Positions 1-30,631 of a DNA stretch of 30,631 bases are shown one piece after another. Numbering within the stretch: position 1 is the stretch's first letter; every line of letters begins with the position of its first letter. A program made the position numbers and the translations under genes. The DNA lies in the IMG/VR virus record IMGVR_UViG_3300032311_001075, positions 1-30,631 of that record. One strand, written 5' to 3'. The notes below the pieces were generated by a model that ran no database searches, was not told the DNA's origin, and saw nothing but the letters and a program-made list of their open reading frames with translations. The DNA comes from a virus.

Positions 1-123
1 AAAAAAGTGGAAAGCTTATCCAACAATCGTACAGTTGGCAGGAGGAGATATTCAAAAAATAGATTCGGTAGTATTAGAACCATTAGAAAAGTGTTTATTA
101 TTCCTTGCATATCAATCAGATAA
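1..123. repeat. Direct terminal repeat, left copy (circular overlap)
   Basis: These 123 bases are identical to 30509-30631. Joining the ends gives one circle of about 30,508 bp and restores an open reading frame across the junction. This is the usual mark of a circular or circularly permuted phage genome assembled with an overlap; a true short terminal repeat of the virion DNA is less likely, because the repeat lies inside a gene. Confidence 0.95.
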
Positions 124-175
124 AAATATGTTAGAGAAAATGCAACACGACAATGCGATGAGAGGATTACAATAA
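2..175 (+). CDS. C-terminal end of the frameshifted tail assembly chaperone (GT-type product), partial
   Basis: Open from the window edge to TAA at 173-175. It is the end of the gene that begins at 29917 and is read in the -1 frame after the T9 run at 30412-30420. The translated segment contains WKAYPTIVQLAGGDIQKID and PLEKCLLFLAYQSDK, a W...LA.GDI.K pattern I associate with the second (T-like) part of chaperones in Bacteroidota phages; that link is from memory. It has no start codon of its own near the edge. The full fusion would be about 255 aa. It is followed after 46 nt by the 91-aa gene. Confidence 0.7.
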   Translation, partial: KKWKAYPTIVQLAGGDIQKIDSVVLEPLEKCLLFLAYQSDKNMLEKMQHDNAMRGLQ

Positions 176-200
176 CCTCAACTAAAAATGAAGGTATAGT

Positions 201-210
201 TGTTATATAT
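201..210 (+). promoter_or_regulatory. TGTTATATAT motif upstream of the 91-aa gene and fibre
   Basis: The same 10-mer occurs at 6484-6493 (before the 127-aa and portal genes) and 28060-28069 (before the terminase genes), with a near match at 3963-3972 (before scaffold and capsid). All lie in short gaps ahead of virion gene blocks. It may be the core of a phage-specific late promoter. Only 11 nt separate it from the ATG at 222, so a transcript from here would be nearly leaderless. The AT-rich background weakens the case. Confidence 0.3.
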
Positions 211-221
211 CTAAACTGAAT

Positions 222-497
222 ATGGGAATCTGGAGCAACTCACGTAATGGTAACCTTAGATATTCTATCAATAGACAGAATGCTAGTGGTATATACATAG
301 GACCAACCCGCGGATTATCTTCTCCAAAGAATGATAGACGTGGGTGTTTGTGTGTCAATGAGGATAGATATGGAAGAGATTGTTGTGGTGGTGCACTGAT
401 ATCACAAGGTATTGGTGTAATACAAGGATATCCACCAATAGTTTTAACTGGAGGTTTCTCAATTGGTTTCTCATTAGGATTTCAAAGATTCGCATAA
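222..497 (+). CDS. Small Cys-containing virion-region protein, unknown function (91 aa)
   Basis: Lies between the chaperone and the large fibre gene, same strand, 20 nt before the fibre start. The centre carries a compact cysteine motif, CLCVNEDRYGRDCCGG, followed by a glycine- and isoleucine-rich stretch (ISQGIGVIQGYPP) and a hydrophobic C-terminus ending in FSLGFQRFA. I recall similar short proteins with a CLC...CCxG...QGIG pattern in other environmental phages, but no function is known to me. Four cysteines in 16 residues could bind a metal or form disulfides. The conserved-looking motif and tight packing favour a real gene. A fibre accessory role is only a guess from position. Confidence 0.65.
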   Translation: MGIWSNSRNGNLRYSINRQNASGIYIGPTRGLSSPKNDRRGCLCVNEDRYGRDCCGGALISQGIGVIQGYPPIVLTGGFSIGFSLGFQRFA

Positions 498-517
498 CAG
501 AATAAAAAAATTAATAT

Positions 518-3500
518 ATGGCTATTTTAACAAAAGCACAATTAGAAGCCTTAAATCAGGCATCCTTCCCTAACAACTCAACGGAAGCGATTACACCTGA
601 AATACTTCGTACATATAACACTGCAACGATAGATACGTTGGTAGATAGTTTAGATACAGGTAGTTTTGCTACTTCAGCAATAACTGGCAGTAGTTTAGTA
701 ACTGCATCATTTAATAATAGTACACGAGATTTAACTTTCACAAAAGGTAATGCTACTCAATTTAGTGTAAATATTCCAGATGTGAGTGGTAGTACTCTTC
801 CAGCAGGTGTAGTATCGGGTAGTTCTCAAATTAATTATCCTCAAATATCAAACATACCTTCTGGTATAATTTCTTCATCAACACAATTACCTAGTGGTTT
901 AGTTAGTGGTAGTTCTCAAATAACCGGATTAGGATTTGTAAGTTCATCGGTAACGGGTAGTTCAATGGTGACTGGTAGTATATCAGGTAACACCATAACC
1001 TTTACCAAAGGAGATTCATCTACATTTAATTTAGTAATACCAGCTGCATCAGGAAGTGTATTTAATACAGGTAGTTTTGCAACCACTGGTAGTAACGTAT
1101 TCGTAGGTGACCAAACTATACAAAGTGATGGTACTAAGAATGGTATATACTTTATATCAGGTAGTGAGTTCTTCGTAGGACAAAATGAAGTAGGTAGATT
1201 TGTAATCTCTTCATCTCAAAATAATAGATGGATTGAATTAAATAATGATAATGGATTTGCAGAGGTATACGCACAGACAGTTAATTTTAATAATGCTGTC
1301 AATTTACGTGGTAGAACTGAAGCAAGAGGAATATTTCAACAAAGTGGATATCCAGTTCAAATTGATGGAACTTTATCAGCATCACTACAAGCAGGTTATG
1401 CATTTGTAGGTGGAGCGGATGGGTATTCAAAACAAGTACCAACAGCATCTTTCGCAGGAGCAGTACCGGTAGGAACTGCAACGACAGGAAGTAATGCATT
1501 CTTTGGTAATCAATCAATAAGTGGTAGTTTAGTAGTAAGTGGTAGTGAAATCATTACTGGAACTCTAACTGCATCTTTACAAGAAGGATATGCGTGGGTA
1601 GGAGGAGTAGGTGACGTATCTAAATTGGTCGCAACATCATCATTTGGTGGTGGTAGTACAATAAACACAGGTAGTTTCGCAACTACTGGAAGTAATACAT
1701 TTACAGGTAATCAAAATGTAGATGGTAATATATGGTCAATTGGTAATAGTGCTAACGTTTATGTAGCAGCAAATATACAAGGAAGTGGTTCGCAATATCC
1801 TGGTAATACAGTAATTGTTTCATCACAAGAAACTCCAACTGATGTATATGGTGGTTTCTCAATTAATAATAGTGCAACAGAAACCTTATTAGGTGTAGTT
1901 GTACAAAGTTATTCAGGAGAATATGGTGCACAACCAGTTCCAATGATATTGGGTGGAACGAACTATAATGGTTCTGCTACTGCAATAGGATTATCAGGAA
2001 GTGTAATTGATATTTGGAAACCAACTAATGTTAAGAGTGGGTTAACTATCACAGGTAGTGCAAACATATCAGGTGGTAATAGATTATTCATTAAACGTTC
2101 TACTGTTGGCTCAGATGATATATTAAGATTAGGTGTAGATGATAATGGAAACAATTTTGAGTTTCTTGTAACCGGTAGTGGAGTTAACCCTGGCCAAAAG
2201 GTTTGGGGTATTAACGTTGCAGGTAGTACATGGGCAAACTCATTCGATGCTGGTGTAGTGTTTAACTCATCAGTACTTGCCAATTTTGGTATGACTTCTA
2301 AACACCTAACACTAATAGATACTGCAGATAATGCATCATCAATAAGTGGAGCATCAGGTAGTTTATTATTGACAGCAAAAGGATTTACATCAGCATCTGC
2401 TCATATAAGTGCATCTACTGCAACACAAGTTAATTTAATATTCAAAAATAATAGTAATACCGGTGATACAATTTTATCGGGTAGTAACAACATATTCGTA
2501 AATCCAGCAGCAGTAACTGCAGGTTTCAAAAGATATTTAGGTGGTAGTGGTAATATAGTTTTATCAACTAATACACCACAAATAAGTGGTAGTATGGGAT
2601 TCTCACCTACTATGAATAATAACTTTTGGAATGGTACAGGTGCTAGTTTACTTGCAAGAGGGCCGGTGAGTTCATCTGCATGGACTATATCAAACAATAT
2701 AGTAAATAATCAAGCTGCTTGGAGTATAGGAACTGCAGCTGCAACTGATGCTAAACAAATGATATCAGGATTTAGTGCAACTGCAAACATAGGTTCAGTA
2801 TTCCCTGCAATAACTGCATATAAAACACCTCTATCAGCATCAGTTATTTTTACAACTAATACTGGAACTGGACAAGTTTCAATGAACTGCGATAGTTCAT
2901 CTATCTCATTTGCAAGTAATGGACATTATGGTGGAACAACCATAAACAATTCATACTTCCCATCAACCATAAATAACCAAACTGGGTTAATTTCATTATC
3001 TAGTAATACCTTAGTTGGAACAAGTATAATAAATGCATCAGGTAGTGATACTACATTTACCGCGGTTGCACCAAGAGGAGCATTTAATAACGTAATAGGT
3101 GGATACTCTACAATTGGATTGGTTCTAAATGGAGATAATTCATCCCTAAACTCAACAGCAGTAATTGGTGGTGGATTGGTAGTAACCGGTTCAAATAGCA
3201 AACAAGCAAGTGCAACTGCTAACGCGGATTGGGGTTCTGCATTCTTCGGTAGATGGAACGATGTAAGTAACAATAAAGCAATATCTGGTCCAACAGTCTT
3301 TGCAGTAGGTGCTGGAACATCCACATCTGCTAGAAAAACTGCATTATTAATTGATTCAGGAAGTAATACATTCGTAGAAGGTACATTAAACGTAAGTGGT
3401 AGTACATCAACCACTGGTAGTATAACAATCCAAAGTGGTAGTGGTGATTTATATGTTCATGGACACAAACAATTTAATGTTGGTGCATTCCAAAGTAATA

Positions 3501-3922
3501 TCACCCAATCAGGTTCTGCAAACGTTTCTCAATCTATGACATTTGAAACAACTGATATATCACAAGGTGTATCAATTGCATCTAATAGTAGAATTACACT
3601 AGCTAATAGTGGAACATACAATATCCAATTCTCTGCACAAGTAGATAGAGTTAGTGGTAGTGGAAATGATACAGTATATGTTTGGTTAAAGAAGAATGGA
3701 GTTAATTACAATTCATCTGCAGGAGTATTGACAGTTAGTGGTGGAGCTAATCAAGCAAAAGCATTAGCAGCATGGAATTATGTAGTTGATACAACTAGCA
3801 GTGATTATTGGGAATTGGCATGGCAAGCAAGTGATAGTAACATTCAATTGATTTCATTCCCTGCAAGTGGTAATATACCAATAGTCCCATCCGTAATCCT
3901 AACAGTCACACAGGTAAGATAG
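518..3922 (+). CDS. Large tail fibre / appendage protein with C1q-like C-terminal domain (1134 aa)
   Basis: The largest protein here. It is rich in Ser, Gly, Thr and Asn and built of short imperfect beta-type repeats: SGSSQI twice near residues 100-140, the TTGSNxFxGNQ pattern three times (about 190-400), and two copies of an SLQxGYAxVGG segment. After residue 1000 the composition changes to a compact domain with SGTYNIQFSAQVDR and VYVWLKKNGVNY, typical of C1q/TNF-like jelly-roll tips of phage fibres, ending VILTVTQVR. This suggests a trimeric fibre with a globular tip for host contact. It sits upstream of the capsid genes rather than with the other tail genes. The family is assigned by composition and the C-terminal pattern; the receptor is unknown. 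Confidence 0.75.
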   Translation: MAILTKAQLEALNQASFPNNSTEAITPEILRTYNTATIDTLVDSLDTGSFATSAITGSSLVTASFNNSTRDLTFTKGNATQFSVNIPDVSGSTLPAGVVSGSSQINYPQISNIPSGIISSSTQLPSGLVSGSSQITGLGFVSSSVTGSSMVTGSISGNTITFTKGDSSTFNLVIPAASGSVFNTGSFATTGSNVFVGDQTIQSDGTKNGIYFISGSEFFVGQNEVGRFVISSSQNNRWIELNNDNGFAEVYAQTVNFNNAVNLRGRTEARGIFQQSGYPVQIDGTLSASLQAGYAFVGGADGYSKQVPTASFAGAVPVGTATTGSNAFFGNQSISGSLVVSGSEIITGTLTASLQEGYAWVGGVGDVSKLVATSSFGGGSTINTGSFATTGSNTFTGNQNVDGNIWSIGNSANVYVAANIQGSGSQYPGNTVIVSSQETPTDVYGGFSINNSATETLLGVVVQSYSGEYGAQPVPMILGGTNYNGSATAIGLSGSVIDIWKPTNVKSGLTITGSANISGGNRLFIKRSTVGSDDILRLGVDDNGNNFEFLVTGSGVNPGQKVWGINVAGSTWANSFDAGVVFNSSVLANFGMTSKHLTLIDTADNASSISGASGSLLLTAKGFTSASAHISASTATQVNLIFKNNSNTGDTILSGSNNIFVNPAAVTAGFKRYLGGSGNIVLSTNTPQISGSMGFSPTMNNNFWNGTGASLLARGPVSSSAWTISNNIVNNQAAWSIGTAAATDAKQMISGFSATANIGSVFPAITAYKTPLSASVIFTTNTGTGQVSMNCDSSSISFASNGHYGGTTINNSYFPSTINNQTGLISLSSNTLVGTSIINASGSDTTFTAVAPRGAFNNVIGGYSTIGLVLNGDNSSLNSTAVIGGGLVVTGSNSKQASATANADWGSAFFGRWNDVSNNKAISGPTVFAVGAGTSTSARKTALLIDSGSNTFVEGTLNVSGSTSTTGSITIQSGSGDLYVHGHKQFNVGAFQSNITQSGSANVSQSMTFETTDISQGVSIASNSRITLANSGTYNIQFSAQVDRVSGSGNDTVYVWLKKNGVNYNSSAGVLTVSGGANQAKALAAWNYVVDTTSSDYWELAWQASDSNIQLISFPASGNIPIVPSVILTVTQVR

Positions 3923-3962
3923 AAAACAAAATTAAAAAAATAACAACAAAATCAAATTTGCT

Positions 3963-3972
3963 TGTTATAATA
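3963..3972 (+). promoter_or_regulatory. TGTTATAATA, near match to the recurring upstream motif
   Basis: Lies 22 nt before the scaffold start. It shares TGTTATA with the three identical 10-mers at 201, 6484 and 28060, and is also part of a small palindrome (GTTAT-A-ATAAC). It is a weak candidate promoter element for scaffold and capsid. Confidence 0.22.
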
Positions 3973-3994
3973 ACTAAACAACAAAAATAATAGT

Positions 3995-4705
3995 ATGAAC
4001 TCAAAAAGCGTATTAAAAAGAATTATGACTCTTTTATCATCAGATGAGGTGGTTAAATTCACAGATGCTAAAGATGCAAAAGGAAATATTTTACAATCTC
4101 CTACATTCGATTTAGGTGAAGATGTTGAAGTAGTTTCAGAAGATGGAACTAAAACACCAGCACCAGACGGAGAACATGAGATTGAATTAACAGATTCAGA
4201 AGGAAAGAAAGTAGTAATCAGAATCGAAACTAAAGATGGTAAAATCACAAGTAGAGAGAATGTTGAAGAAGCAAACCCTGCTGATTTAGAAGATGTTAAA
4301 GAAGAAGTAGTTGATAAGTCTGCAGCAGTTGAAGAACATATGGCTGATGCAACAACTGAAATCGCTAAAGCCCTTCCTAACACAACCGATGAAGACCCTC
4401 GTAACACAGTTGGTGAAGATTCAGAAGAAACTGAAAACGACCCAATTATAACTTTAGGTTATAGAATCGATGAGTTAGAAAAAATGGTATCTAAGATGAA
4501 AGAGAAATTAGAATCAGCATATCCATCAGAAGGTGAAGAAGTTTCTTCTTTACAACCAACAACTGAAATGGAAGAAGAGTTACCAAAATTAGATGGTGCT
4601 CCAATCGAATCAGTAAACAAATTCTCAATAGAACAAAACAGAAACAACTTTGGTAAGAGAACACAAGACTATCAGTCTTCAGTTTTATCTAAGATGTATA
4701 AATAA
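3995..4705 (+). CDS. Capsid scaffold-like acidic protein (236 aa)
   Basis: Immediately upstream (26 nt) of the major capsid gene, the usual place for a scaffold. The sequence is very acidic (many Glu and Asp) and soluble. It has an N-terminal hairpin-rich segment at about residues 20-90 (GEDVEVVSEDGTKTP, then HEIELTDSEGKKVVIRIE), a low-complexity acidic middle, and a predicted coiled coil near 150-172 (IDELEKMVSKMKEKLESA). The basic C-terminal tail (FGKRTQDYQSSVLSKMYK) could contact the capsid protein. Bacteroidota phages often have such a protein before the capsid gene. No protease domain is visible in it; the only protease candidate is at 20712. Function is inferred from position and composition. 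Confidence 0.65.
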   Translation: MNSKSVLKRIMTLLSSDEVVKFTDAKDAKGNILQSPTFDLGEDVEVVSEDGTKTPAPDGEHEIELTDSEGKKVVIRIETKDGKITSRENVEEANPADLEDVKEEVVDKSAAVEEHMADATTEIAKALPNTTDEDPRNTVGEDSEETENDPIITLGYRIDELEKMVSKMKEKLESAYPSEGEEVSSLQPTTEMEEELPKLDGAPIESVNKFSIEQNRNNFGKRTQDYQSSVLSKMYK

Positions 4706-4731
4706 TTAATAAAACCAAAAATTTATTCAAA

Positions 4732-5745
4732 ATGAACAAATTAAACAAATTCGCAACTCAACCAACAGTTAGTTCAACCTACGCAGGTGAGTTCGCAGGA
4801 CAATACATCGCAGCAGCGTTGTTGTCAGCAAAAACATTAGATAACAAATATGTTACTATTCACCCTAACGTGAAGTACAAAGAAGTTATCCAAAGAATCG
4901 CAGTAGATGGTATCACTCAAGATGCATCTTGTGATTTCGTAACATCAGGAAGTGTTGCTTTAACTGAAGCAGTTTTGACTCCAAAAGAATTACAAGTTAA
5001 CTTACAATTATGTAAGCAACAATTCGTAGAATCTTGGGAAGCATTACAATTAGGTTATTCAGCATTTGATACTATTCCAGCATCATTCAATGATTACTTA
5101 ATCTCTTATGTAGGTGGTATTACTGCTCAAGCAACTGAACAATCTATTTGGACAGGTGTTACAACAACTAACGGACAATTCGGTGGTTTCCAACCAGCGT
5201 TATCCGCTTCAGTAGCTTCAGGAACAACAGTTGTTTCTGGCTCAATCACAGTTTCAACAGGTGTTATTCCTGCTTACTCTGGTTCAACTTTAATCGGTGG
5301 ACAACCAATCTCTGGAAGTATTACTTCTGCAAACGTTATTTCTAAATTAGATTTAATCGTAAACTCTATTCCAAATACAGTTTATGGTAAAGAAGATTTA
5401 TTATTGTATGTAGGTACAGGTGTTGCAAAAGCTTACCAACAAGCATTGGCAGGCGGTGCTATCGGAGCAAACGGATGGAACAATCAAATGAACGTTGGTG
5501 AAAAACCATTCAACTTCAATGGTATTGAAATCGTTCTTTGTCCTGGTATGGGTGCTAACGCAGTTGTAGCAGCACAAAAATCTAACTTACACTTCGGTAC
5601 TGGTTTGTTATCAGACTTCAACGAAGTAAGAGTATTGGATATGGCAAACATTGACGGTTCTCAAAATTACAGAATTATCATGAGATACACAGCTGGTACA
5701 GTTGTAGGTATCCCTGGTGATGTAGTTTACTACGGAGCATATTAA
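4732..5745 (+). CDS. Major capsid protein (337 aa)
   Basis: The N-terminal half matches the capsid family common in Bacteroidota siphophages: TYAGEFAGQYIAAALLSAKT, then NVKYKEVIQRIAVDG, LTPKELQVNLQLCKQQF and GYSAFDTIPASFNDYLISYV, then AEQ...IW (here ATEQSIWTGV). Length fits an HK97-fold shell protein without a long delta domain. A Ser/Gly/Thr-rich insertion around residues 155-200 may be surface-exposed. The gene follows the scaffold and is followed by a strong hairpin without a T-tract at 5764-5802. Codon choice looks cleaner than in neighbours, as expected for the most expressed virion gene. The assignment is by remembered family sequence plus context. Confidence 0.93.
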   Translation: MNKLNKFATQPTVSSTYAGEFAGQYIAAALLSAKTLDNKYVTIHPNVKYKEVIQRIAVDGITQDASCDFVTSGSVALTEAVLTPKELQVNLQLCKQQFVESWEALQLGYSAFDTIPASFNDYLISYVGGITAQATEQSIWTGVTTTNGQFGGFQPALSASVASGTTVVSGSITVSTGVIPAYSGSTLIGGQPISGSITSANVISKLDLIVNSIPNTVYGKEDLLLYVGTGVAKAYQQALAGGAIGANGWNNQMNVGEKPFNFNGIEIVLCPGMGANAVVAAQKSNLHFGTGLLSDFNEVRVLDMANIDGSQNYRIIMRYTAGTVVGIPGDVVYYGAY

Positions 5746-5763
5746 TCGAAAGATTAAATTATA

Positions 5764-5802
5764 GGATAGAAATGGGGAGTTAAATACTCCCCTACACTAT
5801 CC
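5764..5802 (+). promoter_or_regulatory. Hairpin after the capsid gene, no T-tract
   Basis: Outer arms GGATAG / CTATCC enclose a perfect 7-bp stem GGGGAGT / ACTCCCC with a 5-nt loop. No run of T follows, so it is not a standard intrinsic terminator. It may slow 3'-5' decay of the capsid mRNA, end part of the transcripts, or bind a factor. A similar GGGGAGG/CCTCCCC hairpin follows the first early gene (24458-24475). Confidence 0.7.
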
Positions 5803-5839
5803 AAATAGAAATTAACAAATAAAATAAAATAACAATATT

Positions 5840-6397
5840 ATGGCATGCAATCTTAGCTTAGGCAGACAAGAAGTATGTAAAGAGTCGGTAGGTGGTTTAC
5901 AAGGTGTATACTTTATGAACTATCCTTCATCTTCATACGACCCATCTTTTACAATTAATACAGATGGACAAGTTACTGCATTCCCATCAGGCTCAGTAGT
6001 ATATTATTACCAATTAAAAGGTAATTCAGCATATACTGAAACAGTTAACTCTTCAAGAGATAATGGTACAACATTCTTCTCTCAAGCATTAACTTTGAAC
6101 TTGAAAAAGTTGACTAACTCTATGACAACTCAGACTAAGCTTTTGGCTTATTCTCGACCGGTTGTTATCGTTTGGACAACAAATGGTGATGCGTTAGTTG
6201 CAGGTTTAACTAAAGGTGCTGATTTAACAGGTGGTACAATTCAAACAGGTGCAGGACTTGGAGACCTTTATGGTTATTCAATTACTATGACTGGTATGGA
6301 GCCATTACCTGCTCAATTCATCAGCGGTTCAACTTCAACTAATCCGTTCGCAGGTGTTGGAAATCCTCCAACAGTTGTAACAGGTAGTGCAAACTAA
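5840..6397 (+). CDS. Tail-tube-like structural protein (185 aa)
   Basis: Single small domain rich in beta-type sequence, encoded directly after the capsid hairpin and before a strong terminator. Recognisable stretches are SSRDNGTTFFSQALTLNLKK, RPVVIVWTTNGDALVAG and GDLYGYSITMTGMEPLPAQF; the NGT.F..ALTL..KKL and GYS.T..G.EP.PA pattern recurs in proteins I associate with the tail tube or major tail protein of Bacteroidota phages. The C-terminal 25 residues are a flexible Ser/Thr/Gly tail. Having its own terminator fits a gene made in large amounts. The alternative is a capsid decoration or neck protein; I favour the tube at moderate confidence. Confidence 0.6.
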   Translation: MACNLSLGRQEVCKESVGGLQGVYFMNYPSSSYDPSFTINTDGQVTAFPSGSVVYYYQLKGNSAYTETVNSSRDNGTTFFSQALTLNLKKLTNSMTTQTKLLAYSRPVVIVWTTNGDALVAGLTKGADLTGGTIQTGAGLGDLYGYSITMTGMEPLPAQFISGSTSTNPFAGVGNPPTVVTGSAN

Positions 6398-6422
6398 TTA
6401 ATAGTTCCCACTAAAATATATT

Positions 6423-6458
6423 AAAGCAGAGTGCTCTTAGGAGTTCTCTGCTTTTTTT
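6423..6458 (+). terminator. Intrinsic terminator after the tail-tube-like gene
   Basis: Perfect 9-bp stem AAAGCAGAG (6423-6431) / CTCTGCTTT (6446-6454). The loop can add a CTC/GAG pair over a TTAG tetraloop, and a T run follows to 6458. It ends the scaffold-capsid-tube unit. The next gene has its own candidate promoter at 6484. Confidence 0.9.
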
Positions 6459-6483
6459 GTTTGATGATATTTATAATAAAGAT

Positions 6484-6493
6484 TGTTATATAT
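6484..6493 (+). promoter_or_regulatory. TGTTATATAT motif / candidate promoter for the portal operon
   Basis: Placed 25 nt after the terminator T-run and 26 nt before the ATG at 6520, so a promoter is needed about here. It is identical to the 10-mers at 201 and 28060. A TTTG at 6460-6463 lies 20 nt upstream, where a Bacteroidota -33 element would be, so a host-type promoter is also possible. Confidence 0.42.
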
Positions 6494-6519
6494 AGGTAAT
6501 ACGAGATAAATACACGATA

Positions 6520-6903
6520 ATGCAAACATATTATATATCTGGAAGTAACGGATTCTCTATTAGAGTTAAATCTGTTGAACCAATCAGCGGTTCATACAAC
6601 ATTGGAAGTTTACAATTACAAAATATGCTTACCCTTGTTAATTCAACTGCATCACTAAGTAATGTTAGTTATGATTCTTATGAGAGTCTATTATCATTTA
6701 CTGCAAGTATAGGTGGAGCAACAACTGCAGGAGAGTATAGAGCAACTCTATATGATTCTACTAATACCAATACCTTATGGCATGGTTCATTCCAAGTATA
6801 TGCATCACAATCTCTTTCACCAAAATCTGATTATAGAAACCAAATACCAGTAGATGCAAACATTGTTTCAAATGTATCTACAAACGAATACATAATATTA
6901 TAA
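6520..6903 (+). CDS. Small beta-rich virion-region protein, unknown (127 aa)
   Basis: First gene after the terminator and 3 nt before the portal gene. The composition (Ser, Thr, Tyr, Asn) and alternating hydrophobic pattern suggest a beta-sandwich or Ig-like fold, for example FSIRVKSVEPISGSYNIGSL and ATTAGEYRATLYDSTNTN followed by LWHGSFQVYASQS. I do not recognise a family with confidence. Its place suggests a head-decoration, connector or tail accessory protein. A polypeptide with this spacing is very likely translated together with the portal. Confidence 0.55.
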   Translation: MQTYYISGSNGFSIRVKSVEPISGSYNIGSLQLQNMLTLVNSTASLSNVSYDSYESLLSFTASIGGATTAGEYRATLYDSTNTNTLWHGSFQVYASQSLSPKSDYRNQIPVDANIVSNVSTNEYIIL

Positions 6904-6906
6904 AGT

Positions 6907-8250
6907 ATGAAAAAAGAACAGACATTTAGTGTAGTTAATTTAAATCAAACACAACTACCTATTATTCAGGAGGATACTAAAACTCGTCAAGCATGGGTGC
7001 CTTTCGGTGTTTATGGACAAGATGATTTCTTTGAAGCAATAACAATGGCTCATAACACATCTACAACTAATGCAGCATGTGTTGAAGGTATTGCCGATTT
7101 AATATATGGTAAGGGTTTGTACACTAAGAGAGCTGATTTTACTAATATTCTATTGAAACTTATTCCACAAGAGGAAGTTAAAAGAGTTTCATTTGATTTA
7201 AAACTATATGGTAATGCTTCATTCCAAGTATATTGGGATGATTCACATACTAAGATAATTAAGTTTTATCACGTACCTGTTCAGTACTTACGTGCTGAAA
7301 AGATAATGGATAATCCTAAAATAGAAAACTATTACTACTGCACTGATTGGAACGACCAAAGAGCAGTTGAGAATAAAAAGAAGTTACCAGCATTTGGTAC
7401 ATCTAATGAGAAGTGTGAAATCCTTTACATAAAGAATTACTCACCATCACTATACTACTATTCCCTACCGGATTGGGTATCAGCGTTGCAATTCTCCTTC
7501 GTTGAGGCGGAGTTGAGTAACTTACACATCAACAACATAGAAAATGGATTCTTGCCGGCCGTAATGATTAATTTCAATAATGGAATCCCTGCACCGGAAG
7601 AGAGACAAACAATAGAAGATTTAGTTCAGGCTAAGTTTACTGGTACTAAGAATGCCGGTAGATTTATGATTTCATTTAATGATTCATTAGAAACTAAACC
7701 TACTATTGACCCAATTAATATTGAGAACTTAAATGAGAAGTATCAATATGTTGCTGGATATGCACAAGATAGAATCTTAGTTGCACATAGAGTAACATCA
7801 CCTTTACTATTCGGTATCCGTACTGAGAATAATGGTTTCTCTTCTCAATCAGAAGAGATGATGACAGCGTTTAGTATCTTACAAACAATGACAATATCAC
7901 CTTTCCAAAATATTATTCTAAACGTATTAGATTACGCATTGAATGAAGGTGGATGGGAAGATGCTCAATTATACTTTGACCAATTAACTCCTCTAGCAAT
8001 TCTTTCTCAACAAGCGGAAGATACGGGTAAAACAATTGATGAAGTAGCAGATACTACCAATAAAGAAATGGAAAACCCTGCAGCAACTGATGAAAGTGGG
8101 GATGCATCGGTAACTGATATCAATAGACCAACTCCTACTCCATCTAATGGAACTGGACCAGGTGAAGGAACAAATATTATTAACGCAAACTCTGCATTCT
8201 TTTCGAGAGATTATGAAATGTATGATGATAATGGAAATCAATTAAATTAA
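6907..8250 (+). CDS. Portal protein (447 aa)
   Basis: Forms the dodecameric DNA channel of the head and docks the terminase. Length fits portal proteins of small siphophages. Typical portal features are visible: ACVEGIADLIYGKGL near residue 57, a stem/clip-like section with FYHVPVQYLRAEKI, the helical region LPAVMINFNNGIPAPEERQ, and the late wing segment DRILVAHRVTSPLLFGIRTE ending in the helix EEMMTAFSILQTMTISPFQN. The last 80 residues are Pro/Thr/Asn-rich and probably disordered. Downstream are connector and neck genes in standard order. The terminase genes are across the circle junction, not adjacent. Confidence 0.88.
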   Translation: MKKEQTFSVVNLNQTQLPIIQEDTKTRQAWVPFGVYGQDDFFEAITMAHNTSTTNAACVEGIADLIYGKGLYTKRADFTNILLKLIPQEEVKRVSFDLKLYGNASFQVYWDDSHTKIIKFYHVPVQYLRAEKIMDNPKIENYYYCTDWNDQRAVENKKKLPAFGTSNEKCEILYIKNYSPSLYYYSLPDWVSALQFSFVEAELSNLHINNIENGFLPAVMINFNNGIPAPEERQTIEDLVQAKFTGTKNAGRFMISFNDSLETKPTIDPINIENLNEKYQYVAGYAQDRILVAHRVTSPLLFGIRTENNGFSSQSEEMMTAFSILQTMTISPFQNIILNVLDYALNEGGWEDAQLYFDQLTPLAILSQQAEDTGKTIDEVADTTNKEMENPAATDESGDASVTDINRPTPTPSNGTGPGEGTNIINANSAFFSRDYEMYDDNGNQLN

Positions 8251-8256
8251 AATACT

Positions 8257-8775
8257 ATGGCATACGCTTTATTTATAACAAGAAACGATATAATCAAAAA
8301 CTCACCCTTACAAGGTGCAATAGATGCAGATGCTTTACTTCCGTTTGTAAGAACAGCACAGGACAAATACTTAAAGAATCTTTTAGGTACTATTCTATTT
8401 GATTACTTACAGGCACAAATTGAAGCAAATACAGTTTCATCTCTTTCAATATTTTATAAAGACTTATTGGATGATTATATTAAGAATACCTTAATATGGT
8501 ATGCGTGTGTAGAGTATATACCATTTAGTTCTATTCAGTTCAAATCAAATGGTGCAGTTAAACAAAAGAGTGAACAAGGTGATGCACCCGTTAAAGGTGA
8601 AATAGATTACCTTTTACAAAAGGCACAAGAGAATGGTGATTATTACGCATTAAGATTACAAAACTATCTGATTGCATATTCTAACCAAATTCCTCAGTAC
8701 TTACAATCTATTGGTAACCAAACACAGATATATCCTGACCAAACGAATCAATACTTTGGTGGTATACAATTGTAA
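8257..8775 (+). CDS. Head-tail connector / adaptor protein (172 aa)
   Basis: Six nt after the portal gene. Mostly helical; the N-terminus ITRNDIIKNSPLQGAIDAD and FVRTAQDKYLKNLLGTILFD match a family of head-completion adaptors in Bacteroidota phages (I believe the DUF6712 type, analogous to HK97 gp6). It probably forms the ring under the portal. The Tyr/Gln-rich C-terminus (PQYLQSIGNQTQIYPDQTNQ) may reach the next neck protein. The family number is from memory; the role is supported by position. Confidence 0.7.
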   Translation: MAYALFITRNDIIKNSPLQGAIDADALLPFVRTAQDKYLKNLLGTILFDYLQAQIEANTVSSLSIFYKDLLDDYIKNTLIWYACVEYIPFSSIQFKSNGAVKQKSEQGDAPVKGEIDYLLQKAQENGDYYALRLQNYLIAYSNQIPQYLQSIGNQTQIYPDQTNQYFGGIQL

Positions 8776-8800
8776 ATTCACAAATGTAAACAATTAAACT

Positions 8801-9334
8801 ATGAGCTATTTACAAAATAACGCAGGATACAATTATTCATTATACTATAATGTGTTAGATTATTTTAAAACAATAATGAATAACCATCCATCTATTGCTG
8901 CAGTATCACAAGGTGATATCTTTAAAGTTGATGATATACAATTTCCATTTTATCCATTAGGTAATGTGAGTATATTAGGTGCTAATTTTGGTGATAGTAT
9001 AACTGAATACGAAATACAATTAATTATTGCAGATAAGATTAAGAATAAGAATAACGAATCAGAACCACGTACTAACGAACAGATAGTTCCATTCTACGAT
9101 GTTGATGATTTGGTTGATATTCATGCAAATACACTTTCAATTGTTAATGATTTAGTATCCTATACACAATATAGTTTAGAATCATTCCAAATACTAACTG
9201 AGATAAATAACGAACCCTTTGCTGAGAAATTCAATAATGGATTAGCAGGATGGGTTTCAACCTTTACTCTTACAACACATAACGATAGACCGAGATGTTT
9301 ATATAATTTGTATCCATCAGGCTCACTTTATTAA
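8801..9334 (+). CDS. Neck / tail terminator-like protein (177 aa)
   Basis: Lies between the connector and the gp10-like gene. Motifs ADKIKNKNNESEPRTNEQIV, DVDDLVDIHANTLSIVNDLV and FNNGLAGWVSTFTLTTHND belong to a conserved family in Bacteroidota phages, as I recall. An alpha/beta protein of this size at this place is commonly the tail terminator or stopper. A helical N-terminus (SLYYNVLDYFKTIMNNHPSI) resembles tail-terminator folds that begin with a helix before the beta sheet. Terminator versus stopper cannot be decided by eye. Confidence 0.6.
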   Translation: MSYLQNNAGYNYSLYYNVLDYFKTIMNNHPSIAAVSQGDIFKVDDIQFPFYPLGNVSILGANFGDSITEYEIQLIIADKIKNKNNESEPRTNEQIVPFYDVDDLVDIHANTLSIVNDLVSYTQYSLESFQILTEINNEPFAEKFNNGLAGWVSTFTLTTHNDRPRCLYNLYPSGSLY

Positions 9335-9337
9335 ACC

Positions 9338-9757
9338 ATGCCAGGAAAAGATTACAAATCCCTAAGAGATGTTGCTAAAGAGATTCAATCGAATCTACAA
9401 AAATATGCACCTTATAAGACGGGTAATCTTCGTAGTAGGTTAAGAACGGCTAACACCATTAATACCATTATTGGTAAGAATAATTACGATTTTAATACTG
9501 AAACTAAATCAGTAGATATTGATGTTTCAGTAGAGATTGCACCAAGTGGAGCAGAGTATGGATTATGGTTTAATGACCCTCCTACTCCTAGAAGTAAAAG
9601 AAGAAAATCCTTACAAAAGACTGCAGAACGTAAAGGGAATTGGAACTTTGGTCAACGTTCAATCGATGATGCAATTTACAAATACTTAGATAAGTTTGTA
9701 GATGAAATTGAAGAAAATATGGCTAAAGATTTAGAAGATAGATTAAGTAAACTATAA
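9338..9757 (+). CDS. HK97 gp10-like neck/tail protein (139 aa)
   Basis: Starts 3 nt after the previous stop. The segment YAPYKTGNLRSRLRTANTI, then VSVEIAPSGAEYGLWFNDPP, is the signature of the HK97 gp10-like family, in which a TGxLRxS motif is followed by a Y(G/A)xxxxxG strand. The C-terminus is a charged helix with FVDEIEENMAKDLEDRL. It likely connects the tail terminator to the neck. A 52-nt AT-rich gap follows before the next tail gene. Confidence 0.7.
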   Translation: MPGKDYKSLRDVAKEIQSNLQKYAPYKTGNLRSRLRTANTINTIIGKNNYDFNTETKSVDIDVSVEIAPSGAEYGLWFNDPPTPRSKRRKSLQKTAERKGNWNFGQRSIDDAIYKYLDKFVDEIEENMAKDLEDRLSKL

Positions 9758-9809
9758 GCCATCAACTATTTTTTAATTCTTATTGGTTAAATAATAAACA
9801 AATAATTAG

Positions 9810-10991
9810 ATGTCATATTCTTTTATACAAACACCGGCAAGTATGTCATTGGCACAATCACCAATGATATTTTCGGTTTCATCATCATTATATACAAATG
9901 AAGCTAATTTTCAGTATATAGGTGAATTGGCTATTTGGACTGGTTCTGCTAATGCATCTTCATCAGCTGAAGTATGGACATTAGCAAAGTATCCATCTGC
10001 AGTAGGTAAGACAGGTATATTCGATGTGAGTAGAATAGTTAATTCTACACAAACTCAATTAGTTCAACAAAACATATCTCCGGTAACTTATTGTAAATTA
10101 GATTCTTATTATAGATACTATACAGGTGCAACTTATGTAACTGGCTCTCGTATATCTTCACCACTATTTAAATCAATAGATGGTTATCAGATATTTCCAG
10201 AAACTATTGGACAATCAATTGAAACATTAACTCCATTTTGGCCTATAATGACAGATGGTCCTGCAACTCAATCCGTATTCATAGATAATAATGGAGTAGG
10301 TGCAGCATGGGTAGGTGATATTGGTTCTGCATCAGGAACAAAGGCTAACAATGTTAGATATATTGGTTCTAATGGTTCAACTGGCACATATAGTTTTTCA
10401 ACCGGCTCTACTAATAATTCTAATGAACAAGTTTTAGGATTTCCAATCGGACCAACTCAGGCTGGATTTCCATTAAGTTTAACTGGTTTAGAATCATATA
10501 CAGTTCAAGCTCGTTTTAATAGTACAGCAGTTGGATTACCAATAAAATACAACGTAGATTGTAAACAAAAATATCCTAATATAAGAATTAAATGGAAAAA
10601 TCGATTCGGTGAATTTGATTACTTTAATTTTTATATGGTGAATAAAAAATCAATGGGTTCTACGAAGAGAACTTACCAACCACAAATAGGTTCATGGCAA
10701 GGTTCTACTCTTTCGTATAACGAATACGATTCACAAACCCTAAACTACATAGTAGATTCAAAACAAAACATAATCGTAAATACGAACTGGATTTCTGAAT
10801 CTTATAACGATATATTCAAACAATTATTGGTTTCAAATGAAATCTATTGGTCTTTAGAAGAGGATGGCCATGATGTGAAACCTTTAACAATTGTGACATC
10901 AAATATTCAATTCAAAACTGGCGTAGTGGATAAATTGATTCAATATTCATTTGAGTTCCAATACGGACAAGGATATAAACTTATAATCTAA
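9810..10991 (+). CDS. Distal tail / baseplate-type structural protein (393 aa)
   Basis: Beta-rich protein. The C-terminal half is the recognisable part: NIRIKWKNRFGEFDYFNFYM, VNKKSMGSTKRTYQPQIGSW and WISESYNDIFKQLLVSNEIY resemble a tail family of Bacteroidota phages where a KNRFGxFDYFxF segment precedes a RxxYxPxxG segment. A Ser/Thr/Asn-rich section around residues 170-215 looks like a surface insertion. It overlaps the next gene by one base (TAATG at 10991), so the two are translationally coupled. Together with the following two genes it probably forms the tail tip. The exact role (distal tail protein or hub partner) is inferred. Confidence 0.6.
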   Translation: MSYSFIQTPASMSLAQSPMIFSVSSSLYTNEANFQYIGELAIWTGSANASSSAEVWTLAKYPSAVGKTGIFDVSRIVNSTQTQLVQQNISPVTYCKLDSYYRYYTGATYVTGSRISSPLFKSIDGYQIFPETIGQSIETLTPFWPIMTDGPATQSVFIDNNGVGAAWVGDIGSASGTKANNVRYIGSNGSTGTYSFSTGSTNNSNEQVLGFPIGPTQAGFPLSLTGLESYTVQARFNSTAVGLPIKYNVDCKQKYPNIRIKWKNRFGEFDYFNFYMVNKKSMGSTKRTYQPQIGSWQGSTLSYNEYDSQTLNYIVDSKQNIIVNTNWISESYNDIFKQLLVSNEIYWSLEEDGHDVKPLTIVTSNIQFKTGVVDKLIQYSFEFQYGQGYKLII

Positions 10992-13012
10992 TGGGAGTAA
11001 CAAGTACACAAGGTTTTAAGTTTAAGTTAGTAGCCGATGGTGTAATCTTAGACTTATTTCAAGATGAGACAATTAAAATTTCAGATAACGTAACCGGTCT
11101 TTTTGATTTGGGTATATTACCTGCGGATTTTACTCGTCAAATTAACTTACCTGGTACTAAAAGAAACAATCACTTTTTTGAGTTTGTTTACGATATATCA
11201 GTTGAAGACCCATATACTTTTTCTACTAATCAGAAAGTTCCTTGTTATTTAGATTTTGATGGTATCTACCTTTCAGCTGGATATCTACAATTAAACAAAG
11301 TAAATGTTTATCAAAACAAATTTATAGATTCATACGAAGTAACTATCTTCGGTGGATTGGCATCTTTCGGTAGAGACTTAAAAAGATATTTCTTAACTGA
11401 TTTAACTTCATCTCTATCCGTATATAATCATACTGCATCATTAGAAAATATAACTGGAAGTTGGGAAGGTAATCTTTTCAACGGAACTATTGTATATCCT
11501 TTTGCAGAATATGGACAATATATTCAATATCAAAATGGAAATACACAATTCGGTATTCAATCCGTAACAGGAAGTTTATGTGTACAAGATTTCAAACCTG
11601 CAATTAAAATGAAGACAGTGTTTGATGCTTGTTTCAGTACATTTGGATACACATATACCTCATCATTTATGAATCAGAGTTGGGTAGATAATATCTATAT
11701 GGTTTGTAATAACAAATTAAGATATCCAATATTCAATTCAGGTTCCAATGGAACTTCTTCAATTGATTTAGAAACATACGGACAATTTCGTATATCACCT
11801 GTAAGTGGTAGTGGTACAACTGTTTTAACCCTTAATAATTCAGCTGCATTAAATTTTTATAATATAGAAGCAAATCCTGGTGGTAACCTATCATCTGATT
11901 TGATTTATAATTTAGGAATCAATTCTGCAGTAAGAGGAAATCTAAACCTTAATTTTGAAGTTTCATCTTCAGGTGCAGGTAATGGTATTCCTAATTTCCA
12001 ATTACAAGCATATAATACAAATACTTCAACTTATTATAATGTTCCATTAGTAAATTATAATAACTACTTAAATCAAGTACAAGTATATAATTCAACTCAA
12101 ACTAAAACGGAACAATTTGAATTACTAACTGAATTTACAACACCTATATTACCTTCTGGTTTATATAGGTGGAATATAAAATATACAACCGGCTCTTTGG
12201 CAGGAACAAACTTTAAAGTAACAGTTAATCCAAATGGTAATACAAAATCTTACCTAGCAATTAATAAAGTAAATCAAGGTGGTGACCATTTGATTATGGA
12301 TATACCATCTAATATGCCGTTTGGTTCTGCGGGTATTAGATTAGTTGATTTTGTATCTTCAGTTCAAAAGAAATTTAATCTTGTTATGTATCCTAATAAA
12401 ACTAAATTAAATGAGTTCATAATTGAACCATTTAACACTTGGTATAAGACAGGAACAATAAAAGATTTTAATAGGTATATCAACTTAGATGATAAAATCA
12501 CTGTAACACCCGCTAACAACCTCGCTGTTCAACAATTAAACTTTGGTGATACATTGGATGGGGATTATGTTTCTCAGCAGTTCTCAAAGGGTGCTGGAAG
12601 GGAATATGGAAAATCATATTATATAGACCAGGAGAACTTCTTTTCACAAGGAACATTTGAGGTTAAGACAGGTTTAGCATCTTCACCTCTTGTATACTTA
12701 TCAGGTACGGGTGTGAGTGGAAGTGCAAGTGGTGGAACTCCAATAGCATACGAAGTTGGATTCTGTCAATTATCATTCTATTCAGATTATAGAGATGCAT
12801 GTCTAAGTGGAAATTATGATGTTAGAAATATATATTCAACTACTGGATACATAGACCCAGGTGCAACTCTATACTTTGATGCATATGGTAATGATTTAGT
12901 AACTGGATATAGATGGATAGTTGACCGTACTATTTGTGAAGTTTACGAATTAAGTTCATTAAATGGTACTGTGGGATATTCAACCGGATATAATTGTCCT
13001 TATTGCGTATAA
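10991..13012 (+). CDS. Baseplate hub-like tail protein (673 aa)
   Basis: The N-terminus has LDLFQDETIKISDNVTGLFD then FTRQINLPGTKRNNHFFEFV, a pattern I know from large tail-tip proteins of Bacteroidota phages (LDLFxDExI ... FT/SxxxxxPGTKxNN). A central region (about 240-420) is Ser/Thr/Asn-rich beta sequence. The C-terminal third has PNKTKLNEFIIEPFNTWY and a hub-like strand pattern, ending in CEVYELSSLNGTVGYSTGYNCPYCV with cysteines that may form disulfides. It probably caps the tube and anchors the receptor-binding proteins encoded next. No lysozyme or peptidase domain is visible. Confidence 0.6.
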   Translation: MGVTSTQGFKFKLVADGVILDLFQDETIKISDNVTGLFDLGILPADFTRQINLPGTKRNNHFFEFVYDISVEDPYTFSTNQKVPCYLDFDGIYLSAGYLQLNKVNVYQNKFIDSYEVTIFGGLASFGRDLKRYFLTDLTSSLSVYNHTASLENITGSWEGNLFNGTIVYPFAEYGQYIQYQNGNTQFGIQSVTGSLCVQDFKPAIKMKTVFDACFSTFGYTYTSSFMNQSWVDNIYMVCNNKLRYPIFNSGSNGTSSIDLETYGQFRISPVSGSGTTVLTLNNSAALNFYNIEANPGGNLSSDLIYNLGINSAVRGNLNLNFEVSSSGAGNGIPNFQLQAYNTNTSTYYNVPLVNYNNYLNQVQVYNSTQTKTEQFELLTEFTTPILPSGLYRWNIKYTTGSLAGTNFKVTVNPNGNTKSYLAINKVNQGGDHLIMDIPSNMPFGSAGIRLVDFVSSVQKKFNLVMYPNKTKLNEFIIEPFNTWYKTGTIKDFNRYINLDDKITVTPANNLAVQQLNFGDTLDGDYVSQQFSKGAGREYGKSYYIDQENFFSQGTFEVKTGLASSPLVYLSGTGVSGSASGGTPIAYEVGFCQLSFYSDYRDACLSGNYDVRNIYSTTGYIDPGATLYFDAYGNDLVTGYRWIVDRTICEVYELSSLNGTVGYSTGYNCPYCV

Positions 13013-13022
13013 AAAATAAATT

Positions 13023-14576
13023 ATGGCACAAGTAAATAAAATATTCATACCAACTTACATCTCAAGCATAGATTACAAACCTGCTAGAGTGTTACCTCAT
13101 GTCTATTTTTACAATGGTACTAAATCTACTGATACTTTTTTTATACAAGGATATGTTAGCGGAAGTAAGAGTTCAATAACGTATGAGGCAATTGATAGAT
13201 TCCCATACTTTGATAACTATAATGGAAACACACCAACTACGGGTTCTAGAAGTTTATTATTTAATAATGAACCAACACCTTATGGTAGTATACCTAATGA
13301 ATCTCTTTTTTCAGAGTATTGGTCTACTTATGTTTCTCTCTTATATAATCCAAAAACAAGATTAATAGATGCATCAGCAATTATTCCTCTTGCGGATTAT
13401 TTCAAAATGGAACTGAATGATGTAGTTGAATGGAGAGGTAACTATTACCATCTTCGTGCAATTAATGATTATAATTTATCTAATGGTGAGTGTTCTTTAC
13501 AATTATTAGGACCAATTTTAGGTGATACTATTGGTGCAATATTTGGTGGAAGTTGTTTATTCGATTTCACATCATCTTTAATTACAACTACAACTACAAG
13601 TACCACAAGTACTACCACATTAGCTCCAACTACTACAACTACAACAGTTGCACCAACTACTACAACGACAACGGCTGGAACAACAACAACAACAACGGCT
13701 GGAACAACAACAACAACAACTTATTCAAATGATTTAACTTTATATGAATATTCACTAAATAGAGGTGGAGGTGGTAATGCTATATCATTCTTGGATTGGA
13801 CTGGTACTTTACAATATGGTCCAATGTCAAGTTTTGGTAATACTTACCGATTTATAGCTATAACTGGAACAGTTACACAACTAGAATCAGGTGGTATACT
13901 TACTATAATACAAAATCCAACATGGCCTACATTTACAAATTATGTATTTAATAAAACTGGTAGTGGTTTAACTAGATATACTCTACAATTAAATTCTGGC
14001 TCAATTCAAGCTGATACCGATAGTGGTAACTTTGGGTCAAGAACATATTGTGCTGTAACTAATACACCATTAGAAACTTGGGACCCATTAGGTAGAATGT
14101 ATATTGTAGCTACCACTCCTTGTACAGGCCCTGCACCTAATTTTACAACTACAACAAGTACAACAAGTACAACAAGTACAACAACCAGTACAAGTACTAC
14201 AACAACAACTACTGCTAGTCCTAATAAAAATTATTTCTTAGAAATAACAAGTAGTATTGATATTAATACCGGTTCAATGTTTGCAAATCCGTTTGACCCA
14301 TTGGGAACTACATTATATGCATTCGAAAATAGAGTTATACCAGCTGGAAATAATTTATTATCTGGAAGTGTAATATTGAATTATGCATATGATTATGAAA
14401 ATAGTGTAACTTTAAATTGGAATACGGCATCTACACAATCTGGTAGTTATGAATGGTATTATAATAATGTTTTATATAGCAGTGGTTCAATAAATGGAGC
14501 ACCACAATGGCAAATTAATTCTGCAAAACCTGAAGAAATATGGACAAATGTTAAATTAAAACTTATAATTACTTAA
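13023..14576 (+). CDS. Tail-tip protein with poly-Thr linkers and receptor-binding-type modules (517 aa)
   Basis: Residues 1-185 form a conserved tail-attachment domain (YNPKTRLIDASAIIPLADYF, then VVEWRGNYYHLRAINDYNL and LLGP). Then come a mucin-like linker at about 188-233 of repeated TTTTTT with AP, VAP and AG breaks, a globular beta module at about 234-373, a second Thr/Ser linker at about 374-400, and a C-terminal beta module with Ser/Asn-rich strands. The linkers are encoded by near-perfect ACA/ACT triplet repeats. The design (anchor, linker, module, linker, module) suggests an extended adhesin. The glycosyltransferase genes lie just downstream of its partner gene. The anchor is the best supported part; the binding role is inferred. 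Confidence 0.7.
   Translation: MAQVNKIFIPTYISSIDYKPARVLPHVYFYNGTKSTDTFFIQGYVSGSKSSITYEAIDRFPYFDNYNGNTPTTGSRSLLFNNEPTPYGSIPNESLFSEYWSTYVSLLYNPKTRLIDASAIIPLADYFKMELNDVVEWRGNYYHLRAINDYNLSNGECSLQLLGPILGDTIGAIFGGSCLFDFTSSLITTTTTSTTSTTTLAPTTTTTTVAPTTTTTTAGTTTTTTAGTTTTTTYSNDLTLYEYSLNRGGGGNAISFLDWTGTLQYGPMSSFGNTYRFIAITGTVTQLESGGILTIIQNPTWPTFTNYVFNKTGSGLTRYTLQLNSGSIQADTDSGNFGSRTYCAVTNTPLETWDPLGRMYIVATTPCTGPAPNFTTTTSTTSTTSTTTSTSTTTTTTASPNKNYFLEITSSIDINTGSMFANPFDPLGTTLYAFENRVIPAGNNLLSGSVILNYAYDYENSVTLNWNTASTQSGSYEWYYNNVLYSSGSINGAPQWQINSAKPEEIWTNVKLKLIIT
13583..13722 (+). repeat. ACA/ACT triplet-repeat tract encoding a poly-Thr linker
   Basis: About 140 bases made of ACA, ACT, ACG and AGT codons, including two near-identical copies of a GCTGGAACAACAACAACAAC block at 13673-13712. 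The repeat unit is a multiple of three, so slippage would change linker length without breaking the frame. Confidence 0.9.
14143..14218 (+). repeat. ACA-AGT triplet-repeat tract, second poly-Thr/Ser linker
   Basis: Repeated ACAAGT/ACAACA units encode alternating Thr and Ser between two globular modules of the 517-aa tail protein. Frame-neutral length variation is possible. Confidence 0.85.
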
Positions 14577-14578
14577 TT

Positions 14579-16150
14579 ATGGCAAACGTATATAGACAAA
14601 TAACATTAACGGAAAAAGGTTCTAATTCAGGACCTTTTTACGATGCATATTATTCATCAGATGGTGTTTCATATACTATATGTATAGATGGTAGTGCTAT
14701 TTATCTAAATACAATTGGTGCAACTGCTATTGTTACATTACCAGATACTGCGAATTATTTAAAATTAGTTAATTTAACTATTGGTTGTGGTGATAATGAT
14801 ATTATACAAGAATTATATCCTCCTACAACAACTACAACAAGTACAACAACTACAACAAGTACAACAACAACTACTGCAGCACCAACTACTACAACAACAA
14901 CATTTAGTTCAAATCCATGTATTTGTACTGAAGTTGTAGTAACATCAGCAGGTGGTGAAGTTGCAACATTCAATTGTTATGGTAGAAATGAGAACTACGT
15001 TTATATGAACGCTGGAACTTATTATTTATGTGCCGCTGAATTAGGTGGATTATTACAAGCTGAATTTATATCAGGCGCAGGAACTATTTCACCGGTTGGT
15101 AATTGTAAAACAAATACATGTCCTCCTACAACTACAACAACAACTCTATATCCTGGTGTATGTACAACTTATTACGTTTATGAGATTTTATGTGATGGTA
15201 GAACTGCCAGATATGGATATACTGATTGTCAAACAGGTGCAGCATTATCAGTAACAGTTAGTTCTTGTAATTCTCAAATGATTTGTAGTAGAACTATTCC
15301 AACTTTAATTAGTGGAAATAATGGAACAAGAAGTTATAGTACTGGTGGACGTTGTAATCCAATTACTACAACTACTACTACAGCTGCACCTACTACTACA
15401 ACAACAACAATTGCATGTGTAAATTGTGGAATAAATCAATTTGGAAGTTATTCACCGGCTGATTATTATCAATATCCAACAAGTTCTATTTGTAACGCAG
15501 TTTCATCAAGTAATAATTTACAATATTATGCTTATGATAGACCAAATAGATTTACACTATACGATTCAAGTGGATTTGTTACTTCTTCTGGTTGGGTTGG
15601 ATATGCATCTTATCCAGGACCGTGGGGTTCTTCATTAAGTGTAGACCCTGATGGAATTGTTCCATTCACATTTAATAGTGGAACAGGTAGATATATGTTA
15701 GTTGAAGCAGGGCCAGCAGACCCATCAAATCCTGTAAGTGATGCATATGAGTGGGTATTGGTTTGTCAAAATACAACTACAACTACAACAACTACTGCTC
15801 CTAGCTCAGCAACATTAGCATGGAGTTATAGTGAAACAGGTGGTGCAGCTGGAGAGATGGTATTATATATAAATGGTAGTGCAGTGGAAACAAGAAGTTC
15901 AACTGCATCAGGTACCCGTAATGTTTATCCAGGTGATACAATTTATGTAGATTTACAAATAGTAACTCCATGTGGTTCACCTGATACATACGCAAATGTT
16001 TACACAACGGGTAATATACTAAATGATGCAGATTGTGCTAATAATTCAGGTGTAGCTTTAACTACAGGAACATATACAGTAGTAAGTGGTGATGTAGGTA
16101 GTACATTAATTTTGAATACATTTGCACAATGTGATAGTGGATGTGTATAA
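14579..16150 (+). CDS. Second poly-Thr-linked tail adhesin with Cys-containing modules (523 aa)
   Basis: Starts 2 nt after the previous stop. Residues 1-80 form an N-terminal domain (ending in NDIIQELYPP), then five modules are separated by four Thr linkers at about residues 82-108, 181-189, 262-278 and 399-409. Linkers are TTTTTT runs with AAP or S breaks. Several modules contain paired cysteines (CICTEVVV, CTTYYVYEILCDG, ACVNCGINQFGSY, and a C-terminal DSGCV), suggesting small disulfide-stabilised beta domains. It probably forms a beads-on-a-string receptor-binding fibre with the preceding protein. I do not recognise individual modules; the last one (ATLAWSYSETGGAAGEMVLY onward) looks Ig-like. 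Confidence 0.65.
   Translation: MANVYRQITLTEKGSNSGPFYDAYYSSDGVSYTICIDGSAIYLNTIGATAIVTLPDTANYLKLVNLTIGCGDNDIIQELYPPTTTTTSTTTTTSTTTTTAAPTTTTTTFSSNPCICTEVVVTSAGGEVATFNCYGRNENYVYMNAGTYYLCAAELGGLLQAEFISGAGTISPVGNCKTNTCPPTTTTTTLYPGVCTTYYVYEILCDGRTARYGYTDCQTGAALSVTVSSCNSQMICSRTIPTLISGNNGTRSYSTGGRCNPITTTTTTAAPTTTTTTIACVNCGINQFGSYSPADYYQYPTSSICNAVSSSNNLQYYAYDRPNRFTLYDSSGFVTSSGWVGYASYPGPWGSSLSVDPDGIVPFTFNSGTGRYMLVEAGPADPSNPVSDAYEWVLVCQNTTTTTTTTAPSSATLAWSYSETGGAAGEMVLYINGSAVETRSSTASGTRNVYPGDTIYVDLQIVTPCGSPDTYANVYTTGNILNDADCANNSGVALTTGTYTVVSGDVGSTLILNTFAQCDSGCV
14823..14904 (+). repeat. ACA triplet-repeat tract (first linker of the 523-aa adhesin)
   Basis: Runs of ACAACAAGT and ACTACA encode Thr/Ser, broken by GCAGCACCA (AAP). 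Similar shorter tracts lie at 15124-15147, 15361-15412 and 15772-15797 in the same gene. Confidence 0.85.
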
Positions 16151-16167
16151 AATAAAAATAAAAAGTT

Positions 16168-17118
16168 ATGATAAGATTAAAAAATCTAAGATTCGTATGT
16201 GCACAACCTGCCACCCTTTACTACGCGTGGCAGGTAGAAACAATGTTAAATAACTTTATGGCAATGGGAATTAATCCCAACCATATTGATATTGTATGTT
16301 GGAAACAAAATGGTGTAATACCAGATGAGTGGATGAAATTAGCATTGGGTTATCCTGCTAGATTTCTATTCTATGATGATACAAGAGAAACTAAAAATTA
16401 TATCTCTTCTATTCGTCCAAATATTCTAAAACAACATTGGAAATCGTTTCCTGAATTAAAAGATGAAACAATCTTTTATCATGATTCTGATATTATCTTT
16501 ACCAAACCTATTGCGGAATGGATTACTGATGATATGATAACCGATGATAATTGGTATGGTTCAGATACACGTTGGTATATCGCACACTCTTATATTAAAG
16601 GTAAGGGACAAGATGTGATGGATGAAATGTGTAAGATAATGGATTTACCAGAATCTCTAATTGAAGAAAACGAATTAAACTCTATTGGAGCTCAATACCT
16701 AATGAAAAACGTAGATTTTGAATTTTGGAATAGAGTTGAATCAGATTGTGAAACTTTATTTAAAGATATCACTGCACTCAATATACAAAAGAAACAAATA
16801 AACCCAAATTATCACGAACTTCAAATATGGTGCTCAGATATGTGGGCAGTTCTATGGGGAGCATGGAGAAGAGGATATAAAACTCTTTGTCATCCTAATT
16901 ATGATTTTAGTTGGGGTACATCTACTTTATTTGATTACGAAAAACTAAATATCATGCACAATGCTGGTGTAGTTAATGGAACATCCGGCCTTTTTTATAA
17001 AGCACAATTTATGAATGAATTACCTTATGGTAAAGATTTACAAATAAATGATAATACCGCATCCAATGAATATTGGAAGTGGATTCAAAAAACTGCAGAA
17101 AAATCTGTTTTATTATGA
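16168..17118 (+). CDS. GT-A type glycosyltransferase (316 aa)
   Basis: Predicted cytosolic sugar transferase acting on a phage or host glycan. Residues 102-110 (IFYHDSDII) carry the DxD-type motif (Asp106, Asp108) that binds the metal and the nucleotide sugar. Residues 263-268 (MHNAGV) supply a His-Asn near the C-terminus, a common acceptor/active-site position in this class. The N-terminus (RLKNLRFVCAQPATLYYAWQ) starts the Rossmann-like half. It overlaps the next gene by ATGA (17115-17118), forming an operon of three modification genes between tail adhesins and tape measure. I see no membrane segment. Donor and acceptor are unknown. Confidence 0.72.
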   Translation: MIRLKNLRFVCAQPATLYYAWQVETMLNNFMAMGINPNHIDIVCWKQNGVIPDEWMKLALGYPARFLFYDDTRETKNYISSIRPNILKQHWKSFPELKDETIFYHDSDIIFTKPIAEWITDDMITDDNWYGSDTRWYIAHSYIKGKGQDVMDEMCKIMDLPESLIEENELNSIGAQYLMKNVDFEFWNRVESDCETLFKDITALNIQKKQINPNYHELQIWCSDMWAVLWGAWRRGYKTLCHPNYDFSWGTSTLFDYEKLNIMHNAGVVNGTSGLFYKAQFMNELPYGKDLQINDNTASNEYWKWIQKTAEKSVLL

Positions 17119-17591
17119 AAATAACTACTGAAGAGCCAAATGAACATTGGGGTTTTTTATCACCAAATGATAAAATAGTATTAGATTTGGGGTGTAATGA
17201 ATTTTATTCATCCATATCCACAGCACAATGGTTTTTAGATAATGGTGCTAAAAAAGTAATAGGTATTGATTTAAGTGTAAATCAAATTAATGATGATAGA
17301 TTTGAACCCATATCAATGTCAATAAATGATAAATTAGGATTAGAATTTTTAATTACAAAATATAAACCACAAATTATAAAGTGTGATATAGAAGGTTCTG
17401 AAGATAATTTTGATGGTATAGATAGTATAGATATGTTATCAGTATTAGAATTTGCAGTAGAATATCATGATATGAACACAAAAAAAATCTGTGAAACAAA
17501 AATAAAAGAATGGGGTTTTAAAAACATAGAATTATATCAATTATTTAATGAAGATATAAATCGTATAGGAGTATTTCACGCATGGAGATAA
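17115..17591 (+). CDS. FkbM-type SAM-dependent methyltransferase (158 aa)
   Basis: I chose the ATG at 17115 (ATGA overlap with the glycosyltransferase stop) rather than the in-frame ATG at 17073, which lies inside that gene. Motif I VLDLGCNEF (22-30) binds SAM, VIGIDLS (48-54) supplies the acidic ribose contact, and IIKCDIEGSE (87-96) is the DxEGxE signature of FkbM-like enzymes. It is short for the family (often over 200 aa), lacking most of the N-terminal extension. It probably O-methylates a sugar, which would fit the flanking glycosyltransferases. It overlaps the next gene by 10 nt. Confidence 0.72.
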   Translation: MKITTEEPNEHWGFLSPNDKIVLDLGCNEFYSSISTAQWFLDNGAKKVIGIDLSVNQINDDRFEPISMSINDKLGLEFLITKYKPQIIKCDIEGSEDNFDGIDSIDMLSVLEFAVEYHDMNTKKICETKIKEWGFKNIELYQLFNEDINRIGVFHAWR

Positions 17592-18451
17592 TAAAAGCAT
17601 CATATGGTGGAGTTGATTGTACCGATTTAATCAAATCAAAAATAAATGGTAATAGTTTAATTTTAAGGAGCGATAATTCTTTAATAGGAGATACTCAGGT
17701 TGGTGTAGTAAAGTATCTGGAAATAGAAGGGGAATGTGAAGGAGAACCATTTAAAGAATCGATTAGAGAAGGAAATCTTTTAACTCTTCCAAAATCAAAA
17801 GTAAATAAGTTAGGTGTATTTTATTCAAATAATGTGAATGAAAGTATATATCCTGCAATTAAAAAATCATTAGATACGATTCGTATTGCAAGTGAAGGTA
17901 AAGCAGATATAGTAACGTGTATGTGGAGGCCAATGCCAGATAATCCATTTCATCAATTATTAAGTTGGTATCAATCCCAATCACATCTTAACCAATTGCT
18001 TCAAATTCTTCAATGTTTATATTCAGCAAAAGAAATTGGAAATTATGATTATGTTTCATTTTTAGAACATGATGTAATGTATCCTGAAGGATATTTTGAT
18101 TTTCCTGAATTTGAAAATGGTAAAGTTCAAACTAATATGAACTATGGTGGAATCAATAAGGATGGATGGCAATTAAGAGGACAGAACGATGAACCATTTC
18201 ATCAAATGACAATGCGATTCGATGATGCAATTAAACATTGTTTAGATATCTTACCAAATGCATTAAGAACAAATAGTGGTATGATTGAAACACAAACATT
18301 AAAAAGAATACAATGGGAATGTCCAAATCAGGCAATTCACATTAATCATGGTATACATTTTACATCACATAACTCAATTTATAAAAAAACAGATATATAC
18401 CAAGACCATCCATATTGGGGAAATAATAATGATTACCTTCATTTGTTGTAA
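17582..18451 (+). CDS. Second glycosyltransferase with N-terminal YGG-DVT-like domain (289 aa)
   Basis: Two parts. Residues 3-70 (ASYGGVDCTDLIKSKINGNS through DTQVGVVKYLEIEGECEG) resemble the short DUF3395-like beta domain (YGGxDVTdkV ... GDPxxGvvKyL). Residues 76-289 look like a GT-A transferase: CMWRPMPDNPFHQLLSWYQS, then FLEHDVMYPEGYFDF with Glu162-His-Asp164 in the metal-site position, and HINHGIHFTSHNSIY with several histidines near the end. It probably acts in the same pathway as the two preceding genes. The fusion is unusual to me. The N-terminal domain may bind the acceptor or polypeptide. The assignment is from motif memory. Confidence 0.62.
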   Translation: MEIIKASYGGVDCTDLIKSKINGNSLILRSDNSLIGDTQVGVVKYLEIEGECEGEPFKESIREGNLLTLPKSKVNKLGVFYSNNVNESIYPAIKKSLDTIRIASEGKADIVTCMWRPMPDNPFHQLLSWYQSQSHLNQLLQILQCLYSAKEIGNYDYVSFLEHDVMYPEGYFDFPEFENGKVQTNMNYGGINKDGWQLRGQNDEPFHQMTMRFDDAIKHCLDILPNALRTNSGMIETQTLKRIQWECPNQAIHINHGIHFTSHNSIYKKTDIYQDHPYWGNNNDYLHLL

Positions 18452-18506
18452 TAGAATTTAGAAGTATCACTTAAAATACAAAATTGGATTGTTAAATACT
18501 AAAACT

Positions 18507-18659
18507 ATGATAAGAACAATTATAGACTTACTGATAATGAATGAACACTTTGGAGTTTCAAATGAAATTGAAATTGCTAAGGGTAAATATGAAATGCCAA
18601 CCACTTGGAAACAAGGATGGAATAAAATTAAAAGATATTATTTATGGCAAAGAAAGTAA
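18507..18659 (+). CDS. Small basic protein before the tape measure (50 aa)
   Basis: Reads MIRTIIDLLIMNEHFGVSNE at the start and ends WKQGWNKIKRYYLWQRK before TAA at 18657-18659. It overlaps the tape measure start (18644) by 16 nt, the style of coupling seen elsewhere in this genome, and fills an otherwise empty gap. It has a hydrophobic helix at the N-terminus and a basic aromatic C-terminus. Function unknown. It occupies the place where siphophages often carry the chaperone, but it is far too short for one. Confidence 0.5.
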   Translation: MIRTIIDLLIMNEHFGVSNEIEIAKGKYEMPTTWKQGWNKIKRYYLWQRK

Positions 18660-20677
18660 CCGTTGAAGCCGAAGTTAAGATAAAAGGTGGTGAAGAGATA
18701 AAGGATACTGAAGGAAAATTCAAATCCCTTAAAACTCAAATCAGAGAAACTACTGTTAAATTACAGGAATTAGCTGATGCAGGTAAAGAAGGTGGTAAAG
18801 AGTTCAAACAATTATCTGATAAGTTAGATGATTTAGGTGATGCTCAAAAAAGAGTTGCATTCCAATCAGGTCAAATTGAAGATAAATTATCAGCCCTACC
18901 AGGTCCTATTGGAGCAATTGGTAAAGGATTTGCTAGTGCAAAAGAAGCTGTAGATACCTTTGGTAAGGGATTAGTAATCGCTACCGGTGGTGTTATTCTA
19001 TTAGTAACCGCATTCTTTGCAATTAAAGAAGCATTAGGTAAAACTAAAGAAGGACAAGAGGGATTATCCAAAGCAACTGAGGCATTTAATAAAGTTCTAT
19101 CTCCTCTATTTGCAATATTAGAAAAAGTTGGTTTAATAATTCTACCTATCGTAACCAAAGGGTTTGAGGTATTAGGTGAGGTAATGAGTAAAGTTGCTGG
19201 ATTCTTTGGTGTTAGTTCAGAGAAAATTAACGAAGTACAAAAGGATTTACAAAAAACTAATGAGTATGCAAATAAACTTGCAGAAGATGAAAAGAAAAGA
19301 CAAGAAGAAGCAAAGGCAGCAGCAGATAAGAAAGCAGCAGCAGATAAAAAAGCATTAGATGATAGAATTGCAAGATTACAAGCTAATGATAAGATAGATG
19401 AGGCACAATTAAACAAAGATAAAGAGGGATTACTTGCTAAAGCACAAACTGAGCAAGGTAAATTAGATATAGAAGTAAAATATTCTAAACTTTCATATGA
19501 CCAAAAGAAGAAAGATTTATTAGATTTACAAAAGAACTATGCTAAGGATTCAGTAGAATACAAAGGATATGTTGCATCATTAATCCAATTAGATGCAGAT
19601 TATAGTAAAACAAAGGCATCTAATCATGAGGCACAAACAAAGATTAACGAAGATGTTAAGAAACAAAGAGAAGATGATTTAAAAGCACAAGAAGAATTTA
19701 ATAAAAAAATTATTGCAATTAGAACTGCTGCAATTGAAGATGAAACTCAAAAGGCACTTAAAACTAGAGAGGATAAATACAATGAAGAACTTAAAGATTT
19801 AGAAACTGATAAATTATTCATTAAAAAATCTGAAACTGAAAAGAAAGAATTAAGAGATGCATTAAGAATTGGATTTGAGAATGATACAAATAAAATTAAA
19901 TCTGATGCTAAGATAAAAGAATTAACGGATGAGTTAGATATTTTAAATATTCAACATAATACCTTAACTGCAAATACTTCAGCATATTTTGATAATTTAA
20001 GAGCAATTGAAGATAAAGCTTATCAAATTAAATTAGAGAAAGCAAAGGGAAATGCAGACCAGATAGCAGCAATTGAAGCAGAACATGCAAGAAATAGTGT
20101 AAACATTAATAAACAAGAGTGGGATGCTAAGATAGCTCTTTATAATCAATATGCAGATAAAACTATTGGTATTGCACAGGGTTTACAAAAGATTGCAGGT
20201 GCAAATAAGGGATTAGCTAAAGCAGCAATCCGTATTGAACAAGCAGCAACTACTGGTAAAATCATTATGAATGACCTATCTGCAATTAGAACTGCTTACG
20301 CAGCAAACCCCCTAATGTTTGGTTTGCCTTGGTCAGCATTCTATGCAGCGGATTTAGCTATTGGTGTTATTGCAGCTAATCAATCTGCTAACAATGCAAT
20401 TGCAGCATTAGATGCTGTACCAACACCAGGTGGTAATGGTGGAAGTGGTGGTGGAAGTCCATCTACCCCTCCTCCTACATATGGTGGAGCACCTAGTGGA
20501 ATGGCTGCACCACAAATACAAACACAAGGTGGAGCAAATCCAGCAACTCAAATTAGTCAAACAATACAAGGTGCACAACAAATGCCAATAAAAGCGTACG
20601 TTGTTAGTGGTGATGTTTCATCACAGCAGGCCTTAGATAGAAAAACTAATAGAAGTGCTACGTTTGGGTTGGGATAA
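18644..20677 (+). CDS. Tail tape measure protein (677 aa)
   Basis: Sets tail length and is ejected at infection. The N-terminus is a charged coiled coil (KFKSLKTQIRETTVKLQELA). A hydrophobic segment at 109-130 (GLVIATGGVILLVTAFFAI) and another at about 152-190 (LFAILEKVGLIILPIVTK) are followed by a long Lys/Glu/Ala coiled coil (about 195-450), a small hydrophobic part near 555-590 (FGLPWSAFYAADLAIGVIAA) and a Gly/Ser/Pro-rich tail. At the usual 0.15 nm per residue it would predict a tail of roughly 100 nm. The two chaperone frames are not upstream of it but across the genome at 29917-175. No peptidase or transglycosylase motif is visible. Confidence 0.82.
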   Translation: MAKKVTVEAEVKIKGGEEIKDTEGKFKSLKTQIRETTVKLQELADAGKEGGKEFKQLSDKLDDLGDAQKRVAFQSGQIEDKLSALPGPIGAIGKGFASAKEAVDTFGKGLVIATGGVILLVTAFFAIKEALGKTKEGQEGLSKATEAFNKVLSPLFAILEKVGLIILPIVTKGFEVLGEVMSKVAGFFGVSSEKINEVQKDLQKTNEYANKLAEDEKKRQEEAKAAADKKAAADKKALDDRIARLQANDKIDEAQLNKDKEGLLAKAQTEQGKLDIEVKYSKLSYDQKKKDLLDLQKNYAKDSVEYKGYVASLIQLDADYSKTKASNHEAQTKINEDVKKQREDDLKAQEEFNKKIIAIRTAAIEDETQKALKTREDKYNEELKDLETDKLFIKKSETEKKELRDALRIGFENDTNKIKSDAKIKELTDELDILNIQHNTLTANTSAYFDNLRAIEDKAYQIKLEKAKGNADQIAAIEAEHARNSVNINKQEWDAKIALYNQYADKTIGIAQGLQKIAGANKGLAKAAIRIEQAATTGKIIMNDLSAIRTAYAANPLMFGLPWSAFYAADLAIGVIAANQSANNAIAALDAVPTPGGNGGSGGGSPSTPPPTYGGAPSGMAAPQIQTQGGANPATQISQTIQGAQQMPIKAYVVSGDVSSQQALDRKTNRSATFGLG

Positions 20678-20711
20678 TCAAAAAACAAAAAATAATTGTT
20701 AAATAAATAAG

Positions 20712-21500
20712 ATGGAAAATCAAAATTACGAAACATACGAATTGGTTCTGAAAGATGCTGAAGATGAAGTATTTGCTTTATCATTAGTAGAATCTCCAGC
20801 AATACAACAAGATTTTGTTTTCTTCGGTAAAGAAGGAAAAGAAGAAGTTAAGTTTGCTGAAGTAGATGGTGACCAACACTTAATAGTAGGACCAATCTTA
20901 ATACCTGATATGAAAATTATCCGTATGAAAGAAGATGGTACACCTTATTATGTAACGTTCAGTAAAGAAACTGTTAAAGAAATTGCACAAAAGTACATCA
21001 GAGATAACAACGCTAATAATGTAACGTTAGAACATGAGAAATCAACTAACGGAGTTTCCCTTGTAGAAAGTTGGATTACTGAAAGTGCTGTATACGATAA
21101 AAGTAGAGCATACCAATTAAACGTTAAACCTGGAAGTTGGATGGGAGTATTCAAAGTGGATAATCCAGAAGTGTGGAGAAAAGTTAAAGAACAAAAATTC
21201 AAAGGTATAAGTTTAGAAGGTTTGTTTTCTCATGTCTTAATCAAAGCATCTCAAATAGAGATTGATGCAATATTTGAAAAGAATATTGAAGAGTTAAGTG
21301 ATGTAGAAGCAAACGTAGTTTTAAATAAATTAAAGAATATTCTTAAATCTGATAACCGATATTCAAAAGGTCAAAGAGTAGATGTATACGATATGGAAGG
21401 TGCACAACCTTCAATTGCATCATCTTATCCAGGACAAAGTGGACCAGGTAAAAAGAAAAAGAATTATATACATCCTGCATTGATAGGAACAAAAAAATAA
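20712..21500 (+). CDS. XkdF-like prohead protease (262 aa)
   Basis: Predicted serine protease that trims scaffold or capsid during head assembly. The N-terminus YELVLKDAEDEVFALSLVES and HLIVGPILIPDMKIIRMKED are typical. VTLEHEK puts the likely catalytic His at residue 108, VSLVESWI follows, then GSWMGVFKVDNPEVWRKVKE and FKGISLEGLF with the likely catalytic Ser at 167. This is the order of the XkdF/S78-like family. The C-terminal 60 residues are charged and basic (GPGKKKKNYIHPALIGTKK), possibly a self-cleaved tail. It lies about 16 kb from the capsid genes and after the tape measure, an unusual place. Confidence 0.78.
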   Translation: MENQNYETYELVLKDAEDEVFALSLVESPAIQQDFVFFGKEGKEEVKFAEVDGDQHLIVGPILIPDMKIIRMKEDGTPYYVTFSKETVKEIAQKYIRDNNANNVTLEHEKSTNGVSLVESWITESAVYDKSRAYQLNVKPGSWMGVFKVDNPEVWRKVKEQKFKGISLEGLFSHVLIKASQIEIDAIFEKNIEELSDVEANVVLNKLKNILKSDNRYSKGQRVDVYDMEGAQPSIASSYPGQSGPGKKKKNYIHPALIGTKK

Positions 21501-21503
21501 ATT

Positions 21504-21872
21504 ATGGCAACATTCGTAGAATTTTTATCGGTACTTAATTCAGCTAAACAACAGGCTATATTTTGGCATAATCAAACTGAGGTATATTCTGAACATAAAA
21601 CTCTTAATGGTTTTTATGATAGAATCTTAGGTCAGTTAGATGGTTTAATAGAATCAGTTGCAGGTATATATGGAAGACCATTAGGTTATGAAGCACATGA
21701 TTTCGTAGATTGGACTTCAACTGATGATACGATAAAGTATTTTCAAAACCTTTATCAATACGTTCAAACTGAAAGAGAATCTCTTTATTCAGAAACGTGG
21801 ATACAAAATCAAATTGATGAGATTGCAGCACAAATTGCTCAAACAATTTACTTACTTACTTTAAAGAAATAA
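21504..21872 (+). CDS. Ferritin/Dps-like helical phage protein (122 aa)
   Basis: Three nt after the protease. All-helical, with FWHNQTEVYSEHKTLNGFYD in the first half: a His-Trp/His pattern (WHxQT...H..L..FY) typical of a small phage family with a ferritin-like helical fold (I believe DUF5856). The helix LGQLDGLIESVAGIYGRPLG and a C-terminal helix complete it. The function is unknown; no complete di-iron ExxH set is evident by eye. It is part of a compact cluster of small genes after the protease. Confidence 0.55.
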   Translation: MATFVEFLSVLNSAKQQAIFWHNQTEVYSEHKTLNGFYDRILGQLDGLIESVAGIYGRPLGYEAHDFVDWTSTDDTIKYFQNLYQYVQTERESLYSETWIQNQIDEIAAQIAQTIYLLTLKK

Positions 21873-21873
21873 T

Positions 21874-22296
21874 ATGTTAGCCAACCAAAAGATAATCGGT
21901 AAGTTAAAAGAATATAGATTAGCAGGATGTCCTCCGGCTACTACTGATATTCCAACTAACTTAAAGAATAGACAAAGATGTATTGATGAAGCCAATTATG
22001 GTCCCTTAAATCCATCAGAACCAAATGAAGATTATTGGATTGCTAAAGCAAAAGTATTTGGTGGTGGAGATGTAGATAGTGCAAAGAAAGCCCTTTGTGG
22101 TAATTGTGCATTCTTTAATCAAACTAAAGCAATCTTAGATTGTATATCAGAAGGAATAGGTATTACTAAAGGTGAACCAAATCCATTTGATACAATAGAT
22201 GCAGGTGATTTAGGATATTGTGAAGCATTTGATTTTAAATGTGCATCTAAGAGAACATGCGATGCATGGGTAATAGGTGGTCCAATTGTAGATTAA
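21874..22296 (+). CDS. Cys-rich phage protein, unknown (140 aa)
   Basis: Starts 1 nt after the previous stop. Cysteines are ordered: CPPAT near 19, one in RQRCIDEA, CGNCAFFNQT near 95, DCISEGIG, GYCEAFDFKCASKRTCDAWV near the end, then GGPIVD. The C.nC..F ... LGYC.......C...RTCDAW layout recurs in environmental phages in my memory, possibly binding an iron-sulfur cluster or zinc. Spacing CxxC and CxxxxxxxCxxxxxxC suggests several metal ligands. No enzymatic motif is visible. It is followed by the next gene after 1 nt. Confidence 0.55.
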   Translation: MLANQKIIGKLKEYRLAGCPPATTDIPTNLKNRQRCIDEANYGPLNPSEPNEDYWIAKAKVFGGGDVDSAKKALCGNCAFFNQTKAILDCISEGIGITKGEPNPFDTIDAGDLGYCEAFDFKCASKRTCDAWVIGGPIVD

Positions 22297-22297
22297 T

Positions 22298-22750
22298 ATG
22301 AACGGAAATTCAGTATATAATAAAATACTCCAATTAGATATAGAACCTAATCCATGTTGGGAAGGTTATGAACCTATTGGTTTAAAACCAGATGGTTCAC
22401 CTAATTGTGTACCAATTGAATTAAGTGAAAAGTTTGCAGAGGATTCATTCTCTGATTACGGACAAGAGATTCGTAACAATGCTAAAAGAGGTATTGAACT
22501 GAATGATAAAGTAAATAATAAGTGTGCAACACAAGTAGGTAAAGTAAGAGCACAACAACTTGCAGATGGTGAACCGATTTCGGTAGAAACTATTAAAAGA
22601 ATGTATTCTTACCTAAGTAGAGCAGAAACTTATTACGATGAAACGGATACAACAGCATGTGGAACTATTTCATATTTACTATGGGGTGGTAAATCTGCAT
22701 TAAGTTGGAGTAGAAATAAATTAAGAGAATTAGGATTAATAAATGAATAG
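22298..22750 (+). CDS. Phage protein with NAKRG...WGG domain (150 aa)
   Basis: N-terminus PNPCWEGYEPIGLKPDGSPN is a short Cys motif often seen at the start of phage proteins. The C-terminal 100 residues (EIRNNAKRGIELNDKVNNKC, VGKVRAQQLADGEPISVETI, YLLWGGKSALSWSRNKL) match a widespread uncharacterised phage domain of the pattern NAKRgL...vGvaRA..La.g..iS.eTi.RM......LWGG..g..Wa, often near prohead protease genes. The helix-rich domain may bind DNA or protein. It ends overlapping the next start (22743) by 8 nt. It also shares an N-terminal MNxNSVYxK sequence with the following protein. Confidence 0.6.
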   Translation: MNGNSVYNKILQLDIEPNPCWEGYEPIGLKPDGSPNCVPIELSEKFAEDSFSDYGQEIRNNAKRGIELNDKVNNKCATQVGKVRAQQLADGEPISVETIKRMYSYLSRAETYYDETDTTACGTISYLLWGGKSALSWSRNKLRELGLINE

Positions 22751-23096
22751 TAATTCCGTATATAAAAAAGTAGAAAAGTTTGCTGAACCAACATTCCTTT
22801 CAGTAAATGAGTTTTTGGATTTGTTAAAAACATCTTCAAAATCAAAGAAGATGTCTATAGCATGGAGAACGGAAGGTTCTGCAGATGGTAGTGGGAAACC
22901 ACCACATACATCTTATCACTTAATGTGGTGGGATTCATCAGCATACGAAGGTGGAAGTGCAGGTGGAAGTGCTACTAAAGCACTACAAGACCAATTAAAC
23001 TTAAAAGTAACTCCTGGATTTAATAATTGGAGAACTTTAAGTTATCAAAATATTGATTCAGTTCAATTCAAAGGTAGAAGATATAAAATAAGATAA
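22743..23096 (+). CDS. Hypothetical protein with Trp-rich middle (117 aa)
   Basis: Overlaps the previous gene by 8 nt. The N-terminus MNSNSVYKKVEKFAE resembles that of the upstream protein (MNGNSVYNKILQL), suggesting a shared leader or a local duplication. The rest (SIAWRTEGSADGSGKPPHTS, then YHLMWWDSS and a glycine-rich turn) is a small basic beta-type domain ending KGRRYKIR. I do not know a family. The pattern may be nucleic-acid binding. It is followed after 1 nt by the 109-aa protein. Confidence 0.5.
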   Translation: MNSNSVYKKVEKFAEPTFLSVNEFLDLLKTSSKSKKMSIAWRTEGSADGSGKPPHTSYHLMWWDSSAYEGGSAGGSATKALQDQLNLKVTPGFNNWRTLSYQNIDSVQFKGRRYKIR

Positions 23097-23097
23097 T

Positions 23098-23427
23098 ATG
23101 CCAGTTAAACCAACAAGTTCAGAATCTGAACAAGATTTCATCGGAAGATGTATGAGTGAAGAAAAGGAAAGTTTTCCTGATGAGACACAAAGATACGCAG
23201 TTTGTAAATCTAAATGGGATGCAGAAAACCTAAGTGAAGAATTGCCGGCAGTTAAAGGTGGTGAAACATTAGAAACATACATTAGAAGATGTGTACCAAC
23301 CATCTATAAAGAGGGTGGTGATTACGACCAAAGAGTTGCAACAGGAATGTGTGCTGACCATTACGAAGGTAAAACAACCCAAATGAGTTCAGTATTTCGT
23401 AAGATTAAAGGTATTAAATTATACTAA
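23098..23427 (+). CDS. Two-copy Cys-helix phage protein (109 aa)
   Basis: Contains two tandem copies of a short motif of phage proteins: residues 8-41 (ESEQDFIGRCMSEEKESFPD ... YAVCKSKW) and residues 54-90 (GETLETYIRRCVPTIYKEGG ... RVATGMCADHY). In each, an E..xFI.RC helix is followed by a second C about 20 residues later, so each copy could form a disulfide-linked or metal-linked helical hairpin. Phages often carry a single copy fused to larger proteins; a doubled free-standing version is notable. It overlaps the next gene by one base (TAATG at 23425-23429). Confidence 0.58.
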   Translation: MPVKPTSSESEQDFIGRCMSEEKESFPDETQRYAVCKSKWDAENLSEELPAVKGGETLETYIRRCVPTIYKEGGDYDQRVATGMCADHYEGKTTQMSSVFRKIKGIKLY

Positions 23428-23555
23428 TGGCAAAGGCTAAGAATGCAGGTAGCAATAATAAGGTTTCCTTTGGCAAAAGAAAAAGTGGTGAAGCGAAGAA
23501 GAGTTATAATAAGTCTACACCCAAACCCAAAAGATATAGAGGACAAGGTCGTTAG
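23427..23555 (+). CDS. Small highly basic phage protein (42 aa)
   Basis: Translated MAKAKNAGSNNKVSFGKRK at the start and ends KRYRGQGR before TAG at 23553-23555. The NNKVxFGKRKxGxAKKSY ... KPKxYRGQGR pattern recurs in small basic proteins of Bacteroidota phages, as I remember. About a third of residues are Lys or Arg, so it may bind nucleic acid or sit inside the head. The start is fixed by the TAATG overlap with the preceding gene. It is 63 nt before bS21. Confidence 0.65.
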   Translation: MAKAKNAGSNNKVSFGKRKSGEAKKSYNKSTPKPKRYRGQGR

Positions 23556-23618
23556 AATCGAATTGTTACCACCTAGCATCTCCAATAAGAGAAGATAATT
23601 ACAAAAACAATAAAGTAT

Positions 23619-23852
23619 ATGGGAATAACGTTAATATCGGTAGAAGTAAGGAATAATGATATCGCTAAGGCATTGAAGTTATTTAAAAAGAAAGTTGAAA
23701 ATTCAGGTCACATCTCTGAATTAAGAGATAGAAGGTATTATAAGAAACCTTCCACAAGAAAAAGAGAAGCAAAAGATAGAATAATTTTTAACCGAAAGGT
23801 AGAAAAGATATTGGAAAAGGCGAGAGTAGAGAGTAGTAAGAACCGAATTTAA
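23619..23852 (+). CDS. rpsU: Ribosomal protein bS21, phage-encoded (77 aa)
   Basis: A small-subunit ribosomal protein near the 16S rRNA 3' end. ISVEVRNNDIAKALKLFKKK and VENSGHISELRDRRYYKKPS, then STRKREAKDRIIFNRK, match the bS21 core: short strand, helix ALK.FKKK, ...LR.R.(Y/F)...S..R..K. Full length for the family. The last gene of the rightward late unit, ended directly by a terminator (23841-23864, overlapping its last codons). No Shine-Dalgarno lies upstream. Phage bS21 genes are known from environmental phages. In Flavobacterium ribosomes, bS21 with bS18 and bS6 covers the anti-Shine-Dalgarno; a phage copy may alter which mRNAs are translated. That link is inference. Confidence 0.9.
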   Translation: MGITLISVEVRNNDIAKALKLFKKKVENSGHISELRDRRYYKKPSTRKREAKDRIIFNRKVEKILEKARVESSKNRI

Positions 23853-23864
23853 TTCGGTTTTTTT
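23841..23864 (+). terminator. Intrinsic terminator ending bS21
   Basis: Stem AACCGAA / TTCGGTT with a small TTTAA loop, then a T run (to 23864). The stem includes the last codons and stop of bS21. It closes the late transcription unit. Confidence 0.9.
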
Positions 23865-23895
23865 ATGTTTGGGACAATTTCATATATTTATTAAG

Positions 23896-24015
23896 GCGTA
23901 TCCTGTTGCTTTCATATTTAATTTGGATACTTCTATACATTTAAACCCTTATTGCCATTTGGGTTTACATTGTTTGTGTTCGCAATCCCCCTCTCATTTT
24001 GATTGGGGGATTTTT
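23896..24015 (+). ncRNA. Candidate structured small RNA between two terminators
   Basis: An approximately 120-nt stretch with two hairpins (GTATCC...GGATAC and TAAACCC...GGGTTTA) and a terminal hairpin with a T-tract. GCG at 23896-23898 could pair with CGC at 23981-23983, closing both hairpins into a multibranch shape. A weak -7-like TATATTTA lies at 23883-23890, but I see no matching TTTG 19-21 nt upstream. I do not recognise a known RNA family. It could equally be an untranslated leader remnant. Confidence 0.33.
23984..24015 (+). terminator. Second intrinsic terminator before the early promoter
   Basis: Stem AATCCCCC (23984-23991) / GGGGGATT (24005-24012), 13-nt loop, then a T-rich tail. 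Having a second terminator 120 nt after the bS21 terminator implies either a backup or an independent short transcript between them. Confidence 0.85.
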
Positions 24016-24040
24016 ATTTGTAGATTTGGAATTTTCACAA

Positions 24041-24068
24041 ACTAACAGAAAATCGTTAAATTGTTAGT
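24041..24068. repeat. Inverted repeat upstream of the early promoter
   Basis: Arms ACTAACA (24041-24047) and TGTTAGT (24062-24068), 14 nt apart, about 25 nt upstream of the -33 element. It could be an operator or activator site. With no T-tract it is not a terminator. Confidence 0.35.
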
Positions 24069-24092
24069 ATTCCACCAATCAGCCGTATATTA

Positions 24093-24124
24093 TTTGGTAA
24101 TATGGTATTTTTTTCGTATCTTAG
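24093..24124 (+). promoter_or_regulatory. Bacteroidota-type promoter for the early genes
   Basis: TTTG at 24093-24096, a 20-nt spacer, then TATCTTAG at 24117-24124, one mismatch from the Bacteroidota -7 consensus TAnnTTTG. Transcription would start near 24131, giving a leader of about 120 nt before the ATG at 24251. It lies directly after a terminator and before the replication genes, as an early promoter should. Confidence 0.6.
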
Positions 24125-24161
24125 TACTCATATATAAAAAAAACTTACAAAAAACACACAA

Positions 24162-24174
24162 AAACGTTACGTTT
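24162..24174. promoter_or_regulatory. Palindrome AAACGT-T-ACGTTT in the early leader
   Basis: Perfect 6-bp arms around one base, about 30 nt after the predicted transcription start. It is a candidate operator for a repressor or an early regulator; no repressor gene is recognisable nearby. Confidence 0.4.
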
Positions 24175-24250
24175 CCAAAACTTTCTTGTACTTATATATA
24201 TACAACAACACAAACCCTCCGAATGTAGGATACCACAAACAACAAAAACA

Positions 24251-24451
24251 ATGGCAACTAAAGAATTAAATCCACAAATTATCTCAGCTGAAATCATCTC
24301 TGAAGCAATGTATGACTTAGGAGAAATGATTAAAGAAACCAGTCCTAATGCATACTCTTCTATGACTGGAAATTCACTAACAGATAGTATGATGTTCATC
24401 GGATTACAATTAGAAAGAATCGCAGATGTAATGCAAAAACAATCAAAGTAA
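24251..24451 (+). CDS. First early protein, unknown (66 aa)
   Basis: First gene after the early promoter. Mostly helical and mildly acidic: ISAEIISEAMYDLGEMIKET, then TGNSLTDSMMFIGLQLERIA, ending DVMQKQSK. No DNA-binding motif is visible. Small helical proteins at this position are common in early regions of Bacteroidota phages and often interfere with host factors, but no function can be given from sequence. A strong GAAA-capped hairpin follows (24458-24475), perhaps setting its expression apart from the initiator. Confidence 0.65.
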   Translation: MATKELNPQIISAEIISEAMYDLGEMIKETSPNAYSSMTGNSLTDSMMFIGLQLERIADVMQKQSK

Positions 24452-24457
24452 ACCAAA

Positions 24458-24475
24458 GGGGAGGGAAACCTCCCC
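24458..24475 (+). promoter_or_regulatory. GAAA-tetraloop hairpin between the first early gene and the initiator
   Basis: Perfect stem GGGGAGG / CCTCCCC closed by a GAAA loop, with no T-tract. Very stable for its size. Likely a partial terminator or mRNA-stability element that lets the upstream gene be made in excess of the initiator. It resembles the capsid-downstream hairpin at 5774-5792. Confidence 0.7.
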
Positions 24476-24501
24476 ATTACTAATATAAAACGAATACAAC
24501 A

Positions 24502-25257
24502 ATGGCAAAATCAAATCTTAAAAAAATCATTGGAAACAATGCACATTGGACTATTAATAAATCTATGTCCAGACAAATCGGTTTAACTGAAACTTTGGTA
24601 TTACAACATATCATAGATTTACAATCAGTATTTGAAAGAACTGAAATATTTCAACCTGTCAATGAAATGTCTGATGAATTATGTTTATCAGAGTATGCTA
24701 TCAAACAAGCAGTTGGTAGATTAAAATCATTAGGCCTGATTGATATCAAAAGAAAAAGTGTAGGATATAAAAACTTTTACTCAGTAAATGAAGAGGTAGT
24801 ATTAAATTATATGAATGGGGGCGTTCGATTCACCAGTGAGTCGAAAACTGCTCACCAGTTAGTCGAAGGGTCAGGTGAGTTGGAATCTTATCATGAGTTG
24901 GTTGAAAACTTACTCACCAGTGAGTCGAATACAACTTTGAGTGAGTCGAAAACTACCGCACTCAAGGATGAAAACTACCGCACTATTACTAATAATACTA
25001 CTAATAATACTTTACCAAAAATTAATACAAAGAATACTACTACTGGAGCAAATACTGATTCATCTAAAAATATAATTCAAAAAAGTATCTTAGATGTTTT
25101 AATTGATTATGATTCAGATAGTAAGAAGTATAATAACGCAATAGATGATTTTAATGAAATGGGTGGTATTGATGGTATCTCAGAATTAATGGAATGGGAT
25201 GAATCAATTAAATCTAAATGGAATCAGAAAATATTAAATGTATACGCAATTAAATAA
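24502..25257 (+). CDS. Winged-helix replication initiator (lambda O-like role) (251 aa)
   Basis: Residues 20-105 form a winged helix: TETLVLQHIIDLQSVFE, LCLSEYAIKQAVGRLKSLGL (recognition region), then IDIKRKSVGYKNFYSVNEEV for the wing. Residues 110-175 are a low-complexity linker (repeated SESKT/SESNT then Thr/Asn-rich) encoded by the DNA iterons at 24829-24984 and the AT-rich tract after them. The last 65 residues (IIQKSILDVLIDYDSDSKKY ...) are a separate helical domain that could contact a helicase loader. This order (DNA-binding domain, origin inside the linker, C-terminal contact domain) is that of lambda O. No helicase, primase or polymerase gene is visible, so the host's would be used. 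A transcription regulator is the alternative. Confidence 0.68.
   Translation: MAKSNLKKIIGNNAHWTINKSMSRQIGLTETLVLQHIIDLQSVFERTEIFQPVNEMSDELCLSEYAIKQAVGRLKSLGLIDIKRKSVGYKNFYSVNEEVVLNYMNGGVRFTSESKTAHQLVEGSGELESYHELVENLLTSESNTTLSESKTTALKDENYRTITNNTTNNTLPKINTKNTTTGANTDSSKNIIQKSILDVLIDYDSDSKKYNNAIDDFNEMGGIDGISELMEWDESIKSKWNQKILNVYAIK
24829..24984 (+). repeat. Iteron array inside the initiator gene (candidate replication origin)
   Basis: About seven direct units of 17-24 nt. Best copies are (C/T)TCACCAGTGAGTCGAA at 24829 and 24913 and CTCACCAGTTAGTCGAA at 24851; GTGAGTCGAA recurs at 24941 and degenerate copies occur near 24872, 24892 and 24959. GAAAACTACCGCACT is repeated exactly at 24948 and 24970, 22 nt apart. 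The start spacing near 21-22 nt would place sites on one face of the helix. CTCAC-CA-GTGAG within the unit is a 5-bp inverted repeat, suiting a dimeric winged helix. Unit boundaries are set by eye. Confidence 0.75.
24985..25060. other. AT-rich tract next to the iterons (candidate DNA-unwinding element)
   Basis: Directly after the last iteron, almost only A and T apart from scattered C and G. It includes two perfect tandem copies of ACTAATAATACT (24988-24999 and 25000-25011). In lambda and iteron plasmids the unwinding element lies beside the initiator sites in the same way. Melting is inferred from composition. Confidence 0.55.
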
Positions 25258-25275
25258 CACATAAAAATAAGTAAA

Positions 25276-25512
25276 ATGGCAACAACACAATTAACTGATG
25301 AACAATTACAATTACATTACATCGAACTAAACTCAGAGAGATTTAATATTATTTGTAAAGCAACAGAAAAGAAACTTGAACAAATTGATAACAATTTTGT
25401 AAAAGAAGTATTAACCACTTGTTGGAAAGCAAGGAGAATAACATTCAAACAATTTAAAGTATTATGGAACTTTAACTCAAACGTAATACCAGAATATAGA
25501 GATTTTAACTAA
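25276..25512 (+). CDS. Small helical early protein, unknown (78 aa)
   Basis: Eighteen nt after the initiator gene. Helical and charged: LTDEQLQLHYIELNSERFNI, then CKATEKKLEQIDNNFVKEVL, ending WNFNSNVIPEYRDFN. Two single cysteines, no obvious metal motif. The position suggests a replication or host-takeover accessory. I do not recognise a family. Confidence 0.55.
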   Translation: MATTQLTDEQLQLHYIELNSERFNIICKATEKKLEQIDNNFVKEVLTTCWKARRITFKQFKVLWNFNSNVIPEYRDFN

Positions 25513-25529
25513 TTAAAAAAACAAATAAA

Positions 25530-25709
25530 ATGGAAGTATTAAAATTAATCATTGAAGCAAGTATCAAAACTCAGGAAGAGTTCGTAAAGTATTTAGAACT
25601 TTACAAAGGTAAAGGACAAAGTAAAGAATATTACCTAAACTTAGGTAAGTTAGAAACATCAAAAACTATCCTTAAATTAATCAATCAATTAGAAAATGAA
25701 GAAAAATAA
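25530..25709 (+). CDS. Small charged early protein, unknown (59 aa)
   Basis: Starts MEVLKLIIEASIKTQEEFVK, continues with YLELYKGKGQSKEYYLNLGK and ends with ILKLINQLENEEK. It fills the gap between the 78-aa and 74-aa genes, with 14 nt overlap into the next gene. Amphipathic helices suggest a small helical bundle or a protein-binding peptide. Function unknown. Confidence 0.55.
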   Translation: MEVLKLIIEASIKTQEEFVKYLELYKGKGQSKEYYLNLGKLETSKTILKLINQLENEEK

Positions 25710-25920
25710 CATACCATTGGGGTGTAGAATACTCTTAGGAACTCGTCTAGCCCATCTAATTTCAATCATCTCCTTTGGACAAGGGAAACATATCGCCTCC
25801 TACATTGCAGTGGACTTATTAGGGTTCAAATCGTGTGGGTGTTGTGAACGTCAGGAATTTCTAGACAAACTATTTTGTAAATCACATAATGGTAATTGCA
25901 ATCAAATCAAATTATTTTAA
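25696..25920 (+). CDS. Small Cys-motif early protein (74 aa)
   Basis: Starts inside the 59-aa gene (14 nt overlap). The C-terminal half has LLGFKSCGCCERQEFLDKLF followed by CKSHNGNCNQ: a CGCCxRxExLxxxF motif that I recall from short Bacteroidota phage proteins in which KxCGGCxxRxExLN follows a helix. The N-terminal half is hydrophobic (CRILLGTRLAHLISIISF) and may pack on the second helix. Zinc binding is possible. Function unknown. Confidence 0.6.
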   Translation: MKKNNIPLGCRILLGTRLAHLISIISFGQGKHIASYIAVDLLGFKSCGCCERQEFLDKLFCKSHNGNCNQIKLF

Positions 25921-25938
25921 ATAAAACAAAAAACAACT

Positions 25939-26229
25939 ATGTCACAAATCACACAAGAAACTTCAGGTAGTTTATTTACTATCGGTGGATTAACACAACA
26001 ACAAACTAAACCAATTGACCCTAATGCATTATATGCAGTTAATTGGAACTCACTTACAAAAGTAGAAGATTTAATCTTAGTACTTGCATCACTTGGTTTT
26101 GCATTCAGTTCTCAACATCCTCATTGGAATAATATTCAACATCTTTTAGATACTGAAAATCCGTTATATCCTCAACAACCAGTTGCAGAAGAAAAGGAAC
26201 TTAAATTACCTAAAATTAAAAAAGTATAA
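25939..26229 (+). CDS. Hypothetical early protein (96 aa)
   Basis: Eighteen nt after the 74-aa gene. The N-terminal 30 residues are Gln/Thr-rich and likely flexible. The core (YAVNWNSLTKVEDLILVLAS, then LGFAFSSQHPHWNNIQHLLD) is a small helical unit with a Phe/His/Trp cluster, followed by a Pro/Lys tail (EEKELKLPKIKKV). I recall a V..W..L..veDlilvla..g....... layout in other phage hypotheticals. No motif indicates a function. Confidence 0.55.
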   Translation: MSQITQETSGSLFTIGGLTQQQTKPIDPNALYAVNWNSLTKVEDLILVLASLGFAFSSQHPHWNNIQHLLDTENPLYPQQPVAEEKELKLPKIKKV

Positions 26230-26286
26230 CAGGTCCTTATTTATCGGAATCTTAAAAAACGCATACTTATATAAAAGGAACACATA

Positions 26287-26532
26287 ATGAGCACAGAAAA
26301 CATACCATATCATCCTTATACAAAAGAAGAGTATTTAGGATTAAAAGATACATTTGAAAAGAATGTAACCCAATATCTTCCAGATTTCTTAACAGATTGG
26401 GCTTGGAACAATTATAAAAAGATTACTGGTGTTAACGAACCCAAACCTTGCAATTGTGGTAGTGCAGCAGCACATTGGAGAAAGGCAACCGAAACTATTC
26501 GTGAATTTATCAACAAAGTAGAAGGAGTTTAA
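26287..26532 (+). CDS. Small PCNCGS protein, unknown (81 aa)
   Basis: Helical: LGLKDTFEKNVTQYLPDFLT then WAWNNYKKITGVNEPKPCNC, with CNCGSAAAHWRKATETIREF at the end. The CxCGS...HW motif could bind a metal. It ends overlapping the sigma-like gene by one base (TAATG at 26530-26534), so the two are coupled. An AAGGA at about 12 nt before its start is one of few SD-like sequences here. I do not recognise a family. Confidence 0.58.
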   Translation: MSTENIPYHPYTKEEYLGLKDTFEKNVTQYLPDFLTDWAWNNYKKITGVNEPKPCNCGSAAAHWRKATETIREFINKVEGV

Positions 26533-27086
26533 TGAGTACACAAAGTGAATGTCAGAGAAGATTAACAAATCTTTACAAAGAATCTCACGATTGGTTACTC
26601 AAAGCATCATTCAATATCACTCATGATACGGAAGAATCCGCTGATATGGTTGCAGAACTTTATCTTTATCTTAGTGAGAAATGTAATCCAAAGATATTTT
26701 GGGGTAAAGATTCATACAATCTCCTTTACTTACATCAGTTTCTAAAACATCGTTGGTATAATAAAACACCAAAGTTAAACAAATCAGTATCATTCTCATC
26801 ACTTACACACGAAAAGGATTTCAAATGGATTGCAGATGAAGAATATGATTTAGAAAGTGATATATCGATGATGAAAGCATATGATGATGTTATTATTGAA
26901 TTGAAAGCATTACAAACAACAAAACTTTGGCCTAAAGCAAGAATCTATGAATTATATTGGATGAGCCCCGATACTCTTAAAGAAGTGGCAAACAAAATAG
27001 GAATATCTTCATCCACAACATTCATAGCAATAAAACGAATAAGACAACATTTAGCGAACACAATCAAAAACCCATTTAAAATATGA
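26532..27086 (+). CDS. Sigma-factor-like transcription regulator (184 aa)
   Basis: The ESADMVAELYLYLSEK segment (about 36-51) resembles sigma region 2.1, FLKHRWYN the following helix, and the C-terminal domain (RIYELYWMSPDTLKEVANKI, then GISSSTTFIAIKRIRQHLA) a region-4 helix-turn-helix for the -35 element. The acidic linker (about 100-120) separates them. Length fits an ECF-type factor. The likely job is to direct host RNA polymerase to virion promoters, for which the TGTTATAT-type motifs are candidates. ATGA overlap (27083-27086) joins it to the HNH gene. Confidence 0.68.
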   Translation: MSTQSECQRRLTNLYKESHDWLLKASFNITHDTEESADMVAELYLYLSEKCNPKIFWGKDSYNLLYLHQFLKHRWYNKTPKLNKSVSFSSLTHEKDFKWIADEEYDLESDISMMKAYDDVIIELKALQTTKLWPKARIYELYWMSPDTLKEVANKIGISSSTTFIAIKRIRQHLANTIKNPFKI

Positions 27087-27490
27087 AAGAAGAAATATGG
27101 AAATCAGTAGAAGGTTACGACATCTACGAAATATCAAATCTCGGTAGAGTAAAGAGTTTAGCAAGAGATACACGTGTAGGTAATAGAGGTGGTATCAAAC
27201 ACAGACCTGAATTTATAATGAAAGGATGTGATTTTGGTTATGAGTATCTTAAAGTTAATTTAAAAACCAATACCGGTAAGATAAATAATGTAAAGGTACA
27301 TAGATTAGTTGCACAACACTTTATCCCTAATCCAGAAAACAAACGTTGCGTTAATCACAAAGATTTCAATCGTTGTAACAATGATGTAGATAATTTAGAG
27401 TGGGTAACACACGCAGAGAATAATAAACACCAAAGAGATGCAGGTAGACATAGTAATGGTAGAGGAAAGAATAAAAAACCAATTCAATAA
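27083..27490 (+). CDS. NUMOD4/HNH endonuclease (135 aa)
   Basis: Residues 1-30 (EIWKSVEGYDIYEISNLGRV) form a NUMOD4 DNA-binding motif typical of free-standing homing endonucleases. Residues 74-120 form an HNH nuclease: VHRLVAQHFIPNPENKR, CVNHKDFNRCNNDVDNLEWV (His, Asn) and a following THAENNKH (His). It is joined to the sigma-like gene by an ATGA overlap and to the next gene by TAATG at 27490. No intron or intein is visible around it. Cleaves DNA, target unknown; a role in packaging as for some phage HNH proteins near terminases is possible but this one is about 0.6 kb from the small terminase. Confidence 0.85.
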   Translation: MKEEIWKSVEGYDIYEISNLGRVKSLARDTRVGNRGGIKHRPEFIMKGCDFGYEYLKVNLKTNTGKINNVKVHRLVAQHFIPNPENKRCVNHKDFNRCNNDVDNLEWVTHAENNKHQRDAGRHSNGRGKNKKPIQ

Positions 27491-27858
27491 TGCCAAGTGA
27501 GTGGAAAAGAACTGCTAAATCAGGCAGAGTATATTATACCAAATCAAAAGCATATATCCCAACAGAAAGAAAGAAGGATATCAAACCCTTTATGCATTCA
27601 AAGACTGACCCATACTATCTTGCGTACTTCGAAAAGAAACAAAAGATAAAGAGTGAGTATCCCTTTTGGTATAATATGAATCAGGAACAATGGAGAGAAT
27701 ACTACAATAGAGTATATACACTAATGCAAACTGATGAAGATTATCAGTATTGGATAAAGATAGTAAATGCAACTGAAAGACAAAAGATTAATTGGGATGT
27801 ATTAGATAGAAAGATTGCAAGGAATGAAGAGTACCCAAATGGATTTACACACGATTAA
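27490..27858 (+). CDS. Basic hypothetical protein (122 aa)
   Basis: One-base overlap with the HNH stop. Rich in Lys, Tyr and Trp: WKRTAKSGRVYYTKSKAYIP, then HSKTDPYYLAYFEKKQKIKS and WREYYNRVYTLMQTDEDYQY. The high aromatic and basic content suggests nucleic-acid or protein contact. No known domain is visible to me. Position right before the 56-aa gene places it in the early-to-packaging transition. Confidence 0.55.
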   Translation: MPSEWKRTAKSGRVYYTKSKAYIPTERKKDIKPFMHSKTDPYYLAYFEKKQKIKSEYPFWYNMNQEQWREYYNRVYTLMQTDEDYQYWIKIVNATERQKINWDVLDRKIARNEEYPNGFTHD

Positions 27859-27869
27859 AACAAAATAAG

Positions 27870-28040
27870 ATGGAATTAACAACAGACAACAACGAACAAA
27901 CACTTTACGAAATAGATTTCGATAAGGTAAATGGATTAGAAGACCTAAAGGCAGTGATTAAGGGATTAAGAATAATCTTTAATGAATCGGCTCCTGCATG
28001 GGATGAATTAGAACCTTATCTAAAACCATTAGAGGACTAA
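27870..28040 (+). CDS. Small acidic protein (56 aa)
   Basis: Starts MELTTDNNEQTLYEIDFDKV, with a central KAVIKGLRIIFNESAPAWDE and an acidic end (LKPLED, TAA at 28038). The LKAVIKGLRIxF helix and AWDxLxPYL end resemble small phage proteins seen before terminase genes. No function can be stated. It follows the 122-aa gene after 11 nt. Confidence 0.6.
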   Translation: MELTTDNNEQTLYEIDFDKVNGLEDLKAVIKGLRIIFNESAPAWDELEPYLKPLED

Positions 28041-28059
28041 CTACAAACTCATCGTTATG

Positions 28060-28069
28060 TGTTATATAT
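28060..28069 (+). promoter_or_regulatory. TGTTATATAT motif upstream of the terminase genes
   Basis: Third identical copy of the 10-mer (also 201-210 and 6484-6493), in a 64-nt gap, 35 nt before the small terminase start. The place fits a promoter for the packaging and virion genes, recognised perhaps by the sigma-like protein. No canonical TTTG -33 element lies at the right distance. Confidence 0.4.
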
Positions 28070-28104
28070 ATGTATATACGATAAAATAACGAAGAAAAAC
28101 GATT

Positions 28105-28410
28105 ATGGCAAAGTTTGAGAAGGGAAATAAGTTATCAAAGGGAAGACCTGCTGGTGCATTAAATCGTTCAACTGAAGAAATGAAGTTGACGATTACTCGT
28201 GCAGTTAACAACACTCTCAATTCACTTACTAAAGATTTAGAAGAGATAAAGAAAAGAAATCCCGAAAGGGCAATGGAACTTGCACTAAAGTTATTAGAGT
28301 ACACAATGCCTAAATTAAAATCGGTAGATATAAATGGTTCACTTCAGGTGGACCAAAGGATTCAACAAATCACAGTGAATATCAATAAGAAGGAAATACC
28401 AGATGAGTAG
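28105..28410 (+). CDS. Small terminase-like protein (101 aa)
   Basis: Starts KFEKGNKLSKGRPAGALNRS, a basic GRPxGxxN motif found at the N-terminus of many small terminases and DUF5681-type proteins, followed by a helical middle (LTKDLEEIKKRNPERAMELA, LKLLEYTMPKLKSVDI) and a beta-like end. It recognises phage DNA for packaging. It overlaps the large terminase start (28403) by 8 nt. The family is clear in pattern though the size is on the low side. Confidence 0.75.
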   Translation: MAKFEKGNKLSKGRPAGALNRSTEEMKLTITRAVNNTLNSLTKDLEEIKKRNPERAMELALKLLEYTMPKLKSVDINGSLQVDQRIQQITVNINKKEIPDE

Positions 28411-29560
28411 AACCGTCAACATAGAAACTACAATTACCTTTGAACATATAAATGAATCAAAGAGTAGAATCGTTCAGTTGATTGGTGGTACGCGTAGTGG
28501 AAAGAGTTTCGGTGTAACACAATTTTTAATTGTTAAGGCATTAGAAGAGAAAAGAGATATCTCAATTGTAAGAAAAACCATCCCATCACTAAAGAGAACT
28601 AACATAAAGGATTTCAAAGAGATTATGTTGCAACTCGATATATGGGTAGAAGATAGTTGGAATGTTACTGAAAGAGTGTATACATTTGTTAACGGGTCTC
28701 AGTTTACATTTGTTAATACTGATGATGCAGATAAACTAAGAGGATTGAAATCAGATATCCTATGGTGTGATGAAGCATCAGAGATAGATGAGAATAGTTA
28801 CTTTCAGTTATCCATCCGTACATCAGGTAAGATAATTCTCTCATACAATCCTACCGTCTCTCCTTTCCATTGGTTGAGACAGATGAACGATTGTGATAGA
28901 TTCGTTACCACATATAGAGATAATCCGTTCCTGCCCGCTGAAATGATTAAAGCGATAGAGGAATTAGAAGTGAAGAACCCTAAGTTGTGGAAGATATACG
29001 GAAAGGGTGAGTTTGCACCTAATGAGAAATCAATTTATAAGTTTGAGGTAATAGAAGAATATGAAGCAGAGTTTGTGGCATTTGGATTGGATTGGGGTTA
29101 CAATGACCCAATGGCAATGGTTGCAGTTTATAGAAATGGTGATAATCTTTATGTAGAAGAAGTAATTTACGAAAAAGGAATGACGATGACTGATTTAGTA
29201 CATCGCCTTAAATCGTTAGGGATAGAGAGAGAAGAGATATGGTGTGATAGTTCAGAACCCCGTAGTGTAGAGGAATTGTACAGAGCAGGATTCAATGCTA
29301 AACCTGTGAAGAAAGGTCCAGATTCTATTAAGTTTGGTATTGGTATATTACAAAACTTTAAGATACACGTTAAGAAAGATTCACAAAACGTTATCAATGA
29401 AATGTATGGGTATCAATACGCAACTGATAAAGGTGGTTATACTACTGATACACCTGAAGAGGGATTAGACCATAGTTTAGATGCACTGAGGTATGTAGGT
29501 ATGATGAAGTTATCACTTAAAGCTCAAAGTAAAGGAAGTTATGCAATTACGATTAAATAA
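28403..29560 (+). CDS. terL: Terminase large subunit, PBSX/Terminase_3 type (385 aa)
   Basis: DNA packaging motor and headful nuclease. Walker A GGTRSGKS at 28-35, Walker B ILWCDE at 119-124, and coupling motif SYNPTVS near 147-153. The nuclease domain has GLDWGYNDP (Asp230), WCDSSEPRS (Asp282) and DHSLDALRY (356-364) as metal-binding positions. The length and order fit the PBSX-like Terminase_3 family. Just after it, overlapping by 20 nt, is a 54-aa membrane protein. Overlap with TerS supports coupled translation. Confidence 0.93.
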   Translation: MSRTVNIETTITFEHINESKSRIVQLIGGTRSGKSFGVTQFLIVKALEEKRDISIVRKTIPSLKRTNIKDFKEIMLQLDIWVEDSWNVTERVYTFVNGSQFTFVNTDDADKLRGLKSDILWCDEASEIDENSYFQLSIRTSGKIILSYNPTVSPFHWLRQMNDCDRFVTTYRDNPFLPAEMIKAIEELEVKNPKLWKIYGKGEFAPNEKSIYKFEVIEEYEAEFVAFGLDWGYNDPMAMVAVYRNGDNLYVEEVIYEKGMTMTDLVHRLKSLGIEREEIWCDSSEPRSVEELYRAGFNAKPVKKGPDSIKFGIGILQNFKIHVKKDSQNVINEMYGYQYATDKGGYTTDTPEEGLDHSLDALRYVGMMKLSLKAQSKGSYAITIK

Positions 29561-29705
29561 ATTCATAAGGGTCTTCTTTGAAGTATGGGTTCGATTGGCA
29601 CTGATATGGGTAATCCTTGCATTACTAATAGATGCAATTGCACTAACCTTACACTTTATGGATAGAGAAGATATAACAAAAGAAATAATAAACCGAATAG
29701 TATGA
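29541..29705 (+). CDS. Small single-span membrane protein, holin candidate (54 aa)
   Basis: Begins at the ATG inside the last codons of terL, reading MQLRLNKFIRVFFEVWVRLA, then LIWVILALLIDAIALTLHFM and a charged end (DREDITKEIINRIV, stop 29703-29705). One strong hydrophobic helix with a basic N-terminus and charged C-terminus. The stop overlaps the next start by ATGA (29702-29705), which supports a real gene. Holin is a guess: no other lysis gene is visible. Confidence 0.55.
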   Translation: MQLRLNKFIRVFFEVWVRLALIWVILALLIDAIALTLHFMDREDITKEIINRIV

Positions 29706-29911
29706 GTGAATTAAAATGGAGTGATGATGATATCAGACAATTAAGAGATGCAGTTAATCACCTATTGGAAATCAATGATGAATTAAACGCAAAGGTTATA
29801 GCAATGGATGCATATGTGAAGAATGGTGATGCTAAGTTAAAACTGGCAGCAAGATATATTAATCAATTGGAATCCGTATTGGAATCCTATAACATAGAAT
29901 GTAAAAATTAA
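29702..29911 (+). CDS. Small coiled-coil protein (69 aa)
   Basis: Helical throughout: DDDIRQLRDAVNHLLEINDE, LNAKVIAMDAYVKNGDAKLK, ARYINQLESVLESYN. Heptad-like Leu/Ile spacing indicates a coiled coil. It lies between the membrane protein and the chaperone (5 nt gap). Unknown role; coiled-coil proteins next to holin-like genes may be spanins or holin partners, but no lipobox or membrane segment is present. Confidence 0.52.
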   Translation: MSELKWSDDDIRQLRDAVNHLLEINDELNAKVIAMDAYVKNGDAKLKLAARYINQLESVLESYNIECKN

Positions 29912-29916
29912 ATAAT

Positions 29917-30570
29917 ATGAGAGAACAATTAGAAATTGTAATACCTACCGATTGGAGTGATATTACATTAAGACAGTATTTGGATTTGCAAAAGGATTTA
30001 GAATCATACAAAGATGATACTAAGGCACAAGAAGCATTCCTTCTCCTACACTTATGTGGTTTAGATGGTGAGAAGATTGGGAAACTAACTACTGTATCAT
30101 ACAATGAGTTAATCAGTAACATATCAAATCTATTTAAGAATAGAGAACATAATCTTCAGACATCAGTTAAATTTGGTGATACTGATTATGGATTCGAACC
30201 TAACCTATCTAAGATGTCTTATGGTGCATATGTGGATATCAGTAAATACGAATCCATTGCAATAGATGATAATTGGTCACAGATAATGAATATCCTATAT
30301 AGACCAATAGAAAAGGTATTTAAGGGTTACTATACCATCAAACAATATGATGGTAATCTCGATAATCAGAAATGGTATGATGTTACAATGGATGTTCACT
30401 TTGGTGCATACTTTTTTTTTGTTCGTTTGTTAAAGGGCTTACAGAACTCTACCCTGAACTCTACGATGCAGACTTCGGAGATTCCTCACAGCATCAAATC
30501 AATTTTGGAAAAAAGTGGAAAGCTTATCCAACAATCGTACAGTTGGCAGGAGGAGATATTCAAAAAATAG
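29917..30570 (+). CDS. Tail assembly chaperone, frame-0 product (G-like, 217 aa)
   Basis: The N-terminal 160 residues match a chaperone family of Bacteroidota phages in my memory: IVIPTDWSDITLRQYLDLQK, VKFGDTDYGFEPNLSKMSYG, YVDISKYES and NIMNILYRPIE, then a HFGAYFFF segment. A run of nine T at 30412-30420 encodes FFF. In frame 0 the protein continues for 50 further residues (VRLLKGLQNSTLNSTM...) to 30570. The -1 frame, open from 30381, continues instead past the window end to 175. This is the G / G-T layout of tail chaperones. The other reading is a lost T in the assembly. Confidence 0.72.
   Translation: MREQLEIVIPTDWSDITLRQYLDLQKDLESYKDDTKAQEAFLLLHLCGLDGEKIGKLTTVSYNELISNISNLFKNREHNLQTSVKFGDTDYGFEPNLSKMSYGAYVDISKYESIAIDDNWSQIMNILYRPIEKVFKGYYTIKQYDGNLDNQKWYDVTMDVHFGAYFFFVRLLKGLQNSTLNSTMQTSEIPHSIKSILEKSGKLIQQSYSWQEEIFKK
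30412..30420 (+). promoter_or_regulatory. T9 slippery site (candidate -1 frameshift)
   Basis: Frame-0 codons are TAC TTT TTT TTT GTT, so the last seven T form T_TTT_TTT, a perfect N_NNW_WWH heptamer. A -1 slip re-reads the last T as TGT and gives CSFVKGLTELYPELYDADFG in the -1 frame. No strong downstream stem is obvious; a short AGGG/CCCT pairing starts about 13 nt after the run. Ten T in the true genome would give the same fusion without slippage. Confidence 0.6.
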
Positions 30571-30631
30571 ATTCGGTAGTATTAGAACCATTAGAAAAGT
30601 GTTTATTATTCCTTGCATATCAATCAGATAA
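30420..30631 (+). CDS. -1 frame extension of the tail chaperone (GT-like), runs off the window end
   Basis: From the T9 run this frame stays open to 30631 and, through the 123-bp overlap, to the stop at 175. The protein (CSFVKGLTELYPELYDADFG, then QINFGKKWKAYPTIVQLAGG) is as well conserved-looking as the upstream part, while the parallel frame-0 end looks less so. The joined fusion would be about 255 aa. In lambda-type systems the rare fusion is needed for tail assembly with the tape measure. Confidence 0.65.
30509..30631. repeat. Direct terminal repeat, right copy (circular overlap)
   Basis: Identical to 1-123. The junction falls inside the chaperone gene, so the window cuts this gene in two. 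When the circle is closed the -1 frame reads through without interruption. Confidence 0.95.

Follow-up and report, generated by a model that had tools for sequence, protein, structure and literature searches.

The iteron of phage lambda is an inverted repeat bound by a dimer of the O protein, and origins of the RepA/TrfA type in iteron plasmids carry their iterons outside the rep coding sequence, often together with DnaA boxes. In lambda, O contains four iterons, each an 18-bp inverted repeat, together with an AT-rich region of 39 bp (PMC6022878); Stx phages carry six iterons in the O gene (PMC7466680), and oriL of phage SPP1 is located within gene 38 and is made of direct repeats and an AT-rich unwinding element (PMC6316719). 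No relevant description of an embedded origin in Flavobacterium or Bacteroidetes phages was found in the open-access literature. The initiator-embedded design is already known from lambda and SPP1, and the locus analyzed here adds another case: a repeat array and the AT-rich tract that follows it are, very likely, a replication origin of the lambda/SPP1 style embedded in the gene of its own initiator.

The following features are referred to throughout; the window is the whole stretch of DNA that was analyzed (30,631 nucleotides).

1 to 30631: the whole virus record (30631 bases); its two ends, 1-123 and 30509-30631, form a direct repeat of 123 bp
24502 to 25257, + strand: replication initiator gene, O-like, 251 aa (PHROGs match and AF2 model)
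24514 to 24813, + strand: predicted winged-helix DNA-binding domain, aa 5-104 (AF2 pLDDT 83-95 over aa 21-100, weaker for the first 20 residues)
24826 to 25056, + strand: linker predicted to be disordered, aa 109-185 (pLDDT below 50 over 109-185), encoded by the DNA proposed as the origin
24983 to 25042, + strand: AT-rich tract, with tandem 12-mers at 24987-25011 (TACTAATAATAC, twice) and a 60-mer duplex instability at the 99.99th percentile
25054 to 25251, + strand: predicted C-terminal four-helix domain (AF2 pLDDT 83)
25276 to 25512, + strand: small ORF of 78 aa, sitting where lambda has P

Because the 123-bp repeat stands at both ends, the record most probably represents a whole genome, circularly closed and about 30.5 kb long, and its recognized phage genes are all on the + strand. 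Relatives of its terminase were found in 70 viral contigs, and the best matches among isolated phages are phages of Phocaeicola, Bacteroides and related hosts, which suggests that the host probably belongs to the Bacteroidota. Elsewhere in the genome, two long structural-looking genes at 13023-16150 are rich in poly-threonine (ACA/ACT) tracts, and a NUMOD4/HNH endonuclease ORF is present at 27083-27490 among small early genes; the same region in relatives contains many HNH- and GIY-YIG-looking ORFs. A small protein encoded at 23619-23852 matches the phage ribosomal protein S21 family (phrog_21469, E 6e-11), and small ORFs resembling it are seen upstream of the initiator slot in relatives such as the loci L103, L010 and L005.

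The product of the initiator gene weakly matches PHROGs families of replication initiation and O-like proteins (phrog_428, E 3e-8; phrog_9773, E 4e-7; phrog_391, E 5e-6), and phrog_428 and phrog_9773 also match 19 of 20 homologues; by these profile matches the protein appears to be a weakly O-like member of the group. In agreement with the earlier note, by which the product begins with a winged helix, the AF2 model has a winged-helix domain at aa 5-104, followed by a disordered linker and a helical C-terminal domain. Structural neighbors of the winged helix include the DnaD N-domain, the primosomal DnaB N-domain, the initiator 4pt7 and the Rep-DNA complex 5kbj, as well as a gpO N-terminal protein and a putative replication protein O among predicted viral proteins. 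As the winged helix is a common fold, these neighbors support DNA binding by the modeled domain and are no proof of family membership; the domain is presumably the iteron binder. The C-terminal domain (identities of 65, 61, 48, 29 and 29% in relatives) is presumed to be the part that recruits helicase or primosome, and a fold search with it gave weak helical-bundle matches only (Z up to 5.5, bS20) and no helicase-binding fold. The predicted linker, codons 109-185, coincides with the repeat array and the AT-rich tract, which gives the order known from lambda: winged helix, iterons, AT-rich tract, C-terminal domain.

The array is made of the following units.

24830 to 24849, + strand: unit 1 (TCACCAGTGAGTCGAAAACT), paired with an inverted half-site at 24824-24833
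24852 to 24871, + strand: unit 2, in a reading frame that differs from that of unit 1
24869 to 24888, + strand: unit 3, starting 17 nt after unit 2
24891 to 24910, + strand: unit 4, in the frame of unit 2 and not of units 1 and 3
24914 to 24933, + strand: unit 5, with a perfect CTCACCAGTGAG dyad at 24913-24924
24935 to 24954, + strand: unit 6
24957 to 24976, + strand: unit 7, degenerate, placed by the aligned unit 7 of L076 (core 6 of 11 off in the window)

Together these span 24830-24976 with spacings of 22-17-22-23-21-22, and unit 7, degenerate in the window, is clear in the relatives L076 and L103. The core of the unit is AGTGAGTTGAA (window version AGTGAGTCGAA), and the array is composed mainly of direct half-sites of 10-11 bp. 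The 15-mer CACCAGTGAGTCGAA is found exactly at 24831 and 24915 and with one mismatch at 24853; when up to 3 mismatches are allowed, there are 4 matches in the whole window, all within 24824-24929, against an expectation of 0.48 and a shuffle maximum of 2 (n=100). The earlier note had reported about seven direct units of roughly 22 nt with an inner CTCAC-CA-GTGAG inverted repeat. The array itself is real, with six clear units and the degenerate one, but its spacing is uneven, having one 17-nt step; the inverted repeat is perfect at 24913-24924 and has one mismatch at 24829 and 24851, but is not evident in units 3, 4, 6 and 7. Palindromes of 22 bp are not significantly enriched, as 38 of 500 synonymous shuffles reach the observed count, and a whole-iteron palindrome was rejected as a general rule for this reason. 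Single-stranded DNA folding of the array was also considered and is not compelling (z -1.9).

In comparison to lambda O and its origin, both loci have iterons inside the initiator gene (codons 117-144 in lambda, 110-158 in the window) in more than one frame, both have an AT-rich tract downstream, and both pass the shuffle test described below (PMC6022878, PMC7466680). They differ in that lambda has four 18-bp inverted repeats where the window has seven mainly direct units of about 22 nt with another motif, and the dyad symmetry of the window units is incomplete, being perfect in one unit and near-perfect in two. The window protein also has a weak, family-level similarity to O, is accompanied by no recognizable P-type loader gene, and probably belongs to a phage of the Bacteroidota, as judged from its terminase. 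In the Stx phages P27 and 933W, too, the O gene has over four iterons, and the extra ones lengthen the protein (PMC7466680); however, their six iterons are of the lambda type and their O and P are lambdoid. SPP1 oriL shares the direct repeats and the AT-rich unwinding element inside the initiator gene (PMC6316719), whereas the loader gp39, the helicase gp40 and the second origin oriR of that phage have no counterpart found in the window.

Repeats of this kind could in principle exist at the level of the protein, as part of a low-complexity, disordered linker rich in SES, Thr and Asn, the DNA itself having no function. Disordered linkers rich in Ser, Thr and Asn are common in phage initiators, and the window linker is predicted to be disordered, has this composition and is the least conserved segment of the initiator. 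The units, however, lie in different frames and encode different peptides: units 1, 3, 5 and 6 encode SESKT, GELES, SESNT and SESKT, respectively, and units 2, 4 and 7, in another frame, encode QLVEG, ELVEN and LKDEN. When synonymous codons were permuted within the gene so that protein and codon use were kept (200 shuffles), the repeats were not reproduced; the initiator gene holds 62 repeat pairs compared to a shuffle mean of 6.9, and 31 out-of-frame pairs compared to 2.7, and 0/200 shuffles reach either value. The out-of-frame count is likewise unreached (0/200) in L076, L077, L078, L075, L080, L083 and L103. As a positive control, lambda O gave 39 pairs with 36 out of frame (0/200), while lambda P, the negative control, gave no out-of-frame signal; when 154 genes from 12 related phages were scored, the top three values all belonged to initiators (those of the window, L018 and L037). 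Relatives, moreover, alter the peptide and retain the DNA unit, so that a protein-level explanation, already contradicted by the frames, has almost no probability.

In pairwise comparisons of relatives with the window, amino acid identity is 38-42% in the linker/array segment and 63-74% in the winged helix, and third-position identity in the array segment is not clearly lower. Among codons in which the amino acid changes, the third position is identical in 49% of array codons versus about 37% in the two folded domains, a contrast with a Fisher p of 0.009 in pairwise comparisons that are not independent. In units 1 and 5 of L077, the AGTGAGT motif is kept with its frame shifted, the codons being GTG AGT in place of the AGT GAG of the window and L076, which changes S-E to V-S. 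These comparisons support the view, put forward in the earlier note, that the linker peptide is a by-product of a function at the DNA level, as the frames alternate (SESKT versus QLVE) and the units are kept while the linker residues diverge. None of the close homologues keeps the linker peptide while losing the DNA repeats, a pattern that would speak against an origin; they show the reverse.

After the array, at 24984-25045, the AT content reaches 81%; the array itself has 57% and the genome as a whole 67%. In duplex stability, the 60-mer at 24983 ranks with the lowest three of the genome. The AT-rich tract and the tandem 12-mers at 24987-25011 noticed earlier are borne out, right after the array. 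The tract is presumed to be the DNA unwinding element; its codons are largely conserved in L076, L103 and L077, and in every relative compared such a tract adjoins the array on the downstream side. In plasmids, Rep proteins with a winged helix bind one of the strands of AT-tract repeats (PMC4081077), and by analogy a similar role is plausible for the 12-mers; as DnaA-trios, the TACTAATAATAC repeats would be a weak fit only.

The units might also be initiator sites that serve control (autorepression, copy control, or a switch from theta to late replication), the true origin lying elsewhere. Sites of the iteron type can serve control in iteron replicons, and the array is placed about 330 bp into the gene, where a bound protein could be a roadblock. 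A further point for control is that initiator sites are present at both of the two SPP1 origins (PMC6316719). Such a role is nevertheless improbable: the adjacent AT-rich tract ranks with the lowest 60-mers of the genome in stability, an AT-rich tract follows the array in relatives too, the genome-wide motif scan found no second motif cluster, and the seven top-scoring + strand sites of the genome are all inside the initiator gene.

The proposed embedded origin can also be followed in the few close homologues that could be compared. L076, L103 and L077 (63, 57 and 53% amino acid identity to the window, respectively) have seven units each at the corresponding place; the spacings are identical to those of the window in L076 and L103 and are 23-17-22-22-22-22 in L077, a conservation that follows in part from the absence of indels between the homologues. 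More distant are L037/L080 and L075, which are 34% and 32% identical to the window and 66% to each other; these have their own version of the unit, near CAAGNCAGTGGAAAATCA, in a similar layout with an AT-rich tract after the array. Arrays are also carried by L078 and L083, the unit of the latter being near GTACNACTAGTAGTACCCC. By sequence comparison, the units, frames, spacing and AT-rich tract are conserved as DNA, and the initiator is identified at the level of its family. The core differs among initiator subgroups (GTGAGTTGAA, CAGTGGAAAATCA, ACTAGTAGT), as is expected if the initiator reads the array. Direct-repeat arrays are also found at packaging (pac), partition and recombination sites, and the array could be one of these that lies in the gene by chance; this is highly unlikely in view of the dependence of the core on the initiator subgroup, the position of the array within the initiator gene and ahead of an AT-rich tract in relatives, and the distance of about 3 kb to the terminase gene.

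The arrangement is not universal in the protein family. The winged-helix domain of Flavobacterium phage Fpv5 is homologous to that of the window (27%), as is that of Eggerthella phage PMBT5 (32% to L037), but no significant embedded array was detected by the shuffle test in the Fpv5 group, L084, L085, L086 or PMBT5, and origins there must be elsewhere or less regular. In the Fpv5 group and L084-L086, the winged helix is the same but the linker is shorter, as fits a linker length that follows the origin. A DnaC-like loader adjoins the initiator in a related subgroup (e.g., L084) and in PMBT5, a further difference from the window. No relatives turned up when phages were searched at the DNA level, or plasmids and genome contigs at the protein level.

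With an O-like initiator, the lambda order and conservation at the DNA level, the proposal of the earlier note that the phage replicates from this site through the protein encoded by the same DNA is supported. In the proposed mechanism, the winged helix of the encoded protein would bind the seven units of about 22 bp, the nucleoprotein complex would melt the adjoining AT-rich tract, and the C-terminal helical domain would recruit the host helicase and primase or primosome; these steps, and origin activity itself, are inferred from sequence and model. Cumulative GC skew, named in the earlier note as a check, does not point to 24.9 kb (detrended minimum at 15.6 kb, maximum at 2.3 kb), and is judged uninformative because the recognized genes are all on one strand. 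No DnaA box TTATNCACA (up to 1 mismatch) is present between 23.7 and 26.3 kb, and there are fewer genome-wide than expected by chance. An iteron plasmid origin of the RepA/TrfA type was considered and does not fit, the array being inside the gene and without DnaA boxes nearby. Among the ORFs scanned, which are part of those in the genome, no helicase, loader, primase or polymerase was recognized; the 78-aa ORF downstream of the initiator has no homologue in the loci of the compared relatives and no PHROG or Pfam match to a loader. A diverged loader gene may be present.

In this family of phages of about 30 kb, initiators of several unrelated types occupy the slot upstream of the terminase. An initiator type unrelated to that of the window is found in the same slot at L018:6028-6789 and L033:110-748, with 11-nt units TATTGATACCC in different frames, which makes it another candidate for an embedded origin; the two are 49% identical and have the same core, and L018 passes the shuffle test while L033 alone does not (8/200 on out-of-frame pairs). 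A replication gene of another type, in L010, has a run of 7-nt units (AGAGTAC / AGAGATA) at 4852-4904 and a borderline shuffle test (4/200); these units are unlikely to be protein-level as 7 is not a multiple of 3. By the same test, L005 and the DUF1376-like L023 and L026 have in-frame repeats only, and L002 has no repeats. From this comparison of sequences, embedded origins are suggested, although not proven, to recur in unrelated initiators. It is conceivable, if somewhat doubtful, that the replication slot is an exchangeable cassette in which at least two initiator types have their own arrays, initiator and origin moving together, the window type being free of a loader and using host proteins alone.

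The origin proposed here would extend the lambda/SPP1 design to probable Bacteroidota phages, a lineage that has been sequenced but not studied, and it provides a clean comparative case in which the linker drifts as a peptide and selection acts on the coding DNA itself. The codon-preserving test for out-of-frame repeats, which singled out initiators among 154 genes and recovered lambda O, may be a simple way to find embedded origins. The presence of arrays in two unrelated initiator types of one slot suggests that an origin and initiator in one piece may be favored when replication modules are swapped.
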